Notes under the pieces: generated by a model
Seen by the model: only the letters and a program-made list of their open reading frames with translations
Told to the model about the DNA's origin: nothing
Database searches by the model: none
Virus record (IMG/VR): IMGVR_UViG_3300042562_001017
Coordinates: 1 to 64,000 of that record
Direction: 5' to 3' (one strand)
From: a virus
Length of the DNA: 64,000 nucleotides
Made by a program: the position numbers and the translations under genes
Part shown: in pieces, positions 1 to 64,000 of the stretch
How the letters are laid out: the number at the start of each line of letters is the position of its first letter
How positions within the stretch are numbered: the first letter of the stretch is position 1

Positions 1-229
1 CATATTCTACTGTATTATCTGATAAATACTGATAATCAGCTAAATCTCTATTAACTAAAATTCTACGAGCAGTTTTATTTTTAGGAAGTGTTCTATTTAA
101 ATCAATTTTTTCTAAATCAAAATTGCAAGAATTTATATCAAATAAAGGAATAATATTTAAACTTCTTACATCTATTTCTACTTCAGGAAGTAAATTATTA
201 AAATGTCTTGTATTTCTAAGAATTCTCAT
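1..229 (-). CDS. Partial hypothetical protein after the E1-like gene
   Basis: The reading frame opens with ATG at 229-227 and stays open to the window edge, giving 76 residues that begin MRILRNTRHF. Its start overlaps the TGA stop of the E1-like gene by ATGA, so it is probably translationally coupled and the fifth gene of the ubiquitin-like cassette. I do not recognise the product. The visible part is rich in Asn, Leu and Arg, with no transmembrane segment or metal-binding motif. Its position makes it a candidate target, adaptor or ligase partner of the conjugation system, but that is only inference from linkage. Confidence 0.6.
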   Translation of the reverse strand, partial: MRILRNTRHFNNLLPEVEIDVRSLNIIPLFDINSCNFDLEKIDLNRTLPKNKTARRILVNRDLADYQYLSDNTVEY

Positions 230-909
230 ATACTTTCAAACATCATTAACGGAAAATTATAAGTTGTTTTAAAAGATAAATTAACTGGTAAATCTGGATT
301 TAAAGTTGTACCTACATAATTACAAAATAATGCTGTCATTATACTTGCGATAGCCATACCACTAAAAGTAGTTGCTTTCATACTACAAGCAGCATCTTCA
401 ACTTCAGAATCATCAAATAAAGTTCTTTCGTATTCTTTTTCTTTTCCTTTTGTTACACAATAAACTTCTCCTGTGGTGAGTGCCATTCTTCCATCAATAA
501 AAAGTTCTCTATCATCTTCAGCTTTCCATTTATCAAAAGCTAATTTTCTTGCAGCCATATTGTCAAAACAAGAAAATACTATTGGACCAGTCAAACTTTT
601 ATCAGTATATTTTTCATTTAAAGAAATTATATTAGGTTTATCACATAATAAATTAACTAAACTATTAATACTATCAAGTTTTCTCATTCCAATATCAGTA
701 TTAGCATACATTTGACCAGCTAAATTTACTTCATCAATTAAATCATAATCGTATAAATGTAAATTACATTCTAGTCTAGCAAGATTAAGGGTCAGCCATG
801 AGCCGATACCCCCTAATCCTAATACTAATACTTCTACATTTGGTTTGTAAAAGTAAGCTTCTGAAAATCTTACTGTACTTTGTTTAATTGTTTTTATTCC
901 CATACCCAT
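226..909 (-). CDS. ThiF/MoeB/E1-like adenylating enzyme
   Basis: This 227-residue protein has the E1 nucleotide-binding core: GLGGIG at residues 31-36, acidic residues at 54-56 ending the second strand, Asn62 in the DEVNLAGQ segment, a basic pair at 76-77 and Asp116-Asn117. Such enzymes adenylate the C-terminal glycine of a ubiquitin-like protein and usually pass it to a cysteine. Cys175, in an EDAACS context, is the best candidate. The protein is short, with no separate catalytic-cysteine or ubiquitin-fold domain, as in bacterial and phage ThiF proteins. It overlaps the JAB gene by 16 nt. A second in-frame ATG lies two codons downstream. A sulfur-carrier role (ThiF or MoeB proper) is possible, but the JAB and E2-like neighbours favour conjugation. 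Confidence 0.85.
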   Translation of the reverse strand: MGMGIKTIKQSTVRFSEAYFYKPNVEVLVLGLGGIGSWLTLNLARLECNLHLYDYDLIDEVNLAGQMYANTDIGMRKLDSINSLVNLLCDKPNIISLNEKYTDKSLTGPIVFSCFDNMAARKLAFDKWKAEDDRELFIDGRMALTTGEVYCVTKGKEKEYERTLFDDSEVEDAACSMKATTFSGMAIASIMTALFCNYVGTTLNPDLPVNLSFKTTYNFPLMMFESI

Positions 910-2057
910 TTGTCCATCTCCTCTATAATTAATTTTGTTGTTGGATGATTTCTGAAACTACTTACTTTTAGAAAATTAATACAATCTATCCATATATCAT
1001 TTAGATTACTTGTATCATCGTAATCGTCAGAAGTAATTGAAAAGAAGTCAAATATATCATGTGCATTATTTATTCTAATTTCAATAAATTCTTTAACTTC
1101 TTTGTTGTTTTTAAATTTCCCTTTGTTTTTAGGAATTAGATTATCTAAATAACCATGTAAAGGAGAAGAATACTCTTGATTATAATTAAAATAAAAAGGC
1201 ATATCTTCTATAGTATAGTTAATATCAATTAATCTTTTAATAAAATTTACAGCTTGAGAATCCCAAGTTAATTTATCTTCAGTTCTTTCTTTGTTTTTTT
1301 CGTCAAATAATTTACCTTGTTTGTAATTATTTTGTTTATAATTTACATTATAACCATAAGTATCGTAATTATCATTCCATGTATTATTTAACGTAGAAAA
1401 AGTTTGTACTGGTTTAGCTGCAATTACTTTTTCATATTGTCTAACAAAGAAATCATCAATTAAATTAGAACTTTCAGCAAATATTTCCATTTCATAATAA
1501 AATGTAACTTGTTTATTTGGTGAACTTATCATTTGTTCTACTCCGTGTCTATCTTTAAATTTTATTGTCCTACCTTCAATTTCACCAATGAATGCAATTC
1601 TAGCGCAATATTCATTTTTGTTATTTACAATTAACGAAAGGTAGTAGTTATAATTAGGAGCATTATCTGTAAGTTCTTCATTGTCAGTTGCACTAAAGAA
1701 AACTGCCATGTTGTTATGTGAATGAATGTGACTCATTGACCATTCCATAAGTTCTGGTTTTTCCATCAAAGCTTCTGTAAAAGAAGGAGAAGAAAAATCA
1801 TATTCTGTATAACCTGAAGTGCCTTTATCTAATAGCAATATATATTCAGCTTTACATGTAAATTGTTCTGGATTTTGTAAATCACCTTCACTAGTATGAT
1901 ACAATACACCTGACCATTCTACTAATGGCATTTTAGAACATAAATATTTAATTTGGTCAATTACAGTTTGACTCAATATTAATTTACCTTTTTTCTTAGA
2001 GAACTCAGTCAATTCTGAATAAGGGTTTTTTTTCAAGGAAGTTATTTGATTTGTCAT
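894..2057 (-). CDS. JAMM/JAB-domain metallopeptidase with C-terminal extension
   Basis: The first ~165 of 387 residues form a JAB/Mov34-type zinc isopeptidase. Glu47 sits in VEWSG, and residues 110-125 hold the signature: His112 and His114, then seven residues, Ser122 and Asp125. These enzymes remove or mature ubiquitin-like modifiers. All metal and catalytic positions are kept, so activity is expected. The C-terminal ~220 residues match nothing I recognise; they are Asn/Tyr-rich and could bind the modifier or target. The start lies 53 nt inside the end of the E2-like gene in another frame, and the end overlaps the E1-like gene by 16 nt. This strongly suggests one co-translated unit. In the cassette it could trim the modifier tail, reverse conjugation, or both. 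Confidence 0.88.
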   Translation of the reverse strand: MTNQITSLKKNPYSELTEFSKKKGKLILSQTVIDQIKYLCSKMPLVEWSGVLYHTSEGDLQNPEQFTCKAEYILLLDKGTSGYTEYDFSSPSFTEALMEKPELMEWSMSHIHSHNNMAVFFSATDNEELTDNAPNYNYYLSLIVNNKNEYCARIAFIGEIEGRTIKFKDRHGVEQMISSPNKQVTFYYEMEIFAESSNLIDDFFVRQYEKVIAAKPVQTFSTLNNTWNDNYDTYGYNVNYKQNNYKQGKLFDEKNKERTEDKLTWDSQAVNFIKRLIDINYTIEDMPFYFNYNQEYSSPLHGYLDNLIPKNKGKFKNNKEVKEFIEIRINNAHDIFDFFSITSDDYDDTSNLNDIWIDCINFLKVSSFRNHPTTKLIIEEMDKWVWE

Positions 2058-3309
2058 TTATAATATTATTTATTTTGTCGATTAATTGACTTTTTATACT
2101 TTGATAATGAAGTCTATATACATCTAATTCTCCAGAAAAAATTGTTTCAGCTGAAGTTTTGTTTAAAGAATAGTCAATTGTAAGTGTACCAAGTGTTTTT
2201 CCGTTAAAAGTAAAAAAGTTACTTCCAACAATTTCTGTAGTATTACTAGTATTTTTATCACTTTTGTTTAGTTTATCTAAAGAAATATAATTTCTGTTAA
2301 TAGCATAAAAAGAATTAACTTCATCTAAAGAAGAATCACCTATATAAACTTTATTTCTATCTATATCTAAAATTAAATTATTAAATTTATTTGCCATTAA
2401 ACTTTTTATCATTTCTTCACGAAATACGGAATAAGGTACATTTTCAGTTGTATTATTAGAACGAATATCACTAATTTTAATATAAGGTCCGCCTTCTAAA
2501 GATTCCCAAGAAAGATAATTTTCTAAAGCTACACAATAACTTATAGCAAATTCTTCACTAGAAATTGGGATATTTCTATATTTACTTAGCAATCCTTCAC
2601 CTAAACAAGTATTTCTCCATTCATCAAATCCTCTTGAAAAATGAGAAAAGACATATGAAGAAGAATATTCTTCTTGAGATGCTTTAGTTCTTGTACCACT
2701 AACTAATGAAAAACAAGGATTTGAGTTACTATTTTCTAAAAATTTACTAAAATACTTAGCAAAATCACTTAAATATTTTTGTCTAAATGTATTTTGATAA
2801 GATATATCAACTTTTAAATATACATCATAAATAGTATGTTGTCTTCCTGAACTATTTTGAACATGCTTTATTGGAAAATATACTATAAAAAAGCCATCTT
2901 GTATATCTACTCTATCTCCAAAAAAGTCTTTAATTACTTTTTTCCAATCAAAACTATCTTCAGTTTTATTTTCTGAATGTCTATTAAAAAATTCTTCATC
3001 AGTAAGATGTTCTTTTCCTGTTAATTTATTATAAGAGTTTAATGTAAAATCATCTAAAAAACCTCTACTAACATTATTGTGATATTCTTCAGATTGACTA
3101 TAACAATCAGGATTATAATCTATTTCAGGAATTTCATCTTCTATAACTATAACATCTTTTTTATCAATTGACCAGTGAGATATAGTTATATCATCAATAA
3201 TGTTATAATAATTATCAACTAATTCAAATTTTTCAAATATTCTATATATTACAGTTGCAGATGCACCTTGAGAGTTTTTTCCTGTAACTCCAGTTACTAA
3301 TATTTTCAT
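2005..3309 (-). CDS. E2-like (UBC-type) protein of the ubiquitin-like cassette
   Basis: This 434-residue protein is assigned mainly by a short motif and its neighbours. His223 lies in a YVFSHF segment and Cys235 in NTCLGEG. An upstream His and a Cys-Leu-Gly resemble the active-site region of E2 conjugating enzymes, where the Cys carries the modifier as a thioester. Strand-rich sequence before it (about residues 135-215) fits a UBC-like or RWD-like core. The N-terminal ~130 and C-terminal ~170 residues are not recognised. It is the first gene after the terminator that follows the modifier gene. PRTRC protein B-like and bacterial E2-like proteins occupy similar positions in known ThiF/JAB cassettes. 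A structure prediction would settle the fold. Confidence 0.6.
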   Translation of the reverse strand: MKILVTGVTGKNSQGASATVIYRIFEKFELVDNYYNIIDDITISHWSIDKKDVIVIEDEIPEIDYNPDCYSQSEEYHNNVSRGFLDDFTLNSYNKLTGKEHLTDEEFFNRHSENKTEDSFDWKKVIKDFFGDRVDIQDGFFIVYFPIKHVQNSSGRQHTIYDVYLKVDISYQNTFRQKYLSDFAKYFSKFLENSNSNPCFSLVSGTRTKASQEEYSSSYVFSHFSRGFDEWRNTCLGEGLLSKYRNIPISSEEFAISYCVALENYLSWESLEGGPYIKISDIRSNNTTENVPYSVFREEMIKSLMANKFNNLILDIDRNKVYIGDSSLDEVNSFYAINRNYISLDKLNKSDKNTSNTTEIVGSNFFTFNGKTLGTLTIDYSLNKTSAETIFSGELDVYRLHYQSIKSQLIDKINNIINDKSNNFLEKKPLFRID

Positions 3310-3330
3310 TTTTTTAATTTAAAAATAAAA

Positions 3331-3361
3331 AAACTCTCTTGTTGTATTAACAAGAGAGTTT
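3331..3361 (-). terminator. Intrinsic terminator between modifier and E2/JAB/E1 genes
   Basis: A perfect 13-bp inverted repeat (arms 3331-3343 and 3349-3361, loop GTATT) is followed on the minus strand by a run of seven or more T. It lies directly after the ubiquitin-like gene and before the E2-like gene. It should therefore end a fraction of transcripts, leaving more modifier mRNA than enzyme mRNA. Read-through or a promoter hidden in the short gap would be needed to express the enzymes. Confidence 0.85.
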
Positions 3362-3370
3362 TAAATAAAA

Positions 3371-3775
3371 TTACAGACCTAATTCTCTTTTAATTTTAGC
3401 TGCTTCTGCTGCTAAACTTGAATCAGATGAACTAAGATGTGAAGTAGATGAATGTTCTCCATCTTCGATTTCGTTTAAGATGTCTTCAAAAGCTTCGTCA
3501 AATTTTTCTTTAAGACGAGCAATTACTGAAGCTACATCAATAGATTCAGAACCAGATTTAGTCTTAGCAGGAGTCAAAACTAATTTGAATTCACCTTCAG
3601 GAAGAATTGCTTCCATAGATACTAATTGATTTCTAGTTTCTACAATAGTAGCTACCATGTCTTCATTTAATAATGAAGGAATTTCTGCTCTAAGTTCTCC
3701 CCATGTTGAAGAAGTTGAAATTAAACTTTGCGATGTGTTTGTTTTTGTTGAAAAAACTACAATTTTTCTAGCCAT
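3371..3775 (-). CDS. Ubiquitin-like (beta-grasp) modifier with C-terminal tail
   Basis: Residues 1-75 of 134 look like a MoaD/ThiS/ubiquitin-type beta-grasp domain: an N-terminal strand (KIVVFST), a helix around 25-37, strands around 41-56 and 62-68, and a terminal TPAKTKSG. There is no diglycine; Gly75 is the best candidate for the C-terminus after processing. A charged, probably helical tail of ~59 residues follows, with a Ser/Thr/His-rich linker at about 108-120. The tail would have to be removed before E1 activation, and the JAB peptidase downstream could do it. The start overlaps the primase stop by 19 nt, so translation is coupled to replication genes. PRTRC protein C is a known comparable modifier-like partner. 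The fold call is inference. Confidence 0.62.
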   Translation of the reverse strand: MARKIVVFSTKTNTSQSLISTSSTWGELRAEIPSLLNEDMVATIVETRNQLVSMEAILPEGEFKLVLTPAKTKSGSESIDVASVIARLKEKFDEAFEDILNEIEDGEHSSTSHLSSSDSSLAAEAAKIKRELGL

Positions 3776-4725
3776 TTTGTTAAATTATTTTTTGTTTGAT
3801 TTATTCCATATGACCTTATATAGTCACTAATGTCTTTTTGATTTGATTCTATCGGAATAAATAAAGGAATCAAATTTGGATATTTATTAATTACAGCATC
3901 TGCTGCTATATACCCAGCTTCATCATTATCAAAATTAATTATTATTTGGTCATAATTATTTTGTAAATGAGGTAAATGGATTTCCCATTTAGATAAAGCT
4001 TCAGAATGTGGAGCAACTGATTCGTGCTCTAAAAAATCATAAACCATAACATCTTTTTTACTTTTTGTTATGATTAATAAATTACTCTCATATCTAAGTT
4101 GCTCTAGTCCTTGTAACATCGAGGAATTTATGTTGCTCACAAATCTGAATTCTTTTCTCTTATAATGATACATTTTCCATTTACCATCTTCTAAATATCC
4201 TAAACAAGGGTCGCTATTTCTATAACTATAAACTTGTTTACCATTAATCCAATACATTGCTACACTATAGACATTATGTCTTTTGCAAATATTTGCGGTT
4301 AGATGAAAAGATTTAAGATAATCAATATCTTGTTTAGTATAATTTTGAATTCTACAATCAATTAGTGTTCCTTCTTTAACTAATTTTGGTATATATACAT
4401 AATCTGATTTTACATAATCACTTCCTTTACCTAAAAAATCTTGATATACCATTTCTAGTACCTTCGGGTAAGATATATTATACATATCTTTAAGTATTGT
4501 AAAGCAATTATATACTTTTTTTCTAGCAAAATCAGTTAACCACCAATAACCAGATTGTTCAAAAAACTTACAACCTGCATTTACATCATGTCTTGATGGA
4601 TTTGTATATAAAGTTAATGAATCTGGAGTTAAATTTGTATAGTATTTCCAAATATCTTCTTGTGATATTTTACTTAATAAATAATTTGGAGTTAAATATT
4701 CAGGTTTATCGTTTATACTATACAT
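3757..4725 (-). CDS. DnaG-type primase with TOPRIM domain
   Basis: The protein has 322 residues. The N-terminal part (about 30-75) has the layout seen in phage TOPRIM primases after the zinc-binding region (SRHDVNAGCKF, then WWLTDFAR). The TOPRIM core includes LLIITKSKKDV at about 217-227 and FDNDEAG with Asp266 and Asp268. The usual first TOPRIM glutamate (EG..D) is replaced by the TKS.KD form, which is common in this phage family. It should make RNA primers for the phage replisome, next to the DnaB-type helicase and polymerase genes. It overlaps the modifier gene downstream. Confidence 0.8.
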   Translation of the reverse strand: MYSINDKPEYLTPNYLLSKISQEDIWKYYTNLTPDSLTLYTNPSRHDVNAGCKFFEQSGYWWLTDFARKKVYNCFTILKDMYNISYPKVLEMVYQDFLGKGSDYVKSDYVYIPKLVKEGTLIDCRIQNYTKQDIDYLKSFHLTANICKRHNVYSVAMYWINGKQVYSYRNSDPCLGYLEDGKWKMYHYKRKEFRFVSNINSSMLQGLEQLRYESNLLIITKSKKDVMVYDFLEHESVAPHSEALSKWEIHLPHLQNNYDQIIINFDNDEAGYIAADAVINKYPNLIPLFIPIESNQKDISDYIRSYGINQTKNNLTKWLEKL

Positions 4726-4749
4726 AATTTAAATCATTTTTTGTTTTTA

Positions 4750-5283
4750 CTAAAATGCTTCTGGAACAAAATTAGCTATTTCATCATTAGAAGTAGGAGC
4801 AGCTTTAGTTATTTTCTCAGTACTACTAATTTTTAAAGTACCAGCATCTTTAGCAATAAAACCTACGTATTTAGGAAAACCTAAATTACCTCTATCATCA
4901 AATAATAACTTGATTTCAAAAGTTTTACCGTTATAATTGTCAGCTGCAATACGAATGATTTCGTTAGCATATTCTTGAAAAGTAGAAACATTACCTACTA
5001 CAATACTATCTTCAGCTACAAACTTAGATAAAATATGCTTAATGCGCTTACTCATGTTAGCAACTTTACTTTCTGCTTTATCGTCAGAAGATTCTACAGG
5101 CCATTCTACGTGTCTAAATGTTTCACCTTTAGCACCTTTAAAATGAAAAGCTAAAACGTCTTTACCTGTTCCGTCTTTCTTTGCATTCTCGTAAGAGATT
5201 TTTTCGATGATTACTCCACTATGGATTCCACCGTCAAAACGATTGTTTTCGTCAATCGTTAGGTTTTTTGATATTTCGTACAT
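4750..5283 (-). CDS. Hypothetical replication protein, possible ssDNA-binding protein
   Basis: I do not recognise a specific family in this 177-residue protein. It is strand-rich, with alternating basic and aromatic residues (VLAFHFKGAKGETFRHVEW) and an acidic-aromatic C-terminus ending NFVPEAF, similar in style to the protein-interaction tip of single-strand-binding proteins. It lies between the primase gene and the RecT-like gene in the replication operon. A role coating ssDNA or supporting annealing is plausible but inferred only from context. No catalytic motif is visible. Confidence 0.5.
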   Translation of the reverse strand: MYEISKNLTIDENNRFDGGIHSGVIIEKISYENAKKDGTGKDVLAFHFKGAKGETFRHVEWPVESSDDKAESKVANMSKRIKHILSKFVAEDSIVVGNVSTFQEYANEIIRIAADNYNGKTFEIKLLFDDRGNLGFPKYVGFIAKDAGTLKISSTEKITKAAPTSNDEIANFVPEAF

Positions 5284-5290
5284 ATATTAA

Positions 5291-5560
5291 TTAATTTACG
5301 TGTGATTCTGATTCAACATTTTGAGAAAAAGCTTCTGTAAAAGGAGTCATCTCAACTGCTTCATTTACTACATCATTTACAATTGTATCATCTACAATAG
5401 TATAAGTAGCATGTTGTTTTCTACTAATTTTTAAACCAAAAGTTGTCATAATCTTTTTGATTTCTGTTTCTGGCAACTCATACTTAGCTGCTAACTCTTT
5501 GCGAGTCATTTTTGTTTCTGTAACGTCTGTTACAAATTGTGATTTAATAATCTGCTTCAT
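5291..5560 (-). CDS. Small helix-turn-helix-like protein
   Basis: Residues 18-47 of 89 (TRKELAAKYELPETEIKKIM and onward) have the spacing of a helix-turn-helix: a short helix, a turn after the Leu-Pro, and a second helix followed by FGLKISR. The C-terminal half is acidic and Val/Thr-rich. It sits between the RecT-like gene and the possible ssDNA-binding gene, 7 nt from each, so it is co-transcribed with replication genes. It could be a DNA-binding accessory or regulator. Confidence 0.55.
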   Translation of the reverse strand: MKQIIKSQFVTDVTETKMTRKELAAKYELPETEIKKIMTTFGLKISRKQHATYTIVDDTIVNDVVNEAVEMTPFTEAFSQNVESESHVN

Positions 5561-5566
5561 CTTTTT

Positions 5567-6169
5567 TTAATTAATAATTTTTACATCTCCGTCTTCAGTA
5601 ATGCTTACATTACTTGCATTTGTTACATCTACCATTTCTTCAACAGTATATAGACCTAGTAACATGTCTGGTGCGATACGATTTGCACCTAAAGATAAAC
5701 AACGAGCGTAAAGCATTTGCTTAGGCATCTTAACCCAATTGTCTTTAGTAGTCCAGCCTGCTTTAACAGCATCAGACCAATAAAAATTTGTAGTTTCTGT
5801 AACGTTTCCTCTGTAAAATTCAATGGTAGTTACTCTATCTTTTATTTCTACTCCATTACTATCAACTCCTCTTACTACAAGTTCGCCATCTTTTATTGTT
5901 TTTATAGATATACCATTTCTCCACATCAAAGCACCTAATGCTTTAGATGAAAGAGCTAATCTACCTTGAATAGAATAAATTTGATGAAAAGCTTGCATAG
6001 GCTTCATTCCTAAATCTTTACCGTATTGAGCGATAGCAAATGCTTGCTCAATTGTTTTGATGTTAGAAGGAAGTACCTTTGAGTCAATAAGTAATTGTAA
6101 TTGTTCCATTTCGTTAGCAGGAACTGGCTTTGTGATTTGTTGTTCTTGAACAACTATTGCATCTGTCAT
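5567..6169 (-). CDS. RecT-like single-strand annealing protein
   Basis: The 200-residue protein matches the pattern of phage RecT-type recombinases. A helix with AIAQYGKDLGMKPMQAFHQIY is followed by a short hairpin (IQGRLALSSKALGALM), a WRNG turn, and near the end LGANRIAPDMLLGLYTVEEM. Such proteins anneal complementary ssDNA during phage recombination and replication. It is shorter than typical RecT because it lacks long N- and C-terminal extensions. The gene overlaps the DnaB-type helicase by 4 nt and is in the replication operon. No exonuclease partner was seen in the window. Confidence 0.7.
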   Translation of the reverse strand: MTDAIVVQEQQITKPVPANEMEQLQLLIDSKVLPSNIKTIEQAFAIAQYGKDLGMKPMQAFHQIYSIQGRLALSSKALGALMWRNGISIKTIKDGELVVRGVDSNGVEIKDRVTTIEFYRGNVTETTNFYWSDAVKAGWTTKDNWVKMPKQMLYARCLSLGANRIAPDMLLGLYTVEEMVDVTNASNVSITEDGDVKIIN

Positions 6170-7101
6170 AAATTGAAATTGATTTGTCCTTGTTGTGGAG
6201 GGCTATCATATATTCTATTAATCGCTAAATTATGATACATAGCAATCTCACACAATGAACCCTCGCGTTGTTTTAAAATTTGAGTAATCAGTAGGTTTTT
6301 GGTATCTAGACTTTTATATCTACTAAGGTCATACATTTCTGGTCTATGTAATGCTAATACAAGTGTTGCACATTGCATAACACTATCTGCACCGAAAATA
6401 TAACTAGGAAGAATACCAGTAGTACCGACATCACTTCTCTCACCATCTTCTATTTTTCTATTAAGTTGAGACAAGAATACGTTAATACATTCTAGTTTGT
6501 TTTTTAATCTTACTCCAGCAAGCATTAGATTAGTAATTTTTTCTTCTTCTGTTTTCTCATTAGATGATGTTATCAAACGAGTATGGTCTACTATATTAAC
6601 TATAGTTCTGTTTGGAAATAATAACGCTACTTCTTCTACTTTGCTTTCCCATTGTTTATGATTAACAGGAATATCTCTAAAATACATAGGTATTTTTCTC
6701 AATTCGTTACCTGCATTAACAAGTGAAGCATAAGTATCTTCTTCTAAAGGTGTATTAGCAGATAACATTTCTTTTACAGGTAACATAGCTTCGGCAGAAT
6801 ACATACGAGCTACATTTTGCCATGATTTCATCTCGAATGACCAATAAATAAAAATTAAATCAGGATATTTAACCGCTAAATCTTTTACAAGTATAGTAAC
6901 AAAAGCACTTTTACCAACACCGCTTCTCGCTGGTATTACTAATTGGTCGCCTTTATATATACCAGTAATTTTATCATTTAGTTTTTCACTAAATGTTTTA
7001 AATGGTCTTAATTCTCCTGATTTATACTTACGTATAATTTCATTTGTTTCGTCTACAATTTCCGATATATGTTGTAGACCACTAATAGATAGATTTTCCA
7101 A
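6166..7101 (-). CDS. DnaB-type replicative helicase (RecA-fold domain only)
   Basis: Residues 45-65 of 311 carry the DnaB-style Walker A region with the P-loop around 58-65 (SGVGKS). A Walker-B-type strand appears as VNIVDHTRL, followed by an FLSQLNRKIE segment typical of DnaB motif H3 and a later arginine-containing LKQREG segment. The N-terminal primase-interaction domain of bacterial DnaB is absent, as in many phage helicases. It should unwind DNA at the phage fork with the primase and polymerase. It overlaps the genes on both sides. Confidence 0.82.
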   Translation of the reverse strand: MENLSISGLQHISEIVDETNEIIRKYKSGELRPFKTFSEKLNDKITGIYKGDQLVIPARSGVGKSAFVTILVKDLAVKYPDLIFIYWSFEMKSWQNVARMYSAEAMLPVKEMLSANTPLEEDTYASLVNAGNELRKIPMYFRDIPVNHKQWESKVEEVALLFPNRTIVNIVDHTRLITSSNEKTEEEKITNLMLAGVRLKNKLECINVFLSQLNRKIEDGERSDVGTTGILPSYIFGADSVMQCATLVLALHRPEMYDLSRYKSLDTKNLLITQILKQREGSLCEIAMYHNLAINRIYDSPPQQGQINFNL

Positions 7102-7666
7102 AGCCTTCTCCTTCCGATTCTTTAATTTTCTTTATACTTTCCCAAACTTTACCTGCTATAAATTTATCTATTTTCATATTTAGCAAGTTCTTTTCAATGG
7201 CGTAAGTTAATATTTCTTTAACTTCTTCATGCTTATTTTGAGAATTTTTAATAGCTTTTACATAATTTTTCTCTAATTCGTCTAAATCTACAGTTTTTGT
7301 AAAAACTTTTGTTGAATTTACCATAAAAGTATCTGGATATAATTCTAATAATTCTTCAAAAGCTTCGCCACCATTAATAAACATCAAATCTACAAATTTA
7401 CTTGTAAGTATAAGTTGGTCAAAAGCATAATCTTGAGATAAAGATATAACATATTCTTTGTTTACTAAATCCTTTATCTCATCTTTAGTCCAACCAGCTC
7501 CCTCATGACTCCATTTATATATTAAACCTCCTTTGGTAAATTTCAAAGATGCACCTTGTTTTACCATTTTCTCAGTATATAATAAATAAAGCAGAAGGAA
7601 TTGATTGGTCTTTAACTTGTTTTTACATAGAAATTCTACGTAATTTTCTGGGTTATCTAACAGCAT
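7082..7666 (-). CDS. Hypothetical protein upstream of DnaB, possible helicase loader
   Basis: The 194-residue protein starts with a helical segment (about 10-70) resembling a winged-helix arrangement, and ends with a helical C-terminus rich in Lys and Glu. It overlaps the helicase gene by 20 nt. Small two-domain proteins directly before a replicative helicase are often loaders or initiators, so a loader role is a reasonable guess. No ATPase motif is present and I recognise no family. Confidence 0.55.
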   Translation of the reverse strand: MLLDNPENYVEFLCKNKLKTNQFLLLYLLYTEKMVKQGASLKFTKGGLIYKWSHEGAGWTKDEIKDLVNKEYVISLSQDYAFDQLILTSKFVDLMFINGGEAFEELLELYPDTFMVNSTKVFTKTVDLDELEKNYVKAIKNSQNKHEEVKEILTYAIEKNLLNMKIDKFIAGKVWESIKKIKESEGEGFGKSIY

Positions 7667-7721
7667 TTGTTTTTCTATTTAAATTTCTTATACGAAATTA
7701 ATTCCCAGAAAACAAGAATAT

Positions 7722-8084
7722 TTATGAATATTTAGCTATAAGTTCTTTTTCTAAACTTGCTAAATCTTTTTTATCAAATTCTAATGACAAAACTATATCA
7801 CTATATATTTCATTATATGAACTAATTGGATTTTGTTTAGGTACCCAATTAATAATGTTTTTATTACTTATATAACTTGATTTCATATAATAACCTAAAT
7901 TAGAAAGTTGTGCACTTAAAGAACTTAATTTAGCAATTAATTCTTTACTCTCTTGATTAAGAGCATTATAACCATCTATTAATTTAGTTATTTTAGTTGG
8001 AATAACTACTTCTTTTTTGTTATCTACTACTTTAGATATTCTTTGAGCTAATATTTGTATAGCTTCTTTACTTACTCTTGCCAT
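7722..8084 (-). CDS. Hypothetical helical protein
   Basis: This 120-residue protein begins MARVSKEAIQ and shows a likely coiled-coil region around residues 45-65 (Leu-rich, NQESKELIAKLSS). It has no recognisable motif. It follows the 34-residue gene by a few nucleotides and precedes the possible loader gene by about 55 nt. It is in the replication operon; function unknown. Confidence 0.55.
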   Translation of the reverse strand: MARVSKEAIQILAQRISKVVDNKKEVVIPTKITKLIDGYNALNQESKELIAKLSSLSAQLSNLGYYMKSSYISNKNIINWVPKQNPISSYNEIYSDIVLSLEFDKKDLASLEKELIAKYS

Positions 8085-8089
8085 AATTT

Positions 8090-8194
8090 TTATTTTTTAT
8101 TTAATATTTCAAAATCTTCTTCTATTTCTATAACTTGTTCATTTTCTAATATCCAATAAGCAGTTGATACATCTTCTGCTGAGTAATTATTCAT
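8090..8194 (-). CDS. Very small acidic protein (34 aa)
   Basis: An ATG at 8194-8192, overlapping the end of the DnaA-like gene by 8 nt, opens a 34-codon frame (MNNYSAEDVS to ILNKK) that stops just before the next gene. It is acidic and has no motif. Tight packing between neighbours in the same operon and a natural ATG support it as a real coupled gene, but at this length it could be chance. Confidence 0.45.
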   Translation of the reverse strand: MNNYSAEDVSTAYWILENEQVIEIEEDFEILNKK

Positions 8195-8627
8195 CAATTG
8201 TTGTATTGGAATCTCTTTTTTTATTAAACAAATTATCTCTGTAATCTTTGACGTTTTGCTCATAATACTTGTAATTTGGAAAAATGTTATCTTTTAATTT
8301 TAAACTATTATCTATAGTTTTAATACCATAAATAATAGTAGAATGATTTTTATTACCTAAAAGTTTTGCTATTTTAGACAAATTAAAACCACTATTTTCA
8401 TAAGTTAATTTAGAAATCATCATTCTAGAAAAAGCTAAATTTTGTTTTTTACAAGAAGAAATTAAATCATTATAAAGTATATTTTCTTTTTCACAAACTA
8501 TTTTAACTATATAATTAAAAATCATATCGTTTACATCTTTATTTTGACTTTCTAAAAAAACTATTTCTGCTCTAATTCTAGAAAGTTCTTTATAAAGAAT
8601 TTCTAACTTTTTAATAATATCACTCAT
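8187..8627 (-). CDS. DnaA domain IV-like DNA-binding protein
   Basis: Residues 83-107 of 146 have the DnaA C-terminal signature: a helix with LSKIAKLLG, then NKNHSTIIYGIKTI, matching the DHTTV-type helix-turn-helix of bacterial DnaA domain IV. The N-terminal ~45 residues look like a coiled coil. The AAA+ ATPase domain is missing, so it cannot act as a complete DnaA. Overlaps with the helicase gene upstream and the 34-residue gene downstream place it in the replication operon. It may recognise an origin on the phage genome or compete for host DnaA boxes. Confidence 0.72.
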   Translation of the reverse strand: MSDIIKKLEILYKELSRIRAEIVFLESQNKDVNDMIFNYIVKIVCEKENILYNDLISSCKKQNLAFSRMMISKLTYENSGFNLSKIAKLLGNKNHSTIIYGIKTIDNSLKLKDNIFPNYKYYEQNVKDYRDNLFNKKRDSNTTIDE

Positions 8628-9828
8628 TTATTAACTGTTTTAACTGTTCTAAATCATCTAACCATAAACATTGTGTTCCTTTACTTGCTTTACGTAACCA
8701 AACTTCATCTTGAGAATTTTTAACATATAAATTAATTACATATGCTTTTTTACCTTCTTTAGCTCTACAAATTCTACCAGACCTTTGACCATTTTGAATA
8801 CGTTTACTTGTTCTTGAGCAAATAATAGCCATATCAGCATCAGGAGCATCAAAACCTTCATCCATAGATTTAGCAGTACATATGCAATTAACTTTAGTTC
8901 GTTTATCCATAAATTTACGTAAAGCTTCTCTATTAGCTTTAACTCCATTTTTAGAATGATAACTTACTGCTTTTTCACCTATCTCATCACATAATTGTTG
9001 AGTAAAATCTACAGATTCACTAAAACAAATCATATGTTTATCAAGTTTAACTAACTCTTTAGCTATAGTCATTTTAGAATGAGCATGATAAAGAAAAGTT
9101 TTACGTTCTCTCATATTACGATTCCATTCTAAAGCAGATATCATAACTCTTTCAACAGGTATGTTGAATTCTCTTGCATGAGCTTCTCTAATGTTTTTGT
9201 TTGTTAAACAAGACATAGCTTTATCAAAGTCATGACCAAAAGTAGCAAAGTATTTGTTAAAAGCTTTATGTAATGTATCGTAATGATTTCTGTCTATATC
9301 ATCTAATTCTACTCCAAAATTAATTGTAATAAAATCAGCAACCCAACCATTAGTTTTACATTCTTCAGCAGTAACTTTACCTACAGATACTATATTTTTT
9401 CTATTAAGAAAAGCTATATGGTTTGCTTCTAATGTTGCAGATAAACCTAAAAACCAGCTGTATCTAGTTTCATTAATTACTTTAGTAAAATGTAAAGCAT
9501 TATCATTTGTCATTCTATGAACCTCATCACAAATTAACAAATCGCAACTTCTTTCAAATTTTATATATGTATTAATAACAAATACTTCTACGTTTTTAAG
9601 TTTAAATGCATCAATAAAACCTTTTTTAGATTTTGTCCAACTATTCTTTAAAGTTGTTGTTGGTACTATTACATGAGTAGTTCTATTTGCATCACGTCTA
9701 TTGCATTCTTGTATAGCAAGAATAGCTAATCTTGTCTTACCAAAACCTGTAAAAGCTTCTACAAAACCCATAGCTTTATGTTGAATCCAATTGTCTATTA
9801 TGTCTTCTTGTCTTTTATTTCTATCCAT
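8620..9828 (-). CDS. SF2 DEAD/DEAH-type helicase
   Basis: The 402-residue protein has the ordered superfamily 2 motifs: Walker A in AFTGFGKT with Lys31, DEVH in LICDEVHRM near residue 100, the SAT motif in LGLSATLEA, and QRSGRICR (motif VI) near the C-terminus. It is a short DNA- or RNA-dependent ATPase of the restriction-enzyme/UvrB-like type, expected to remodel branched DNA during phage replication or recombination. Crassvirales replication modules commonly carry such a helicase. It ends 2 nt after the start region of the polymerase operon neighbour and overlaps the DnaA-like gene by 8 nt. Confidence 0.8.
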   Translation of the reverse strand: MDRNKRQEDIIDNWIQHKAMGFVEAFTGFGKTRLAILAIQECNRRDANRTTHVIVPTTTLKNSWTKSKKGFIDAFKLKNVEVFVINTYIKFERSCDLLICDEVHRMTNDNALHFTKVINETRYSWFLGLSATLEANHIAFLNRKNIVSVGKVTAEECKTNGWVADFITINFGVELDDIDRNHYDTLHKAFNKYFATFGHDFDKAMSCLTNKNIREAHAREFNIPVERVMISALEWNRNMRERKTFLYHAHSKMTIAKELVKLDKHMICFSESVDFTQQLCDEIGEKAVSYHSKNGVKANREALRKFMDKRTKVNCICTAKSMDEGFDAPDADMAIICSRTSKRIQNGQRSGRICRAKEGKKAYVINLYVKNSQDEVWLRKASKGTQCLWLDDLEQLKQLINE

Positions 9829-9829
9829 T

Positions 9830-11695
9830 TTATAATAGTTTTAATTGTTGTATATCTTCTATATTGTTTATAATTTCTCTAGCTTTACTTATATAATAAC
9901 TATAATCAATATTGTATTCTTCTATTGGTAATTCATAATAATTATTAAAATAAGTTACTTTCCATTCTTTAATTAACTTATTTCCTTTCATAATAGGAGC
10001 TTCTACTTGAGCAGTAGTATTATCTGCATATTCTTTAATAAGATAACCTCCACGTTTAGAAACAAAATATCTAACTATTTTAGATAGTTTTTTTCTTTCT
10101 AACTTACTATCAATTACTTGATAGAGAACAAATTTAGATTTACCTTTTTCAGGTGAACTGCTTGCTTTAACTCCAGCACAAAAATCATATATGTTTTTAT
10201 GATTACGTATTGTATCTTCAATAGCTATATTTTTTACAAAATAATTATAAATTGCTCTAGGTATAATAGAATATGATTTATTTTTATGAAGAGGAATGTT
10301 TTCAAATTCAAACATACCTTTACATTTAGTTTTACCATTACTATATATACTTGTGTAATTGTTTACATCTTTTATAATCATTTTACTATAAGTATCATGT
10401 TCTAAAGGTATAGTTGTTAAATCTTCCCACCATTTACATATAGACATATATTTATCCATATCTTCATTAGGTATTAAAAACTCACAACCATCTGTATTTA
10501 TCATAATTACTTTACTACCAGCTATTTCAGTTGTAACTTTTTCTACTAGCATTGATAAAAGCAATTGACCATTAATACATATAGTTAAACCTACCAAAGG
10601 GTCTTGAAGAAAACTATATTCATCATTCATTAAACCATAACTTGCATTTAATATAATTTTTAGTATATAATTTTTAGGATTAGATTTTGGTATTTCTTTT
10701 CTTTTAAGATAAAAACCTTTATATAATTTTAAAAATGCATCTTTAGGTAAATGAGCAGGACATAAATCATTTTGAAAATCTAAATGAGGATAGTAACTTG
10801 TTGCATCTACAGTTTTAATTGTATGAGTTTGAGTAGTTACAACAATACTATTTTTAGGAGCAGCATGTAAACCACCTAAACCATAATCTATTTCTATTCC
10901 TTGATAAGGTAATGTAAAAGTAAACTTTTCATCAGGTCTTATTTTAAGTTTATTAAACTCATTTAAAACTAAATTAAAAAGTTCTGTTTCAAACTTAACA
11001 TATAGAAATATTATATCTTTTACATTTATAACATCTCTTTTAGTTCTTAAAGCTTTTAACTCATTTTCTGGTATTCCAGTTTCATCAGATAAATATCTTA
11101 AGAATAATTTCTTAGCCATATCTGGTTCAGTAGAATTCATTAAATTTACTTTTTCAGATTCACTCAAAGTTTTTCTTAATTCTATTTCATGATAATAAGT
11201 TTTGTAAAGAAATTTAGTTGCTTGAACGTCATTTAGATTGTAATATAAAACTGATTCTAAATCTAACGTATCAGGTATTTCTTCTATATTAGGAAAATCT
11301 AACATAAATTCACACCATTTTAAACCTGTACGTTTAGCAGATGTACTCAAACTTAATGCTTTAAATAAATCTAATTGAAGTATACTTAATTTCCATTCAG
11401 GATAATCAGGTCTTCTGTTTTCAGATAAAATAATTAAATCTGAATAATCTCTAAGTTGCTGAGTTGTAGAATTTCTATTTTTTAAGAAATATTCTATTAT
11501 TTGACTATCGTAATGTAAATTATTATAACCAATTAAGGCTATAACTTCATTTGCTAAAAAATTAAAAAATTCTTTTCTATCATCTCTATCTTTAGTAATA
11601 ACAAAAACTTTTGTTTCTTCACTATCTTTATCAATAAATGTAGCAGTAAATATTTCTTTAAATACTTCTAAATCATATATCCATGTTTTTTTCAT
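9830..11695 (-). CDS. Family B DNA polymerase with 3'-5' exonuclease domain
   Basis: The 621-residue protein is a full exonuclease-polymerase. Exonuclease motifs are Asp8/Glu10 in IYDLEVF, GYNNLHYD near residue 57, and YYNLND at 151-156. Polymerase motif A is DATSYYP with Asp297, motif B is LNASYGLMN at 349-357, and motif C is NTDG with Asp402. The usual DTDS is replaced by NTDG, as in several phage PolB enzymes. It is compact and lacks an obvious terminal-protein insertion, so protein priming is uncertain. It is the first replication gene after the structured RNA locus and its terminator. Confidence 0.85.
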   Translation of the reverse strand: MKKTWIYDLEVFKEIFTATFIDKDSEETKVFVITKDRDDRKEFFNFLANEVIALIGYNNLHYDSQIIEYFLKNRNSTTQQLRDYSDLIILSENRRPDYPEWKLSILQLDLFKALSLSTSAKRTGLKWCEFMLDFPNIEEIPDTLDLESVLYYNLNDVQATKFLYKTYYHEIELRKTLSESEKVNLMNSTEPDMAKKLFLRYLSDETGIPENELKALRTKRDVINVKDIIFLYVKFETELFNLVLNEFNKLKIRPDEKFTFTLPYQGIEIDYGLGGLHAAPKNSIVVTTQTHTIKTVDATSYYPHLDFQNDLCPAHLPKDAFLKLYKGFYLKRKEIPKSNPKNYILKIILNASYGLMNDEYSFLQDPLVGLTICINGQLLLSMLVEKVTTEIAGSKVIMINTDGCEFLIPNEDMDKYMSICKWWEDLTTIPLEHDTYSKMIIKDVNNYTSIYSNGKTKCKGMFEFENIPLHKNKSYSIIPRAIYNYFVKNIAIEDTIRNHKNIYDFCAGVKASSSPEKGKSKFVLYQVIDSKLERKKLSKIVRYFVSKRGGYLIKEYADNTTAQVEAPIMKGNKLIKEWKVTYFNNYYELPIEEYNIDYSYYISKAREIINNIEDIQQLKLL

Positions 11696-11711
11696 AACTT
11701 TTAAATTTAAA

Positions 11712-11739
11712 AAACTCTAGGCCGTAATACCTAGAGTTT
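11712..11739 (-). terminator. Intrinsic terminator of the structured RNA locus
   Basis: Arms 11712-11721 and 11730-11739 form a perfect 10-bp stem with an 8-nt loop. On the minus strand it is followed by six T. It separates the ~480-nt non-coding locus from the polymerase gene, which supports the idea that the locus is transcribed as RNA. Confidence 0.85.
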
Positions 11740-11961
11740 ACACACACATTTTACCCTTAAAGTCTAATTACGTAGACCAATAATGACTTTCCAACAGTCC
11801 TTCTGTGACTCTCCGTACTCATGTCTTTTACCTAAATGGTTACTTGAACTTTCTGTTTACTGTTTCATCACTAATGGAAAGTGCTTTCTTACTGTTTCAT
11901 GCAAACCTATAAAATAAAATTGCGTTGTAGAATCTCTCTACACACCATACAGAAAGCTTTG

Positions 11962-12074
11962 CAATCAGGACAGGAATCGAACCTGTAATTTACTTGTAGC
12001 GACATCACCATACCGCTCTTCCAATCACTTCTTTTTACGGAAGCAAGTGTGTCTACCAATTCCACCACCTGACT
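11962..12074 (-). tRNA. tRNA-like element with a branched anticodon domain
   Basis: A 7-bp acceptor stem (AGTCAGG with CCTGATT, one G-U), a Leu-type D arm (GTGGAATTGGTAGACAC) and a perfect T arm (ACAGG, TTCGATT, CCTGT) are present. The anticodon arm is abnormal. ACTTG pairs with CAAGT (12044-12048 and 11992-11996), but 47 nt lie between instead of 7. These fold into two adjacent hairpins, CTTCC/GGAAG and AGCG/CGCT. CCA is not encoded. It may be a non-decoding tRNA mimic, a degenerate or interrupted tRNA-Leu, or one with a misread anticodon arm. No anticodon can be assigned safely. Confidence 0.55.
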
Positions 12075-12079
12075 ATGTC

Positions 12080-12118
12080 CCAAACTTCACTTAATGCGTC
12101 CATTAAGGATAGGTTTGG
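12080..12118 (-). ncRNA. Hairpin 5' of the tRNA-like element
   Basis: Outer arms 12080-12085 and 12113-12118 (6 bp) enclose inner arms 12090-12096 and 12101-12107 (7 bp, 4-nt loop), separated by small internal loops. It lies 5 nt upstream of the tRNA-like acceptor stem on the minus strand. It could be a processing signal or a domain of the same RNA. Confidence 0.55.
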
Positions 12119-12221
12119 TAATCCACCTTAACTTATGCCTTGGGCTATTCGTTTACGTGGAGATAAGACCACTGAAGTGTGCTGTTCTTACGGGAAGCAT
12201 CGTGGTACTTTTTTAAATATT

Positions 12222-13085
12222 TTAAAATATATATCTTATTATATTCCAAGGAATTATTTCATTATGAATCTTTTTAAATTCATCAATGTATTGATACTTT
12301 AGATTGTGTTTGTAACGTATATTTATACCTCCATATTGAGAAATTTTATTTTCTTGTATTTCAGGATTCCATAACAAATCTTCACCTTTTACATTATTAT
12401 TTAAATTATCAATATGTTTATTTTTATTATGAGTAAGAAATATAACTTCACATTTAACTTGATTTTTATAAGAATCGTTTATTAAAATGTCTACTAATTG
12501 AAATAAATCTTTGTATTCTTCTAACCAATTATCAGTTACAATTACAGGAGAAAAATTAATATGAACATCATAACCTGCTTCAATAAAAGTATTTATAGCT
12601 TGTATTCTATCAACAATTTTACTTGTATTAGGTTCTAATAAATCAGAATATTTTTGAGGCATTAATGAAAATCTTATTCTTATTTTCTTTTCAGGATTAT
12701 AATTTAATAAATTTACATTTACATATTTAGTTGCAAATGAACCCATTGCTTTAGGACTATCTTTAAAAAAATCAAAAATATATTTCCAATTATGATATTT
12801 TAAATGTAAAGCAAAATCTTCATTACAACTTATATCATATGTTATCAATGAGTTATGAGTTTGATTAGGTTTGTCTACAATAATAAACATTGAATGATTA
12901 TTAATAGCTGTTAAAATATCTCCTGTATTTTTAGCAACATCTAATCCTTGAGGTTTATGACGTTTCATGTAGCAATAAGTACAATTAAATAAACAGCCAT
13001 GACCAAAGCTAGGTGATATGAAGTCAGTACTTCTACCACTTTCTCTAATAAGCATTGATTTTCTATTAATCTTTTTCATTTTCAT
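12222..13085 (-). CDS. Radical-SAM protein, spore-photoproduct-lyase type
   Basis: Residues 24-40 of 287 read SPSFGHGCLFNCTYCYM, with Cys31, Cys35 and Cys38 forming a radical-SAM CX3CX2C motif to hold a 4Fe-4S cluster. The surroundings and a later segment (IRFSLMPQKYSDLLEPNTSK, then a VHINFSPVIV strand) resemble spore photoproduct lyase, which repairs UV-made thymine dimers by radical chemistry. A phage DNA-repair role is therefore plausible, though other SAM-radical reactions cannot be excluded. Two ATGs (13085 and 13079) could serve as start. It lies alone between the structured RNA locus and the small-gene region. Confidence 0.68.
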   Translation of the reverse strand: MKMKKINRKSMLIRESGRSTDFISPSFGHGCLFNCTYCYMKRHKPQGLDVAKNTGDILTAINNHSMFIIVDKPNQTHNSLITYDISCNEDFALHLKYHNWKYIFDFFKDSPKAMGSFATKYVNVNLLNYNPEKKIRIRFSLMPQKYSDLLEPNTSKIVDRIQAINTFIEAGYDVHINFSPVIVTDNWLEEYKDLFQLVDILINDSYKNQVKCEVIFLTHNKNKHIDNLNNNVKGEDLLWNPEIQENKISQYGGINIRYKHNLKYQYIDEFKKIHNEIIPWNIIRYIF

Positions 13086-13109
13086 TTAATTTAAAATCAG
13101 CAGAAGCAA

Positions 13110-13145
13110 TTTTGAACGATATTCTGTTTTCTTTTGAACGATATT
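13110..13145. repeat. Two 14-bp direct repeats before the radical-SAM gene
   Basis: TTTTGAACGATATT occurs at 13110-13123 and again at 13132-13145, so the copies start 22 bp apart, about two helical turns. They lie in the ~105-bp gap directly upstream of the radical-SAM start. The spacing suits a pair of regulator sites; a chance or slippage duplication is also possible. Confidence 0.5.
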
Positions 13146-13190
13146 TTAATTCGTTTTCTAATTGCCACTCTTTCGAGTATCTGATAAATA

Positions 13191-13499
13191 TTATATTTCT
13201 TGTTCAGCTTTTATAAGCATTTCTGCTTTTTTAGCATAAACTTCTTTTCTTACAATCAGTTCTTCATCTAATTGTTCCAATAATTGTGTGTGTAAATCGC
13301 AAATATCGGCACATTTTTTGACTTGATAAAGAGCTTTTTCTTTAAAATTGTAATATTTGTTCATTAAAGAACTTGATATTTTTCTAGCTTCTATTAATTC
13401 TTCATCATTTAAAGTATTAATGTTTACTAAACTACCATTCTTCTTTTTCCAAAGAAGTTGGTCTTCTCTGTCTTTTGCTTGTATTTCTACGCCTTCCAT
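13191..13499 (-). CDS. Hypothetical coiled-coil protein
   Basis: The 102-residue protein is mostly helical and charged, with a likely coiled coil over residues 35-100 and three cysteines near the middle. No catalytic or DNA-binding motif is visible. It begins just downstream of the terminator of the next gene upstream and belongs to the run of small early-type genes. Confidence 0.55.
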   Translation of the reverse strand: MEGVEIQAKDREDQLLWKKKNGSLVNINTLNDEELIEARKISSSLMNKYYNFKEKALYQVKKCADICDLHTQLLEQLDEELIVRKEVYAKKAEMLIKAEQEI

Positions 13500-13535
13500 C
13501 TAATTTTATATTTAAGGGTTTTTAAAATAAAAATA

Positions 13536-13559
13536 AAAGGGGGAAATTAATCCCCCTTT
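13536..13559 (-). terminator. Intrinsic terminator after the 144-aa gene
   Basis: Arms 13536-13544 and 13551-13559 form a 9-bp GC-rich stem (five G against five C) with a 6-nt loop. It is followed on the minus strand by TTTTATTTTT. It closes the gene at 13564-13998. Confidence 0.85.
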
Positions 13560-13563
13560 ATAA

Positions 13564-13998
13564 CTAAAATGTTCTTTCTGATTCTGCTGGAGCTAAACTA
13601 ACAGCTTCAGCGTTTAGAACAGTTGCGTCATTTTGCTTCAAATTACGGTTTGCGTAAGTTGTTGCATCTTCATTACTGAATACAACACAAGAATATTGAG
13701 TAACTTGTTTGTCACCAATAGCATAAGGAGTTGTTTGGAAAGTATGGAAAGAACCTTCAACGATGTCATTTACAGCAATGTTACTAAACAAAGCATCAGC
13801 TTTAATTAATACACCATCTTCTGTATGACCTTCACCCCATACATTTCTTGTTCTGTTGTTGTTGTTAGATTTAACACTAACTTCTCTACCATTTAATTTG
13901 ATAGTTTTGTCTAATTCCTTAAATACTACTACTTTGTAAGGACGGTTGTTTTTTGCAGTTTTAATTTCCGAAACTGATACGACTTGGATTAAATTCAT
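13564..13998 (-). CDS. Hypothetical strand-rich protein, possible OB-fold ssDNA-binding protein
   Basis: The 144-residue protein is predicted to be mostly beta strands, with an Asn/Arg-rich loop (SNNNNRTRNVWG) at about 44-55 and later a VEGSFHTFQTTPYAIGD segment. Codon choice is richer than its neighbours, suggesting good expression. The architecture would fit an OB-fold nucleic-acid-binding protein, but I have no family match. It is a single-gene unit with its own terminator. Confidence 0.5.
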   Translation of the reverse strand: MNLIQVVSVSEIKTAKNNRPYKVVVFKELDKTIKLNGREVSVKSNNNNRTRNVWGEGHTEDGVLIKADALFSNIAVNDIVEGSFHTFQTTPYAIGDKQVTQYSCVVFSNEDATTYANRNLKQNDATVLNAEAVSLAPAESERTF

Positions 13999-14062
13999 AA
14001 TTTTGATTTTTAAATTGTTGTTAATTGTTATTAGTTTTTATTTGTTTTTGTTTAAATAAAAT

Positions 14063-14111
14063 AAAACTTTGTGTTTCTAATCTACATTTCGTCTATGAAA
14101 CACAAAGTTTT
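14063..14111 (-). terminator. Intrinsic terminator with a 15-bp stem
   Basis: Arms 14063-14077 and 14097-14111 are perfectly complementary over 15 bp with a 19-nt loop. They are followed on the minus strand by TTTTATTTTATTT. It closes the gene at 14119-14463. Confidence 0.8.
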
Positions 14112-14118
14112 AAGTTAA

Positions 14119-14463
14119 TTATTTTTTAGTTGTACGTCTGCTAACTGTTTTCTTAGGAGCAGCAGGTGCTTCTTCTCTTGCAGATGTCTTAACTCCTTCT
14201 GGAAACAACTCAGCACCTAATTCTAAAAGGTCTAAAAAGTTTCTAGTAGCAGCTTCAGCTTCGTATTGTGCTTCAAGAATAGCTTGAGTATCAATAGGAA
14301 ATTGACCTTTTAATGCTTCAACTCTACTTTCAGCAGCTAAATTGCGTTTTTCAGCATCTAAAGCATCTTTAGTTAATTGTAAATGAGCTTCACGAGCATT
14401 CATTAAAGCTTTGCTTGCATCTTTAGAGTCTTTAGACTGTTGTAATCTTTGTACGTAATTCAT
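14119..14463 (-). CDS. Hypothetical helical protein with basic C-terminus
   Basis: This 114-residue protein is rich in Ala, Glu and Leu, with long predicted helices over residues 5-85 and a basic, Thr/Arg/Lys-rich tail ending SRRTTKK. The tail could bind nucleic acid. No family recognised. It is followed by a strong terminator, and its codons are comparatively optimised, so it may be an abundant early protein. Confidence 0.55.
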   Translation of the reverse strand: MNYVQRLQQSKDSKDASKALMNAREAHLQLTKDALDAEKRNLAAESRVEALKGQFPIDTQAILEAQYEAEAATRNFLDLLELGAELFPEGVKTSAREEAPAAPKKTVSRRTTKK

Positions 14464-14467
14464 AATT

Positions 14468-14689
14468 TTAAAATTTAAATGGTTTTTGTTTAATAAAACT
14501 TATCTTTTTCAAGATAGATTTTGGATAAACGATTTGATTAAATGTTGATTTTAAAGTTTTATGTGCTGGCATAAAAATTTCTTTTTCAACTACTGGATAA
14601 ATGAATGTAAAACTAGAAGCAGTCTTGCTTTTGTTATACCATACTGATTTTAAATCATTTACTGTCTTTTTTCTTGTTAAAGTACTCAT
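14468..14689 (-). CDS. Small basic hypothetical protein (73 aa)
   Basis: The protein is Lys- and Phe-rich with a net positive charge and no membrane segment or motif. Its start overlaps the stop of the 110-aa gene upstream by ATGA, which suggests coupling. Function unknown. Confidence 0.5.
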   Translation of the reverse strand: MSTLTRKKTVNDLKSVWYNKSKTASSFTFIYPVVEKEIFMPAHKTLKSTFNQIVYPKSILKKISFIKQKPFKF

Positions 14690-15018
14690 TTTGTTTTATA
14701 TGGATAATGGTCAATAACTTTTATTTTACCTGTATAACTAAATTTCCTTTTAACATTATTTAAAATTCTACCTAGTTTTACTACAATACCTTCTTCATCT
14801 TTAATAGTTTCAGGAACTAATTGGATATATTTACTGTTTTTAGAAATTCCATATAAAGGATTTTTAACTATTTTTTGTAAATATTGTCTTCTTTGTCTTC
14901 TGTTAGGGTCTTTACTTGGATTAAATCCTAAAGCTAAAGGTTCAGTGTATTGTTTTTGATTGTCTTCTAATATTGGTGTTCCATCAGGATTACGCAAATA
15001 TCTTATTGGTTTGTTCAT
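14686..15018 (-). CDS. Small basic hypothetical protein (110 aa)
   Basis: The sequence is strongly basic, with a DPNRRQRRQYLQKI segment around residues 37-50, and could bind nucleic acid. The gene starts one base inside the stop of the 55-aa gene upstream and overlaps the 73-aa gene downstream. No family recognised. Confidence 0.5.
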   Translation of the reverse strand: MNKPIRYLRNPDGTPILEDNQKQYTEPLALGFNPSKDPNRRQRRQYLQKIVKNPLYGISKNSKYIQLVPETIKDEEGIVVKLGRILNNVKRKFSYTGKIKVIDHYPYKTK

Positions 15019-15185
15019 TATATGTGACTATAAGTTAAAAAGTTAGCTAAATAATTTTCTGTGTTTACTTGAATGTTTTCATTTACATATATTTTTTCAA
15101 TATTGTTTTCAAATAAATAATTTTTGATTTTTTCTAAATCATGCTCAAAAGCTTGAATTAAAAATAAATGTGTTGTTACTTTCAT
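15018..15185 (-). CDS. Small hypothetical protein (55 aa)
   Basis: The ATG at 15185 is preferred over an upstream TTG at 15218 because that codon lies inside a terminator hairpin and the ATG has an A/T-rich leader. The product begins MKVTTHLFLIQAF and is acidic in the middle. No motif. It overlaps the 110-aa gene start. Confidence 0.5.
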   Translation of the reverse strand: MKVTTHLFLIQAFEHDLEKIKNYLFENNIEKIYVNENIQVNTENYLANFLTYSHI

Positions 15186-15199
15186 AATTAAATTAATTA

Positions 15200-15229
15200 A
15201 AATATACCTCTTTTTCAAGAGGCATATTT
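15200..15229 (-). terminator. Intrinsic terminator with GAAA tetraloop
   Basis: Arms 15200-15212 and 15217-15229 form a 13-bp stem with one G-U pair; on the minus strand the loop is GAAA and the stem is followed by a T-rich stretch. It lies directly after the 48-aa gene. Confidence 0.75.
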
Positions 15230-15233
15230 AGTT

Positions 15234-15380
15234 TTAAATTGAATAACCGATTTTAAAATAAGCATTGTTTCCTATAAGCTTAGCAGTATAAACTACATAC
15301 TTTTGCATTAAATAAGATTTGATTGCTTGAAAAACACCATAAGTGCTGATGCTTAACATAAATGTTCTAGTTTTTTTCAT
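15234..15380 (-). CDS. Very small basic hypothetical protein (48 aa)
   Basis: An ATG at 15380 opens a 48-codon frame, MKKTRTFMLS to FKIGYSI, that ends 4 nt before a terminator hairpin. Its start overlaps the end of the 56-aa gene by 14 nt. It is hydrophobic and basic, without a clear membrane helix. The neat fit between upstream gene and terminator supports it. Confidence 0.5.
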   Translation of the reverse strand: MKKTRTFMLSISTYGVFQAIKSYLMQKYVVYTAKLIGNNAYFKIGYSI

Positions 15381-15537
15381 AAAGTTTAATGTTTAAATTT
15401 CCCCATTCAGGAAGATTGTTTGAATAACTTAAAATACTACTTAGGAATTCATTTTTCAATGATTTTGCTTGCGGTGTGTTACGCATTTGTTTTGCAATTT
15501 TTGCAATTTTGTTTGTTGTTTTTTTTTCTTCAGTCAT
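15367..15537 (-). CDS. Very small hypothetical protein (56 aa)
   Basis: An ATG at 15537 opens a 56-codon frame that begins MTEEKKTTNKIAKIAKQMRN and ends with TAG. It is Lys- and Asn-rich and probably helical. It starts 4 nt after the Myb-like gene's stop. Function unknown. Confidence 0.5.
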   Translation of the reverse strand: MTEEKKTTNKIAKIAKQMRNTPQAKSLKNEFLSSILSYSNNLPEWGNLNIKLYEKN

Positions 15538-15541
15538 AATT

Positions 15542-15889
15542 TTAAAAATTAAAAATAATTTCTATAATTTTCTTTTTGTTTTCAGCACGTAATTTTTTAA
15601 TTAGTTTTACTACTATTTCAAACTGGTCATTTTCACTTAAATTTTCTAAAGGTCTTCTAATAGAATTTTTTTGATTATGTAAAGTATACATACCAGAACT
15701 AGTAATTGTAGATAATACAGCATTTGCATTTTTTCTTAAATGATTGTAATATCTACCTTTAACTACATTAAATTTTACATTTAATTCTGCCGAAACTTGT
15801 TCTAAAGCATAAGAAATGTTTGAAGGATACTTACTTATATATTCTAATATAAGATTATCTTCTTCTTTTGTAAGTAACGTTTGTCTCAT
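15542..15889 (-). CDS. Myb/SANT-like DNA-binding protein
   Basis: Residues 5-52 of 115 match the Myb/SANT-type helix pattern of phage regulators: KEEDNLILEYISKYP, then a middle helix, then VKGRYYNHLRKN as a recognition helix. The aromatic spacing is looser than in eukaryotic Myb. A role as transcription regulator or DNA-architecture protein of the early region is likely. The C-terminal helix (residues 83-112) is Lys/Ile-rich and may dimerise. Confidence 0.55.
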   Translation of the reverse strand: MRQTLLTKEEDNLILEYISKYPSNISYALEQVSAELNVKFNVVKGRYYNHLRKNANAVLSTITSSGMYTLHNQKNSIRRPLENLSENDQFEIVVKLIKKLRAENKKKIIEIIFNF

Positions 15890-15928
15890 TATGTTTTTTA
15901 TTTAAAGGTTTTTGTGTGTAAAAATTAA

Positions 15929-15958
15929 AAAAAGCATAGTGGACTACCTATGCTTTTT
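15929..15958 (-). terminator. Intrinsic terminator
   Basis: An 11-bp stem (15929-15939 with 15948-15958, 8-nt loop) is followed on the minus strand by a run of T. It lies upstream of the Myb-like gene, so it ends transcription coming from the 16-17 kb genes or from a short RNA starting after the hairpin at 16028. Confidence 0.8.
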
Positions 15959-16027
15959 CAGACAATTATATTATTTAGATATTCAAACTATTTTTTTAAA
16001 TTGTTTTTTATTTATTTGTTTAATTAA

Positions 16028-16048
16028 AAACTAGTGTCCTTCTAGTTT
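16028..16048 (-). terminator. Probable weaker intrinsic terminator
   Basis: Arms 16028-16034 and 16042-16048 (7 bp, 7-nt loop) are followed on the minus strand by TTAATT and more T. It is directly after the 75-aa membrane protein gene. With the stronger hairpin about 70 nt further on, it forms a tandem pair. Confidence 0.55.
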
Positions 16049-16054
16049 ATCTTT

Positions 16055-16282
16055 CTAATCGTCAAAATATTGACGACCACTAGAAAACCAAACTTCTGCA
16101 TACAAACAAGATATTGTTAATGATGCAAAAGTTGTAATCCATAATAACATTGACTGAACTATTGTATAAAATTTAAATCCTAACATTTGTGGTGAATCAG
16201 CTATTATAGCGATAACAATTGTTATTATAAAAAATAATAAACATATAATTCCAGATATTTTTTTTCTATTTTCTTTTTTCAT
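16055..16282 (-). CDS. Small two-helix membrane protein (75 aa)
   Basis: Two hydrophobic segments, about residues 10-28 and 40-62, are separated by a short polar turn; the N-terminus is basic and the C-terminus ends in acidic residues. It is likely an inner-membrane protein. Small membrane proteins of early phage regions often modify the host envelope or block superinfection, but nothing here shows which. Confidence 0.6.
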   Translation of the reverse strand: MKKENRKKISGIICLLFFIITIVIAIIADSPQMLGFKFYTIVQSMLLWITTFASLTISCLYAEVWFSSGRQYFDD

Positions 16283-16287
16283 TATTT

Positions 16288-16464
16288 TTAAACTATAACA
16301 TTATTTGCACATACTTCTAAACACCAATTCATTAGTTCATCTAACATAGGTGATTCATCTTCTTCATCAAAAGCATCTGTTGTAGCAATACATAGTAAAT
16401 CTGATTGATTTGGATGCATTTTAATTAATTCACTTGTTTTATTTGAAAATTCTGTTACTGTCAT
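16288..16464 (-). CDS. Small acidic hypothetical protein (58 aa)
   Basis: I chose the ATG at 16464, just after the TAA of the upstream gene, rather than a TTG at 16488 that lies inside that gene. The product (MTVTEFSNKT onward) is acidic, with a DEEDESPMLDEL segment and two cysteines near the C-terminus. It is followed closely by the 75-aa membrane protein gene. No family recognised. Confidence 0.5.
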   Translation of the reverse strand: MTVTEFSNKTSELIKMHPNQSDLLCIATTDAFDEEDESPMLDELMNWCLEVCANNVIV

Positions 16465-16465
16465 A

Positions 16466-17095
16466 TTATTTCTTTTTAAATTGTTCAAACCATTTTTTTA
16501 CATTACCATATCCAACCATTGAAGTTTTTCTTGTTTCATATTTCCAAATAAGTTCTAAAACCTCTTCCTCACTATACATTCTCTCTGCTTGCCATTTAGC
16601 ACCAAACCTAACTGCTTTGTTAATGACTATGTCAATCTCTCCATAGCGACTTGCATATTCTTTAGCCACTTCTTCAATTGTTTCTTGTTTAGTTTCTTCT
16701 TTTGTAATGATGATTTTGTATATTGTTGAACCAAAATGTAATTTATAATCTCTAATTTCAACACTCTCACAACTTGAATTCTTAATAAACCATTCTAAAA
16801 AAGTATCATCAATAGCTTGAACACCATATTTGATTAGGTCTTGGTCTATTGTTAGGATGATTTTTTTACTTAAATGAAAAAGTTCATTATCACCTCTTTC
16901 TATTTTAGAAACTTTATTTTTATAAATAATCCAATCTCCATCTTTAATTTCTTCATCAGAAGTGATGTAGATGTTTTGACATTTCCCTTTAGTGAATATT
17001 TTTTGAAGTGTGTATTGATTATTTAATAAAAGTGTATTTTCTTTTAAAAACAACCTACTTGGTTTATCTGTTGGTATTAAATATAAGTTTTTCAT
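16466..17095 (-). CDS. Conserved-type hypothetical protein (209 aa)
   Basis: The N-terminal ~120 residues have a pattern I associate with hypothetical proteins common in Flavobacteria and their phages: a YITSDEEIKDGDWIIY segment, then KIILTIDQDLIKYGVQAIDD and FLEWFIKNSSCESVEI. The role of this family is unknown to me. The C-terminus is helical and Lys-rich. Its presence supports a flavobacterial host. Confidence 0.6.
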   Translation of the reverse strand: MKNLYLIPTDKPSRLFLKENTLLLNNQYTLQKIFTKGKCQNIYITSDEEIKDGDWIIYKNKVSKIERGDNELFHLSKKIILTIDQDLIKYGVQAIDDTFLEWFIKNSSCESVEIRDYKLHFGSTIYKIIITKEETKQETIEEVAKEYASRYGEIDIVINKAVRFGAKWQAERMYSEEEVLELIWKYETRKTSMVGYGNVKKWFEQFKKK

Positions 17096-17097
17096 AA

Positions 17098-17316
17098 TTA
17101 AAAATTTATATGTTTATCATCTCTTAATGCTACAGTCCATCTTATTATAGTCATAACAAACATTCCTATTGTTATAAAAAATAATATTATATAAACAAGA
17201 GTCAAATTTACATTAGATTGACAAAATGTTAATTTATACCAATCTAAAAATGGCATCATAAATAAAGGAAACACTATTAATGTTATAGTGTGAATAATTG
17301 CGATAATGTATTTCAT
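17098..17316 (-). CDS. Small two-helix membrane protein (72 aa)
   Basis: Residues 3-25 and 36-60 are hydrophobic and separated by a short polar loop with a cysteine. The C-terminus is charged. It precedes the 209-aa gene in the same direction by 2 nt. Probably an inner-membrane protein of unknown role. Confidence 0.55.
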   Translation of the reverse strand: MKYIIAIIHTITLIVFPLFMMPFLDWYKLTFCQSNVNLTLVYIILFFITIGMFVMTIIRWTVALRDDKHINF

Positions 17317-17330
17317 GTTTTTGTTTGTTA

Positions 17331-17580
17331 ATTGTTTTTAATTGGTTTGTGTTTAGCACCCTCTTTCTTATTTACCCCAACTAATCGTATAGATAGTTGC
17401 TTATGTTTAAGGATAAGAGTAGGGTTGCTAACCCCTCTGCACTCAGTTGTAATAGATATATAAAAGCCGAGTTTTTACACAACAGATTTTTTACGTGTTC
17501 GTCTATTACAACTGCTCATCCTTGGGAAATGAGAATGGTGCATTAATTAAGCAGTTTTACATCATGCTTAGGATTAGGAG
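17331..17580 (-). other. Non-coding stretch with RNA-like inverted repeats
   Basis: No reading frame is convincing in these 250 bp. There is a perfect 12-bp inverted repeat (17445-17456 with 17502-17513, 45 nt between) and a 5-bp GGGTT/AACCC hairpin at 17422-17434. GC content is higher than in neighbouring genes. It may be a small RNA or a long 5' leader of the membrane-protein transcript. Orientation is inferred from the flanking genes. Confidence 0.45.
17555..17574. repeat. 20-bp direct repeat, copy 1
   Basis: A perfect 20-bp sequence (TTTTACATCATGCTTAGGAT) appears here and again at 18293-18312. This copy lies directly 3' of the 67-aa gene in transcript sense. It marks the edge of a segment holding the 67-aa and NUMOD-like genes. 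Confidence 0.7.
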
Positions 17581-17784
17581 TTATTCTTCTAAAAAATCAA
17601 TTTTAGTTGGTGTACCAGTTAATCTTTTGTAATGAACTTGAGCAACACTTGTTCTAGTTGCTTCTGCCATTGCTTTAACTGCTAGTAATCCAGCTTTTAA
17701 ATCTTCTGATTCAGCGTATTTTTCATGCGCTCTGTTTCCAATTTTAATTAGAGATTCTCTAACTTGTTTAATTTTAGTTGCCAT
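17581..17784 (-). CDS. Small hypothetical protein (67 aa)
   Basis: The protein is helical and mildly basic (MATKIKQVRES onward), with an Ala-rich middle. No motif. It lies 7 nt downstream of the NUMOD-like gene and between two copies of a 20-bp repeat. Confidence 0.5.
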   Translation of the reverse strand: MATKIKQVRESLIKIGNRAHEKYAESEDLKAGLLAVKAMAEATRTSVAQVHYKRLTGTPTKIDFLEE

Positions 17785-17791
17785 TTTTTAT

Positions 17792-18277
17792 TTATTTTAT
17801 TGAATAAATTGAAATATTGTGAGTTTTAGCTAATTGTCTTTTAAATAATATAATATTTTTAAATTCTTGATGTAATTCAGGTGTTATATATTTAACTGGT
17901 ATTTTTAATAAAGTAGATACATAAGATTTAGTTATATTAATTTTTATTTTTTTTTGGTCTTTTTGATGTCTATTTGTTTGACATTTTAAACAAAGTTCAT
18001 TTTTTGAAATTGTAATATTAGTATCACAATATTTACATTTAATATTGTTAAAATGTTCAATCAATAATTTTTTAATTTTAATTGTTTTATTTTTATTATT
18101 AATTCTAAGAATAACTTGTTTACAGTTTTTACTACTTTTACTTTCTTTAAGTATTTTATTTTTATAAATAATACTATAAACACCATGAACTTTTAAATGT
18201 CTATAATGACTAATTACAACTCCATCTTCTCTAATAGAGTATTGTTGGTTAGTTCCTTCAATGAATTTAGTTTCCAT
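17792..18277 (-). CDS. NUMOD4-like / HNH-associated protein with zinc ribbon
   Basis: Residues 12-70 of 161 (YSIREDGVVISHYRHLKVHG, later ILRINNKNKTIKIKKLLIEHF) resemble the NUMOD4-type repeat of homing endonucleases. Four cysteines at about 80-98 (CKYC and CLKC) form a zinc ribbon. The C-terminal part (ITPELHQEFKNIILFKRQL) is like tails of phage HNH-family proteins. No complete HNH catalytic site is visible, so it may be a degenerate or DNA-binding-only relative. It sits between two 20-bp direct repeats, which fits mobility. Confidence 0.55.
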   Translation of the reverse strand: METKFIEGTNQQYSIREDGVVISHYRHLKVHGVYSIIYKNKILKESKSSKNCKQVILRINNKNKTIKIKKLLIEHFNNIKCKYCDTNITISKNELCLKCQTNRHQKDQKKIKINITKSYVSTLLKIPVKYITPELHQEFKNIILFKRQLAKTHNISIYSIK

Positions 18278-18292
18278 AATTTTAAAAAGCCT

Positions 18293-18312
18293 TTTTACAT
18301 CATGCTTAGGAT
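18293..18312. repeat. 20-bp direct repeat, copy 2
   Basis: This is identical to 17555-17574. It lies about 15 bp upstream of the NUMOD-like start (on the minus strand), so the two copies bracket a ~720-bp segment with the 67-aa and NUMOD-like genes. Confidence 0.7.
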
Positions 18313-18318
18313 GTTGTT

Positions 18319-18441
18319 TTACATGAGATACGTAATTTTGTTTTCTTTCTTAGTTTTATCAGCTTTGTTGTTTGATTCAACATAGTTGCAAAACATACTA
18401 GTTAAGATAGCTATGCAGGTTAAGGTTAGTAGTGATGTCAT
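18319..18441 (-). CDS. Very small membrane or secreted peptide (40 aa)
   Basis: An ATG at 18441, overlapping the stop of the 58-aa gene by ATGA, opens a 40-codon frame. The N-terminal ~18 residues (MTSLLTLTCIAILTSMFC) are hydrophobic and end at a cysteine, like a short signal or lipoprotein sequence. The rest is Lys-rich. The coupled start supports it; function unknown. Confidence 0.45.
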   Translation of the reverse strand: MTSLLTLTCIAILTSMFCNYVESNNKADKTKKENKITYLM

Positions 18442-18614
18442 TTTTTATTATTTTCTTGAATGAATAAAAATATACTAGTTGTCATACATAATATTGAACC
18501 AAATGAGAAGAACAATAGACTTTGATTGTCTATGTTGTCAATAAATGGAGTAATTATGAGCATTAATGTGCTAATAATTGCCATGATGAAGAATAAATCT
18601 GCTTTGTTTTTCAT
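18438..18614 (-). CDS. Very small two-helix membrane protein (58 aa)
   Basis: An ATG at 18614 opens a 58-codon frame with hydrophobic segments at about residues 7-24 and 33-52 and charged ends. It overlaps the next peptide gene by ATGA. Small membrane proteins recur in this early region. Role unknown. Confidence 0.5.
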   Translation of the reverse strand: MKNKADLFFIMAIISTLMLIITPFIDNIDNQSLLFFSFGSILCMTTSIFLFIQENNKK

Positions 18615-18895
18615 GATGTTAATGTTTTGTTGGAAATGTGTGGTTTATGTGAGGTAATTGTAGTGGGAAGTGTTATATAAATATAGCGTAGTTATATGTT
18701 GATACTTGGGGAAACAACCTAAAAGTAGGCTTGGTTGTCTCCCAATCAAATATCTAGTGTACACTTCACACAGTATCAGTTAGTTAAGTCACATGACTTG
18801 AAGGGTTACTTTAAGTAAATATGCTTATAAAGTATTGATTATCAGTTAATGATTATCAGGTAATTATGTATAATGACAAGGGTATGCTAAAATAA
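18615..18895. other. Non-coding gap with nested inverted repeats and a tandem repeat
   Basis: No gene seen in these 281 bp. TGATAC at 18700-18705 pairs with GTATCA at 18773-18778 around a longer imperfect pairing (TTGGGGAAACAACC against GGTTGTCTCCCAA), giving a nested RNA-like fold. At 18836-18863 a 14-bp unit beginning TGATTATCAG is repeated twice in tandem. The stretch may hold a leader RNA and promoter for the genes at 18.6 kb and below. Confidence 0.45.
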
Positions 18896-18911
18896 AGAGC
18901 CCGAAGGCTCT
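18896..18911 (-). terminator. Intrinsic terminator with UUCG loop
   Basis: On the minus strand AGAGCC, a TTCG loop, and GGCTCT form a short, very stable hairpin followed by TTATTTTA. It lies 4 nt after the stop of the first minus-strand gene, isolating it from the rest of the block. Confidence 0.8.
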
Positions 18912-18915
18912 ATTA

Positions 18916-19212
18916 TTAAAATCCGAAATCATCGGCAGTAGCTGTTTCAGCACCAACCAAATGGCTCATAGCAATGATAACTCCGTCTGCTGTCTTAGTA
19001 GCAGTAGTAAGGTATTCGTTACCTACTACCATTCCGTAAGCGAAGTTATTATCATAGACGATAGCTTGTCTAGTGATTAACTCACCATTAATGTTTGGAA
19101 ATTCAACGCTTGCGTTACGAAACATTGTACCGTTAACGTTAGGCTTAGCATTAGCACTAATGCTAATTAATTTTGCAACGAATTGCTTTTGTGTGTCGTT
19201 TAAAGTTTTCAT
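18916..19212 (-). CDS. First minus-strand gene, hypothetical (98 aa)
   Basis: The protein is strand-rich and ends in an acidic, aromatic tip (TADDFGF), similar in style to the tail of single-strand-binding proteins. Codons are more optimised than in most early genes, and it has its own promoter region and terminator, so it is probably abundant soon after infection. No family recognised. Confidence 0.6.
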   Translation of the reverse strand: MKTLNDTQKQFVAKLISISANAKPNVNGTMFRNASVEFPNINGELITRQAIVYDNNFAYGMVVGNEYLTTATKTADGVIIAMSHLVGAETATADDFGF

Positions 19213-19334
19213 ATGTGTGATAGCGGGGTTAATAGTTCCGCAAAACTGACGGGGGTGTTAATTGTTACCTGCAACACGCTCTCATACCCTTACCAATTTT
19301 TTTATATAGTTTTTAGGTAGGGGGATATGGAAAT

Positions 19335-19365
19335 AAAACCTATTTTATATTCAATTTTTAACAAG
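19335..19365 (-). promoter_or_regulatory. Candidate leftward promoter
   Basis: On the minus strand CTTG (19365-19362), 19 bp, then TAGGTTTT (19342-19335) resembles the Bacteroidota TTG-(19-21)-TAnnTTTG promoter, with the last G replaced by T. It is ~120 bp upstream of the first leftward gene, leaving a long leader. Confidence 0.4.
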
Positions 19366-19454
19366 TCGAAAAAAAAATTAAAAAAAAATTTTACAAAATA
19401 TAACCTCTTGACTTTACATATTATTAAAAGAGTTTAATTTTTGCAACATTGCGC

Positions 19455-19471
19455 TATGTTCTAAGAACATA
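19455..19471. promoter_or_regulatory. 17-bp palindrome, possible operator or RNA hairpin
   Basis: TATGTTCT and AGAACATA flank one central base as a perfect inverted repeat. The pairing can be extended outward to CGCT/AGCG with small bulges. It lies between the two divergent promoter candidates. Confidence 0.5.
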
Positions 19472-19561
19472 AAGCGGCCTTAATATACTTAAGAAGGGAA
19501 TAGCTGGAAACCCTTGGTACTGCTACATACCCAGTTCATGATTTATGAACTCGTAGTTTTC

Positions 19562-19656
19562 ATTTCAGTTACTTTTTAAATAAAATGAACTAAAAAATAA
19601 ATAAAGTACTTGTTTTATATATAATAATGATATAATTTTGAACCAGTAACTGAAAT
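19562..19656. repeat. 12-bp inverted repeat framing the rightward promoter
   Basis: ATTTCAGTTACT at 19562-19573 is the exact reverse complement of AGTAACTGAAAT at 19645-19656. The right arm ends on the base before the ATG of the first rightward gene. The two arms bracket the promoter, which suits a repressor-loop operator or a leader hairpin. Confidence 0.65.
19609..19640 (+). promoter_or_regulatory. Rightward Bacteroidota-type promoter
   Basis: CTTG at 19609-19612, a 20-bp spacer and TAATTTTG at 19633-19640 fit the consensus TTG-N(19-21)-TAnnTTTG very well. It is 17 bp before the ATG of the RepL-like gene and inside the 12-bp inverted repeat. Confidence 0.65.
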
Positions 19657-20118
19657 ATGAACAAGAAATTAAATGATTTTGAATCTTATAGTGAGAATCC
19701 TTCTAAAGTATTAAAAGAAGATATTAAGACTTTGCATTATATTAGTAAAGGTAAGGTAGTTTACTTTGTAGATGAGAATGGGGAGCAAAAGCAATATCAA
19801 GAATTAGGAGAAGAGGTACATAAAACTATAGATACTAAAGAGTATAGGAAGGTATTTGTTGAAGATTTACAAAATCTTAAAGATTTATCTACTGCTGGAC
19901 TTAAGGTGTTATGTTATGTATTAAAAAACTTAGGTGTTAAAAGAGATGAGGTAAATATTGATATTATTGAGTGTATGACTTTTACAGGTTATAAGAGTAA
20001 AGTTAATATTTATATAGGTATAGTAGAGTTATTAGATAAAAAATTAATTTTTAGAAAAGTAGGTTCAGGTAATTATTTTATTAATGTAAATTCTTATTAT
20101 AATGGTAGCAGACAATAA
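19657..20118 (+). CDS. RepL-like winged-helix protein
   Basis: The C-terminal half of this 153-residue protein follows the RepL/plasmid-initiator winged-helix pattern: LSTAGLKVLCYVLKNL, then a DIIECMTFTGYKSKVNIYIG recognition helix, VELLDKKLIFRK, and an NYFINVNSYYNGSRQ ending. RepL proteins start plasmid replication, and relatives in phages may act as regulators. As first rightward gene behind a promoter framed by an inverted repeat, it may bind that repeat and control the block. Confidence 0.65.
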   Translation: MNKKLNDFESYSENPSKVLKEDIKTLHYISKGKVVYFVDENGEQKQYQELGEEVHKTIDTKEYRKVFVEDLQNLKDLSTAGLKVLCYVLKNLGVKRDEVNIDIIECMTFTGYKSKVNIYIGIVELLDKKLIFRKVGSGNYFINVNSYYNGSRQ

Positions 20119-20452
20119 CTTAGAAATTGTAGATGGAAAAGTAATAAATACTCTTACTGGAGAAATAGTTAGTGATTACTCTTATTATATAGATGCAGAT
20201 GGAATCATTACATATAGAAATAAAAGAAAGTATGTTAGGAATCATGATGTTAATATAGAAAAGTTTATTGTTAAAGAGTATAATAAAATTGTAGAACATG
20301 GTCATAAGAAAGGAGCTTTATATTTTAGAACTTTAGATTATGTTAAAGGTACTGGTAATCATATGACTAAAAGAATATTAGAAAAAATAGCTAATCTTTG
20401 TGAGTATAATGAGTATTGGGTAAAGTATAAATGTGAGGAATTCGGAATCTAA
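20102..20452 (+). CDS. Hypothetical protein (116 aa)
   Basis: The N-terminal half contains repeated strand-turn units (EIVDGKVINTLTGEIV, then YYIDADGIITYRNK). The C-terminal half is helical and ends with two cysteine-containing segments. It overlaps the RepL-like gene by 17 nt and is probably co-expressed. No family recognised. Confidence 0.55.
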   Translation: MVADNNLEIVDGKVINTLTGEIVSDYSYYIDADGIITYRNKRKYVRNHDVNIEKFIVKEYNKIVEHGHKKGALYFRTLDYVKGTGNHMTKRILEKIANLCEYNEYWVKYKCEEFGI

Positions 20453-20453
20453 T

Positions 20454-20552
20454 ATGGAAGAGATTCTCAAATTAGCATCATTATTACTTTTAGAAGAAGT
20501 AGAATACGAAATAGTAATTGGAGAAGATAATATAAGTATAGAAATAAAATGA
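20454..20552 (+). CDS. Very small acidic protein (32 aa)
   Basis: ATG at 20454, one base after the preceding stop, opens a 32-codon frame (MEEILKLASLLLLEEVEYEI onward) whose TGA overlaps the next ATG. It is acidic and Leu-rich. The tight overlaps support it. Confidence 0.45.
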   Translation: MEEILKLASLLLLEEVEYEIVIGEDNISIEIK

Positions 20553-20725
20553 AAAAAGATTTACAAGATTGGTTTTTAAGCCAAAGATGGTTATGGAGAA
20601 AGTTTTATAATCATTATGACAACAGATGGACATACGAACATTTGATTATTAGAGGTTGTGTTATTAAATGTAATGACCCAGACTTAACAATAGAACAGAT
20701 TAAAGAATTCATGTATATAAAATAA
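20549..20725 (+). CDS. Small hypothetical protein (58 aa)
   Basis: ATG at 20549 overlaps the preceding stop by ATGA. The product is Trp- and Tyr-rich (LQDWFLSQRWLWRKFYNHYD) with two cysteines. No motif recognised. The frame fills the gap up to the GroES-like gene 7 nt downstream. Confidence 0.5.
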   Translation: MKKDLQDWFLSQRWLWRKFYNHYDNRWTYEHLIIRGCVIKCNDPDLTIEQIKEFMYIK

Positions 20726-20732
20726 AACAAAA

Positions 20733-21125
20733 ATGAAAGAAGTAAAAGGAAAATTAGGAGTAGCATCAGATGGTACACTAATCGAAACGAATCAGCTAGA
20801 CATTACAAAGATTGATAAACTAGCTAAGTTAAATGGAAAAGTTACTGAAGGACGTATTGTACTTCAACCACTTCCTCAAAAAGAAAAAACTATTGGAGGT
20901 ATTATATTACCAACAGTATTAGGAGAGTTTAGATGTGCAGTAATTCTTTCACATTCTAGTTCTGAATATCTTAGAGGAGATGTAGTAGCACTTAAGTTAA
21001 GTGATTTTCCTGGAGGAATGCCTCCTCAAGTTGATTTCTTAGAAGGAAATCCTTGTGTAATTCTTTTTGAATCTTTTATATGGTATAAGTATGCTTATAG
21101 AATCGAAGATGAGCAAGCAGTATAG
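20733..21125 (+). CDS. GroES-like (Cpn10-fold) protein
   Basis: Residues 40-100 of 130 follow the co-chaperonin pattern: GRIVLQPLPQKEKTIGGIIL, a proline, then strands and a GDVVALK segment. This mirrors the RVLVKPLP..KTKGGIILP start of GroES. Phage GroES analogues such as T4 gp31 work with host GroEL to fold large capsid proteins. The mobile-loop region appears short, so direct GroEL binding is uncertain. It precedes virion genes, which fits a capsid-folding role. Confidence 0.6.
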   Translation: MKEVKGKLGVASDGTLIETNQLDITKIDKLAKLNGKVTEGRIVLQPLPQKEKTIGGIILPTVLGEFRCAVILSHSSSEYLRGDVVALKLSDFPGGMPPQVDFLEGNPCVILFESFIWYKYAYRIEDEQAV

Positions 21126-21291
21126 AGATAAAGCATTAGAAGAAGGTCTAGCTATTGAAGTTAGACCTAACTTCTTAATGTTTAATGTCTTAGATAATGC
21201 TAGATTATCTTTTGAAACATATGAAGAATATAAATTCAGACAAAAAGTTACTAAAAGAACAAGCAAAAAGTATTTAAATCCTAAAAATTAA
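21109..21291 (+). CDS. Small basic hypothetical protein (60 aa)
   Basis: I chose ATG at 21109 over a TTG at 21067, because the latter lies well inside the GroES-like gene. The product (MSKQYRDKALEEG onward) is basic with a Lys-rich C-terminus. It overlaps the GroES-like gene by 17 nt. Function unknown. Confidence 0.5.
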   Translation: MSKQYRDKALEEGLAIEVRPNFLMFNVLDNARLSFETYEEYKFRQKVTKRTSKKYLNPKN

Positions 21292-21293
21292 AT

Positions 21294-21301
21294 TATCTTT
21301 G
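21294..21301 (+). promoter_or_regulatory. Candidate late promoter -7 box (TATCTTTG)
   Basis: TATCTTTG lies 5 bp before the ATG at 21307 and matches the Bacteroidota TAnnTTTG box. The -33 TTG is not obvious. The same box recurs before several other structural genes. With so short a leader the transcript would be nearly leaderless. Confidence 0.4.
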
Positions 21302-21306
21302 TCAAC

Positions 21307-21933
21307 ATGAATGAATTGTTTACAGTTAATTATGCGTTATTTTATGAAGGTTGGAAATATGCTAAAAACATAGCTCCTTATAATGTATATCAACTTGACC
21401 AATTTATTATTAGAGTTAGAAGAAATGATTTTTATTTAGTTTTATTTATTTATAATGGATGTCAAGAGTTAGTTTTTTGTGGTAGAATATATACTATTCG
21501 TGATTACAAAATGAAAATTAAAAGACATTTAAATAAATGGAAATGTAAACTAACTACTACTGTAACTCCTACTCCTCCTACTCAAGGATTAGTTATAAGT
21601 AATAATGATTATACTAATAGTTTTTTATTAGGAAGTACAGTTAATGACTTGGTTACTAATACTTTTAATGAAGATTTTACTTTTATTAGTAATATTAGTA
21701 TTAGCGGATTAACTTTAGTTAAGTCTGGTACTGAAATAAGAATTAGTGGAACACCTGATACACTTGAAATTTATAACCAAACTGTTTTAGTACAAGGAAA
21801 CATAACAGGAGTCATATTAAGTATAGCAATTAATGTAACTGTTTATGAATTAAATCCTGAATCTTATATTTTACTAGAAGATGGTAATAAAATACTTTTA
21901 GAAGACAATGTTAACTTTATAATAATAGAATAA
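21307..21933 (+). CDS. Probable virion protein with Ig-like C-terminal region
   Basis: Residues 1-85 of 208 are aromatic and basic; a PTPPTQ linker at about 89-94 leads to a strand-rich segment (95-180) with the rhythm of an Ig-like domain. It ends in two short repeats, ILLEDGNKILLEDNVNF. Similar modular proteins are surface or tail appendages of Bacteroidota phages. Exact role unknown. Confidence 0.5.
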   Translation: MNELFTVNYALFYEGWKYAKNIAPYNVYQLDQFIIRVRRNDFYLVLFIYNGCQELVFCGRIYTIRDYKMKIKRHLNKWKCKLTTTVTPTPPTQGLVISNNDYTNSFLLGSTVNDLVTNTFNEDFTFISNISISGLTLVKSGTEIRISGTPDTLEIYNQTVLVQGNITGVILSIAINVTVYELNPESYILLEDGNKILLEDNVNFIIIE

Positions 21934-21934
21934 A

Positions 21935-22549
21935 ATGTCAAATCAAAAAATATCACAAATGACTTATAAGCAGTTAGCTGTTGATGATGAATTTCCAACA
22001 GTTAACTCAGGTAGTATATTTAACACTAAAGCTTTAGGTGGAGATATTCCTTTATTAATAGGAATACTTCAATGGGATGCTAGTGCAATATATACTGCAG
22101 GACAAATAGTTATATATAATGGTGCAGAAGTAAAAGGAATATTTTTAGTTACTAGTACTACTTCTGCTGGTGATGCACCAGACGGTGCAGGTTATTCAAA
22201 ATTTACTAGTTTAAGTTTAGTATTTATGCCATCAAATATTCATTTAAGTGGAATATGGAATATAGGTAAACAAAGAACAGGAAGGTTAGTTTTTAGTAAT
22301 GGTATAGTATGTACAGGTACATCATCTGACCCAAGCATACATTTATTTCAAGTAACTAATGATTTTCTTAACGCTTTTCTTTTAAATTGTAAATTCAATT
22401 TTAATATAGGAGCTACTGGACAATCTCCTACTATAGAACTTAGAAATGTAGTTGTTACAAATGATTCTATTCAAATTGTAGTAGCCGTTTACGCAACGAG
22501 TAGTACTGTATTAAACAATAGATATATTGATTTTGAAATAATGGGATAA
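21935..22549 (+). CDS. Fibre or surface protein with carbohydrate-binding-like segment
   Basis: Residues 44-92 of 204 (W, then YTAGQIVIYNGAEVKGIFLV and a DAPDGAGYSKF end) have the layout of a CBM5/12-type chitin-binding repeat. The N-terminus (MSNQKISQMTYKQL onward) resembles attachment regions of phage fibre proteins. The C-terminal part is strand-rich. It may be a head or tail fibre binding surface glycans. The stop overlaps the IHF-like start. Confidence 0.55.
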   Translation: MSNQKISQMTYKQLAVDDEFPTVNSGSIFNTKALGGDIPLLIGILQWDASAIYTAGQIVIYNGAEVKGIFLVTSTTSAGDAPDGAGYSKFTSLSLVFMPSNIHLSGIWNIGKQRTGRLVFSNGIVCTGTSSDPSIHLFQVTNDFLNAFLLNCKFNFNIGATGQSPTIELRNVVVTNDSIQIVVAVYATSSTVLNNRYIDFEIMG

Positions 22550-22821
22550 TGAATGAATTTTTAAAACCTAAAATTAAAGAGTTAGCTTTAAAATATAAAC
22601 TAACTCAAAGTCAAGTGATTGACATATTTTATTCTCAATTTAAACATGCAGCTAAAGTAATATCAGAAGATTCATTTAAAGACCCTAACGAAAGAAGAAG
22701 TGTTAAGTTTAAAGGACTTGGCACTTTTGAATATAAAAAATATAAAGCTATTAGATTAACAAAAATTAAACAAGAACAAGATGCAAGAAAGAACATGGTT
22801 GAAACCGCTTCCGAAGATTGA
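22549..22821 (+). CDS. IHF/HU-like DNA-binding protein
   Basis: The 90-residue protein has the size and layout of an HU/IHF subunit: two N-terminal helices (LKPKIKELALKYKLTQSQV), then SVKFKGLGTFEYKKY, matching the strand-turn (V.I.GFGtF) of the family, and a basic end. The DNA-intercalating proline arm is short or absent. IHF-like proteins near packaging genes are typical of Crassvirales and probably bend DNA for packaging or regulation. Confidence 0.7.
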   Translation: MNEFLKPKIKELALKYKLTQSQVIDIFYSQFKHAAKVISEDSFKDPNERRSVKFKGLGTFEYKKYKAIRLTKIKQEQDARKNMVETASED

Positions 22822-22999
22822 CAAAGAATTAGAATTAATTAAAATTTGTGTAGATACATTGCAAACATGTGCTGTACTACCTCAGTCTCCTGCCACTAAA
22901 AACATTCAGTTAAGTGCAGAAAATATCCTAATGAGATATTTACAACAATTAGATATCTTAACTAGACCTAATGAAACTTCTTTAAAAACAACATTATGA
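22781..22999 (+). CDS. Small hypothetical helical protein (72 aa)
   Basis: It begins within the IHF-like gene in another frame (41 nt overlap) and its stop overlaps the metallophosphatase ATG. Two helices are predicted (residues 13-30 and 38-60). No family recognised. Confidence 0.5.
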   Translation: MQERTWLKPLPKIDKELELIKICVDTLQTCAVLPQSPATKNIQLSAENILMRYLQQLDILTRPNETSLKTTL

Positions 23000-24015
23000 T
23001 AAACAAAGAAATTATTACTAGCGTGTTAGATTTACATAATCTTAACGTTGATGCTAGTTATAGTGAAATAGCTGATGAATTAGTTAAAGTTTTTCCTATT
23101 TCTCACAGAACAGCTAGAAGGTATGCTTCTATTATTATTAATAGTAATAATCCTACTCCTGAAGAAGTAACAATGCCTGAAATGATTACTGATAAAAAGG
23201 TAGGAGTTTTTAATTGGAGAGATGCAGTAGAGCATGTTCAAAAAGGACAGTCTTTATTTAGTCAAGCTAAAAGTAGTCAAGATAAAGCTACAGTTAAAAT
23301 AGTTACAGATGAACCTATTTATATACTTGCTTTAGGTGATGCTCACTTTGGTAGTTGGGGTACTGATTACGAAGTGCTTAAAAAAGTAACTGATGAAATT
23401 CTTAATACACCTAATTTGTATGTAATTCTTTTAGGAGATTTATTACAAATGTCTATTAAGTTAAGAGGAGTACTAGAAGTAGCAGATAATGCTCTTCCTC
23501 CTAAATATCAAATGTTATTGTTAGACAGTTGGTTACAAGAAATATCTCATAAAGTTATTTGTTCTACTTGGGACAACCATGCAGTAATGAGAGAAGAAAA
23601 TGTAACTGGTTATTCTAAATACGCTGAGATATTTGAAAGACATCATGTTTATTTTAATGGTATTGGTCATTTAGATTTACAAGTAGGAGAACAGATTTAC
23701 AAAATAGCTGTATCTCATTTCTTTAGAGGTTATTCTTTAGAAAATCCTTGTCATGGTGGAATGAGATATATGAGAAGAATGGCTCAAGATAGAGAAATAG
23801 CAATGGCTGGAGATTCTCATAATCCTGGAGTTATTAAATATATTGATGGAGATAGAGTAAGATGTGTTGTAAATAGTGGAACTGCTCAAACAAATAGTGG
23901 TTATGCTAAAAGATTCTTTTCTCTTCATACTTCATCAGCATTTCCAGTTATTAAATTGGACCCTAAAACTCATGAATTTACACCTTATTGGAATTTAAAC
24001 GAAGCAACAAAATGA
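22996..24015 (+). CDS. Metallophosphatase with N-terminal helix-turn-helix
   Basis: Residues ~1-50 of 339 form a helix-turn-helix-like domain (SYSEIADELVKVFPISHRTA). Residues 108-300 are a calcineurin-type phosphoesterase: GDAH with Asp115 and His117, GDLL with Asp148, DNH with Asn194 and His195, SHFF, and GDSH near residue 274. These bind two metal ions and hydrolyse phosphodiesters. It could act on nucleic acid or nucleotides; the position before packaging genes is common in crAss-like phages. Confidence 0.78.
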   Translation: MINKEIITSVLDLHNLNVDASYSEIADELVKVFPISHRTARRYASIIINSNNPTPEEVTMPEMITDKKVGVFNWRDAVEHVQKGQSLFSQAKSSQDKATVKIVTDEPIYILALGDAHFGSWGTDYEVLKKVTDEILNTPNLYVILLGDLLQMSIKLRGVLEVADNALPPKYQMLLLDSWLQEISHKVICSTWDNHAVMREENVTGYSKYAEIFERHHVYFNGIGHLDLQVGEQIYKIAVSHFFRGYSLENPCHGGMRYMRRMAQDREIAMAGDSHNPGVIKYIDGDRVRCVVNSGTAQTNSGYAKRFFSLHTSSAFPVIKLDPKTHEFTPYWNLNEATK

Positions 24016-24275
24016 AAATTATAGAATTTGAAGTATTAGTAAAATTAGTAAACGATGGTCATATTGACTATAGTAGTTTAGGTATTGCTCCACCAGTAGA
24101 AGATGAAGAAGAACTGTTTTCTGAAAAAAGATGGTACAATTCTAAATGGTTAGAAGCTGAAATAGAGTGTGTTGCTGAAAACAAAGAAAACACTATATTG
24201 AATTTATACGATGGTCGTTGTATATTTGTACAAGAACCAATCAATATAGTTCTATCTAAACTTCATGATACCTAA
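24012..24275 (+). CDS. Hypothetical protein (87 aa)
   Basis: ATG at 24012 overlaps the preceding TGA by ATGA, which decides it over an upstream TTG at 23988. The acidic product has an EDEEELFSEKRW segment and a strand-rich C-terminus. It overlaps the zincin gene by 11 nt. Function unknown. Confidence 0.55.
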   Translation: MKIIEFEVLVKLVNDGHIDYSSLGIAPPVEDEEELFSEKRWYNSKWLEAEIECVAENKENTILNLYDGRCIFVQEPINIVLSKLHDT

Positions 24276-24609
24276 AGAATTCCAAATATTAAATCATACT
24301 ATTAATGTTGTTATTGATAATGAATACTGCCAAAAAAACGATTGTTTTGGACAATATCTTTATAAAGACAACAAAATAGTATTAGCTGACAAATATAAAA
24401 AAAGAAAAAATTGGATAAGTTATAAAAAAGAAACAATAGAACATGTGTTTTATCATGAATTAGTACATTGTATTCTTTATTATATGAATAGTGATTTATG
24501 GTTAGACGAAAAGTTTGTAGACCAGTTTTCTGGTTTGCTTGCTCAAACAATGAAAAAAGATGAAAGTATTGAAATTAACAGAAGAATTGAATCTAGAGAT
24601 TCAAAGTGA
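24265..24609 (+). CDS. Zincin-like metallopeptidase (HExxH)
   Basis: Residues 57-75 of 114 contain HELVH (His64, Glu65, His68), the zinc-binding helix of zincins, followed by a hydrophobic helix and acidic residues that could give a third ligand. The N-terminal half is strand-rich with FGQYLYKDNKIVL, as in small SprT- or ImmA-like peptidases. It might cleave a structural precursor or host regulator. It overlaps genes on both sides. Confidence 0.68.
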   Translation: MIPKEFQILNHTINVVIDNEYCQKNDCFGQYLYKDNKIVLADKYKKRKNWISYKKETIEHVFYHELVHCILYYMNSDLWLDEKFVDQFSGLLAQTMKKDESIEINRRIESRDSK

Positions 24610-25192
24610 ACTATTTGAAATAGAAGATTTTAAAACGCTAATTAAAAGAGTCAAGATTGGAAAAGGCGATAATGATGGTAGAAGAAAACTTATAGCTAAA
24701 AAAGAAATAGCTTATGTTTACCATATGGCTGACCCTAACTCTAGGTATTATAATTATGGTGAATCTGAAAGAAAAACTAAATTAAAAAGTGATATTTTTA
24801 ATGAAGTAGATGAAGATTGGGAACCAGATGAAGCAGTTGAAATAGCTATATTAAAATATAGAGAGTTAATCAAAACTCCTTCACTTAGAACTGTAGACAG
24901 TATGTTAAATTCACTTCATGAATCTGAAGAAATTATTATTGAAATAACTAAACAGCTAAAGCAAGATTTAAAAGACGGTAAACACAAAAGTGGTATAAAT
25001 AATAAGAGAGGTCAAATCGTATCAGGAACAGAGTTAATGTTGAACGATTTGACTGCTCTCTTAAAAGTTAGTAAAGAAATTCCTAATCATATAGAAGTAT
25101 TAGAAAGATTACAAAAGAAATTACAAGAAGAAAACAAAACTCAAGCAGCTAAGGTTAGAGGAAATTTACAAATTAGTGAGAGGGAAAGATAA
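24560..25192 (+). CDS. Hypothetical protein before TerL, possible small terminase
   Basis: The 210-residue helical protein ends in a long coiled-coil-like segment (150-200) and has a basic N-terminal third. It starts inside the zincin gene (50 nt overlap) and its stop overlaps the TerL start by TAATG. Position and helical content fit a small terminase or packaging adaptor, but there is no clear helix-turn-helix. Confidence 0.5.
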   Translation: MKVLKLTEELNLEIQSELFEIEDFKTLIKRVKIGKGDNDGRRKLIAKKEIAYVYHMADPNSRYYNYGESERKTKLKSDIFNEVDEDWEPDEAVEIAILKYRELIKTPSLRTVDSMLNSLHESEEIIIEITKQLKQDLKDGKHKSGINNKRGQIVSGTELMLNDLTALLKVSKEIPNHIEVLERLQKKLQEENKTQAAKVRGNLQISERER

Positions 25193-27231
25193 TGTTTGAT
25201 GTAAGTTTTAGTCATATTAATACTCAAGAATTTTCTCCTGAAGCTACTAGATTTAGATTAAATAGTTTAAAAGGAAATCCATGTTATATAGATGAACCTA
25301 AAAACAGTTTAGCTTGGAAAGAGTATTGGGATTTGCAACAACATTATTGTATGAATGGTTATTCTGTAGGAGGAGTTAGAATTACAGGAGAACATTATTT
25401 TTATCTTAACTTTTGTCAAATTAAATTAACTGCTGTTGGTAATAATGAAGAAAAAGTTAGTAAAAAGAAAGTAGAAAAACAAGTTACTTTTCCTGCATTT
25501 TGGGATAGTGACTGGTTTTACTTTACTGAATGTGAAGTAGCTAGAGAAGCAGGTGAGCATATGATTATTCTTAAACCTAGAAGGAGAGGATATTCATATA
25601 AGAATGCAGCTAAGTGCGCATACATGTATAGCTTTACTCGTTCATCTACTTCACTTATTGTAGCAGAATTATCTACATATTCTGAAGAAACAATGGGTAT
25701 GGCTGTAAACTATTTAAATTTTTTACAACAATATACAGATTTTGGAAAGAACAGATTAGTTAACAAACCTAAAGAAGAAATAGAAAGTGGTTTTGAAGAA
25801 AACGGAATTAAGTTAGGTTTTAGAAGTAAAATACTTGCGTTTACAACAAAAACTAATGCAGGTATTCTTAGAGGAAAAGATGCTAACATTGTTCTTTTTG
25901 AAGAAGCAGGAACATTTGGAAATCTCTTAGCTACATATAATGCAACTAAAGCTCTTGTTCAAGAAGGTACTAACGTATCAGGACAAATGTTTGTTTTTGG
26001 AACTGGTGGTGATTTTGCTGGAGGTCAAGTAGATTTTGAAAAAATGTTTTATGACCCTGAAACATATGGGTTTAGAGCATATCAAAATATATATGATGAA
26101 GGAAAAAGCAATACAACAATAGGTTATTTTCTTCCAGATTATTATTCTAAAGGTGGTTTTATAAGTAATGGTATATCTGAAATAGAATCAGCTAAAGCAT
26201 CTATTGAACAAGAAGTTGAAAGACTTAAAAGAAGTTCAAAAGATAGAAATGCTCTTGATGCATATCTTGCAGAATTTCCTAGAACTCCTCAAGAAGCTTT
26301 TATTAAAATGGGAACTAACATTTTTCCTAAAGCTGAACTAAATCAACAGATTAATGAAATACGTAGTCGTAAAGAATTACAACATTTAGGTGTCACAGGT
26401 ATATTTTATACAGATACAGATGGTAAAGTTAAATTTGAATTAAAAGATGATTTAAAACCTATACTTAATTATCCTTACAAACCTGATGTAGATGGAGAGG
26501 GTTGTGTTATTATGTATCAACCTCCTTTTAAAATGAATGGTCACGTTCCTGATGATTTGTATTATATAGCTGTTGACCCTTATGCTATTGATAAAGGAAA
26601 AGATAAAAAACTTACTAAAAGAGACTCTTTGGGTTCAGCTTTTGTTTTTAAAAGAATAAATAATTTTTCTAAACCTTTTGATTTAATTGTATGTGAGTAT
26701 GTAGCTAGACCAGAAAGACATGATGATTTTAATAAAACTTTATTTGATATGGCTGAACATTACAATTGTAAAATTGTATATGAAAATGATAGAGATGGCG
26801 ATATAGAATCTTATGCTAGGATTAATAAAAAGTTACACAGATTAGAAGTTGAACTTACAGTTTATGATAGTAGTGACGCTCCACGTAAGCAATTAGGAAG
26901 ACGTTATGGTGTAAGTATGAGTAACTTAGAAGTTAAAAAGACAGCAGTAAGTTATTTGAAAGATTGGCTATTAGCACCTAGAGATAAAGATTTAAATGGA
27001 GTTCAAGAATTAAATCTTCATAAGATTTATAGTATTCCTTTACTTGAAGAAATTATTAAATTTGACTATCAAGGTAACTTTGATAGAGTTTCTGCAATGC
27101 TTGTAGCAATGCTTTATAAAAAAGAATTATTACTCAAACCACCAGTAAGTGAAAGAAAAACTTCAATCTATGAAGATGAATTTTTTAGAAGGTTTGATAC
27201 AGAATTTGGTAAAAATGAATTGAATCTTTAA
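25192..27231 (+). CDS. terL: Terminase large subunit
   Basis: The 679-residue protein has the packaging ATPase layout: a classic-variant Walker A (KPRRRGYSYKNA, around residue 128), a Walker B ending VLFEEAG near 235-240, a coupling GTGGDF segment near 270, and an RNase H-like nuclease starting at YYIAVDPYAID near residue 460. It should drive DNA into proheads and cut concatemers. The family size and the portal gene directly after it support the call. Confidence 0.85.
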   Translation: MFDVSFSHINTQEFSPEATRFRLNSLKGNPCYIDEPKNSLAWKEYWDLQQHYCMNGYSVGGVRITGEHYFYLNFCQIKLTAVGNNEEKVSKKKVEKQVTFPAFWDSDWFYFTECEVAREAGEHMIILKPRRRGYSYKNAAKCAYMYSFTRSSTSLIVAELSTYSEETMGMAVNYLNFLQQYTDFGKNRLVNKPKEEIESGFEENGIKLGFRSKILAFTTKTNAGILRGKDANIVLFEEAGTFGNLLATYNATKALVQEGTNVSGQMFVFGTGGDFAGGQVDFEKMFYDPETYGFRAYQNIYDEGKSNTTIGYFLPDYYSKGGFISNGISEIESAKASIEQEVERLKRSSKDRNALDAYLAEFPRTPQEAFIKMGTNIFPKAELNQQINEIRSRKELQHLGVTGIFYTDTDGKVKFELKDDLKPILNYPYKPDVDGEGCVIMYQPPFKMNGHVPDDLYYIAVDPYAIDKGKDKKLTKRDSLGSAFVFKRINNFSKPFDLIVCEYVARPERHDDFNKTLFDMAEHYNCKIVYENDRDGDIESYARINKKLHRLEVELTVYDSSDAPRKQLGRRYGVSMSNLEVKKTAVSYLKDWLLAPRDKDLNGVQELNLHKIYSIPLLEEIIKFDYQGNFDRVSAMLVAMLYKKELLLKPPVSERKTSIYEDEFFRRFDTEFGKNELNL

Positions 27232-27236
27232 CTTTG
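27205..27236 (+). promoter_or_regulatory. Promoter before the portal gene
   Basis: TTTG at 27205-27208, a 20-bp spacer and TAACTTTG at 27229-27236 match the Bacteroidota consensus exactly in form. It lies at the end of terL, 17 bp before the portal ATG. Confidence 0.6.
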
Positions 27237-27253
27237 TAAATTAAATCGAAATA

Positions 27254-29587
27254 ATGAAAAATACTAATCAAGTAGGAATGCTGTTTGATATACCAAATCA
27301 AAATATATCTTATGCTGAAAAAATAAAAGATGATTTTGCTTGGAGTAAAATAACAATTAATGCTATAATAGGCAGGTCTACTTTTACAACTAATAGTCAA
27401 AAAATTTGGATAAAAAAATTATATGATTATTATAATGGTAATATTCATACAGACGATTATAAATTAATTACAGAACCTTTTGGTAAACCTATGGAAGGTA
27501 GTTGGGGTGATGTAGAAAGTTATCCTATTATTAAAACTAAAGTTGATTTACTACGTTCTGAATATAATAAGCGTCCTAAAAAAGATATGGTTTATGTAGT
27601 TAACGAAGATGTCGTTACTAACATGACTGAATCTTTAAATGAAGAGATTAACAAAAGCTTAGAATCTTTATTTGTAAATAAGCTTAATGAATTAGGTGTT
27701 CCTACAGGAGTTGAATCACAAGAAGTAGAATTACCTGAAAGGGTTAAGGAAAATTTTGAATCTACTTATTTAGACAAAAGAGCTATCATTGGTCAAAACG
27801 CAATTAACTATATTAAAGTTCAACAACATTTAGATGAAAAATTAGATTTAAATTTCTTTCATTGGTTAGTAAGTGGAGAAATTTATTCTCATAAAGATGT
27901 AGTTCATAACGAAGTTGTTTATGAAACAGTTAACCCACTTGATATAGATTTTGATAAAGACCCTGATATACAATTTGTTGAAGATGGAGATTGGGTTGTA
28001 AGACGTAAATATATGCATCCTTCTTCTATTATAGATACATTCTATGATATTCTTGATGAAGACCAAATTAAAATGATTGATACTTTAGCTGTATCAGGAC
28101 CAGCACTTACTTCTAACTCTTCTATATTTTATGATAGAAGTTTGAACAACAAAATGTGGTCTAGGTTAATTGAAGTAATGCATGTATGTTGGAAATCACG
28201 TAAACAAATTGGTATTGTAGAGTTTATGGATGAGATGGGTCAATTTCAATCTTTAGAAGTTGATGAATCATATAAAGCAACTCCTGACCAAAAAGTTACA
28301 TGGCATTGGGTAAGTGAAGTATGGGAAGGTTATAGAATAGGTTTAACAATGTTTGTTAAAATGAGAGCTTTACCTAATCAAAGAGGTAACTTAGATAATC
28401 TATCTAAATGTAAATTACCTTATAATGGTAGAATTATGTCTAACGTAAATTCTACAAATATATCTTTAGTTTCTTTAGGAGTACCTTATCAGACTTTATA
28501 TAATGCTACTTTTCATCGTCTTAAATTAGCTATGGCTAAAATGAAAGATGATATGGCGTTAATTGATATTAACTGGAAACCTTTAGGTTGGTCAATGGAT
28601 AAATGGTTAGAATATGCTGATAGAGTAAGTATGTTGTTTGTTGATTACAGTAAAGATTCAGTTAAAATGAATAATACTCACCAAACAAGACTTCAGTTAG
28701 CTTCTCAAACTATTAGAATGTACACAGATTTATTAGCATTTATTAAAAATGAATGGGAAGAAGTTTGTGGTATAACAAGACAAAGAGAAGGTCAAGTTCA
28801 ATCTTCTGAAACTGTAGGTGGTGTAGAAAGAGCAGTATTACAAAGTTCTTTAATTACTGAAACTTACTTTACTCTTTTTGAACAATTTAAGAAAAGAGAT
28901 TTAGAAGGCTTAATTGATTATTCTAAAATAGCTTGGATTAATGGTAAAAAAGGAAGCTATGTAATGCCTGATTCTACTAGTATAGTTTATATGGACGTTA
29001 ATGGAATTGAGCATTGTGAAACTGAGTATGGTATTGCTATATCTAATTCAAGCAAAGAACAAGAAAGAGCTAATACAATTAAACAACTTGCTCAACCAAT
29101 GATGCAAAATGGTATTGCTGCTTCTACTATTGCTGAAGTATTAGATTCAGAAACTATATCTCAAGCTAAAGTTAAACTTAAAGTTGCTGAACGTAAGTTA
29201 CAAGAATACAATCAATTAGTAGCTCAACAAGCACAAGAAGGTGAAATGGCTATGGCTGATAAACAAAAAGAAGTTATTGAATTACAACATCAGTATAACT
29301 TAGAAGCTATTGATAGAAAAGGAGAATGGGATTTACGTAAGACTGAACTTACTGCATTAGGTATGGACGAAGGTGACGATAATGTTGCTATTCAAGAATC
29401 TATGATTGAAGCTGGTTTAAAAGAAAGAGAATTAGCTTTAAAGAATAAACAAATTGACTCTAATATTATGAATGATTTGTCTAGACAACAGCATGAAAAA
29501 CAAATGAAAGAAAAAGAAATGCAGTTAAAAAGAGAAGAGATGAAAAGTAAAGAAAAAATTGCAAGTAAAAGACCTAAAGGTAAGTAG
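27254..29587 (+). CDS. Portal protein
   Basis: This 777-residue protein directly after terL has the features of crAss-like portals: an N-terminal arm with SWGDVESYPIIKTKVDLLRS, a strand-rich core, a tryptophan-rich segment, and a long charged C-terminal helix (about 640-777) ending in Lys-rich sequence. Portals form the dodecameric ring through which DNA passes. I see no catalytic motif. Size and order strongly support the call. Confidence 0.78.
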   Translation: MKNTNQVGMLFDIPNQNISYAEKIKDDFAWSKITINAIIGRSTFTTNSQKIWIKKLYDYYNGNIHTDDYKLITEPFGKPMEGSWGDVESYPIIKTKVDLLRSEYNKRPKKDMVYVVNEDVVTNMTESLNEEINKSLESLFVNKLNELGVPTGVESQEVELPERVKENFESTYLDKRAIIGQNAINYIKVQQHLDEKLDLNFFHWLVSGEIYSHKDVVHNEVVYETVNPLDIDFDKDPDIQFVEDGDWVVRRKYMHPSSIIDTFYDILDEDQIKMIDTLAVSGPALTSNSSIFYDRSLNNKMWSRLIEVMHVCWKSRKQIGIVEFMDEMGQFQSLEVDESYKATPDQKVTWHWVSEVWEGYRIGLTMFVKMRALPNQRGNLDNLSKCKLPYNGRIMSNVNSTNISLVSLGVPYQTLYNATFHRLKLAMAKMKDDMALIDINWKPLGWSMDKWLEYADRVSMLFVDYSKDSVKMNNTHQTRLQLASQTIRMYTDLLAFIKNEWEEVCGITRQREGQVQSSETVGGVERAVLQSSLITETYFTLFEQFKKRDLEGLIDYSKIAWINGKKGSYVMPDSTSIVYMDVNGIEHCETEYGIAISNSSKEQERANTIKQLAQPMMQNGIAASTIAEVLDSETISQAKVKLKVAERKLQEYNQLVAQQAQEGEMAMADKQKEVIELQHQYNLEAIDRKGEWDLRKTELTALGMDEGDDNVAIQESMIEAGLKERELALKNKQIDSNIMNDLSRQQHEKQMKEKEMQLKREEMKSKEKIASKRPKGK

Positions 29588-29639
29588 TGTTATATATATA
29601 AGAGAAATTAAAACTTAATAAAACAATAAAATAACAAAT

Positions 29640-29647
29640 TAACTTTG
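29640..29647 (+). promoter_or_regulatory. Candidate late promoter -7 box (TAACTTTG)
   Basis: TAACTTTG lies 9 bp before the ATG at 29657, in a 69-bp gap after the portal gene. No clear TTG at -33 is visible. Confidence 0.45.
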
Positions 29648-29656
29648 TATTAGAAA

Positions 29657-30733
29657 ATGACAGACACGATTGAAAACGAAGGGTTAGACGAATTAGATTT
29701 TGATATATCTAAAGTAGACGTAAACCCGACAGGAGTTGTTCCAAAAACGGAACTAGACCCTGAACCAGAAGAAGCTCCAGAAGCTCAACCAGAACCTAAA
29801 AGAGGTAGACCTAAAAAAGTTGAAAAACCTGTAGAGCCTGAACCTGAGCCAGAACCTGAAACAGAATTAGACGAAGAAGAACCTAAAGCTACTTCTAATT
29901 TATTTTCTACTTTAGCTGAAACTTTAGAGCTAGATTTAGAAGAAGAATTTGAAGAAACTGAAGAAGGTCTTTCTGCATTTGTTCAAAGTGCTGCTGATAA
30001 ACTAGCAGACAAAAAATTGAATGGATGGTTAGAAAGTTTACCTGAAGTAGGTTCTAATTTTTTTGATTATCTTCAGATGTTAGGCCCTGATGCTAAAGAA
30101 GAAGATATACAAAAGTTCTTTAGTTCAGTTAAACCAGAAATTGATTACAAGTCAATTGATTTAACTAATGAAGATGCGCAAAAAGCTGTAATGCGTACCT
30201 TCTATAAAAAGATGGATTATGATGATAATGAAGTTAAAGATGCTATTGAAGATTTAGAGATAGCTGGTACTTTAGAAAAATCATCAAAAGTTGCTTCAAC
30301 TAAATTAGCTGCTTCTCAAGAAAAAGAAAGAGCTGCTTTAATTGAAAAAACAAAAGCTGAAGATACAGTTAAAAGACAAAAGATACAAGAATATTGGAAC
30401 ACAATAGATTCTACTATTAAAGGTGGTAGAGTTCATAGTTTTAATATTCCAGTTGCAGAACAAAAAGCTATGTTGGAATATATGTCAAGACCAACTAAAG
30501 CTGGAGTTCCACAACTACAAGAAGATTTAAATAATATGAATGTTGAAGATAGAATAGCTTTAGCAATCGCAGTAAAAAATAAATTTAACTTAGGTAAATA
30601 TATTACTGCTGCTGTTAAAACTCAATCTGCTCAAACATTAAAAGAAAGATTAGCTTCAGGACAAACTAGATTAAAAAATGGTAATGTTCCTAAGAGTGGT
30701 CTTTCAGATGATATATTATTTGATATAAAATAA
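29657..30733 (+). CDS. Acidic scaffold-like protein with AT-hook-like motif
   Basis: Residues 1-85 of 358 are very acidic and proline-rich, with repeated EPEPE and a KRGRPKK AT-hook-like motif near residue 50. The rest is helical and charged. A highly charged, helical protein between portal and major capsid genes is the usual place for a scaffold. Binding of both DNA and capsid is possible. No protease domain is visible. Confidence 0.6.
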   Translation: MTDTIENEGLDELDFDISKVDVNPTGVVPKTELDPEPEEAPEAQPEPKRGRPKKVEKPVEPEPEPEPETELDEEEPKATSNLFSTLAETLELDLEEEFEETEEGLSAFVQSAADKLADKKLNGWLESLPEVGSNFFDYLQMLGPDAKEEDIQKFFSSVKPEIDYKSIDLTNEDAQKAVMRTFYKKMDYDDNEVKDAIEDLEIAGTLEKSSKVASTKLAASQEKERAALIEKTKAEDTVKRQKIQEYWNTIDSTIKGGRVHSFNIPVAEQKAMLEYMSRPTKAGVPQLQEDLNNMNVEDRIALAIAVKNKFNLGKYITAAVKTQSAQTLKERLASGQTRLKNGNVPKSGLSDDILFDIK

Positions 30734-30761
30734 ACACTTTAAAAAAACAAATAAATAAAAA

Positions 30762-32210
30762 ATGGCACAATTTCTAACAGACCAAGTGTGGAATGAACAA
30801 ATGAAAAGCAATGATGCTTCTTTCGCTCGTTTAATTAACTCACAACCTGACAAAATCGCTCCTGTACTCACACATATGATGGGTCAAGAGAGTTCACGTT
30901 TCCCTCTTATGTACCTTTCTGAAGGTATGCAAGCTATTCAAGAAGTAGATGGTGACGAATTCGAGTATGATGTAATTGGACGTATGATGAAAGCAGTTCC
31001 TTTACAAGCTCCTCCTACTGGTTCTTATTCTACATCTTTCGGTGTATCTGGAACTGAAGCAACTTTATTCTTCAACGAAGGTATTTTCCCTGTAGGATAT
31101 ACTATTCTTTCTCCTTTAGGTTATCAATTACGTATTACTAGTAGAGATAACGCTAACGGTAACTGGGCTTACAAAGTAAAATTAGTAGCTAAAAATCTTT
31201 CTGAAACTTTACCTGCAAGTGAATTAGCAACTGGTGCGTTATACGCTTCTGGTTGGAACTCGGTAGCAAGTTTTGGTTCATTCGGTTCACTTTCTACTAG
31301 CACTGCTCCTGTTAAAGTACGTGGTGATGTAGGTACTATTCGTAAAGGTTACGCTTATGAAGGTAACATTAAGTATCGTAAAGCTAAAACTGTACAATTA
31401 GACACTAAAGGTGGAGGTACTAAAGAAATGTATTGGCCTTACGAAGAGTATCAGCATAACTTAAGTTTCCGTATTGAATGTGAAACTAACTACTGGTATT
31501 CAAAATCTAATCGTGATGCTTATGGTGTTATCAATGAGCGTGACGAACAAGGTAATCCTATTGTAAGGGGTTCAGGTATGTTTGAGCAAATCTCTAATAA
31601 AGATACTTATGGTACTTTAACTGCTGATAAAATTGACCAAACAATTCGTGATACTTTCTACGGTATGAGTGATGCTGAAAATAAAGTAATTACTCTTTTC
31701 ACTGGTGTGGGTGGACGTATGGCTTTTGATAATGCAATGAAAGCTGAATTGTCAAATAGAGGTTACATCAAGTTAACTGACAACAAATTCGTTGGTGGTT
31801 CTGGATATAACTTGAGCTTAGGTGGTTTCTTTGATACATATCAACATGTTGATGGTTACAAAGTTATTATCAAAACTGCTTCTCTTTTTGATAACGGACC
31901 TCAAGCTTTAGCCAGTCCTAAACATCCTAACTATCCTAACTTACCTCTTGAGTCTTTCCGTATGGCTTTCACAGATACTTCTACTTATGATGGTATGAGT
32001 AACTTAGTTATGGTAAGCAAAAAAGGACGTAGTATGTTACGTGGTATGGTAAAAGGTATCAACGAAGCTGCTTCTGGAACTAGTTTCTCAGCTAATGATA
32101 CTATTTCTACTGATAAAGACGGTAGTTCAGTACATTTCTTAAAAGCTGGTCAAGTTGTACTTAGAAGGTTTAACACTTCTATCGACTTAACTTGTACAGC
32201 AGGTTTATAG
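30762..32210 (+). CDS. Major capsid protein
   Basis: The 482-residue protein sits after portal and scaffold-like genes and before a strong terminator. It uses CGT for arginine, while neighbours mostly use AGA, a sign of very high expression. The sequence (start MAQFLTDQVWNEQMKSND) and the mixed strand-helix content with a long N-terminal arm fit an HK97-fold crAss-like capsid protein. It should form the icosahedral shell. Confidence 0.78.
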   Translation: MAQFLTDQVWNEQMKSNDASFARLINSQPDKIAPVLTHMMGQESSRFPLMYLSEGMQAIQEVDGDEFEYDVIGRMMKAVPLQAPPTGSYSTSFGVSGTEATLFFNEGIFPVGYTILSPLGYQLRITSRDNANGNWAYKVKLVAKNLSETLPASELATGALYASGWNSVASFGSFGSLSTSTAPVKVRGDVGTIRKGYAYEGNIKYRKAKTVQLDTKGGGTKEMYWPYEEYQHNLSFRIECETNYWYSKSNRDAYGVINERDEQGNPIVRGSGMFEQISNKDTYGTLTADKIDQTIRDTFYGMSDAENKVITLFTGVGGRMAFDNAMKAELSNRGYIKLTDNKFVGGSGYNLSLGGFFDTYQHVDGYKVIIKTASLFDNGPQALASPKHPNYPNLPLESFRMAFTDTSTYDGMSNLVMVSKKGRSMLRGMVKGINEAASGTSFSANDTISTDKDGSSVHFLKAGQVVLRRFNTSIDLTCTAGL

Positions 32211-32218
32211 TTTTAAAT

Positions 32219-32248
32219 AAGTGAGGGAGAGTAAAATCTCTCTCACTT
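32219..32248 (+). terminator. Intrinsic terminator after the capsid gene
   Basis: A 12-bp stem with one G-U pair (arms 32219-32230 and 32237-32248, loop GTAAAA) is followed by TTATTTTT. It isolates the capsid transcript, allowing very high capsid mRNA without equal downstream expression. Confidence 0.85.
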
Positions 32249-32300
32249 TATTTTTAAATAAACTAAAATTAAAAACAATTAAAATAAAACGATAAAGAAA

Positions 32301-33179
32301 ATGAAAACGATTAAGATTCAAAGAAAAGAAGTACGAAGACATGGCGTACACATTAGTTTAACTCAAGAAAGGTCTGCTACAATTGGTGGATTTCTTTTAA
32401 AGTCTGGTGCAGTAGGCACAGGTATTACATTTGAAGAAATGAAAAAATGGATGCCAGGAGTTTTAGGAGTAGAAAGTACTGACCCTAAATTTAGACAAGA
32501 GGTAAACAGGTATTTTAACAATATTATGATTACTGTTCCTTATGAAGGAAAAGAACTTAATATTACAATTGATGAAAATGGTGAACCTGAAGTATTGGAA
32601 GATTATTTGAGATATAAGTTTTGTTTGCAACATCCTAAAGTAGCTGATTCAAAAGTTTCTGCTGATGTTGACCAATACAAAGAATATTATATTGAAGACC
32701 AAGCTTTAGAATTAACTAAACGTACAACTAAACTTAAATCAAAAACTAATGCTACAATTAAATTTGCAGAATTAATTAATGATGAAGTGAAACTTGATTG
32801 GGTTCTTAGAGAATTAACTACTAAATATCCAAAAGAATTAGGTTCTATTACAAGACTTACTTCTTTAAGTAGAGAAGAAAAAGAACTTAAGGTTTCTGAA
32901 ATTTTTGATAAAGACCCTGAATACTTTATGAGTGTCGTATCTGACCCAGACTTGTTATTCAAAGCACAAATTGCTTCAATGGTTGAAAGTCAAATTATTC
33001 AAAAAGTAGGTAACGAGTATGTTTATGGTTCTGAACCATTAGGTAATTTAGATGCATCTATTGCTTATTTAAAGAATCCTAATAACTCCGAAGCTTATGT
33101 TATTATGTTAGCTAAACTTAATAATATGGGAATTGGTTTTAGACAAAAAGAAACTAAAAAAGTAGAAAAAACAAAATAA
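32301..33179 (+). CDS. Hypothetical virion-associated protein (292 aa)
   Basis: The protein begins with a strand-rich ~90 residues and continues with helices, ending in a Lys-rich tail (KKVEKTK). It follows the capsid terminator with its own leader and precedes a hairpin and the tRNA-Met. I recognise no family; in this position a head-completion or capsid-associated role is plausible. Confidence 0.55.
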   Translation: MKTIKIQRKEVRRHGVHISLTQERSATIGGFLLKSGAVGTGITFEEMKKWMPGVLGVESTDPKFRQEVNRYFNNIMITVPYEGKELNITIDENGEPEVLEDYLRYKFCLQHPKVADSKVSADVDQYKEYYIEDQALELTKRTTKLKSKTNATIKFAELINDEVKLDWVLRELTTKYPKELGSITRLTSLSREEKELKVSEIFDKDPEYFMSVVSDPDLLFKAQIASMVESQIIQKVGNEYVYGSEPLGNLDASIAYLKNPNNSEAYVIMLAKLNNMGIGFRQKETKKVEKTK

Positions 33180-33184
33180 AAAAT

Positions 33185-33208
33185 CTTTCCGAGAGCAATC
33201 TCGGAAAG
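33185..33208 (+). terminator. 10-bp GC-rich hairpin before the tRNA
   Basis: Arms 33185-33194 and 33199-33208 are perfectly complementary, with a GCAA tetraloop. The U-tract is weak (TATATTG), so it may serve as attenuator or as a 5' processing signal for the tRNA that starts 6 nt later. Confidence 0.55.
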
Positions 33209-33213
33209 TATAT

Positions 33214-33285
33214 TGTGGGGTAGAGAAGTGGCATCTCATTAGGCTCATAACCTAAAGTTCGTTGGTTCGATTCCAGCTCCCGCAA
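33214..33285 (+). tRNA. tRNA-Met (CAT)
   Basis: All arms are present in 72 nt: acceptor TGTGGGG with TCCCGCA, D stem GAGA/TCTC, anticodon stem TTAGG/CCTAA with loop CTCATAA giving anticodon CAT, and T arm GTTGG/CCAGC around TTCGATT. CCA is not encoded (ACAA follows). It lies between two virion genes and 14 nt before the next ATG. It resembles an elongator Met tRNA; a CAT anticodon can also be Ile2 after lysidine modification. Confidence 0.9.
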
Positions 33286-33298
33286 CAATTTAAATACT

Positions 33299-34360
33299 AT
33301 GAATATAAAAGAAATGCATACGTCTATTGCTACTGAAATGAATAAAATCAATTCAGCTTTGTTTGAGAACATTCTTGAACAAGAGGTAGACTTTGCACTT
33401 AACAATAGTATTTTAAGATTTATAAAACAAAGATATAATGCTACTTCAAATCTAAAAGGTAAAGGATTTGAGATGAGTCAAAAAAGAATTGATGACCTTA
33501 GAACTTTAGTTACTAATTATTCAGCTAAAGCATTCTTACCTGTTTCTTTTGACCCAGACATAAATGAAAAAGTAGTTTTTTATTTTCCTGGTGATTATAT
33601 GTTTGCAGTAAATTCTAGATTTAAAGTTGCAGAAAATGATTGTGGTACTTTTACTTATGCTTCTGCTAGTTTAACTACAAACATAAGTACTTTTGATTTT
33701 AGCTTAGTTACTGATTGGACATTATTTAGATTAAAAAATCTTACTAGTGGTTATGTATTAAATTTAGGTTCTGGAGCTAGTAACTATAATACTACTGAAG
33801 ATTTAACTTTTGTTATTAGAATTATTTTACAAAAGTTAAGAGAGAACTATAACTATTCTGAATATGAATTTTATTATGAATATTACAATGGTTCTTATTT
33901 TAAGAATCAATTAGTTATTGTAAATAAAACAACTACTACTTGGCAGTATTCTATTGATAATGGAGTTAGTTATGTTAATTTAGCTACTTCAAGTAATGTT
34001 AAAACACATTATACTAACGCACCTACTATTAGTGTTGCTGGAAAATTAGTTCAAGAAGATGATATATTTGCAATGCAAGTAGACCCATTTAACAAAACTG
34101 TTTCTGATTTTCCTTTATTTTATACATCTAACTACAACTTTAACATATACATAGATAGAAATATTTTTGTTGTAACAGATGTTATTTTGTCTTATCTTCG
34201 CACCCCAAGAACTGTATCGTATTTTCTTAATCAAGATTGTGATTTACCAGACCACACACATCCTGAAATAGTAAGTATGACAGTTGATTACCTTCTAGAA
34301 GCAGTGCAAGCTGGTGATAGATATAAAACGCATCAAGAAATTGTTGCAACTAATGAATAA
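33299..34360 (+). CDS. Structural protein, probable head-tail or ring component
   Basis: The 353-residue protein starts with a helical domain (residues 1-75) containing LEQEVDFALNN and then has a strand-rich region with aromatic repeats. This mix and its position after capsid genes suit a connector or ring protein in crAss-like virions. No specific family recognised. It starts 14 nt after the tRNA. Confidence 0.5.
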   Translation: MNIKEMHTSIATEMNKINSALFENILEQEVDFALNNSILRFIKQRYNATSNLKGKGFEMSQKRIDDLRTLVTNYSAKAFLPVSFDPDINEKVVFYFPGDYMFAVNSRFKVAENDCGTFTYASASLTTNISTFDFSLVTDWTLFRLKNLTSGYVLNLGSGASNYNTTEDLTFVIRIILQKLRENYNYSEYEFYYEYYNGSYFKNQLVIVNKTTTTWQYSIDNGVSYVNLATSSNVKTHYTNAPTISVAGKLVQEDDIFAMQVDPFNKTVSDFPLFYTSNYNFNIYIDRNIFVVTDVILSYLRTPRTVSYFLNQDCDLPDHTHPEIVSMTVDYLLEAVQAGDRYKTHQEIVATNE

Positions 34361-34397
34361 TTTTTTTTAATTAATAACAAATAAACAAAACAAAACA

Positions 34398-35735
34398 ATG
34401 TCAAAGACTGTTTTATTCGGAAATGCCGCAGCTTACTCAGCTAAAGCAAACCCTGCCCTTTTAGCTTCTGGAGAAATTGGAATTTACTCTATCGCTGAAA
34501 CTGGTGCTTTTACACTAATTACTACTACTTGTAGTGCTGCTCAAAAGCAATTGCCTATTATGATTGCTCAAGGTGGAGTTACTGGTGGTAATTTTAAAAG
34601 TGTAATTATCTATCCTAACGGTATCGTTAAGGCTGGTGCTACTGCATTACCTTACGTTGCTGCTGTACCTAATGTTGATATTGTAGGTTATGCTGGTTCT
34701 GGTTCAGACACTATTCAAGCTAGTGTTGCTGGAACTTACAACTTAACTATAACAAACACTTCTTTAGGAACTGTTCCAATGCCATTTAACTTGGCTTCTT
34801 TGTATTACCAAAACGCTGCTCAAGCAACTCCTTTTCAGGTAGCTTACGATTGGGCTAAAGCTGTTAACGGTAAAACATTAAATGCTTCTTTGTTTCCTTA
34901 TGACAGATTTGTGTTTGCTTCAGTTTTAACTAACCAAGCTTCAACTCAATTAGTAACTTCAGCTCCTGCAAACGTAACTGGTACATTTGTAAATGGTTCA
35001 ACTAGTGTAACTTTATCTGGTTCAACTGCTGGTGGTACTACTCCATTGTCAGTAGGTAGTTTTATTCGTGTAGGTCATGCAACTACTACTACTTTACCTG
35101 TTTACAAAATTGCTTCAATGCCATCAGCTACAAGTATCATTCTTGATGCTCCTTACGTAAACGAAAGTTTAACTGTTGGTGCTACTGTTGCTACTGTTGC
35201 TTTAGGTAGATTAGATGCTGCTCCTGATGTTAGTGATTTAGCTGGTGTTAGATTAGCTTCAAGAGGTAACTGGTTTGACGGAAGTTCATTTACTGAATTA
35301 AGACCTAACACTTCTATTGCTACTGGTGTATCTGGAAATGCTTTAGGAACTGTAATTGTTCATAATGGTAGTGCTTCTCAATCTTACTTAGCTGCTTCAG
35401 GTGCTGTTACTTCAGGTGTTTTCAACATCGGTTATGGTATCGGATATCAAGCTAGAAAGCAAGAACTTCAATGGCAAGGTTACCAAGGTAACATGAACAG
35501 AAGTTTCTTACCTTACGCAGTTCAATATTTCTCTTCAGAAACTTCTTTGTATGATGGTTACTCTGTAATTTACAGAAGTTTTCCTAATAACGGAGCTAAT
35601 GATGGAAATGCAAAAGAAGAAATGCATGATGTTCAAATATTCTGTATTAACGCTGGTGGTTCTGGAAGTGTTGCTACTAACGCTTTAGTAACTGCAAGTA
35701 TTCCTACAATCTTGAGTTCATACATTAACGCATAG
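34398..35735 (+). CDS. Abundant virion protein, possible auxiliary capsid or tail protein
   Basis: The 445-residue protein is rich in Ala, Gly, Ser and Thr with many predicted strands, and carries an Ig-like repeated Ser/Thr section at about 190-260. It has a clean leader and a strong terminator, like the capsid gene. A second major structural protein, such as an auxiliary capsid, head-spike or tail protein, is likely. Confidence 0.6.
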   Translation: MSKTVLFGNAAAYSAKANPALLASGEIGIYSIAETGAFTLITTTCSAAQKQLPIMIAQGGVTGGNFKSVIIYPNGIVKAGATALPYVAAVPNVDIVGYAGSGSDTIQASVAGTYNLTITNTSLGTVPMPFNLASLYYQNAAQATPFQVAYDWAKAVNGKTLNASLFPYDRFVFASVLTNQASTQLVTSAPANVTGTFVNGSTSVTLSGSTAGGTTPLSVGSFIRVGHATTTTLPVYKIASMPSATSIILDAPYVNESLTVGATVATVALGRLDAAPDVSDLAGVRLASRGNWFDGSSFTELRPNTSIATGVSGNALGTVIVHNGSASQSYLAASGAVTSGVFNIGYGIGYQARKQELQWQGYQGNMNRSFLPYAVQYFSSETSLYDGYSVIYRSFPNNGANDGNAKEEMHDVQIFCINAGGSGSVATNALVTASIPTILSSYINA

Positions 35736-35757
35736 TAAATTCTGATTTTTAATTTTA

Positions 35758-35787
35758 AAAAGCCATTACTTAATTGTAATGGCTTTT
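35758..35787 (+). terminator. Intrinsic terminator
   Basis: A 12-bp stem (arms 35758-35769 and 35776-35787, loop TTAATT) ends in a long T run. It follows the 445-aa gene and precedes a TATCTTTG promoter box. Confidence 0.85.
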
Positions 35788-35817
35788 TTTATTTATATTT
35801 TTTTTTAAAATAAATAC

Positions 35818-35825
35818 TATCTTTG
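35818..35825 (+). promoter_or_regulatory. Late promoter -7 box (TATCTTTG)
   Basis: TATCTTTG follows the terminator by about 30 bp and precedes the ATG at 35844 by 18 bp. A T-rich stretch lies at the -33 position. The terminator-promoter arrangement makes a new unit start likely. Confidence 0.5.
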
Positions 35826-35843
35826 TAATATAATATTATAAAT

Positions 35844-36263
35844 ATGACAAGAAATACATTAGGTGGTTCTCTTCTTCAAAATGAAGATAGAATAGTTATA
35901 GAAAGAAAAGGTGTTCCTTCTGAAGTTTCATTAAGAAATTTTAGAAAATATACTAATGGAACTGAACCTTTAATAGTTTCAGGTAGTACTTTAGAATTAG
36001 ATTTTGCTAATGCTTTACTATTTGATATAACTTTAACAGCAGCTGCAACATTTACTTTTGTTAATGCTACACCAGGTGTTTACGTTATGAAGTTAACTCA
36101 AGGTGGTTCAGGTAGTAATACTGTAACGTTTCCTTCTAACGTAAAATGGTCTGGAGCAACTCCTCCAACACTTACTACAACAGTAGGAGCTTGGGATTAT
36201 ATAACTTTTGTATTTGATGGAACTTATTTCTCAGCAACTTCAATTCTTAATTTTGTAGTATAA
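35844..36263 (+). CDS. Small fibre-type protein (139 aa)
   Basis: The strand-rich protein has an N-terminal attachment-like region and a C-terminal module (VYVMKLTQGGSGSNTVTF, a W, then TTTVGAWDYITFVFDG) seen in tail-fibre and needle proteins of Bacteroidota phages. It is likely an adaptor or short fibre. Its stop overlaps the next start. Confidence 0.6.
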   Translation: MTRNTLGGSLLQNEDRIVIERKGVPSEVSLRNFRKYTNGTEPLIVSGSTLELDFANALLFDITLTAAATFTFVNATPGVYVMKLTQGGSGSNTVTFPSNVKWSGATPPTLTTTVGAWDYITFVFDGTYFSATSILNFVV

Positions 36264-37720
36264 TGTATCCATTTAGTTTTTTAGGAGGCGCAGCAATAGA
36301 CGCACAAGCACAAGCGCACTACGATAGAGTAATAGCTGATGGCGGTTTAGTTCCTAGCGGATTAAGTGGCGTTAATGCCTTTTTTACTACTGTTAAAACC
36401 ATTTATGCAACCTCAGATATAACAACGGCTATTAGTGTTGGTTTAGATGCGCAGGTGCTAGGCTATAAACTTGGAGCGGGTGCGGGTACTACTTTAGGGC
36501 AAGCAGCGCAAAAACTTTATTCATGCAGCGGGGCAAGTGGTGACGTGGAGCAAACAACCGCAGCAAGTCAGCCGCTTTTATTGGTTTATGAGGGGGTGAA
36601 TTATTGGTGGAGTAGTGGGGTAAGTGGAAACTATTGTTCAACACCTAATTCAGCGGCTAATCAAATTACGGGGGATATTGAGATTATTGTTAAATTAAAT
36701 ATTTTTGACATTTCTGCTTCAAAAAATATTCTCGGAAAATTCCCTGCTTCGGCGGGCAATTTTCAGTATGAATTTGCACTTGTTGGTAATAAGTTTTCTT
36801 TCTTCTTCTCACAGAATGGCACAAGTTATATTGGAATAGATAGTAGTTCAATTGTGGGTATAATTTCTAATAATACCAACTATTTTATCAAATTTACTCG
36901 TGTATCATCAAGTGGAACGTATGCTTTTTATTACTCAACAGATGGAATTACTTATACACTAATAAATAATGGTACTAGCACTTCAGGTTCTATGTATAAT
37001 GGTAATGCAATACTTGAAATAGGTGCAGCAGAAGGTGGGGCATCTCCATTTAATGGCAAGATTTACCGAGTAACTCTTTCAAATACAATTGGCGGAAATC
37101 CTGTAGTCGACTTCAACCCTAGCCAATACAACGCAGCAACAAGTCAAACACAATGGACAAGTTCAACGGGAGAGATTTGGTCGGTACAAACGGGAACTGC
37201 AACAACGGGGTATAAAGGTGTTTTGGTGGATAGGACAATAACTATGTTTGACGGAATAGAAGATTTTCTACAAAACCCTACTATTTTAAGAGGCGATATT
37301 TGTAGTCAATATTTAGTTTATAAAACTGAAAACGCAATTGGAAGCGGTATAACAATAATAGATTCAGCATCATCGGCTTGGCAAAATGCATTTACTCCAG
37401 AATCTTCAAATATGAGATTGTATATGAATGGTTCAGCAGGAAACGTTTCAAAATCATTAAATACGCTTTTAACTATGTATACAACTACTAATAATCAAGG
37501 TGTATCTAATAGTATTCAAAAAAATAATGATACACCAACTACTAACGCTTATACTCCTGCACTATCAGGAACGGGTTTAAGTATTGGTAAATTAGCAAAT
37601 CTTGCATTTTACCAAAAAGGGAATGTTCAAACTTATATTTCTGCTATTGGAGTTAATACAACAACTATAAGAACAGATATGTATAATTATATCAGGTCAA
37701 TAAACAACTCAGCATTTTAA
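36263..37720 (+). CDS. Tail-fibre protein with LamG-like domain
   Basis: The N-terminal ~110 residues of 485 (AHYDRVIADGG, then a YKLGAGAGTT segment) resemble phage fibre openings. Residues ~130-290 form a LamG/concanavalin-like region (FSFFFSQNGTSYIGID, ILEIGAAEGG), which often binds sugars. The gene is clearly more GC-rich than its neighbours and uses GCG, GGG and GTG codons. It is a candidate receptor-binding protein gained by exchange. Confidence 0.65.
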   Translation: MYPFSFLGGAAIDAQAQAHYDRVIADGGLVPSGLSGVNAFFTTVKTIYATSDITTAISVGLDAQVLGYKLGAGAGTTLGQAAQKLYSCSGASGDVEQTTAASQPLLLVYEGVNYWWSSGVSGNYCSTPNSAANQITGDIEIIVKLNIFDISASKNILGKFPASAGNFQYEFALVGNKFSFFFSQNGTSYIGIDSSSIVGIISNNTNYFIKFTRVSSSGTYAFYYSTDGITYTLINNGTSTSGSMYNGNAILEIGAAEGGASPFNGKIYRVTLSNTIGGNPVVDFNPSQYNAATSQTQWTSSTGEIWSVQTGTATTGYKGVLVDRTITMFDGIEDFLQNPTILRGDICSQYLVYKTENAIGSGITIIDSASSAWQNAFTPESSNMRLYMNGSAGNVSKSLNTLLTMYTTTNNQGVSNSIQKNNDTPTTNAYTPALSGTGLSIGKLANLAFYQKGNVQTYISAIGVNTTTIRTDMYNYIRSINNSAF

Positions 37721-37722
37721 TT

Positions 37723-37977
37723 ATGATAGAACCAACACAAATTTACCCTTGCTTTTATGCTTGCAAAAATGAAAGCGAGTTTGAATCTTTAGATACACAA
37801 GCCTGCGAATTGTTAGACTTTCCTAATGCGGGGGCGAGCGATTATTGTAACCCAATTATTGATGTTAACGGGGTTTATTATTTTATTGTTAACCCTGAGG
37901 TTAGCAGTTTAGTTAATTTGGAATTGTGCGTTCCTTATGAAAGCATAGTTTTACCAGAAGTAGCGCCAATAGGATAG
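37723..37977 (+). CDS. Small cysteine-rich hypothetical protein (84 aa)
   Basis: It starts 3 nt after the fibre gene and shares its base composition. Five cysteines are present (YPCFYACKNE and later), with no known motif. It may be a fibre chaperone or tail part. Confidence 0.5.
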   Translation: MIEPTQIYPCFYACKNESEFESLDTQACELLDFPNAGASDYCNPIIDVNGVYYFIVNPEVSSLVNLELCVPYESIVLPEVAPIG

Positions 37978-38011
37978 TTTTGCATAATTATAAAATAAAA
38001 TAAATAAAATA

Positions 38012-38806
38012 ATGGCTTTAAGTACTAAAATAAATTTATCAGTTTCTACTGATTGGAAATCAATTATAATAACTGATTCTACTGGATATGGTATTACTGG
38101 ATATGGTTCTAATCAAGACCCTGTTGGTTTAAGAGAAGCTAGTGGTTCAGGAACAGATATTATTTCTACAAGAATAATTCTTACTTCACCTAGTGATACT
38201 ATTTATACTTTTGATTTAAATGCTAGTCAAGCTTATACTGCAACAATATCTCCTTATACTATAACTAATGTAGCTTTAGGTTTAAATGTTGATGAAATAA
38301 TTGAAGAAGGTATTTGGAAAGTAAGTTATACTCCTTACTTTGCTAATAGTCAAAGTATAAATGTTACAAATAATTCAACAACTGTAACATATGGTGCTTC
38401 ACCTCAATCTTTTACTAATATAGCTAAATTAAAAACAAATGTATCAGGAACTGCTGTGTATTATGATGTTACAGCTATTAATTCTTCAACAAATAATTTT
38501 ACTTTAGCTACACCTTATGCTGCTACAACTACAGTAGGTTATACTAATTATAATGTAGGTTACGAAGCTATTGAACTTATACCTATTTCTAAAACTATTA
38601 AAGATTGTTTAGATTCTAGAGTTGCAGCACTTCCTCAATCAAATTGTCCTTGTAAAGACAAACAAGTAAATACTCTTATGAATAATTATTTGCTTTATGA
38701 TGCTATGTTTATAAACGCTATGTTTAATAATGAACCTAAAGCAATTCAACTTTACGATATACTTTCTAATTATTGTTCAGACTCTGATTGTAAATGTAAT
38801 GGATAA
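38012..38806 (+). CDS. Probable tail structural protein (264 aa)
   Basis: The strand-rich N-terminal ~170 residues resemble structural proteins of tail or baseplate. The C-terminal part is helical with a cysteine cluster (NCPCKDK and later CSDSDCKC). Base composition returns to AT-rich, unlike the gene before it. No specific family recognised. Confidence 0.5.
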   Translation: MALSTKINLSVSTDWKSIIITDSTGYGITGYGSNQDPVGLREASGSGTDIISTRIILTSPSDTIYTFDLNASQAYTATISPYTITNVALGLNVDEIIEEGIWKVSYTPYFANSQSINVTNNSTTVTYGASPQSFTNIAKLKTNVSGTAVYYDVTAINSSTNNFTLATPYAATTTVGYTNYNVGYEAIELIPISKTIKDCLDSRVAALPQSNCPCKDKQVNTLMNNYLLYDAMFINAMFNNEPKAIQLYDILSNYCSDSDCKCNG

Positions 38807-39044
38807 AACTCAAAATCTTTCTGCAATTAACAATATAAATTTGTCTATTCAGAAAATAAGCAATAACTTTGTAAATAAGTTAAGTTTTGGTATAATATCT
38901 AGACAATGTTTAGATGAAGCCAAACTTCTGTACTTGTACAGTCGAATTCTTGAAGATAGAAATTTTATTAATGACTATCTTACTGAAGACGAATATAACG
39001 CTATATATATAGATGTTCAACGTATAACTAAAAAAACAATATGA
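38799..39044 (+). CDS. Small hypothetical protein (81 aa)
   Basis: ATG at 38799 overlaps the previous stop by 8 nt and decides the start over a longer frame within that gene. The protein is helical and Asn/Ile-rich. It overlaps the following gene by 4 nt. Function unknown. Confidence 0.5.
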   Translation: MDKTQNLSAINNINLSIQKISNNFVNKLSFGIISRQCLDEAKLLYLYSRILEDRNFINDYLTEDEYNAIYIDVQRITKKTI

Positions 39045-39322
39045 GTGGATTAACTGCTGGGGAATCATTCCTCAAATCAATTTTAGACCTTTGGAGAAAT
39101 AGAACTGCTAACGGAGTTATTTCTAAATCATACACTTTAACTGCTACACCAACACCTCTTGCAGATTTTAACTGTAAAGCTGTTCAACTATTGACATCTT
39201 CTACAGTTACTTTAGGTAGTGGAGATTCTATAACTTATGCAGGAGGATTACTTCCTTGCAATAATGCTAATAATATATTAGTATCAGGTTCAGGTACTTT
39301 AAATTATTTAATTTTTATTTAA
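39041..39322 (+). CDS. Small virion-type protein (93 aa)
   Basis: A short helix (LTAGESFLKSILDLWRN) precedes a strand-rich region with two cysteines. It resembles small fibre-base or spike proteins seen near tail fibre genes. It precedes the large fibre gene by 1 nt. Confidence 0.5.
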   Translation: MSGLTAGESFLKSILDLWRNRTANGVISKSYTLTATPTPLADFNCKAVQLLTSSTVTLGSGDSITYAGGLLPCNNANNILVSGSGTLNYLIFI

Positions 39323-39323
39323 T

Positions 39324-40886
39324 ATGGCAATAGGTATAGATTTAGCCATTGGTTCAAGTGCAGCTAGTGGTGGTGGTGGTTCTGTTAATACTGGAGTATT
39401 ACAGATATCTGGCGGTGGAGCATTATCAGGAACATTACAAACAATTACTGACCAAAGTAGTAACGCAAGTCCATTGCAGTTAAGTACTGCTTCGGTAAGT
39501 TTTGGAGGTTCAACGGGATTAAATTGGGATAATGCTAATACTAGACTAGGTATTGGAACAAATACTCCTTTAGGCATTTTACATTTAAAAGTGTCAGCCG
39601 CAGCTACTCGATTAATATTAGATGGTGACGCAGCGCAAAGTAAAATTATTACTTATAGAACTGCTGGACTTCAGCGTTTTGGGCTATACACTAATAATAC
39701 AGCCGAAAGTGGAGCAAATGTAGGTAGCGATTTTGCTATACGTGCTTACAACGATGCAGGTACTTTGCTTTCAACTCCTATTTTTATTAAAAGAAGTACA
39801 GGTTTTGTAGGTATAGGAACAACCTCAGTAAGTGCAATGCTTCAAGTAAGAGGAGACGGGACTAATCCAATTGCTAGGTTTGAAAGTAGTGACGGAAGTA
39901 TAAATTGGAGATTTTCAGCAGGCGGTTTTGGTCTTGAAAATTCTTATCAAGCAGGTATTTATGGCGCTGCAATAAGTGGAGATTATTCTTTTGCAGCAAG
40001 TTCTTATAATAACTTAGGGTCAACGGTAGCTTTTCAGGGAATAGCTAATATAAATGGAACTATTGCAGTACCTTCATCAGGAACAGGAACTAAACATATT
40101 TTAGCAGTTAATTACATTATTAACAACGCAGGCGCACAAACGGGAACGGCAACGGGTATATTCTTAAATGCTACTGAAACGGCATTGAATGGAATGACGC
40201 ATAATTTAATGGATTTGCAAGTTGGGGGAGTAAGTAAGTTTTTAATAAAATCAAATGCAGCAGGTTTTATAAATGATGTAAATGGTTTAATTGTTGGTAA
40301 TCAAATACAAACGGGAAATTATTATGCGACGAATACTACTTATGGATATAATGTTGGTAATCAAGCCTATGTTTTATCAAATGCAGTTGGTAACATAATT
40401 TTAAAAGATGCTGGTGGTGCTCATACTAGCGGTAGTTTTAATATGTTAATTCTTGGAGCAGCAACAAACGCTTTCCCTGCATTAAAGAGAAACGGGGCGG
40501 CGATTGATTTTAGGTTGGCGGATGATAGTGGGTATGCTGATGTTAATATGGGGCAAGCTACTTTTGGGGGTTCTAATGGTTATATAGGTATTAATAACTC
40601 TGCTTCAATAGATTCTGCTTTAAGAGCTATTAGAACAAACTCTGGAAGCAGCCCACTAAGTATAAGCACAGGTGAAGTTGGGGTTGGAGATACTACAACT
40701 TATGCTTCTGCAATATTTGCGATTGGTTCTACTACTAGAGGTTTTTTACCTCCTAGAATGACTACAACGCAAGTAAATGCAATTGCAAGTCCGGCGGAAG
40801 GTTTAGTTGTTTTTAATACAACTATTTCGCACCTTTGCGTTTATCAATCGGGCGGTTGGGTTAAAATGAATCACTCACCAATGTAA
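39324..40886 (+). CDS. Tail-fibre protein with LGIGT-type repeats and C-terminal module
   Basis: This 520-residue protein contains the Bacteroidota fibre repeat LGIGT.TP followed by LHL at about residues 75-90 and VGIGTTS at about 165. The end carries RGFLPPRMTTTQVNAIASP with a short VFNTT, typical of fibre C-terminal modules in Flavobacteriia. It is GC-richer than neighbouring virion genes. It should form a trimeric receptor-binding fibre. Confidence 0.68.
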   Translation: MAIGIDLAIGSSAASGGGGSVNTGVLQISGGGALSGTLQTITDQSSNASPLQLSTASVSFGGSTGLNWDNANTRLGIGTNTPLGILHLKVSAAATRLILDGDAAQSKIITYRTAGLQRFGLYTNNTAESGANVGSDFAIRAYNDAGTLLSTPIFIKRSTGFVGIGTTSVSAMLQVRGDGTNPIARFESSDGSINWRFSAGGFGLENSYQAGIYGAAISGDYSFAASSYNNLGSTVAFQGIANINGTIAVPSSGTGTKHILAVNYIINNAGAQTGTATGIFLNATETALNGMTHNLMDLQVGGVSKFLIKSNAAGFINDVNGLIVGNQIQTGNYYATNTTYGYNVGNQAYVLSNAVGNIILKDAGGAHTSGSFNMLILGAATNAFPALKRNGAAIDFRLADDSGYADVNMGQATFGGSNGYIGINNSASIDSALRAIRTNSGSSPLSISTGEVGVGDTTTYASAIFAIGSTTRGFLPPRMTTTQVNAIASPAEGLVVFNTTISHLCVYQSGGWVKMNHSPM

Positions 40887-40908
40887 TAACAATTTAATAA
40901 ATAAAAAT

Positions 40909-41196
40909 ATGATACAAGCAAACGGAATCATAAAAGATTCAAACGGGGTCACTGAATATTCAAACCCTTTAATTAATGTTTACATGAACTCAGGTTCAAA
41001 GTTTGTGCCTACTATTGGAGTGGCGCAAGTTGGTAAAATTGTAACTCAAGGAGAAACCGAAAGTTTCAATCCAGTTGCTCAAATAGGCACTTACGAATAC
41101 ACTTTAGAAAACCCTAGCTTTTTAGAAGTACAACAAGCAGTCTTGACAGGTTTAGAAACAGACTATCCAGAAGTAACATTTTCAATAATCGAATAA
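40909..41196 (+). CDS. Small hypothetical protein after the fibre gene (95 aa)
   Basis: The strand-rich protein (MIQANGIIKDSNG onward) has no recognised motif. It follows the fibre gene by 22 nt and could be a fibre chaperone or tip. Its base composition matches the fibre gene. Confidence 0.5.
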   Translation: MIQANGIIKDSNGVTEYSNPLINVYMNSGSKFVPTIGVAQVGKIVTQGETESFNPVAQIGTYEYTLENPSFLEVQQAVLTGLETDYPEVTFSIIE

Positions 41197-41228
41197 AACC
41201 AAAAAATGCTAATTAAATTATAGCTGGG

Positions 41229-41260
41229 TTTGCTTTTTAATATTTTTTTTTGTATATTTG
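41229..41260 (+). promoter_or_regulatory. Promoter of the HNH gene
   Basis: TTTG at 41229-41232, a 20-bp spacer and TATATTTG at 41253-41260 match the Bacteroidota consensus. It lies 5 bp before the HNH ATG, so the gene can be expressed apart from the late operon. Confidence 0.65.
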
Positions 41261-41265
41261 TTTCT

Positions 41266-42078
41266 ATGAATAATACAGATAAAATAGGACTAAGATTTAA
41301 CAGATTAGTTATTGTTGAATTAGCAGGGAAAGATAAGTTTGGCAAAACTTTGTATAAATGCCTGTGCGACTGCGGAAATTATAATATTACAAATATTAGT
41401 CAGCTAAGAAGTGGTAAGACTGGAAGTTGCGGATGCTATCATAGAGAAAGGATTTCAGAAAGTAAAAAGAAAGATTTGACAGGATTTTCTAATAATAGAT
41501 TAACTGTCATAAAATTATCTTCTGAAAAAAAATCTAGCAATCAAATGTGGATATGCAAATGCGAGTGCGGCAACGAAGTGATTGTGAAAGGTGCTAGCAT
41601 AGCAAATGGGAATACAAAATCTTGCGGATGTTTAAGTATTGAAAAAATAATAGAAAGAAACACAACGCATGGCAAAAGCAGCACTGATGAAGCCAAGGTT
41701 TGGTATAGAATTAGAAAAAGATGCTTAAACCCAAAAGACTATAATTATAATAGATACGGTGGCAGAGGAATAAAAATATGCGATAGGTGGTTAAATAGTT
41801 TTGAAAATTTTTTATCTGATATGGGCAAAAGACCAACTTCAAAACACAGTATAGATAGGATAGATAATAATGGGGATTATGAGCCAAATAATTGCAGGTG
41901 GGCAACAAGACTTGAGCAAGCTAATAATACCTCAAAATGTGTAGAGATTATGCATAAAGAAACTGGTGTTTTTTATACATCAATTAATGCAGCTTCTAGA
42001 GCATTTAATCTGCCTAAAGGTTTTCTGGATGACCAATTAAGAAAAAGAAATAAAAATAGTAAATTTGTAAAATTATGA
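41266..42078 (+). CDS. HNH endonuclease with two zinc-binding repeats
   Basis: Two cysteine repeats (CLCDCGN with SCGC, residues 32-57; CKCECGN with SCGC, 98-122) precede an HNH nuclease core: [22 protein letters not shown], then His194, Asp197-Arg198, Asp200-Asn201 and EPNNCRW (residues ~206-212). All core residues are present. Such free-standing HNH enzymes spread as homing elements between phages. I chose ATG 41266 over a TTG inside its own promoter. Confidence 0.78.
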
Positions 42079-42248
42079 ACAACACAACAATTAAAGTAGA
42101 ATTAAGCTTAGACCAGTGTCAGCTAATTCTTTCGGGTTTAGCGGAATTACCAGCTAAACATTCTATTGATTTAATCTTAAAACTTAAAACTGAGTTTGAA
42201 TCACAAATCAAAGAATCAGGTGCTGAAGAAGCAGAAGTAGTAAAATAG
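42075..42248 (+). CDS. Small acidic hypothetical protein (57 aa)
   Basis: ATG at 42075 overlaps the HNH stop by ATGA. The product ([10 protein letters not shown] onward) has a strand, a helix and an acidic Glu-rich tail. It is 4 nt before the PAS gene. Function unknown. Confidence 0.5.
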
Positions 42249-42252
42249 TAAA

Positions 42253-42999
42253 ATGAAGAACTTACCTAAAGAAGAACTTTTAAGCCGACTAGAAGCAATT
42301 AATCGCAGCAATGCTATTATTTACTTTGACTTGAACGGATTTATTCTTGGCGTCAATGCAATCTTTTTGAAGGCTATGGGCTTTCAAGAAGACGAACACG
42401 ATAAGCTAATTGGCAAACATCACTCTATCTTTGTTGACTATAAGTATAGCAAATCGGAAGAATATGTAAAGTTTTGGGAGGTTCTAAGAAGCGGAAAGTT
42501 CTTCGAAGGAGAGTTTGAAAGGAAAAAGATTGATGGTAGTCCAATTTATTTGCAGGCTACTTACAACCCAATCTTTGATGAAGACGGAAACATCACTAAA
42601 ATAATGAAGATTGCAACCGATATTTCTCAGATGGTTGTAAGTAAAAAAAAGATTGATGAATTATCCGCTAATCTACAAGCAGAATTAGAAAATTCAAACA
42701 AGCTAAAAGAAGCTATTGAGATAGAAAAGGATGCAGCTTTAAACGACCTAGACGCAAGTATTAAGAAAAGCCAAAACGAACTGATTAAAGTGATTGTGAA
42801 AAGTGCTTTATTTGTCATTATGAGCGTAGGCTTCATTACAACTATCATGTATTCCTTTGCTATTCTTTCAAACAAAGATACTCAGATAATCGGCTCAACT
42901 TGGAGTAATATGTTTAGTGTTTTATTGACAAACGCATTCTCAATAGTTGGAACTATTATGGGTATTAAATACGCAACCTCAGATAATCAAACTAAATAA
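42253..42999 (+). CDS. PAS-domain membrane protein, possible regulated holin
   Basis: Residues ~10-127 of 248 form a PAS domain like that of aerotaxis or McpB-type receptors: IIYFDLNGFILGVN, GKHHSIFVDY, FWEVLRSGKFFEGEFERK, YLQATYNPI and ATDIS. A coiled coil (128-178) leads to two hydrophobic helices (about 182-206 and 216-240) with a short polar end. No kinase or chemotaxis output is present. It lies just before the M15 endolysin, so the helices could serve as holin or lysis regulator with a sensory lid. This is inference. Confidence 0.7.
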   Translation: MKNLPKEELLSRLEAINRSNAIIYFDLNGFILGVNAIFLKAMGFQEDEHDKLIGKHHSIFVDYKYSKSEEYVKFWEVLRSGKFFEGEFERKKIDGSPIYLQATYNPIFDEDGNITKIMKIATDISQMVVSKKKIDELSANLQAELENSNKLKEAIEIEKDAALNDLDASIKKSQNELIKVIVKSALFVIMSVGFITTIMYSFAILSNKDTQIIGSTWSNMFSVLLTNAFSIVGTIMGIKYATSDNQTK

Positions 43000-43006
43000 A
43001 TAAACT

Positions 43007-43471
43007 ATGCAATTAAGTACTAATCTTTCATTAGCCGAAGTTACAAGAAGCGAAACCGCTAAACGTAAAGGAATTAGTAATATGCCAACTCCTGAGCATA
43101 TTGAGAACTTTAAGAAGTTAGCTGCAAATATATTCCAACCAATTAGAGAACACTTTGGCAAACCTATTATAATCAGTTCAGGTTATAGAAGCGCAGAGTT
43201 AAACAAGGCTATCAGTGGAAGTTTGTCCAGCCAACATTGCTCAGGTGAAGCGATTGATATTGATATGGATGGAACGGACATTACCAACAAGCAAATCTTT
43301 GATTACATTAAAGACAACTTAAATTTTGACCAAATGATTTGGGAATTTGGAACAGATGCTAATCCTGATTGGGTTCACGTTTCTTTTGCTGCAAATAGGT
43401 CACAACGTAAACAAATATTAGTTGCTAAAAAGGTAAATGGAAAAACCACCTACACTCCTTACGTTAAATAA
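43007..43471 (+). CDS. M15-family peptidase endolysin
   Basis: The 154-residue protein has the Peptidase_M15_3 pattern: IIISSGYRS, then SSQHCSGEAIDID with His77 and Asp84, and WVHVSF with His124 as the third zinc ligand. Such enzymes cut the peptide stems of peptidoglycan. There is no signal peptide, so a holin should release it. The gene is 7 nt after the PAS gene and shares its composition. Confidence 0.82.
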   Translation: MQLSTNLSLAEVTRSETAKRKGISNMPTPEHIENFKKLAANIFQPIREHFGKPIIISSGYRSAELNKAISGSLSSQHCSGEAIDIDMDGTDITNKQIFDYIKDNLNFDQMIWEFGTDANPDWVHVSFAANRSQRKQILVAKKVNGKTTYTPYVK

Positions 43472-43472
43472 A

Positions 43473-43748
43473 ATGGCTGAAGCTAAGTTGACTGTTATAG
43501 ATAGAATGAAGATATGGGCATTCCCTGTGAGTATGTCCATTATATCTTTTTACCTTTTTGCTACATTTAAAAAATTAGATGAGGTGCATGCTGATGTTCA
43601 TGCAGTAAAGATTTCTATAGAAGTGCTTAAAAAGGATATAGATTATTCTAAAGCTACTGTTAGTGACCATGAACAAAGACTTAGAGGTTTAGAAAAATCA
43701 ACATCAGTAGATAATACTAGAGTAAACTATGAAGCTTATAACAATTAA
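43473..43748 (+). CDS. Small single-helix membrane protein (91 aa), lysis-linked
   Basis: ATG at 43473 was chosen because a longer frame would start inside the endolysin. Residues ~13-32 are hydrophobic (IWAFPVSMSIISFYLFATF) and the rest is charged, with a coiled-coil tendency. Size and place next to the endolysin fit a lysis accessory or holin-associated protein. Confidence 0.55.
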   Translation: MAEAKLTVIDRMKIWAFPVSMSIISFYLFATFKKLDEVHADVHAVKISIEVLKKDIDYSKATVSDHEQRLRGLEKSTSVDNTRVNYEAYNN

Positions 43749-43769
43749 AACTAATTTTATAAAAATATA

Positions 43770-44201
43770 ATGAAATACTTAATTTTACTTTTAGTAATTA
43801 TCTTTTGTTCAGCTGTAATGGACACAACAAATTACATTGCAGCTTTTTTAAAAAGAAAAGGCTATCAAAAATTATTTGAATGGTTTAATAGTAATAGCTG
43901 GAAAAACAAATGGCGTTTTTCAGAGTGGCTTCAAAAAATTGGATTAAGTAAGAGGTTAGCTAAATGGCTTGCAGCAGATGTACTTGTTATATTTACTGAT
44001 GGATGGCATTTTTTTAAAGCAATAATGATGGCTTTGATTCAATATATGGTTGCTGTTCTATCTATTGGTAATGTAAATAGCTTTTTGATTTTTATTAACT
44101 TTCCTATTACAAATATTAGCGTTGAAGTATTAGCCTTTATTTTGTTCTTAGTAGGAGGTCAAATATTTAATTTAATTTTTTACAGATTTAGAAGATTATG
44201 A
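43770..44201 (+). CDS. Multi-helix membrane protein (143 aa)
   Basis: At least three hydrophobic stretches are visible (about 1-22, 68-100 and 117-137) around a basic, Trp-rich middle (WFNSNSWKNKWRFSEWLQ). It is in the lysis gene group and its stop overlaps the next start. A holin or envelope role is possible; no known family. Confidence 0.55.
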   Translation: MKYLILLLVIIFCSAVMDTTNYIAAFLKRKGYQKLFEWFNSNSWKNKWRFSEWLQKIGLSKRLAKWLAADVLVIFTDGWHFFKAIMMALIQYMVAVLSIGNVNSFLIFINFPITNISVEVLAFILFLVGGQIFNLIFYRFRRL

Positions 44202-44482
44202 TGCCAAACATTCAAGAGTTTAAATGGATAGAAATGTTTACTGATAGTAAAGGTAGAACAAGTCCAAGTAAAGTATTAGGATTTTTTGGAGGAGTAATTT
44301 CTTTATTAGTATTCTTTATAGCTGCTATGGATGCTATATTTTTTTCTTTAAATGAATTTAGTAATGGTACATTAACAACACTTACTGTTCAAGCATTAGC
44401 TTTATTTACTGCTAGTGGAACATTATTAGGTATTAGACGTTTTACAAAAGATAAAGAAGTATTAGATGAAAAAAACAATTAA
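44198..44482 (+). CDS. Holin candidate (94 aa)
   Basis: Two transmembrane helices (about 27-50 and 62-77) are linked by a short loop, and the C-terminus is charged with a GIRRFTKDKEVLDEK end. This is the class II holin layout. It overlaps genes on both sides. It would form membrane lesions for the cytoplasmic endolysin. Confidence 0.58.
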   Translation: MMPNIQEFKWIEMFTDSKGRTSPSKVLGFFGGVISLLVFFIAAMDAIFFSLNEFSNGTLTTLTVQALALFTASGTLLGIRRFTKDKEVLDEKNN

Positions 44483-44855
44483 AAATTTTAAGATAAAAAA
44501 TATGAGTGTTGATAAAGTATTAAATTTTATATTATTGCTATTTATAGTGTTAATTGTTATTTTTAAAAATAATGAAACAAATAAATTAGAAAAACAAATA
44601 AATGAAATGTCTTTAAAAGAAGACACTTTATTTACTAATTACAATAAGTTATTGAATAATTATGAAACTCATGATTCAGTATTAAATTTATCTATAAATA
44701 ATAGAAAACAAAATGTATATGTTACTAATAAAATAATTTACGAAAATGAAAAAAAAGATATTGTTAACCTTTCTGATTATCACACCGATAGTTTGTTTAA
44801 GTCAAATCTCAAATGGGCTTACGCTAGATACTTCTATTTATTTAACGAAAACTGA
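44466..44855 (+). CDS. Inner-membrane spanin-like protein (129 aa)
   Basis: A single N-terminal membrane helix at about 18-36 is followed by a long polar, coiled-coil-like region. This matches an i-spanin (Rz-type) topology. The final 110 nt overlap the next gene in another frame, a feature of Rz/Rz1 pairs. Confidence 0.5.
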   Translation: MKKTIKNFKIKNMSVDKVLNFILLLFIVLIVIFKNNETNKLEKQINEMSLKEDTLFTNYNKLLNNYETHDSVLNLSINNRKQNVYVTNKIIYENEKKDIVNLSDYHTDSLFKSNLKWAYARYFYLFNEN

Positions 44856-45138
44856 TAAAATTGTAGTTAATCTTATGGCTAAAGAAATTAAACAATTAGA
44901 AAAACAGTCTTTAGGTAAAGATACTATAATCAATGAATTGGTTGAAAGAATCAATTGGAAAGATGTTATGATTAATTCAAATAAGAAAACTATTGCAGAC
45001 TATAATAATAAAACTTCTAAATTAGAAAAAGAAAACGTAAATTTGAAGAATTCAATTATTAAATATAAATCTAGATATAATATTGCATTAACTGTTGCAA
45101 TTATAGAAGGAGTTATATTAACTTTATTATTATTATGA
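44746..45138 (+). CDS. Spanin-like partner with signal and C-terminal membrane helix (130 aa)
   Basis: It starts inside the previous gene. The N-terminus (MKKKILLTFLIITPIVCLSQ) resembles a secretion or lipoprotein signal with a cysteine at 17, though the lipobox is not standard. A coiled coil covers about residues 45-110 and a hydrophobic helix ends the protein. It could span the envelope alone (u-spanin-like) or pair with the previous protein. Confidence 0.5.
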   Translation: MKKKILLTFLIITPIVCLSQISNGLTLDTSIYLTKTDKIVVNLMAKEIKQLEKQSLGKDTIINELVERINWKDVMINSNKKTIADYNNKTSKLEKENVNLKNSIIKYKSRYNIALTVAIIEGVILTLLLL

Positions 45139-45800
45139 CAAAAAACGAAATAGTTTATAATTGGTTAAATTTAATTAAGTCTGGAAGAATATCAGATGAT
45201 TTTACTCCCAGTATAAATCAATTGTCTTTTATAGCTGATTATAAAAGAGCACAATACATACGTCAAGACCAAACTAAAAACTATTTCGATACTGACCAGT
45301 TTTATCAAGATTTAGGTTGCATCAACATGATTAAAGTTGATAAAGCTGAATGTTGTACTATTGGTTTAGATTGTGAAGTCTTAAGAACTGAAGTTAAAAT
45401 TCCAGCTATTATTAGATTAAAAGAAAGATATGGTTTAAAGATATCAGCAGTAGATAGACAAACCAGATTTACTATTGTCTTACCAGAAAGAAGTCCTTTT
45501 TTAGGTAATACTAAATTTCCTCAATTAGGAGTTAAAGTTTATTTTTTAAATGGATATATTTATATTCCTGAAAGTTTTGACATTAGAGCTCTTAATGTAA
45601 GAGCAATATTAGAAAAACCTGAACAAGCTAAAACTTTTATTTGTGATGGTGATGCTTGTTATACTAATGATTCAGATTATCCAATGACAGCAGACATGAT
45701 AGATTTAATTACAAAAGATATAATGAGTAGTGAATTGAATATTTTAACGAGAATGATTCCTGATGAAACAAACGATGGAACCGATAAAATCCAAAGCTAG
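45135..45800 (+). CDS. Ring or neck-type structural protein (221 aa)
   Basis: The N-terminal helical domain (KNEIVYNWLNLIKSGRISDD) and a strand-rich middle with four cysteines resemble small proteins preceding the muzzle gene in crAss-like phages, which form tail ring layers. It overlaps the lysis gene by 4 nt. Family assignment rests mainly on order. Confidence 0.52.
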   Translation: MTKNEIVYNWLNLIKSGRISDDFTPSINQLSFIADYKRAQYIRQDQTKNYFDTDQFYQDLGCINMIKVDKAECCTIGLDCEVLRTEVKIPAIIRLKERYGLKISAVDRQTRFTIVLPERSPFLGNTKFPQLGVKVYFLNGYIYIPESFDIRALNVRAILEKPEQAKTFICDGDACYTNDSDYPMTADMIDLITKDIMSSELNILTRMIPDETNDGTDKIQS

Positions 45801-46263
45801 ATATAATTGGTATAAAGAAAATTATCAAAAACCTGTAGATTTAGTTTTATATAATCAGATATGTTGGGAATTAAACCAAGAAGTAATTGATTATTTAATT
45901 CTAGGTGAAGGTAATAAGTTTTATTTTAATTCAAGATTAGGCTATATATCTGTATATAAGTTTATTAGAGAAATAAAATTAAAAAATGGTAAACTAAATG
46001 CTCCTCCTGATTGGGGTAAAACTCGTAAACTTAAAGCTGAAGGTAAACTAGAAAAAGGCAAAGTAGTTTATATAACTGACAATTACTATGTAGGTTTTAA
46101 ATGGGTTAAAGAAAAATGTAATGTCAAAGGACATAACGCATATAAGTTTAAATCTTCTAGAACTAATGGAATTGAAAGTACTACTGGAGCTAACAATAAA
46201 CTAAGACAAGTTCTTAAAGAACCTTTAAATCATTTTAAATTTCCTATATATTCTAAAAAATAA
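45763..46263 (+). CDS. Hypothetical virion protein (166 aa)
   Basis: The basic protein overlaps the previous gene by 38 nt; an ATG at 45775 is an alternative start. It contains NYYVGFKWVKEKCNVKGH and is Lys- and Tyr-rich. In crAss-like genomes this position is occupied by small tail or assembly proteins. No motif recognised. Confidence 0.5.
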   Translation: MKQTMEPIKSKARYNWYKENYQKPVDLVLYNQICWELNQEVIDYLILGEGNKFYFNSRLGYISVYKFIREIKLKNGKLNAPPDWGKTRKLKAEGKLEKGKVVYITDNYYVGFKWVKEKCNVKGHNAYKFKSSRTNGIESTTGANNKLRQVLKEPLNHFKFPIYSKK

Positions 46264-46264
46264 T

Positions 46265-46272
46265 TACCTTTG
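46265..46272 (+). promoter_or_regulatory. Late promoter -7 box (TACCTTTG)
   Basis: TACCTTTG begins 2 nt after the preceding stop codon and lies 19 bp before the ATG at 46292. It fits TAnnTTTG; the -33 element is unclear. Confidence 0.45.
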
Positions 46273-46291
46273 TAACTCAAAGGTAAAAGTT

Positions 46292-47017
46292 ATGAATTAT
46301 AAAGCTGTTTCTTGCAAACGTGTAATAGATAAAGTATTTGGTGCTTATGGTAATTTACTTTCTCAACATACTGATAGATTAATTGGCGAAAGTATTGTCT
46401 GGGCAGGTGATGCTTTAGAAAGTATTGGTAGTGTAATTAATCTTGAAGACAAAACAGCTTATCTTACTATAACTAATGGTAAGACACCTTTACCTTGTGA
46501 TTTACATTTAATTAAATCTGTAAGCTATAGAGGTCATTGGTTAAGATATGGTTCTCAAACATTTAATTATAATTTACATTGTGATGATTGTATTAATGCT
46601 ACTATAAGTGAATATGATTTTAGCTATACAGTTAATCCTAATTATATTAATACTAATATAGAAGATAACGAAGAGATATGTGTTTTCTATCAAGCTATTC
46701 CTACAGATGAAGAAGGTTATCCTTTAGTTCCAGATAATTTTGCTACAAGTGAATGTATATTTTGGTACATTACTAAACAGTTAATGCTAGGAGGATTTGA
46801 ACATCCTAATAGACAAATTACTTATGAGAAAGCAGAAATGAATTATATTAAACATAGAGGTCAAGCAGAAAATCAATTAGAGATGTTTGATATTCCTAGA
46901 TTTGAAGCATTTGCTAATAGTTGGGCCCGATTAATTCCTAACACTAATGCTGCTAGAGATTTCTTCTATACTAATAGTATTCCTGAAACATTTATCAATC
47001 AAAAATATAGAAGATAA
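46292..47017 (+). CDS. Ring-type tail structural protein (241 aa)
   Basis: The protein has an N-terminal helical part and a strand-rich central section (IKSVSYRGHWLRYGS onward). Size and position directly before the muzzle-like gene match a ring protein of crAss-like tails. Its stop overlaps the muzzle start. Confidence 0.55.
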   Translation: MNYKAVSCKRVIDKVFGAYGNLLSQHTDRLIGESIVWAGDALESIGSVINLEDKTAYLTITNGKTPLPCDLHLIKSVSYRGHWLRYGSQTFNYNLHCDDCINATISEYDFSYTVNPNYINTNIEDNEEICVFYQAIPTDEEGYPLVPDNFATSECIFWYITKQLMLGGFEHPNRQITYEKAEMNYIKHRGQAENQLEMFDIPRFEAFANSWARLIPNTNAARDFFYTNSIPETFINQKYRR

Positions 47018-50000
47018 TGCAACCATTTTTATTAAATACTGAAGGCGACCCTAAGAATCAACCTGATAAAAGTTCAAGATTAAATATAAATGTTAACTTA
47101 ACTTCTGAACTTGGTTCTATTGTAACTGAAGATGGAAACGACCCTTTACATCTATATCCTACTCTTGAAACTTTTACTGCTGTAACTATTGGTAAAATTC
47201 CATTATTAGATGGAAAAACTGTTATATTTTCTTGTGTTCCTGGAAATTCAGTTATTAACAGTCTTAACAGAAGATTGGTTAATGCTGAAATAGGAGTCTT
47301 GTCTACAGATGGAAGTTATAGAGTTTTGTTGCGAGATAATTATCCTGACCCTGCTGCTGGAGATGTTATTGATTTTGGTTGGGATTTAAATACTCAAATT
47401 CAAGGAACATATAAAATCAATTTTGATAATACAATTACTGTTTATTTTGTTGATAATAAGAATCCTATAAGATGTCTAAATATAGATAATCCTAATATAA
47501 ATACTGATAATTTTTATAGAATAGTTAGTACTGTTGAGTTTAATAAATTAAATGTATTAACTCCTTTTACTAATAATATAATAAATTTACAAGAAATAAA
47601 TACTGGTGGAAATTTACCTTCAGGTGTATATTATGCTATAGCTGCTTACGCTGATGAAAATTTTAATGAAACTAATACTTTATTTCCTTCAAATCCTATA
47701 TCTATAGTAGATGAAAACTTTTTAAGTGATGTAAGCCAATATGATGGTTGTGCAGCTAATACTCCTACTTCTAAAAGTTTTACTATATCTATATCTAATG
47801 TTGAAACATCTTTTACTTATTTTAGAATATATATTGTAGCTAAGATAGGTGGTGTATTTACTGTTTATGATTATGATTTTCATGCTATAACTGGTTCTAC
47901 ATTTTCTTTATCAATACCTACTTTAACTAATAAACCTACATCTTCTTTAGATGTATTAGTAAATAAAATTGGTTGGATAGCTAAAACTGTTACTCAAATT
48001 GATAGTCAATTATATATAGGTAATTTAAAAGAAAAAGAAAGAACTAGTTTACAACCTTGGATTAATAATATAGTAGTTAATGCTGATATTGATGAAATAG
48101 GTAATGTAAATAATAGTGATGATTTTCGTAATGAAAAAACTATATATACAGATAGAGTATTTCAATATGATGAAGTGTATGCACTTTATGCAACTGTTTC
48201 TTATGTAGATGGTAGCGAAAGTGAAGCTTATCATATTCCTGGAAGAAGTTCAGCTAATATAGATTTACCCAAATATGCTGGTGGTGTTAAAGCTACAACT
48301 GAAACTATTAGAATTGCAGATTTTGGTTTACCATATGATGTTTGGACATATGATGGTGGTGGAGATGCTGATACTAGTCCAGGTGGAGAAATGACTAATA
48401 TAGATATTAACTCTCAAACTTTTCATGCATTTGATACTTCTTATAATCCATTAGCTAGTACTAACTTAGGATATTGGGAAAATCAAAATGAATTTTATCC
48501 TAATTTAAGTGATTGGGATATTTTAGATTCAGATGGAACAAGTTTAGGTACTTTAAGAAGTACTCATGTTAAACATCATAGAATGCCTAATCCTAAATAT
48601 TTACAAACTGATGGAAATGATACAAGCCAGTATAAAAGATTAGGTTTAGTATTTAGTAATATAAGACTTCCTGAAGAATTAGAAAATGAAATAGTTGCTA
48701 TTAATTTTTACTATGCTAAGAGAAGTAATGAAAACAGATTAGTATTTGGTCAAAGTTTATTATTAAATGATGTATTGTTAGTTAAAGTTAGTGACGACAA
48801 TGCTCCTTTTAGTGATGGTTCAGGTCAATTATCTAACGATACTAGTTATAGTGTAGGAACTACATTATCTATAGCTGATTTTGGTAGTACTGGTACAACT
48901 GAATTTGAATTACCTCTTGCTAAAAGACTTATACTTTCTGAAGATAGATTTAAAGCAGCACCTTTTGATGCTATATCTCAATTAACAAACCCTTCTTCAA
49001 TTTCATATTTAAAACCTATAAAAACTTTAAAAATGAAATTACTTAACTATAATAGTAGTGGAGATGTTTGGTCTAATACTGGAAATTTAAATTATGTAGT
49101 TAAAGCTTATTGGGATGTAGATGATGCTAATGCTGAAATTATGCATTCAACTAATCCTGCTATAGCTTTAAGAAGAACAAAACCTTGTTTAACAATAGAA
49201 AACATACCTAACAATGCTCTTACTGGAGGTGTACCTTTAGCTGATTTTACATTAAAAACTAATCATTATAAAAGTGATAAACATATAATTCTTGAAACTG
49301 AAAATATATTAGATTCTGATGATTTATATCCTAATGGATTTATAGCATATACTTTTAGTGCTGCCCACCCTGGTTTTGAAACTTCTGGTTCTCCTGGTAC
49401 AGAAAGTAATGAGTATAACGAATTAGTTGTATGTAACTTATATAATTATAAAACAGATGTTTATAATTCATTTGATTTTCAAGAATTAGCTTTTACTAAT
49501 AATAGTTTTGCTCTTACTTCTGATGCTTTTGACGGAACAGGTCAATCTACATCTGTAGTTTATGGTGGAGATACTTTTGTTGGTTGGAGTGGTTATAGAG
49601 GTACAAGTGATATTGTTCCTGCTCTTAATTTTGCAACAACTGGTAATACAGCAGGTGAATGGAGAATATTACATAAATACTTAGCTGAAACTATTAACAA
49701 TGTAAACTATAGACATGAAGGTCCTAATCAATATGATATATATTATCCTAAAACAGATATAGTACCTGTATTGAATGTACCTCTTTTACCTAATGGATTT
49801 GGTAATTATTATGGTTACAATACTGATTACACTTCTGTTAATGATTTAAAACAACCTAATATTCATTCTAAAAATTTTATACCTAGTGTTAATTCTTTTC
49901 CTACTAGAATAGCAAGGTCAAGTAAAGATAATCCTGAAGGTATTGTTGATAACTATAGAACATTTTTAGCTAACGAATATACTGATATTGAAAAATCAAA

Positions 50001-51663
50001 AGGTGAAATAGTAAATATTACAAATTATAATAATAGATTAATAATACATCATGAAAATAGTATTAAAGCTACAGCTACAAGAGATAGGATTAAAACTGAT
50101 GAAAGTGAAGCATTTGTTGGAGCAGGCGATTTGTTTGATTATCCTCCAAAAGATTTAATTCTTACTGATAGTGGGTATGGAGGATTACATCACCAATTTG
50201 CTAGTGTTCTTACTCAATACGGTATATTCTATCCAGACGTTAATACTAATAAAATTATATTATTAGCTGATGGATTAAAAATTATATCTGATGAAGGTTT
50301 GTCTATATTTTTTATGAGAAATATAAAATTAAATTTTGAAAACTTTTATAGAAATTTAATATTTAATCTTTGTCCTACTTGGACAGCAGGTACTTATGTA
50401 ACAGGACAAGTTCGTAAATATAATAATGCTTTATGGAATTGTTTAAATACAACAACTGATGTCCCTACTTTTACAAGTACTAATTGGGAAATACTATATA
50501 GTTATGATAATTTTAAATTTAAAGGTAAAGATTCTATATATTATGGATACATAGCTGGATTTGATAATTATTATAAAAGATATTTACTTACTAAAAAAGA
50601 TTTAACTGTAACTGATACTTTTATAGACCAATTTAAAGGTCAATATGATAAAGAAGAAATTGACAACAATTGGTCAATAGGAAATCTTTTTATATATGAA
50701 AATCAATTATATAGAATAACTTCTACTTTATTACCTGATGGTATAGATTTAGGTGGGGGTCATTATGCAGTAGGTGTATACTTTAACGATAAAACTTATT
50801 TTGTTGAAGAAAGATATACAATAGGATATTATCCTGATTTTAAAGGTTGGGCTAGTTATTATAATTTTTATCCTGATAATTATGTAAATAATAATACTCA
50901 ATTTTTTTGGACTAAAGAAAATGTTATGTTTGAACATAATAAAGATGTATTGCTTATTCCTAATAACAATGGGCCCGTACCTTCAATTATTGAACCTGTA
51001 TTTAATAATAATGAACCAGCTAGATTGATATCTAGTCAATGGAAGACTAAAGCTTTAGATACTAGTAATAATGAAGAAGTACTTACTACATTTGATACTG
51101 CTCAAGCTTATAACTCTTATCAACTATCTAAAGAAAATACAATTGTAAATACTGATAATAGTAGAAACTTAGAAGGATATTGGTCACATAATGAATTTAG
51201 AGATAATACTGCTGATAATAATTTAAAAGTAGTTGACAATGATTTATGGTATAGACCTTTTACTAATAACTTAAATCTTAATAAACATTGGACTAAGATT
51301 AAAAAATTAGTAGATTTTTGGTTTGGAGTTAGATTTAAATATTTTACTCATACAGAAGAAGAAGATTTATTAGGTGGTACAAGTGAATTATTGTCACCAT
51401 CTGATTATGCTACTTATATTACTGCTGATTTAAATACCCCTGTAACTTTTAGTGCAGGTGATATATTAAAATTAACTACAAGTACTTTTTCTATATATGT
51501 TAAAGTTATATCTTACAATTCAGGTGTAAATTATTTTATTAAATTATATGAACCTATTGTATTTGGTGGTAATTTTGAATTAACTGAAATAAGTAGAATT
51601 AATAAAAAACCTAAACTGTATTTACTTGATGTAACTAAATTAGTAATTAAAAATATACGATAA
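47017..51663 (+). CDS. Muzzle-like tail protein
   Basis: This 1548-residue, strand-rich protein begins MQPFLLNTEGDPKNQPDKSS, like the crAss-like muzzle (stabilisation) protein that forms the barrel at the tail end. An Ig-like region appears around residues 185-320. A CBM5/12-like repeat (YVTGQVRKYNNALW with a TSTNWE end) is at about 1119-1160. Size, order after ring-type genes and extracellular-type sequence support the call. Confidence 0.65.
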   Translation: MQPFLLNTEGDPKNQPDKSSRLNINVNLTSELGSIVTEDGNDPLHLYPTLETFTAVTIGKIPLLDGKTVIFSCVPGNSVINSLNRRLVNAEIGVLSTDGSYRVLLRDNYPDPAAGDVIDFGWDLNTQIQGTYKINFDNTITVYFVDNKNPIRCLNIDNPNINTDNFYRIVSTVEFNKLNVLTPFTNNIINLQEINTGGNLPSGVYYAIAAYADENFNETNTLFPSNPISIVDENFLSDVSQYDGCAANTPTSKSFTISISNVETSFTYFRIYIVAKIGGVFTVYDYDFHAITGSTFSLSIPTLTNKPTSSLDVLVNKIGWIAKTVTQIDSQLYIGNLKEKERTSLQPWINNIVVNADIDEIGNVNNSDDFRNEKTIYTDRVFQYDEVYALYATVSYVDGSESEAYHIPGRSSANIDLPKYAGGVKATTETIRIADFGLPYDVWTYDGGGDADTSPGGEMTNIDINSQTFHAFDTSYNPLASTNLGYWENQNEFYPNLSDWDILDSDGTSLGTLRSTHVKHHRMPNPKYLQTDGNDTSQYKRLGLVFSNIRLPEELENEIVAINFYYAKRSNENRLVFGQSLLLNDVLLVKVSDDNAPFSDGSGQLSNDTSYSVGTTLSIADFGSTGTTEFELPLAKRLILSEDRFKAAPFDAISQLTNPSSISYLKPIKTLKMKLLNYNSSGDVWSNTGNLNYVVKAYWDVDDANAEIMHSTNPAIALRRTKPCLTIENIPNNALTGGVPLADFTLKTNHYKSDKHIILETENILDSDDLYPNGFIAYTFSAAHPGFETSGSPGTESNEYNELVVCNLYNYKTDVYNSFDFQELAFTNNSFALTSDAFDGTGQSTSVVYGGDTFVGWSGYRGTSDIVPALNFATTGNTAGEWRILHKYLAETINNVNYRHEGPNQYDIYYPKTDIVPVLNVPLLPNGFGNYYGYNTDYTSVNDLKQPNIHSKNFIPSVNSFPTRIARSSKDNPEGIVDNYRTFLANEYTDIEKSKGEIVNITNYNNRLIIHHENSIKATATRDRIKTDESEAFVGAGDLFDYPPKDLILTDSGYGGLHHQFASVLTQYGIFYPDVNTNKIILLADGLKIISDEGLSIFFMRNIKLNFENFYRNLIFNLCPTWTAGTYVTGQVRKYNNALWNCLNTTTDVPTFTSTNWEILYSYDNFKFKGKDSIYYGYIAGFDNYYKRYLLTKKDLTVTDTFIDQFKGQYDKEEIDNNWSIGNLFIYENQLYRITSTLLPDGIDLGGGHYAVGVYFNDKTYFVEERYTIGYYPDFKGWASYYNFYPDNYVNNNTQFFWTKENVMFEHNKDVLLIPNNNGPVPSIIEPVFNNNEPARLISSQWKTKALDTSNNEEVLTTFDTAQAYNSYQLSKENTIVNTDNSRNLEGYWSHNEFRDNTADNNLKVVDNDLWYRPFTNNLNLNKHWTKIKKLVDFWFGVRFKYFTHTEEEDLLGGTSELLSPSDYATYITADLNTPVTFSAGDILKLTTSTFSIYVKVISYNSGVNYFIKLYEPIVFGGNFELTEISRINKKPKLYLLDVTKLVIKNIR

Positions 51664-51681
51664 CAATTAAAAATAAAAATT

Positions 51682-52062
51682 ATGATGCTTAATATTAAAA
51701 AATCTGAATCTAGATATAGTGTTCCTCAATTAGTAGCTGAATTATTAGAATCAGTAACTATTATACATAAATTTCATTTAGTATCTAAATCTTATTCTGA
51801 GCATAAAGCTTTAGGAGGATTTTATGAAGAGATAGCAGGTTTTGCAGATTCTTTATTTGAAACATTTGCTTGGAGAAATAACTCAATAGAAATACCTCGT
51901 CCTACTTTAACAGATGTTAATGCAATAAGTTATTTAGAAAAATTAGCTAACTTTGTAGAAAATGCTAGAATGGTTACAACTTTTTCTGATTTACAAAATC
52001 AAATGGATGAAGTTAAAACATTAATTTACAGCACATTGTACAAACTTAAAAACTTAAAATAA
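51682..52062 (+). CDS. Small helical virion-associated protein (126 aa)
   Basis: Predicted all-helical with several Leu/Ala runs and no motif. It sits between the muzzle-like gene and the 808-aa gene, 18 nt after the former. Two adjacent ATGs (51682 and 51685) are possible starts. Possibly a cargo or tail component. Confidence 0.5.
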   Translation: MMLNIKKSESRYSVPQLVAELLESVTIIHKFHLVSKSYSEHKALGGFYEEIAGFADSLFETFAWRNNSIEIPRPTLTDVNAISYLEKLANFVENARMVTTFSDLQNQMDEVKTLIYSTLYKLKNLK

Positions 52063-54489
52063 ATGAAACAAAGAACATTACCCGAATATAAAAAAGGTGG
52101 AATGATTAAAAGAGCTGATGGTTCTTATTCTAAACGTGGTTTATGGGACAACGTGAGAAATAATGCTGGTTCTGGCAAAAAGCCTACCAAAGAAATGTTA
52201 AAGCAAGAACGTAAGATTAAAGCTAAAATGGAAGAAGGAGGTGTCATAGACAATCCAGGATTTAATGCTTTACCTAAAGAAGTTCAAGAAAATATTATAG
52301 CTAATATGGCTATGGGAGGTTATATTTATAGTGAAGGAGGTAATATACATATTAAACCTGAAAACAAAGGTAAATTTACTTCATGGGCAGAATCTCATGG
52401 TATGGGAGTACAAGAAGCAGCTAGTCACGTAATGGCTAATAAAGAAGATTATTCTTCTACTATTGTTAAACGTGCAAACTTTGCTAAAAATGCTTCTAAA
52501 TGGAAACATCAAGATGGAGGAACAATTAATCGTTCTTTAAATCAATATTCTCAAGGTGGAGATATGACTGGACCTATTCAATTAGGTGCTATGGTTGGTG
52601 AACTAGCATTAGGTGCTATTCCTGATAATCAAGTAACTGATACTGAAGGTAATGCTGTTGGTACATATCAAGGTACAGGAAAATCTATTGGTCAAGGTGC
52701 TTTAAAAGGAGCAGCTGCTGGTTCTATGTTTGGTCCTGTAGGTACTGTTGTTGGTGGTCTTGCTGGTGGAGCAATGGGATATTTTCAAGGCAAAGAGGAA
52801 GAAAATGAAGTAAAGAAAATGCAAGCTGAAGCTAACAACATTATTACGTCTAAAAGAAGAATTGGAGGACCTAATTCTCCAATAACTACTATGCCTACTA
52901 ATGTTAATAATATGTATCCTTATGGAGGAACAATTAATGATGACCAACCTGGTGCTATTGCTGAATTAGAATTGCAAGAACAAATGCAATTACCTAATGG
53001 TACTGTAATGGGAGTTGATGGTCCGTCTCATGAAATGGGTGGTATTGAAGTTAATGTACCTGAAGGAACTAGAGTATTTAGCGATAGATTAAAAAATGGT
53101 AAAAGAACTTTTGCTCAAGACGCTAAATCAATTAATAGTAAAATAGCTAAATTAGATAAAAAACCTGATAGTCAAGCTAAGTCTAATACTGAAATGTTAT
53201 TTAATAAACAATTAGATAATTTATTTAATACTCAAGAAGAAATGAAAGCAATAAAAGAAGAAACTAAACAACGTAGAATGTTTGCTAAAGGTGGAACAGT
53301 AGAAAAAGGAAATCCTATACAACAATTTAATAATAAATATAATACAGATTACGTAAGTCCTGGTGATATGAGTAATTATAAATATCCAGGAACTGAAAAA
53401 TTTATTGATTCGGATAAAATAAAACTTAATGAGTTATATAATTTTTATGTACAAGCTCAAGAACAGATGACTAACGATAATATGATACCTCTTGCAAATA
53501 TGTACGATAAAAAAGGATATAATTTAATAAAACGTACAGGTTATGATAAAAGAACAATAAATAATATTCCTTATGAAGAAGGTGGGCGTATTCCTGCACA
53601 TAATGTTAGAATTATGAGGCATGGTGGATTAACGCATTATGATGGTGAAAACGGTAATGGTGTAATTTTTAGCGACCCTGCTGTAGTTATTACAGACCCT
53701 TTAGCTCAATATAAATGGGGAATGGAAAACAAAAATTCTAATCTGTTTCCTTCACAACCTAATCAAGTTGTTGCTGATAATTATGGAGTTCAAAGACCTT
53801 CTGTAACAAAAGGTACTCAATCTTTTAGACAAAGTGAACCAAATAATACAAATTCTAATTATTTTACTCCTCAAAATATGGGTTATGCTACTCAAGGTTT
53901 AACTAACTTAATGCAAAATCAACAAATTAATAAAGTAAAAGCTCCTAGAAGTATTGGGCCTGTAACTTTTAGTGCAGGTAGAAGTCCTGAGTATGTTGAC
54001 TATTCTGCTGAAAGAGCTGCTATTGATGCTGAAACTGCTGCTGCAAGAAGAGGTTTAAATTTAGGAAGCGGTAGTTATTCTACTCAAGCTGCTAACTTAC
54101 AAAAGATTAGAAATCAACAAATGATGGGTAAAGGTCGTTCTTTCCAAACTCAAGAAAATGCTAATAGACAATTAAACAATGCTTATAGTGGAGCACAAGC
54201 TGCTGCTTATAATCAAGGTGTAAGTTCTAATTTAGGTATTGACCAATATAATTTAGAAAATAGACAAAATTATGAATTATGGAAAGCTGGTAATAGAATG
54301 AAATCTACTGGTGCTATGGGAGATAACATGAGTAATATGTTTAATAATCAAATATCTAAAGAAAATCAATTAGCTTATTGGAATGTTATGAAAAACATGT
54401 ATGCTAGTAATGTTGGTAGAGATATAGGAATGCCTGATGGAAAAGGAAAATATGGCGGTACTATTAAAAAACGTTCTTTAAAGAAATAA
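52063..54489 (+). CDS. Large virion protein, probable cargo/ejection protein (808 aa)
   Basis: Residues ~90-150 contain a motif typical of crAss-like structural proteins: GNIHIKPENKGKFT, GMGVQEAASHVMANKEDYS, then a VKRANFAKNASKW segment. A Gly/Ala-rich, possibly membrane-inserting stretch lies at about 205-245, and the C-terminus is helical and Asn/Gln-rich with a KKRSLKK end. Such proteins are packed inside the virion and ejected to form a channel. Clean terminator downstream. Confidence 0.62.
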   Translation: MKQRTLPEYKKGGMIKRADGSYSKRGLWDNVRNNAGSGKKPTKEMLKQERKIKAKMEEGGVIDNPGFNALPKEVQENIIANMAMGGYIYSEGGNIHIKPENKGKFTSWAESHGMGVQEAASHVMANKEDYSSTIVKRANFAKNASKWKHQDGGTINRSLNQYSQGGDMTGPIQLGAMVGELALGAIPDNQVTDTEGNAVGTYQGTGKSIGQGALKGAAAGSMFGPVGTVVGGLAGGAMGYFQGKEEENEVKKMQAEANNIITSKRRIGGPNSPITTMPTNVNNMYPYGGTINDDQPGAIAELELQEQMQLPNGTVMGVDGPSHEMGGIEVNVPEGTRVFSDRLKNGKRTFAQDAKSINSKIAKLDKKPDSQAKSNTEMLFNKQLDNLFNTQEEMKAIKEETKQRRMFAKGGTVEKGNPIQQFNNKYNTDYVSPGDMSNYKYPGTEKFIDSDKIKLNELYNFYVQAQEQMTNDNMIPLANMYDKKGYNLIKRTGYDKRTINNIPYEEGGRIPAHNVRIMRHGGLTHYDGENGNGVIFSDPAVVITDPLAQYKWGMENKNSNLFPSQPNQVVADNYGVQRPSVTKGTQSFRQSEPNNTNSNYFTPQNMGYATQGLTNLMQNQQINKVKAPRSIGPVTFSAGRSPEYVDYSAERAAIDAETAAARRGLNLGSGSYSTQAANLQKIRNQQMMGKGRSFQTQENANRQLNNAYSGAQAAAYNQGVSSNLGIDQYNLENRQNYELWKAGNRMKSTGAMGDNMSNMFNNQISKENQLAYWNVMKNMYASNVGRDIGMPDGKGKYGGTIKKRSLKK

Positions 54490-54493
54490 AACT

Positions 54494-54527
54494 AAAAAAA
54501 GTCCAAGTAATAATTTGGACTTTTTTT
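54494..54527 (+). terminator. Intrinsic terminator after the 808-aa gene
   Basis: A 13-bp stem, seven of its pairs A-T (arms about 54494-54506 and 54515-54527, 8-nt loop), ends in a long T run. It would also work on the other strand. It lies in the region that a longer upstream frame of the next gene would cross, supporting the later start chosen for that gene. Confidence 0.8.
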
Positions 54528-54541
54528 ATTTAAAATATATC

Positions 54542-54549
54542 TATCTTTG
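54542..54549 (+). promoter_or_regulatory. Late promoter -7 box (TATCTTTG)
   Basis: TATCTTTG lies 14 bp after the terminator T run and 28 bp before the ATG at 54578. A T-rich run is at the -33 position. Terminator followed by promoter marks a separate transcription unit. Confidence 0.5.
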
Positions 54550-54577
54550 TAGTTCAGTATTAAAAATAAAACTACAA

Positions 54578-56491
54578 ATGGCTATAAATTGGAATCAGGC
54601 GGAATATGTCGCACCAAAACTACAGATTGTTCCAGAACAACTACCTTTAGAAGCAGGTATTAAAGTAGGAGAAGTCTTACAAAATCGTTATGATAAAGCT
54701 ATCGAAACAGATACAAAAATCGGAGCACTTACAAAAAAATTAATGGGGTCAATTGACCCAAAAGACCAAGAGTTAGCAAAAGAAATTACAGATACTTATT
54801 CTGCACGTCTTAAAGATAGAGCAACAACTGGAGATTATCACAAAATGCAATGGCAAACATTAGCTGATGCTGAAGATTTTGCTAACATCTATACAGGTTT
54901 AACTGAAAAAGCTAAAACTATGCAAAAGTATAGAGATTATATTGATACTAATAAAGATGTTATTGACCCTAGAGTTAAAGCTTATCAAAAAGCAGAATGG
55001 GAAAAAGCTCAAGGAAAATCAACATTTGATAAAGAAAATAGATTTGTTAGTGGATTAGGTGTATCTGCTCCTAGTTTAGTAGCTGATACTGATTTTGCTA
55101 AATTTGCAGATAGTTTTGCTAGTGGTTTTAAAGCAGATTCTGGTGGTGGTAAAAAAGGTAAAACTATATTTACTAAGCCTGGAGATAAGTTATCAGATGG
55201 AACTATATCTGCTGGAGGTGCTTACAATGAAATTAGTGCAAACAAATGGGAAAAAGTAAAAGATACTGATATTATTAAAGCACTTGATGATTATGCTGCT
55301 GCTAGTCCTAGTTTACAAGCTACAATAGATAGAGATACTAAAGCTAGTGTATATTATGAACCTTTGCGTGAAGGAGAAACTTTAGAGCAAAGACGAGAAA
55401 TGGTTAAACGTGATAATATGAGTAGAGCTTGGAATGCTGCTGCTAATAAATTTGGTTATACTAATAGTTATAGTGATGTTCAAAGCGAATACAATACTGA
55501 ATTAAATGCTTCTTTAGCTGCAAAAAATAAAGTAAATGCTCCAACAGTAGTTAATTCTTTAGCTGATTCTTATGGTAAAGACGGTTCTGTTTTAAGAAGA
55601 GCACTTGTTAACGGTCTTGAAGGTGAAGCAGGTTCTTTATATAATATAAAATCATGGGTTAAAAATGAATTAAAAACAAGTTCTGCATCAGAAAAAAGTA
55701 ATTATCAAAATTTAAACAATGCATTAGATAAAATAAAAGATTTATCTCCAGAAGAACAAAAAAGTTTAGCTAATTATTTTCAAATGGATATAGGTGATGC
55801 ATTGACATCATTAGATGAAAAGTCTTCTTTAGATTCACCTAAAGTAAAATCGCTTTTTAAAGAATTAAATAAACATATTGGGGCAACAATATCTTTAGAT
55901 ACTGAAATAGAAAGAAGATATAATAAAGCAAGTAAAGAAAATGTTGGGTTTCAAAACGTAAATATGTTAGTCCCACATTATAATAATGCAGAAGAAATAA
56001 ATCAGTTAAATACATGGATGAAAACCTCATTAAGTAATAACGATTTTAAACAATTTAAAGGTAAACTTGAACCTGAAGCAGATTATCAAATTAGTAAAGT
56101 AACTGACAGACCATTAGGTAATGGAACAGGTATTGTTATAGAACTAAAAGACAATAAAACAAATAAAACTGTTTTAGTTGAACCTAAAGATGATAGGTTG
56201 TTAGTTGCTTTAGAAAAAAGTTTTCCTGGAATAAGTACTATGAATTCGTTTAAAAATACTTCTGATTTTAGTCAAGGAGAAAGAAAAAGTATAAACACTA
56301 TTTTAGAAGAAAATCAAATTGGAAATACAGGAATGCCTGCTGGGCAAGGAGAATTAGAAATTCAATATGGTATTAATCCTGAAACTAAAGAAAAATCTAA
56401 TAGATATTATTTAATTACTCCTTCAGGAAGACCTGTTAAAGATGAAAACGGAAACATTAAACAATCAACTTCGTATATAGATTTATTATAA
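54578..56491 (+). CDS. Large helical virion protein (637 aa)
   Basis: I chose ATG 54578 (MAINWNQAEYVAP) because an earlier in-frame start would lie in the terminator. The protein is mostly helical with Lys/Asp/Ala-rich segments and a Gly-rich patch (SGGGKKGK) near residue 190. Its position after an internal virion protein and before a giant gene fits a cargo or ejection protein. No catalytic motif seen. Confidence 0.55.
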   Translation: MAINWNQAEYVAPKLQIVPEQLPLEAGIKVGEVLQNRYDKAIETDTKIGALTKKLMGSIDPKDQELAKEITDTYSARLKDRATTGDYHKMQWQTLADAEDFANIYTGLTEKAKTMQKYRDYIDTNKDVIDPRVKAYQKAEWEKAQGKSTFDKENRFVSGLGVSAPSLVADTDFAKFADSFASGFKADSGGGKKGKTIFTKPGDKLSDGTISAGGAYNEISANKWEKVKDTDIIKALDDYAAASPSLQATIDRDTKASVYYEPLREGETLEQRREMVKRDNMSRAWNAAANKFGYTNSYSDVQSEYNTELNASLAAKNKVNAPTVVNSLADSYGKDGSVLRRALVNGLEGEAGSLYNIKSWVKNELKTSSASEKSNYQNLNNALDKIKDLSPEEQKSLANYFQMDIGDALTSLDEKSSLDSPKVKSLFKELNKHIGATISLDTEIERRYNKASKENVGFQNVNMLVPHYNNAEEINQLNTWMKTSLSNNDFKQFKGKLEPEADYQISKVTDRPLGNGTGIVIELKDNKTNKTVLVEPKDDRLLVALEKSFPGISTMNSFKNTSDFSQGERKSINTILEENQIGNTGMPAGQGELEIQYGINPETKEKSNRYYLITPSGRPVKDENGNIKQSTSYIDLL

Positions 56492-56492
56492 T

Positions 56493-59400
56493 ATGCCATT
56501 TACTAAAAATCAAAATGGAGAATTAGTTTATGTTGAAAGTGCTTCTCCAATAAATGCACAACTAGAGAACATAAGAGGTGTAGACTTAAGAAAATACGAA
56601 CCTTATATAGGAGGTGAATCTGAATATATTAAAGGACCATATGACCAAAAAAGTTGGAATGATGAAAGAGCAGAAGGTCAATCATCTATATCTAAAATAG
56701 GTAATACTTTAGGTCAAGGATTAGGTACTTTCTTAACTGCAACTTTAAGTACTGCTGGTACATTAGCAGGAGCAGGTGCTGGAGCAATAGGTCAAATAGG
56801 TGATGCTATAACTGGTGAAGATAATACTGATTTTATGGATACAATGTTAAACAATCCATTAAATCAAAGTATTAGTGAGTTAGATAAATACATTAAAGAA
56901 GATTTGCTTCCTACATATTATACTCAAGAACAACAAGAAAGTTTAATAAGTGCAGCTACAGGTACAGAACTAGTTAACGGTTTAGGTTTTATGTTATCTG
57001 CAATGATACCTGGAGCAGGTATTACCAAAGCTTTAGGTGGAATAAGTAAGTTAGGTACAATGGCTAAACTTGGTACATTAGAAGCTAATGTTGCTAAATC
57101 AATAGCTATGGGTGCTATGAAAGCTGAAACTGGTCAAGTCGCATTAGCTTTAGGTAAATTTATGTCTAAAGTTCCTTCTGTTACTGGAGCAGTTGTAGGT
57201 AGAATTGGTGAATCAGCAATGGAAGCTAATCAAACTTATGAGTCATTAATTGCAGAAGGAATTGATGAAGAAACTGCTAAAAGACAAAGAGATAATGTTT
57301 TTTATGGTAACATGGCTTTAGCTGTAAGTGACGTTGCTCAGTACACAAGATGGTTTAAACCAAATCCTTTTGAACGTATTATAAAAAATACTGCTGAAAA
57401 AGGAATAGGTTATGCAGTAAAACAAGTTGGTAAAAAAGAAGCTATATCAGAAATATTAAAAGAATCTAGTCAAGAAGCAGGTGAAGAAGGTATTCAATTC
57501 CTTTTACAAAAAGGTGCAGAAAAAGCAGCTAAAGAACCTGGAAAATATAGTTTTGGTACTGGAGTATTAGGTTCTATGAATGAATTGTTTACAACAGTAG
57601 AAGGTCAAAAGTCTATGTTGCTTGGAGCAGTTCTTGGTGGAGGTGTAGGAACTATATTAAAAGGAGTAAACTCTAAACAAGTTAATGCTCAATTGCAATC
57701 TACTGTTGATGAGTTAAATGCTAATCCTACTTTTAGTAGTGAAAAATTTATTAAAAATACTGAAGGTAAATATATTTTAAATCCTGAGTTTGTAAAAGCT
57801 CAAACTGTATATGCTAATTTAGAAACTAAACGTGAAGAAGCTATTGCTAAAGGAGATTTAGAATCTGCTGAATTAATTGATAAACTTCAATTTAATAATT
57901 TAGTTGCTTCAAGAGTACAAGCTAATAAATTTGATGATTTAATTGAAGAGTTAGAAGTAATGGGTAAAGCTACTGATGTTGAATTAGAACAATATTTTGG
58001 TCAAGTACCTACTGATAAACAAGGTAATAAAATGTCAGCTTCACAAATAGCAACTACTAAAATTGAAGAAGCTAAAGCATTAAAAAGAAATATTGAATCT
58101 TTAAGGTTAATTCCTCAATTTCAAAATTTATCTACTCCAGCATTTAATTTATTAACTGAAACTACTATACGTCAAGATGCTATTAATAGACAAATTCAAG
58201 ATGTAGATAAACAATTATCTAATATTGCTCCTGATTTTACAACAGGAGAATTAACTCCACCTAATAAAGTTAGGTTAGACAGTTTAACTGAAACTAGAAA
58301 AGCTTTAGTTGACCAATACACTAGTTTAAATAAAACTCTTGAACTTTTTACAGCTAAACCTGAAAAATTAGAAAAGAAAGCAGATGAAATTGCTGAAAAA
58401 ACTAATAAAGCTTTTGAGAAAAAAATAGATGATGAGATTAAAACATCTATTGAAGCAGATGAAGTTATAGAAAATGGAATAAAAAACGGTACACCTATTA
58501 TTATTAAGAATGCTGATGGAACTACTAAAACAGTTACCTATCAAGATGGAAATTATGTTGAGCAAGACGGTATATTTGTAGAAGAAATTGAAGTTAAGCA
58601 AGGAGTTATTAATGAACTTAATGAACAAAATAGTGCTGACGTTATAGATAATGATATAGATGATGTAGAAGAAAGTACTATTAACTATAGTATTAAAAAA
58701 CCAAACATTCATTCTTCTTCAATTCAAGGTCATAACTTTAAGAAAAATAGTGATGGAACTATTGATAGAACAGAAAAGCAAAAAGAAACTACTGTTGCAG
58801 GTAAAATTATATATCAATTAAATGGATTGTTTAAAAGATTTATAGAGTATTCTTCTAAAGCTTTAAATACACCTTTAGTTAGAAAAGCTACTTCAGAACC
58901 AACTATTTATAGTTTTGTAGCTACTATTGGAGAAGTTACAGATGAAGAATTAAATTCTATAAATAGTGATAGAGCATTCTTTGCTAAAGAAAATAATGTA
59001 AGTTTACCTCCAGTAACTAGAGAAGACTTAATGTCAAATCCTGCATTTATTCCAATAAGTTTACAATTACAAGCTAATGGTAAAAATGTTGGTGGTGCTG
59101 TTACTCGTATGCATAATCCTGATTACATATACAGAACTCAAGAGTTTGATGCTATTATGGAAAATGAAAATATTGTTGATAAACAAGGAGCTATTGATAG
59201 TTTGTTAGAACAATATACTACTTATAGAAAACAATTAATTGATAAAATTAAAACAGGTCAAAAAGTAAATTTACTTGTTGATACTAAATCTGGAGGAATA
59301 ATGAATGTTACTCCTATGATTGATGGTAAAATGCAAGTTAATCCTATTACTGATACTTTTAAACATATTAATGAATATGAATCTGGACTTTATGTAGATA

Positions 59401-61136
59401 ATGTACAACTAATGCCTAATGGTATAGGTGTTGTAACAGAAATTGATGAAAAAGGAAATGGTATTATTGAGTTTTCTAATGGTAATAAAGGAATTGTAGC
59501 TAATGCTAATTTAGGAGAAATGATATTTCAAACTATTGATGCTGGAGCTAACATAGTTAACATTAGAGCTTTATCTAAAAATAAATTATCAGACGAACAA
59601 CTTAACAATTTAGTAGATTTAATATATTATAAACTATCAACAGGAGAAAATACTATAACTGTTAATGGTAAAGAGCAAACTATAGTTGGTAATCAATCTG
59701 TTGGTAGAGGTATAGTAGATAGTTTAATTCTAATTGCAGCTAGACAAAATAAAGAAAAACAGATATTCTTTAAAAAGAATGGAAGTTTAGTTGTTGGTAG
59801 AAAAGAATTTACTTTTGAAAATAGTCCTGAAGTTGTTAAACAAGCTATATATGAAACATTATTGGCTGGTAATAATGAAGTTAACTTTAAAAAAGATATA
59901 AAACCTGATTCTGATTTTATGCTTCCTGCATTGATTGATGGAGAATGGAAAGGTAAAACTACAACATATAATGATTATATTTTTGGTGGAGAAAATCCTT
60001 TAATTGGAACTTTTGTAGATAGTGAAACTCCATTTATTAATAGTTACTATGGTTATAAAATGGATGAAAACGGATATGTTACTGACCCAATTGAAGAAAC
60101 AAAACCTGAACCTATATATGTTATAGATGTTGATTTTGATGATGAAGGAAGAGCTATGCCTACATATAGTACTGAACCAGAAGTTAAAGTTGTTACAGAT
60201 GCTAAAGCTGATATAGAAAGAAGAAGGCAAGAAGAATTAAATAAAGAAACTCCCATAAAAAACGAAAATATAACTGTAAATGATGGGACAAATAATTTAA
60301 TATTTAAAATTATAACTTATAAAGATGGAAGTACACTAGTTAGGCACATAAAGACAAATGAAACTACAGCAGATAACGCAAGTAAAAATTTCCAAAGTTA
60401 CCCCACATTAGAAGATTTTCAAAATTTACTTAAATATGATTTTGATGAAAATGCAAAAATTATAAAGACAGAACTTGTAAAGGATGATTATACTGATAAA
60501 CAATCACAAGACATTAAAGCTGCTAAAGAAAAAACAATCAATGCTAAATATGATGCAGAACTAGCTGCTTTAGAAAGTAAAGTTGTAACACCTGTACAAA
60601 AAACTAATATAGAAAAAAGAATTAACGATACTATATCAAAAGTATTTGGGTCTGAATCTTTATTTAATTTTGATACAAATCAACCAGGTAAAATTGTTGA
60701 AGGTGAATTTATACCTGATAATTTAGGTTCTCAAATATTTGAGGCTATGAATAAAACTCTTAAAGGTGAAGTAGTACAAACAAATAAAATAGAAGCTGGA
60801 AAATTATTTAAAGAATACGCTAAAACTGTACATCCTGATAAAAATACACAATCTGAAGAACGTCAAATTATAGCTGAAGCATTTTTTAAAGCAATGCAAA
60901 CAGCTAAAGAACAAGGAAGAGTTGATATATTAAATGAATTAAAAACTAAATTTGATACAGAACTAGCAGCTTTAGAAAGTAAACCTGAAACAGTTGACAA
61001 TTCTGAAATTATTAAGATTCAAGAAGATATGAAACAAGATGCAGATGAATCTATTAGTGATTGTAATGGAAAAACTCCTGCTTTACCTGATGGTAAAAAT
61101 TTAAGTGGAAAAGCAAATAAATACAAAAAGAAATAA
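56493..61136 (+). CDS. Giant virion protein with C-terminal J-domain-like segment (1547 aa)
   Basis: A hydrophobic Gly/Ala-rich segment lies at about residues 78-110 and others near 150-180 and 370-390, as in ejected proteins that insert into membranes. The rest is helical, with a strand-rich section around 930-1030. Residues ~1430-1485 contain LFKEYAKTVHPDKN with His1447-Pro-Asp and a following helix, the core of a DnaJ J-domain. This region is flanked by 30-bp near-identical repeats. It may recruit host DnaK during entry; this is inferred. Confidence 0.62.
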   Translation: MPFTKNQNGELVYVESASPINAQLENIRGVDLRKYEPYIGGESEYIKGPYDQKSWNDERAEGQSSISKIGNTLGQGLGTFLTATLSTAGTLAGAGAGAIGQIGDAITGEDNTDFMDTMLNNPLNQSISELDKYIKEDLLPTYYTQEQQESLISAATGTELVNGLGFMLSAMIPGAGITKALGGISKLGTMAKLGTLEANVAKSIAMGAMKAETGQVALALGKFMSKVPSVTGAVVGRIGESAMEANQTYESLIAEGIDEETAKRQRDNVFYGNMALAVSDVAQYTRWFKPNPFERIIKNTAEKGIGYAVKQVGKKEAISEILKESSQEAGEEGIQFLLQKGAEKAAKEPGKYSFGTGVLGSMNELFTTVEGQKSMLLGAVLGGGVGTILKGVNSKQVNAQLQSTVDELNANPTFSSEKFIKNTEGKYILNPEFVKAQTVYANLETKREEAIAKGDLESAELIDKLQFNNLVASRVQANKFDDLIEELEVMGKATDVELEQYFGQVPTDKQGNKMSASQIATTKIEEAKALKRNIESLRLIPQFQNLSTPAFNLLTETTIRQDAINRQIQDVDKQLSNIAPDFTTGELTPPNKVRLDSLTETRKALVDQYTSLNKTLELFTAKPEKLEKKADEIAEKTNKAFEKKIDDEIKTSIEADEVIENGIKNGTPIIIKNADGTTKTVTYQDGNYVEQDGIFVEEIEVKQGVINELNEQNSADVIDNDIDDVEESTINYSIKKPNIHSSSIQGHNFKKNSDGTIDRTEKQKETTVAGKIIYQLNGLFKRFIEYSSKALNTPLVRKATSEPTIYSFVATIGEVTDEELNSINSDRAFFAKENNVSLPPVTREDLMSNPAFIPISLQLQANGKNVGGAVTRMHNPDYIYRTQEFDAIMENENIVDKQGAIDSLLEQYTTYRKQLIDKIKTGQKVNLLVDTKSGGIMNVTPMIDGKMQVNPITDTFKHINEYESGLYVDNVQLMPNGIGVVTEIDEKGNGIIEFSNGNKGIVANANLGEMIFQTIDAGANIVNIRALSKNKLSDEQLNNLVDLIYYKLSTGENTITVNGKEQTIVGNQSVGRGIVDSLILIAARQNKEKQIFFKKNGSLVVGRKEFTFENSPEVVKQAIYETLLAGNNEVNFKKDIKPDSDFMLPALIDGEWKGKTTTYNDYIFGGENPLIGTFVDSETPFINSYYGYKMDENGYVTDPIEETKPEPIYVIDVDFDDEGRAMPTYSTEPEVKVVTDAKADIERRRQEELNKETPIKNENITVNDGTNNLIFKIITYKDGSTLVRHIKTNETTADNASKNFQSYPTLEDFQNLLKYDFDENAKIIKTELVKDDYTDKQSQDIKAAKEKTINAKYDAELAALESKVVTPVQKTNIEKRINDTISKVFGSESLFNFDTNQPGKIVEGEFIPDNLGSQIFEAMNKTLKGEVVQTNKIEAGKLFKEYAKTVHPDKNTQSEERQIIAEAFFKAMQTAKEQGRVDILNELKTKFDTELAALESKPETVDNSEIIKIQEDMKQDADESISDCNGKTPALPDGKNLSGKANKYKKK
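60552..60581 (+). repeat. Direct repeat before the J-like module, copy 1
   Basis: A 30-bp sequence starting GATGCAGAACTAGC matches the copy at 60954-60983 in 28 of 30 positions, coding for the shared DAELAALESK/DTELAALESK motif. The copies are 402 bp apart, so the reading frame is kept. Confidence 0.7.
60954..60983 (+). repeat. Direct repeat after the J-like module, copy 2
   Basis: This second copy starts GATACAGAACTAGC and differs from copy 1 at two positions. Together they flank the segment with the HPD motif. Confidence 0.7.
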
Positions 61137-61137
61137 T

Positions 61138-61145
61138 TATCTTTG
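61138..61145 (+). promoter_or_regulatory. Late promoter -7 box (TATCTTTG)
   Basis: TATCTTTG starts 2 nt after the 1547-aa gene's stop and is 6 bp before the next ATG at 61152. No clear -33 box. The mRNA would be nearly leaderless. Confidence 0.42.
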
Positions 61146-61151
61146 TATCGT

Positions 61152-64000
61152 ATGTCAAAATCTTGTATAGACCCAAACTTACCTCAAGTGAGGCAGTTTG
61201 TAAAAAAAATGCAACCTACATTTAGCAGTTTTCTAAATGATACTCAAATAGTAGGTTTATTAAACAATTGGTTAGATGATAATCAAACTTCATCATTTCC
61301 TACTGCGGAAGAACTAATTGCGTTTTATTATAAAAAAACAGAGTCTGTACCTGACATAGAGAATATTTTAGATATACTCCAATCATTATATTTTGAGTGG
61401 ATAATGGATTTTTCTGAATCTCCAGTTATTACTCGTAAAATTATTAATGAATATAGTGCTGATGTATTAGAAACTTTGCCTCAATTTTTGAGAGATGAAG
61501 GAATGAATCACATTGCTGATAACTTTAAAGAATACATTCAGTTATTAAATGCTACTAGATTTCAACATCTTTCTGTTCCTATTGATGATAGTTTTGATGA
61601 AGATTCTAATTCTAAAGATAAGATAGGAGAGTTTTCTTCTAACATGGTTGATTTAATGGCTAGAGGTTCTGATGAAGTTCAGTATCTTTTTGCTTCATTA
61701 AAAAGTGATGAAATGACTTATGGTTTAGCTAGACCAATAAATTCTAATTATGTATGGGGAGTTGTTAGTAATTTATTAGCTAATAGCGTTAGTTATCCTG
61801 AAGGCATACAAATATTACAAGCAAATTCTTATAAATATCCTTTTATTAATCAAATTTTAGATAGATTAGGTGTTAATGGTAATGATATAGCTTATTCATC
61901 TTTACAAGATTCATTTGCTGAATCATTTAACAAAGCTAATTATGATATAACTGTTGCACAAGTTGGTGAAAAACAATCATACAGTGAAGTTGATATGAAA
62001 ACTAAAAATAGTTTAATCAATCAATTTAAATCTAATTTTAGAACTTCTAAATATGCTAAAAAATTAAGTGGTAAAACTGTAGTTAATTATGAAGCTATTA
62101 AAGATATGTTAGTAGATAAACCTACTTCAGAACAAAGTCTAGCTTTATTAAATGCAATGGGTATTCCTTTAACAGAATTGCCTTCTTATTTAGAATTACC
62201 TGCTAGTTATATAATGGCGTTTGTTAAAAAACATCCTAATATTGAATGGTTAGATGAAGGTTTTGGTAGAGATACTGAAAGAGGTAATTTAGATAAAATA
62301 TTAAGTTATTTAGTTAGCAAAGAAAAAGAAGTAATTAGAACTTCTGTTAGAAATGCAGAAGGAGAAACTATCAATACTAACTCTAATCATAATTATTTTA
62401 GTAGATTATTTAATGGTTTAAAAAGTCTTACTAAAAGAAATTTATTTGAAAATATGTTAGTTAGTGCATTAAAACCTAATATATCTTCAGGATTAAAAGA
62501 ACGTAATGGAAGTGAATCTAAAAACTTTAACAAGTTAACTTTAGGTGAAATTTATCTTACTAAGATAAACAACATGTTTAGTTCAGAACCTTCTATAAAT
62601 ATTCCAGTTACTTCAGATAAAACATTAGTTAGAAGTTTAAAATTTACTAAACCTCTTAGCGGTAATCAAGAAGAATATTATAATGGTTATATGGCTTATA
62701 CTGCTATTGGACCTAAATTATATACTAGATTATTTGAAGCTTATCAAAGAGATACAGTTAGTAATTTTCATCCTGATTGGAAATATGGTGCAGAAAACCC
62801 TATTGATTTTTGGCATGGTAGAGGAGAAGTTGAAGGTGTGTTAGGAATTGTAACTAAACCTTTAAATAAAGAAGAATTTAAAACTGCTTTTCAAAAATGG
62901 TTAGCTTTTCAACAAGGTGAGTTAAAAAAATCATTAGTTTCTAGCGGAGCAATTGTAATGGAAAACGGTAATCCTATTCCTAAATTTGTTATGCCTAAAA
63001 TTAGTGAACCTAATTTTATAACTAAATTAAATACTACATTAGATTTAATTAATTTTAATGAGTTTTTATTTGGTGTAGAAATTACTCAAGAAATGTATGG
63101 TTCAATGGTAGCTGTTAAACCTGATAACTTTTTTAAACGTAATGCTGGAGGTGTAGCTGAAGGTAGACAAGTTAGAGTTGATGCTGCTAGAGATACTATT
63201 GTTCAAAACGATAGGTCTAATCTTCCTATTCCTATGAATTATCCTATTAATAAAATTAAAGTAATGATTCATGCTGAAACTATGGCTTCGTCTAATGATG
63301 AAGATTTAAAAAAGTTTCATCCTGGATATAGAGATGATGCTATTAATGTAGATGATGCTCAAGGTACTATGCCTTTAGAAATATATAGAGAAGTTTTAAG
63401 TAGAGCTTCTCAATGGAGTGATGCTCAAGAACAAGCTTTTCAAAAATTAATAAAAGGTCAAAAATTAGGAAAAGAATATAAAGGTATATTTCCTCCTATA
63501 AAACCTGTAGGTTATTCTTTAGTTACTGTTAAAGGTAAAAACGGAATAGAATATAAAGTTCCTGTATATATTAAGACTTCGGTTTACCCTATATTTCAAA
63601 GTGATGTTGTTGGAACATTAAATGAAGATAAGTATAATTTAATGAGAGAAAAAGGTATAGGATTAGTTATACCTAAAAGCGGAATTAAAATGGCTAACCC
63701 TAAAGAGTTACGTGATTTATTTAAAGATGGAACTATAGATTTTAATGAATCTGCAATTGTAGATTTTCCTATGGAAGATTTTAGAATTCAGTTAGACATT
63801 AATCAAAAAACAAGTTCTCGTCAATTACAAGGAACTCAGCAACGTAAGTTAGTTTATATGGATTTGTTTGAGAATGGAGAAGCTACTGACCCTCAATACA
63901 AACAATGGTTAGACGAAAATATTGAAACATTAAAAGAAATTTCTAAAATTGAAGAAGATAAATTAAATGATAAAGCTGGTATAGTTAACGGAGAAATAAC
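61152..64000 (+). CDS. Giant virion protein, 3' partial, possible RNA polymerase subunit
   Basis: An open frame of about 949 codons starts at ATG 61152 (MSKSCIDPNLPQVRQF) and runs off the window without a stop. It is helical early, with strand-rich sections later. A segment near residues 810-850 (TSVYPIFQSDVVG, then MREKGIGLVIPKSGIKM) resembles conserved parts of the giant virion RNA polymerases of crAss-like phages, which are injected to transcribe early genes. No metal-binding DFDxD-type motif is visible in the present part, so the call rests on size, location and faint resemblance. Other ejected giant proteins are possible. Confidence 0.55.
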   Translation, partial: MSKSCIDPNLPQVRQFVKKMQPTFSSFLNDTQIVGLLNNWLDDNQTSSFPTAEELIAFYYKKTESVPDIENILDILQSLYFEWIMDFSESPVITRKIINEYSADVLETLPQFLRDEGMNHIADNFKEYIQLLNATRFQHLSVPIDDSFDEDSNSKDKIGEFSSNMVDLMARGSDEVQYLFASLKSDEMTYGLARPINSNYVWGVVSNLLANSVSYPEGIQILQANSYKYPFINQILDRLGVNGNDIAYSSLQDSFAESFNKANYDITVAQVGEKQSYSEVDMKTKNSLINQFKSNFRTSKYAKKLSGKTVVNYEAIKDMLVDKPTSEQSLALLNAMGIPLTELPSYLELPASYIMAFVKKHPNIEWLDEGFGRDTERGNLDKILSYLVSKEKEVIRTSVRNAEGETINTNSNHNYFSRLFNGLKSLTKRNLFENMLVSALKPNISSGLKERNGSESKNFNKLTLGEIYLTKINNMFSSEPSINIPVTSDKTLVRSLKFTKPLSGNQEEYYNGYMAYTAIGPKLYTRLFEAYQRDTVSNFHPDWKYGAENPIDFWHGRGEVEGVLGIVTKPLNKEEFKTAFQKWLAFQQGELKKSLVSSGAIVMENGNPIPKFVMPKISEPNFITKLNTTLDLINFNEFLFGVEITQEMYGSMVAVKPDNFFKRNAGGVAEGRQVRVDAARDTIVQNDRSNLPIPMNYPINKIKVMIHAETMASSNDEDLKKFHPGYRDDAINVDDAQGTMPLEIYREVLSRASQWSDAQEQAFQKLIKGQKLGKEYKGIFPPIKPVGYSLVTVKGKNGIEYKVPVYIKTSVYPIFQSDVVGTLNEDKYNLMREKGIGLVIPKSGIKMANPKELRDLFKDGTIDFNESAIVDFPMEDFRIQLDINQKTSSRQLQGTQQRKLVYMDLFENGEATDPQYKQWLDENIETLKEISKIEEDKLNDKAGIVNGEI

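Follow-up and report, generated by a model that had tools for sequence, protein, structure and literature searches.

The ubiquitin-like systems of bacteria known to date act mostly in antiphage defence. In the eukaryotic UFM1 pathway, the modifier carries a single C-terminal glycine behind a short tail that has to be removed, an arrangement predicted also for the phage modifier described here. In the thioquinolobactin (QbsC/D/E) and CysO-Mec pathways, a ubiquitin-like (Ubl) precursor is trimmed by a JAMM protease and activated by a ThiF enzyme, and the product is a sulfur carrier. Bacterial operons with Ubl, E1, E2 and JAB genes have been predicted, and the phage proteins TAPI and TAPK described, by Iyer et al. 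2006 (PMC1779556), in the accessible part of which a phage four-gene set is unmentioned. A search of openly accessible journal papers found no report of a ubiquitin-like pathway in crAss-like phages, and ubiquitin-like genes go unmentioned in the accessible crAss-like genome papers. Here we describe a phage cassette which, on a cautious estimate, probably encodes a ubiquitin-like maturation and conjugation pathway.

Locus organization

The window analysed is a 64,000-nucleotide stretch of viral DNA (IMG/VR record IMGVR_UViG_3300042562_001017, positions 1 to 64,000). A preliminary description of it had reported four consecutive genes at 226–3775, and we found all four open reading frames there, on the minus strand and closely spaced or overlapping. 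The features of the locus are as follows.

3371–3775, minus strand: ubiquitin-like modifier precursor, 134 aa; beta-grasp residues 1–70, helical tail 81–131
2005–3309, minus strand: E2-slot protein of 434 aa, with His223 and Cys235 invariant; no UBC-type match among the fold matches listed
894–2057, minus strand: JAMM/JAB protease, 387 aa, with a C-terminal extension
226–909, minus strand: ThiF/E1-like adenylating enzyme, 227 aa; GLGGIG, Lys77, Asp116, Cys175
3551–3559, minus strand: Lys73-Ser74-Gly75 of the modifier, predicted mature C-terminus and cleavage point (from Gly75 invariance and short relatives)
2605–2643, minus strand: His223-to-Cys235 stretch of the E2-slot protein, F-S-H-x11-C-L-G (from conservation)
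3330–3362, minus strand: terminator-like hairpin at the modifier/E2-slot junction, 14 pairs and a T-run
2–229, minus strand: start portion of a fifth gene, 76 codons; the rest at contig positions 80173–81084
3757–4725, minus strand: DNA primase gene (phrog_12622, E = 2.4e-30), given for context

The primase gene lies directly upstream of the modifier gene, with an overlap of 19 bases, and is accompanied on that side of the cassette by SSB-like, RecT-like and DnaB-type helicase genes; the label “SSB-like” is a guess from position and size. Annotated neighbours of the cassette comprise primase, helicase, UDG, RNR, dUTPase and unknowns. The portal, terminase and major head proteins of the phage that carries the cassette match crAss-like families. 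The four genes had been placed in a replication operon, and they do lie in the block of replication genes, the phage being crAss-like.

Downstream of the ThiF gene, and overlapping it by 4 bases, begins the fifth gene of the unit, which the preliminary description had missed. This gene is cut at the contig start, and its remainder lies on the far side of the viral contig, which is 81,085 bases long; a gene split in this way over both contig ends shows the record to be an almost complete phage genome that is circular or permuted. A gene occupies the fifth position in 90 of 95 loci. The encoded proteins fall into several sequence groups whose mutual relation is undetectable, and comparison of the fifth gene with E2 proteins, PRTRC-F and the Pfam families gave no match.

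Distribution of the gene set

Searching with ThiF by tblastn, we obtained 78 positive phage records. These belong to Steigviridae crAss-like phages (crAss001, DAC15, crAssBcn and several uncultured cr phages), a few related crAss-like records, Flavobacterium FpV/Fpv phages, and four jumbo phages of Xanthomonas and Erwinia. A portal search returned 150 records as against the 78 with ThiF, so the cassette is the mark of one branch and not of crAss-like phages as a whole. Scanning IMG/VR with a pattern yielded 223 relatives, 80 of which were retrieved.

The preliminary description had proposed a search of crAss-like genomes for the same gene order, and that order was found: when the loci were searched again with family profiles, the modifier, E2-slot, JAB and ThiF genes followed one another identically in all 92 loci with enough sequence to judge, environmental contigs included (in one of them, L088, the modifier is a weak match only, E = 0.07). 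When the same pattern was run on 84,980 bacterial and archaeal genomes, only two small contigs (L097 and L098) had a full-length match, the remaining matches being short and to other E1-like proteins, and a search for plasmid relatives of ThiF found none. As far as these scans reach, the four-gene set is a phage property. The E2-slot alignment was also considered as a probe for further loci and was too poorly conserved for scanning. Conservation counts below are based on 69–74 non-redundant relatives per protein.

Modifier, protease and adenylating enzyme

A beta-grasp fold had been inferred for the modifier, and modelling agrees with it. The AlphaFold2 model, built with 60 sequences, has a pLDDT of about 95–97 over most of residues 1–70, where the order of elements is that of a beta-grasp; a flexible linker leads on to the helices of the tail. 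When this model was compared with the PDB using Foldseek, the best 50 matches were all of the ubiquitin superfold (probability 0.99–1.00), among them ubiquitin, UBX, SUMO, ISG15, NEDD8 and TtuB. The predicted ubiquitin (beta-grasp) fold of the modifier is a solid assignment.

Gly75 is found in 69 of 69 modifiers and is the sole residue common to all of them; it belongs to a K-S-G motif right behind the last strand. In nine relatives the modifier gene stops exactly one residue past Gly75, that residue being F, K, K, K, I, K, K, E and N in turn, and other modifiers extend 3–5 residues beyond it or carry variable tails of 20 to 250 residues. The simplest reading of an invariant glycine, short natural forms and variable tails is a precursor that would be trimmed to -KSG. 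This pattern fits a pro-modifier cut by the JAMM protease, with the C-terminal glycine exposed by the predicted processing. Loci with short modifiers contain a small ORF between the modifier and E2-slot genes, and the homology signal between these ORFs and the tails of long modifiers is suggestive only. Two candidate features of the tails were discarded: a SAP/HeH DNA-binding domain was not significant, and a C-terminal motif common to the tail and the SSB-like protein was inconsistent.

The complete JAMM signature noted earlier in the 387-aa protein (Glu47, His112, His114 and Asp125) proved to consist of the right residues, and these, together with Ser122, are present in 69 of 69 sequences. 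Prok-JAB matches 32 of 52 members, and the family profile is in register with CSN5 and JAMM1 at the metal motif, with weak E-values. Identification of this protein as a JAMM protease, judged by its conserved residues, is solid.

The same holds for the 227-aa protein as a predicted ThiF/E1-type adenylating enzyme. It matches PF00899 with E = 1.7e-19 (70.4 bits, versus a cut-off of 28.1), and its family profile retrieves MccB, UBA5, Uba1, ThiF, MoeB and Cap2 from the PDB, with MccB as the best match. Both the E1-type glycine motif (G31-L-G-G-I-G36) and the candidate Cys175 of the preliminary description are in place, the cysteine being conserved in 99% of relatives. GxGGIG, Lys77 and Asp116 are invariant, and Gly65 replaces the Arg of NxxRQ. 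For reference, the ATP-site residues of MoeB are Gly41, Arg73, Lys86 and Asp130 (PMC12355090).

A modifier, a JAMM protease and a ThiF enzyme also form the core of sulfur-carrier systems, which supply the main chemical rival of conjugation. Under such a scheme, which would resemble QbsC/D/E or CysO-Mec, JAMM would trim the modifier, ThiF would convert its C-terminal glycine to a thiocarboxylate, and the 434-aa protein would draw on this sulfur to modify a nucleotide, tRNA or DNA, no protein being tagged. JAB proteins with ThiS/MoaD-like proteins are described in Iyer et al. 2006 (PMC1779556), and the cassette does sit among nucleotide-metabolism genes. However, no rhodanese, other sulfurtransferase or biosynthetic enzyme is found among its annotated neighbours, the set contains an additional invariant Cys/His protein, and that protein evolves at a near-neutral rate (see below), which would be unusual in a metabolic enzyme. 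We consider sulfur transfer an unlikely function of the cassette.

The 434-residue E2-slot protein

The 434-aa protein had been called E2-like on the strength of His223 and a Cys235-Leu-Gly sequence. The residues stand: His223, Cys235 and Gly237 occur in 74 of 74 sequences, and a second stretch, Glu269-Ser270-x-x-Gly273-x-Pro275, is nearly fixed across relatives. The His–Cys spacing ranges between 8 and 31 residues, and the motif around the histidine reads HSH in most relatives, HPH in four, and FSH in the protein of the window. In locus L031, the E2-slot protein reads HPHSSREGVMCLG, with exactly the spacing of the classical HPNxxxxGxxCL. This UBC-spaced signature is absent from all other ORFs of the loci save those of the near-twin L033, and the L031 stretch is similar to the one around the active site in Prok-E2_B proteins of bacteria (PHVERDGVLCL).

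Intron positions bear on the same motif. Group I introns above Rfam thresholds interrupt the JAB gene in L059 and L072 and the E2-slot gene in L056. The JAB genes of L059 and L072, like those of L007, L036, L077 and L084, which are interrupted as well, have their break at or beside the HSH codons, and the L056 intron lies inside the M-H-S-H of the E2-slot gene, between M-H and S-H; the ThiF gene of L007 is broken at its N-L-x-G-Q stretch. The E2-slot HSH is thus an intron target just as the JAMM motif is, which fits HSH as an active site.

The kinship with E2 enzymes, the other part of the earlier claim, is neither established nor, by the refuting condition set for it, refuted: no UBC match was obtained by fold, profile or Pfam. 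The AlphaFold2 model of the E2-slot protein has a core pLDDT above 90 and an overall value of 66. Compared by Foldseek with the PDB and with the viral fold library BFVD, it gave no UBC-type match among the matches listed and was poor outside the core, and it aligns badly even to its own family (TM 0.28–0.39). Structure prediction, which had been suggested as a check, supplied the ubiquitin fold of the modifier and, among the matches listed, no UBC-type match for the 434-aa protein. Pfam E2 families matched none of 64 E2-slot members, PDB profile searches returned nothing significant, and the profile comparison proposed earlier, against UBC and PRTRC-B families, produced no significant match (hhalign with PRTRC-B and with Prok-E2_B). 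As a control, the same profile method missed the link between PRTRC-B and Prok-E2_B, two accepted E2 families, and the profile negative for the E2-slot protein is therefore weak.

Of the full conjugation and removal pathway originally put forward as possible, the modifier, the E1-like enzyme and the JAMM protease are borne out, and a UBC-fold E2 is not established. Three observations count against conjugation: the missing UBC match of the 434-aa protein, the missing Arg of NxxRQ in ThiF, and FSH in place of HSH in the window. The first of these speaks for a rival reading in which ThiF alone would activate the tag and transfer it, or pass it to one dedicated partner, with the 434-aa protein as a substrate or an unrelated Cys enzyme. 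Such chemistry would be closer to that of MccB or UBA4/Urm1 than to an E1-E2 relay, and in the PDB profile search ThiF did match best to MccB, a peptide modifier that works without an E2. We nevertheless think this rather unlikely, because the invariant His223 and Cys235 and the HPH...CLG variants look catalytic and E2-like. The 434-aa protein likely has the putative, as yet unproven, E2 role required for conjugation, and is best read as an E2-type enzyme that is either strongly diverged or new.

Junction hairpin and selection

Terminator-like hairpins of differing sequence are present at the modifier/E2-slot junction in 44 of 77 distinct loci. Shuffled gaps contain such a hairpin in 7 of 770 cases, and the remaining co-directional gaps of these loci do so in 20 of 239. 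Their position behind the modifier gene suggests that the modifier is transcribed in excess over its enzymes. An excess of this kind is what a consumable tag would need.

To compare rates of evolution across the unit, we used simple pairwise dN/dS estimates from three close genomes, with dS of 0.09–0.32 throughout. The E2-slot gene gave values of 0.88–1.09 (434 codons, no indel) and the fifth gene 0.77–1.18, while the SSB-like, primase, modifier, JAB and ThiF genes and one further neighbour ranged from 0.11 to 0.39. Values near 1 suggest that it is the E2-slot and fifth proteins which face variable partners.

Two cassette genes with omega of about 1 also resemble an arms race, and the protein classes found here also serve host CBASS systems against phages (PMC10097602; PMC12355090). 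The phage proteins might imitate or inhibit a conjugation system of the host, of the Bil or CBASS type, which would make a working pathway of their own unnecessary. Such a decoy would have no need to hold the E1, JAMM and transfer-type motifs invariant together, as they are in all 92 loci, and constraint on the modifier, JAB and ThiF is clear. In addition, PADLOC matched the cassette only through the generic E1 domain (E1-E2 models), with low scores. We regard counter-defence of this type as improbable.

Proposed pathway and its significance

If the cassette is a maturation and conjugation pathway, we propose that the modifier is made as a precursor in which the beta-grasp domain ends in Lys-Ser-Gly and is followed by one residue in certain phages and by a helical tail in others. 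The JAMM protease would cut after Gly75, freeing the C-terminus of the tag, and may later strip the tag from its targets. The small ThiF would then adenylate the glycine with ATP and load the tag onto Cys175. These three steps build on folds and motifs computed above. In a fourth step, the 434-aa protein would take the tag on Cys235, with the help of His223, and pass it to target proteins, which may be phage replication proteins or host proteins of early infection; the choice of target would probably be carried by the 434-aa protein and the fast-evolving fifth protein. The hairpin behind the modifier gene would keep the tag more abundant than the enzymes. A broader proposal, which we advance tentatively and hold to be somewhat short of probable, is that this crAss-like branch and its Flavobacterium relatives run complete Ubl conjugation with a new E2 class, tagging phage replication or host proteins early, with targets set by the fast-evolving E2 and fifth proteins.

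In this case such machinery is carried and kept by phages themselves, in a group that is frequent in the human gut and has isolates grown on Bacteroides. If the cassette works, phages use ubiquitin-style tagging for their own benefit, and a new class of E2 may exist. crAss001 and Bacteroides intestinalis would then provide a laboratory pair for finding the targets, and a function would be at hand for crAss001 gp76–gp79, which are labelled “thiamine biosynthesis protein,” “metalloprotease domain containing protein” and “hypothetical protein.”

Comparison with known systems

Relative to QbsCDE and CysO-Mec, the phage set lacks a sulfurtransferase or biosynthetic gene and has the extra invariant Cys/His protein. 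The UFM1 pathway shares a minimal E1 with the phage set, UBA5 being among the best PDB matches of the phage ThiF; in contrast, its deconjugase is a Cys protease where the phage set has a JAMM enzyme, and its UFC1 has no matching phage protein. Lambdoid TAPI and TAPK (PMC1779556) are, as here, a phage-borne Ubl with glycine and a JAB protease, but they come without an E1 or E2-slot protein and lie in tail-assembly genes, whereas the phage set lies in replication genes.

PRTRC operons of bacterial mobile elements (type 6d of Iyer et al. 2006, PMC1779556) unite the same four classes in one operon: ThiF, JAB, the E2-like protein B (Prok-E2_D) and the Ubl protein C. PRTRC ThiF is related to phage ThiF (hhalign, 98.8%), protein C has a lone terminal glycine (GTKG) like the single Gly of the phage modifier, and both sets are located near SSB or replication genes. 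On the other hand, PRTRC B and C have no relation detectable by hhalign to the 434-aa protein and the modifier, PRTRC-E and -F have no homologue in the phage set, and the PRTRC gene order, C-F-B-ThiF, differs from that of the phages. BilABCD and type II CBASS (Cap2/Cap3) resemble the phage set in combining an E1-type protein, an E2-slot protein and a JAB protein with a tag or substrate, and CBASS Cap2 is among the PDB matches of the phage ThiF. Those systems are antiphage, whereas the set described here is borne by the phage itself, with its E1 and E2-slot proteins encoded separately.

Completeness of the record and variation within the cassette

The fifth gene of the cassette, which lies downstream of ThiF, is divided between both ends of the contig (window 2-229 and contig 80173-81084), with ~50 codons absent between the two pieces. 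Because this gene is split across the contig ends, almost the whole of a circular or permuted genome is present in the 81-kb record.

In three of the compared loci, a group I intron interrupts the JAB or the E2-slot gene, each time at the conserved His motif:

L059:6696-7149, group I intron in JAB
L072:5555-5814, group I intron in JAB
L056:4225-4456, group I intron in the E2-slot gene

The JAB and ThiF genes of several further loci also carry inserts, which are unclassified.

Modifier tails from Steigviridae (L001, L010, L012, L013, L014 and L016) share a recurring C-terminal motif resembling SDDEIDDMF, and tails of the window type end in a sequence resembling AAEAAKIKRELGL; these C-terminal motifs are possibly docking peptides. 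In loci with short modifiers (L032, L034, L036, L038, L040, L041, L043 and L049), a small ORF of ~40-60 aa follows the modifier, occupying the gap between it and the E2-slot gene, and a terminator-like hairpin is placed downstream of this ORF.

Cassettes of other phages and of bacteria

A second phage cassette type was found in Xanthomonas phage PhiXhv-15 (228 kb):

L015:3715-7594, three consecutive genes

These encode, in succession, a 141-aa protein with the C-terminus ASGG, an 892-aa protein containing IHPHM...HGSLCLGS, and a ThiF of 227 aa. Erwinia phage Ep032 has counterparts of the 892-aa protein and ThiF.

On the host side, no JAB gene was recognised within the stretches examined of PRTRC loci from Bacteroidota genomes (L118-L128). 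Their gene order is Ubl, PRTRC-F-like, E2-like and ThiF, and the Ubl, of ~72 aa, is encoded by a gene ending GTKG.

Follow-up and report, generated by a model that had tools for sequence, protein, structure and literature searches.

A phage-only two-transmembrane module with PAS, GAF or kinase-receiver inputs and its linkage to phage lysis genes

We describe a PAS-coiled coil-two-transmembrane (TM) protein, encoded in a 64,000-nucleotide stretch of viral DNA (the window), whose membrane portion is a phage-only module. Proteins of this architecture occupy the lysis cassettes of many phages, beside at least four endolysin types, and a tie between the sensor-membrane protein and lysis is therefore very likely. 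In other phages the same module is fused to a GAF domain, or follows a histidine kinase and a stand-alone receiver in one operon; the sensor parts (PAS, GAF, kinase and receiver) are ordinary families. The broadest reading of the system as a whole, to which we give an even chance, is that phages of aquatic bacteria possess a signal-transduction control of lysis of their own, in which the phage-only effector, fed by flavin-type PAS or GAF domains or by a kinase-receiver relay, would make lysis depend on the measured redox or energy status of the host cell.

Architecture and genomic setting of the window protein

The window forms part of an 81,085-base virus record of a crAss-like phage, and encodes a Crassvirus major capsid protein (30762-32207, E=1.7e-58) and the crAss ring proteins 1 (46292-47014, 5e-43) and 2 (45135-45800, 1.8e-28). 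A DUF5856 protein (51682-52059, E=3.8e-16) is encoded between a large ORF (47017-51663) and the next ORF. A first-pass annotation had picked out a single ORF (Table 1) joining a PAS domain, a coiled coil and two membrane helices, without kinase or chemotaxis output and 7 nt from the gene of an M15 endolysin lacking a signal peptide; it had proposed a structure prediction and a search for PAS plus two-helix proteins beside endolysins as checks, and both were run. All of these points held. Profile searches recovered PAS_9 over residues 22-126 (E=5e-11) and TIGR00229 (8e-12), with PAS_3 also over its cut-off, and the Kyte-Doolittle maxima fall at residues 177-195 and 220-238. The AlphaFold2 model, of moderate confidence (mean pLDDT 74), contains the PAS domain, which matches those of MmoS and NifL, an 82-residue helix (125-206) entering TM1, and TM2 at 210-243. 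Domain searches of the 248 residues detected neither a kinase nor an MCP domain, nor an output domain of any other kind, and the chain stops after TM2. The positive charges predict that both termini of the two-TM module lie inside (N-in/C-in); the PAS domain would therefore be cytosolic, its helix leading directly into TM1. The gap to the endolysin ORF is indeed 7 nt, and the N-terminus of the endolysin is not hydrophobic.

The genes that follow the endolysin in the window include several small membrane proteins (Table 1). The 143-aa protein shares 32-35% identity with a 112-aa two-TM protein encoded 3' of the Phage_holin_4_1 gene in the loci L001-L008. The two overlapping ORFs, which match the Rz-like spanin family phrog_9841 weakly (E=0.2), are arranged in the manner of nested or overlapping spanin genes. 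Directly upstream of the lysis genes lies an HNH endonuclease (41266-42078; phrog_374, E=1.8e-84), possibly a homing gene.

Table 1. Features of the window protein and of the genes that follow it, in window coordinates
Feature	Coordinates	Strand	Basis
PAS-coiled coil-two-TM protein, 248 aa	42253..42999	+	ORF present; 153 viral relatives
PAS domain, about residues 20-126	42310..42630	+	Profile matches
His57	42421-42423	+	Equals FAD-contact His of Aer/AerC
Trp75	42475-42477	+	Equals FAD-contact Trp of Aer/AerC
Coiled-coil signalling helix, residues 127-180, running on into TM1 in the model	42631..42792	+	AlphaFold2
TM helix 1, about residues 181-204	42793..42864	+	Hydropathy, AlphaFold2, charge topology
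33 invariant residues TQIIGSTWSNMFSVLLTNAFSIVGTIMGIKYAT (T210-T242), short outer loop and TM helix 2	42880..42978	+	Identity among relatives
M15 peptidase endolysin, 154 aa, without signal peptide	43007..43471	+	Peptidase_M15_3 1.1e-20; PHROG 894 'endolysin' 3.4e-41
Small one-TM coiled-coil protein, about 91 aa from ATG 43473	43473..43748	+	Weak PHROG matches only
143-aa protein, three predicted TM segments, candidate holin	43770..44201	+	Gene map
Hydrophobic protein of 94 aa with two TM segments as judged by eye, candidate holin/antiholin	44198..44482	+	Without family match
Two overlapping ORFs (44466-44855 and 44746-45138) in different frames, coiled coil and TM, putative spanins	44466..45138	+	

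Distribution of the module

Scans of IMG/VR with two different queries returned 179 and 203 relatives. The architecture is kept in 153 viral relatives of the window protein, in which a single PAS domain (about 248 aa in total) or a tandem of them (about 370 aa) precedes a shared coiled coil and pair of TM helices. The carriers are hundreds of environmental phage contigs, some above 300 kb; the 430120-base viral contig IMGVR_UViG_3300034116_002156 holds both the module and a window-like PAS domain (L491, L508), and the system thus reaches the largest phages. Two scans of 84,980 bacterial and archaeal genomes recovered no relative of the module (three pattern matches gave no module ORF), and on these scans a bacterial origin of the module was rejected.

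Among the isolate phages of INPHARED we found no carrier of the effector, nor any match to the effector or receiver of the second form described below. The only matches in INPHARED were to a bacterial chemoreceptor with tandem PAS domains under a wrong label, to two Listeria-labelled records without annotation, and to one sequence at chance level. The first of these, in the 'Bacteriophage sp.' record MT836939.1 (656-2683), is a methyl-accepting chemotaxis protein with tandem PAS domains and has a GGDEF/EAL protein next to it, and the record is probably bacterial DNA mislabelled as phage.

Sequence constraint on the module

The first two scans yielded 154 PAS-type proteins, counting that of the window; the stretch TQIIGSTWSNMFSVLLTNAFSIVGTIMGIKYAT was identical in every one of them and was encoded by 96 distinct DNA versions. 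In representatives, identical amino acids shared their codon in 44-52% of cases, where codon usage alone would give 41-48%. Synonymous sites are thus near saturation, which rules out a mobile or recently spread gene. Ascertainment bias was reduced by scanning IMG/VR with a DNA pattern for GSTWSNMF only, so that the residues downstream were free to vary; the 33 residues of the PAS type still came in just two versions, found in 125 and 3 of the 128 distinct proteins among the matches listed. Compared across one and the same set of phage pairs, the module is 84% identical, the GH19 endolysins 63% and the neighbouring holin-like proteins 38-39%. More divergent versions of the module, for example ILESTWSNLFGILLTNSFSIIGTIMGVKYA, occur in the second form.

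In TM2 the Ser, Thr, Asn and Gly residues lie inside a 140-degree arc (polar-arc test, shuffle fraction 0.004), and the helix contains a GxxxG motif. The polar arc is consistent with either helix packing or pore lining; taken alone, the hydrophobic moment of TM2 did not reach significance (shuffle fraction 0.07-0.10). An invariant stretch of 33 residues speaks for a single target, and offers a clean handle for experiments.

Linkage to lysis genes

Gene maps of the loci were built with a simple gene caller of our own and HMMs for the M15, GH19, GH24 and PG-binding-linked classes of endolysin. For the PAS type, identical effector proteins were collapsed and five or more genes were required on each side. 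Among the matches listed, an endolysin lies within five genes in 68 of the 72 distinct loci with full flanks, these loci not being phylogenetically independent; the possibility that homologues are never beside lysis genes, raised in the first-pass annotation as what would speak against its proposal, clearly fails, and the link to lysis that it had suggested is very likely. By gene offset, again among the matches listed, endolysins occupy 135 of the 909 slots at offsets 1-4 and none of the 1138 at offsets 5-12. This confinement, together with the retention of the architecture in the 153 relatives, indicates that the arrangement in the window is not due to chance. The adjoining endolysins are of the M15, GH19, GH24 and PG-binding types and the gene orders differ, which argues against a single inherited block. 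In 80% of cases no more than 30 nt separate the gene from the next lysis gene, and its surroundings often include Phage_holin_4_1 proteins (PF05105), small two-TM proteins and spanin-like proteins.

The lysis cassettes of related phages contained some further proteins. Probable unimolecular spanins, with a lipobox-like Cys near the N-terminus and a C-terminal TM segment, are encoded at L001:5022-5402, L045:9373-9840 and L024:3147-3611. A conserved cassette protein of 196-290 aa (L135:7418-8227, L098:4344-4934, L127, L141), in some cases with PG_binding_1 and without a Pfam catalytic domain, possibly represents an undescribed endolysin catalytic domain.

Kinase-receiver and GAF forms of the system

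Among the matches listed, about half of those to the GSTWSNMF pattern were not PAS proteins. The largest such group, which we term EGN, comprises proteins of about 190-230 aa with a small N-terminal domain bearing an [LV]EGN motif; the coiled coil and the module come next, as in the PAS type (AlphaFold2 pLDDT 83). A PDB search with the EGN model gave no significant match, and one effector of this second type matched phrog_1544, a family of unknown function (E=4e-4). Directly upstream of the EGN effector lie genes for a stand-alone receiver (PF00072, 1.4e-8) and a histidine kinase (HATPase_c, 1e-13), the HATPase_c and Response_reg matches exceeding their cut-offs. The kinases carry PAS and sometimes GAF sensors, and share a conserved H-box, LRHDMHSG; the receivers conserve the Asp, Ser and Lys phosphorylation motifs. 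One such kinase, of 709 aa (L174:7596-9722), combines a GAF with two PAS domains. Gaps within the kinase-receiver-effector operon never exceed 30 nt, and among the matches listed the receiver and effector genes share 1 or 4 nt at 105 of 134 loci. At 83 distinct second-type loci with enough upstream sequence among the matches listed, a receiver was present in 82 and a kinase in 81, in a group to which the automatic label had wrongly assigned the GAF fusion L250. For the PAS type the corresponding number, for kinase or receiver and likewise among the matches listed, is 0 of 109 distinct loci, and neither HATPase nor receiver was detected in the whole 81,085-base record of the window. At these loci the one-chain and relay forms are thus mutually exclusive.

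In a third form (L423-L425) a GAF domain is fused directly to the module, without kinase or receiver; a GH19 gene is close by in two of these loci and a two-TM holin-like gene adjoins in the third. Several similarities connect the forms. The window PAS domain shows about 57% identity to the best kinase PAS versus 44-45% to that of a bacterial tandem-PAS AerC/BdlA-like chemoreceptor, and the fused GAF domain reaches 64% identity to sequences on kinase-type contigs, where the kinase of L174 has a GAF domain. When a fused protein serves as the query, kinases are recovered by its N-terminal half, and EGN effectors on those same contigs by its C-terminal half (e.g. 3300042868_008555: L463/L513). 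The one-chain PAS and GAF forms and the three-gene form hence seem to be related by fusion, and phages seem to drive the same effector either by a three-gene relay or by a one-chain shortcut.

The kinase-receiver form is less strictly tied to lysis genes: an endolysin lies within five genes in 31 of 60 distinct loci among the matches listed, and this loose linkage suggests that the effector may have another role. Directly 3' of one kinase-receiver-effector operon we noted an M15 endolysin ORF with an additional N-terminal stretch (L190:5041-5658).

The signal read by the PAS domain

A PDB profile search with the window PAS domain placed MmoS, NifL and Aer first, all of them FAD redox sensors. 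In the alignment to Aer, for which the flavin-contact residues are known (PMC9668731), His57 corresponds to Aer His53 and Trp75 to the F-alpha Trp, and both are kept in 224 of 224 alignable fused PAS domains. The Trp is the main determinant of FAD binding in PAS domains, while the His is common to the Aer and AerC clusters and the Asn to the NifL and Aer clusters (PMC10468136, the AerC cluster being identified from the discussion of that paper). The Asn85 and Arg115 of the Aer type are replaced by Arg90 and Ala121 in all 227 of 227 domains, which excludes Aer's own type; the AerC-like cluster needs no Asn. Among the kinase PAS domains, 27 of 107 have the Aer-type Asn and Arg. AerC itself serves aerotaxis from the cytosol and binds FAD weakly through a pair of PAS domains (PMC13401364).

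Given the retained AerC-type Trp and His and the FAD sensors among the closest solved relatives, FAD is likely to be the cofactor of window-type PAS domains; the two residues are what is expected of FAD binders, short of proof. Heme is less likely, since heme PAS domains require a His of their own (PMC10468136) and the closest relatives are all FAD proteins. A PAS domain devoid of any cofactor is possible. Of the inputs proposed in the first-pass annotation (oxygen, redox, light or a ligand), it is redox that the FAD signature would favour.

Regulator or holin

The same annotation had called the membrane part holin-like, and this was not supported. The window protein matched no holin family in Pfam, PHROG or NCBIfam. 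By eye the two-TM part could plausibly be kin to the 94-aa protein or to the neighbouring holins; hhalign gave probabilities of only 0.9-5.8% (h2tm 5.8%, holin4 0.9%), the HMM match to the 94-aa ORF had E=2.4, and such kinship was rejected. Homology of the membrane part to a receptor, which the annotation had named as the other thing that would speak against it, holds by half: the nearest relatives of the PAS portion are AerC/BdlA-like chemoreceptors and phage kinases, and the membrane portion resembles nothing known.

Class II holins have two TM helices with N-in/C-in topology, and both traits are predicted for the window protein, which is, however, not the sole holin candidate of its cassette. 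One might thus suppose that the module is itself a holin or pinholin, with the sensor gating a small membrane hole or depolarising the membrane. Besides the topology, the frequent position of the gene immediately 5' of the endolysin agrees with this, as do the polar face of TM2 (tighter than 99.6% of shuffles) with its GxxxG motif, and the 15 of 93 endolysin-bearing cassettes in which the other small TM proteins are all single-TM. We nevertheless consider it unlikely: 64 of those 93 cassettes encode a recognised holin and the remainder other small TM proteins, no homology to holins is detectable, and the module stays at 84% identity where holin candidates diverge to 38-39%. As a separate holin is usually present and a true holin is not expected to be invariant, a regulator, whether antiholin-like or a trigger, is more likely on the present comparisons.

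The invariance of TM2 on all sides would also suit contact with a conserved partner, and the module could act, under the sensor, on some membrane protein of the host that is itself conserved (one of respiration, secretion, motility or cell-wall synthesis, for instance), its lysis neighbourhood reflecting late co-expression and not control of a holin. The kinase-receiver form, often away from lysis genes, fits such an idea. It becomes improbable in the face of the strict placement of PAS-form endolysins, of four types, at offsets 1-4, and of the GAF form, which is in lysis neighbourhoods too. PAS domains can function without a cofactor, and two of the four flavin contacts of Aer are replaced here, so one may also conceive of the PAS as a vestigial or ligand-free dimerisation domain in a structural lysis accessory; with PAS, tandem PAS, GAF and a two-component relay interchanging while the effector is kept, and with His57 and Trp75 invariant, we regard this as very improbable.

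Proposed mechanism and relation to known systems

We propose, with somewhat better than even confidence, that the window protein represents, in a single chain, a phage-specific system linking a cytosolic sensor to an inner-membrane effector, which at lysis would regulate a separate holin. The PAS domain, probably with FAD as in AerC and Aer, would read out redox or respiration in the infected cell. We infer that the signal runs outward to the membrane and acts on lysis: a change at FAD would shift the coiled-coil helix and, through it, TM1, thereby resetting the nearly invariant N-in/C-in module, which would permit, delay or trigger the holin step that frees the endolysin encoded alongside. 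In the sister phages a phage histidine kinase with PAS and GAF sensors and the stand-alone receiver would drive the same effector, the receiver presumably acting on the short N-terminal domain of the EGN protein. The triggering of holins is coupled to membrane energy, and lysis inhibition breaks down under energy poisons (PMC7182436); a reading of energy or redox state would hence be a sensible input.

The sensor half resembles the AerC/BdlA-like cytosolic chemoreceptors and Aer in having single or tandem PAS domains with the flavin Trp and His and a coiled-coil helix thereafter (about 44% identity to a tandem-PAS MCP), but it lacks a HAMP or MCP domain, has the two-TM module as its output and is encoded by phages in the lysis cassette. 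Holin-antiholin control, including the lysis inhibition of T4 and ICP1 (T/RI, TeaA/ArrA; PMC7182436), likewise involves lysis membrane proteins, is sensitive to membrane energy and adjusts the time of lysis to conditions. However, superinfection is sensed there by periplasmic or membrane antiholins, whereas here the input to the membrane protein would come from a cytosolic redox-type PAS domain, a GAF domain or a two-component relay; we found no sequence relation. Bacterial two-component systems with stand-alone receivers share the PAS/GAF kinase with its conserved His, the Asp, Ser and Lys of the receiver, and the single operon, but the present relay is phage-encoded and its third gene is a membrane module in place of a transcription factor or flagellar motor. 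The Gram-positive LytST-LrgAB/CidAB systems (PMC3507848) also link an oxygen- and glucose-responsive two-component system to holin-like membrane proteins, but do so in cells, at the level of transcription and with unrelated proteins. The divergent viral receiver discussed in a review of jumbo phages was never found with kinases (PMC7824862). The first-pass annotation knew of no phage holin with a PAS domain, and in the open-access literature we too found no precedent for one, nor for a PAS domain in crAss-like phages or for phage two-component control of lysis.

Environmental sensing known to control lysis timing is essentially lysis inhibition upon superinfection (PMC7182436), and it is this timing that sets phage yield. 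The presence in many water-dwelling phages of a sensor-wired membrane protein within the lysis cluster suggests that the energy state of the host may be sensed for the timing of lysis. If this is true, phages would run redox sensing and a phosphorelay of their own to control the host membrane, and the parts would constitute a ready-made redox-to-membrane switch.
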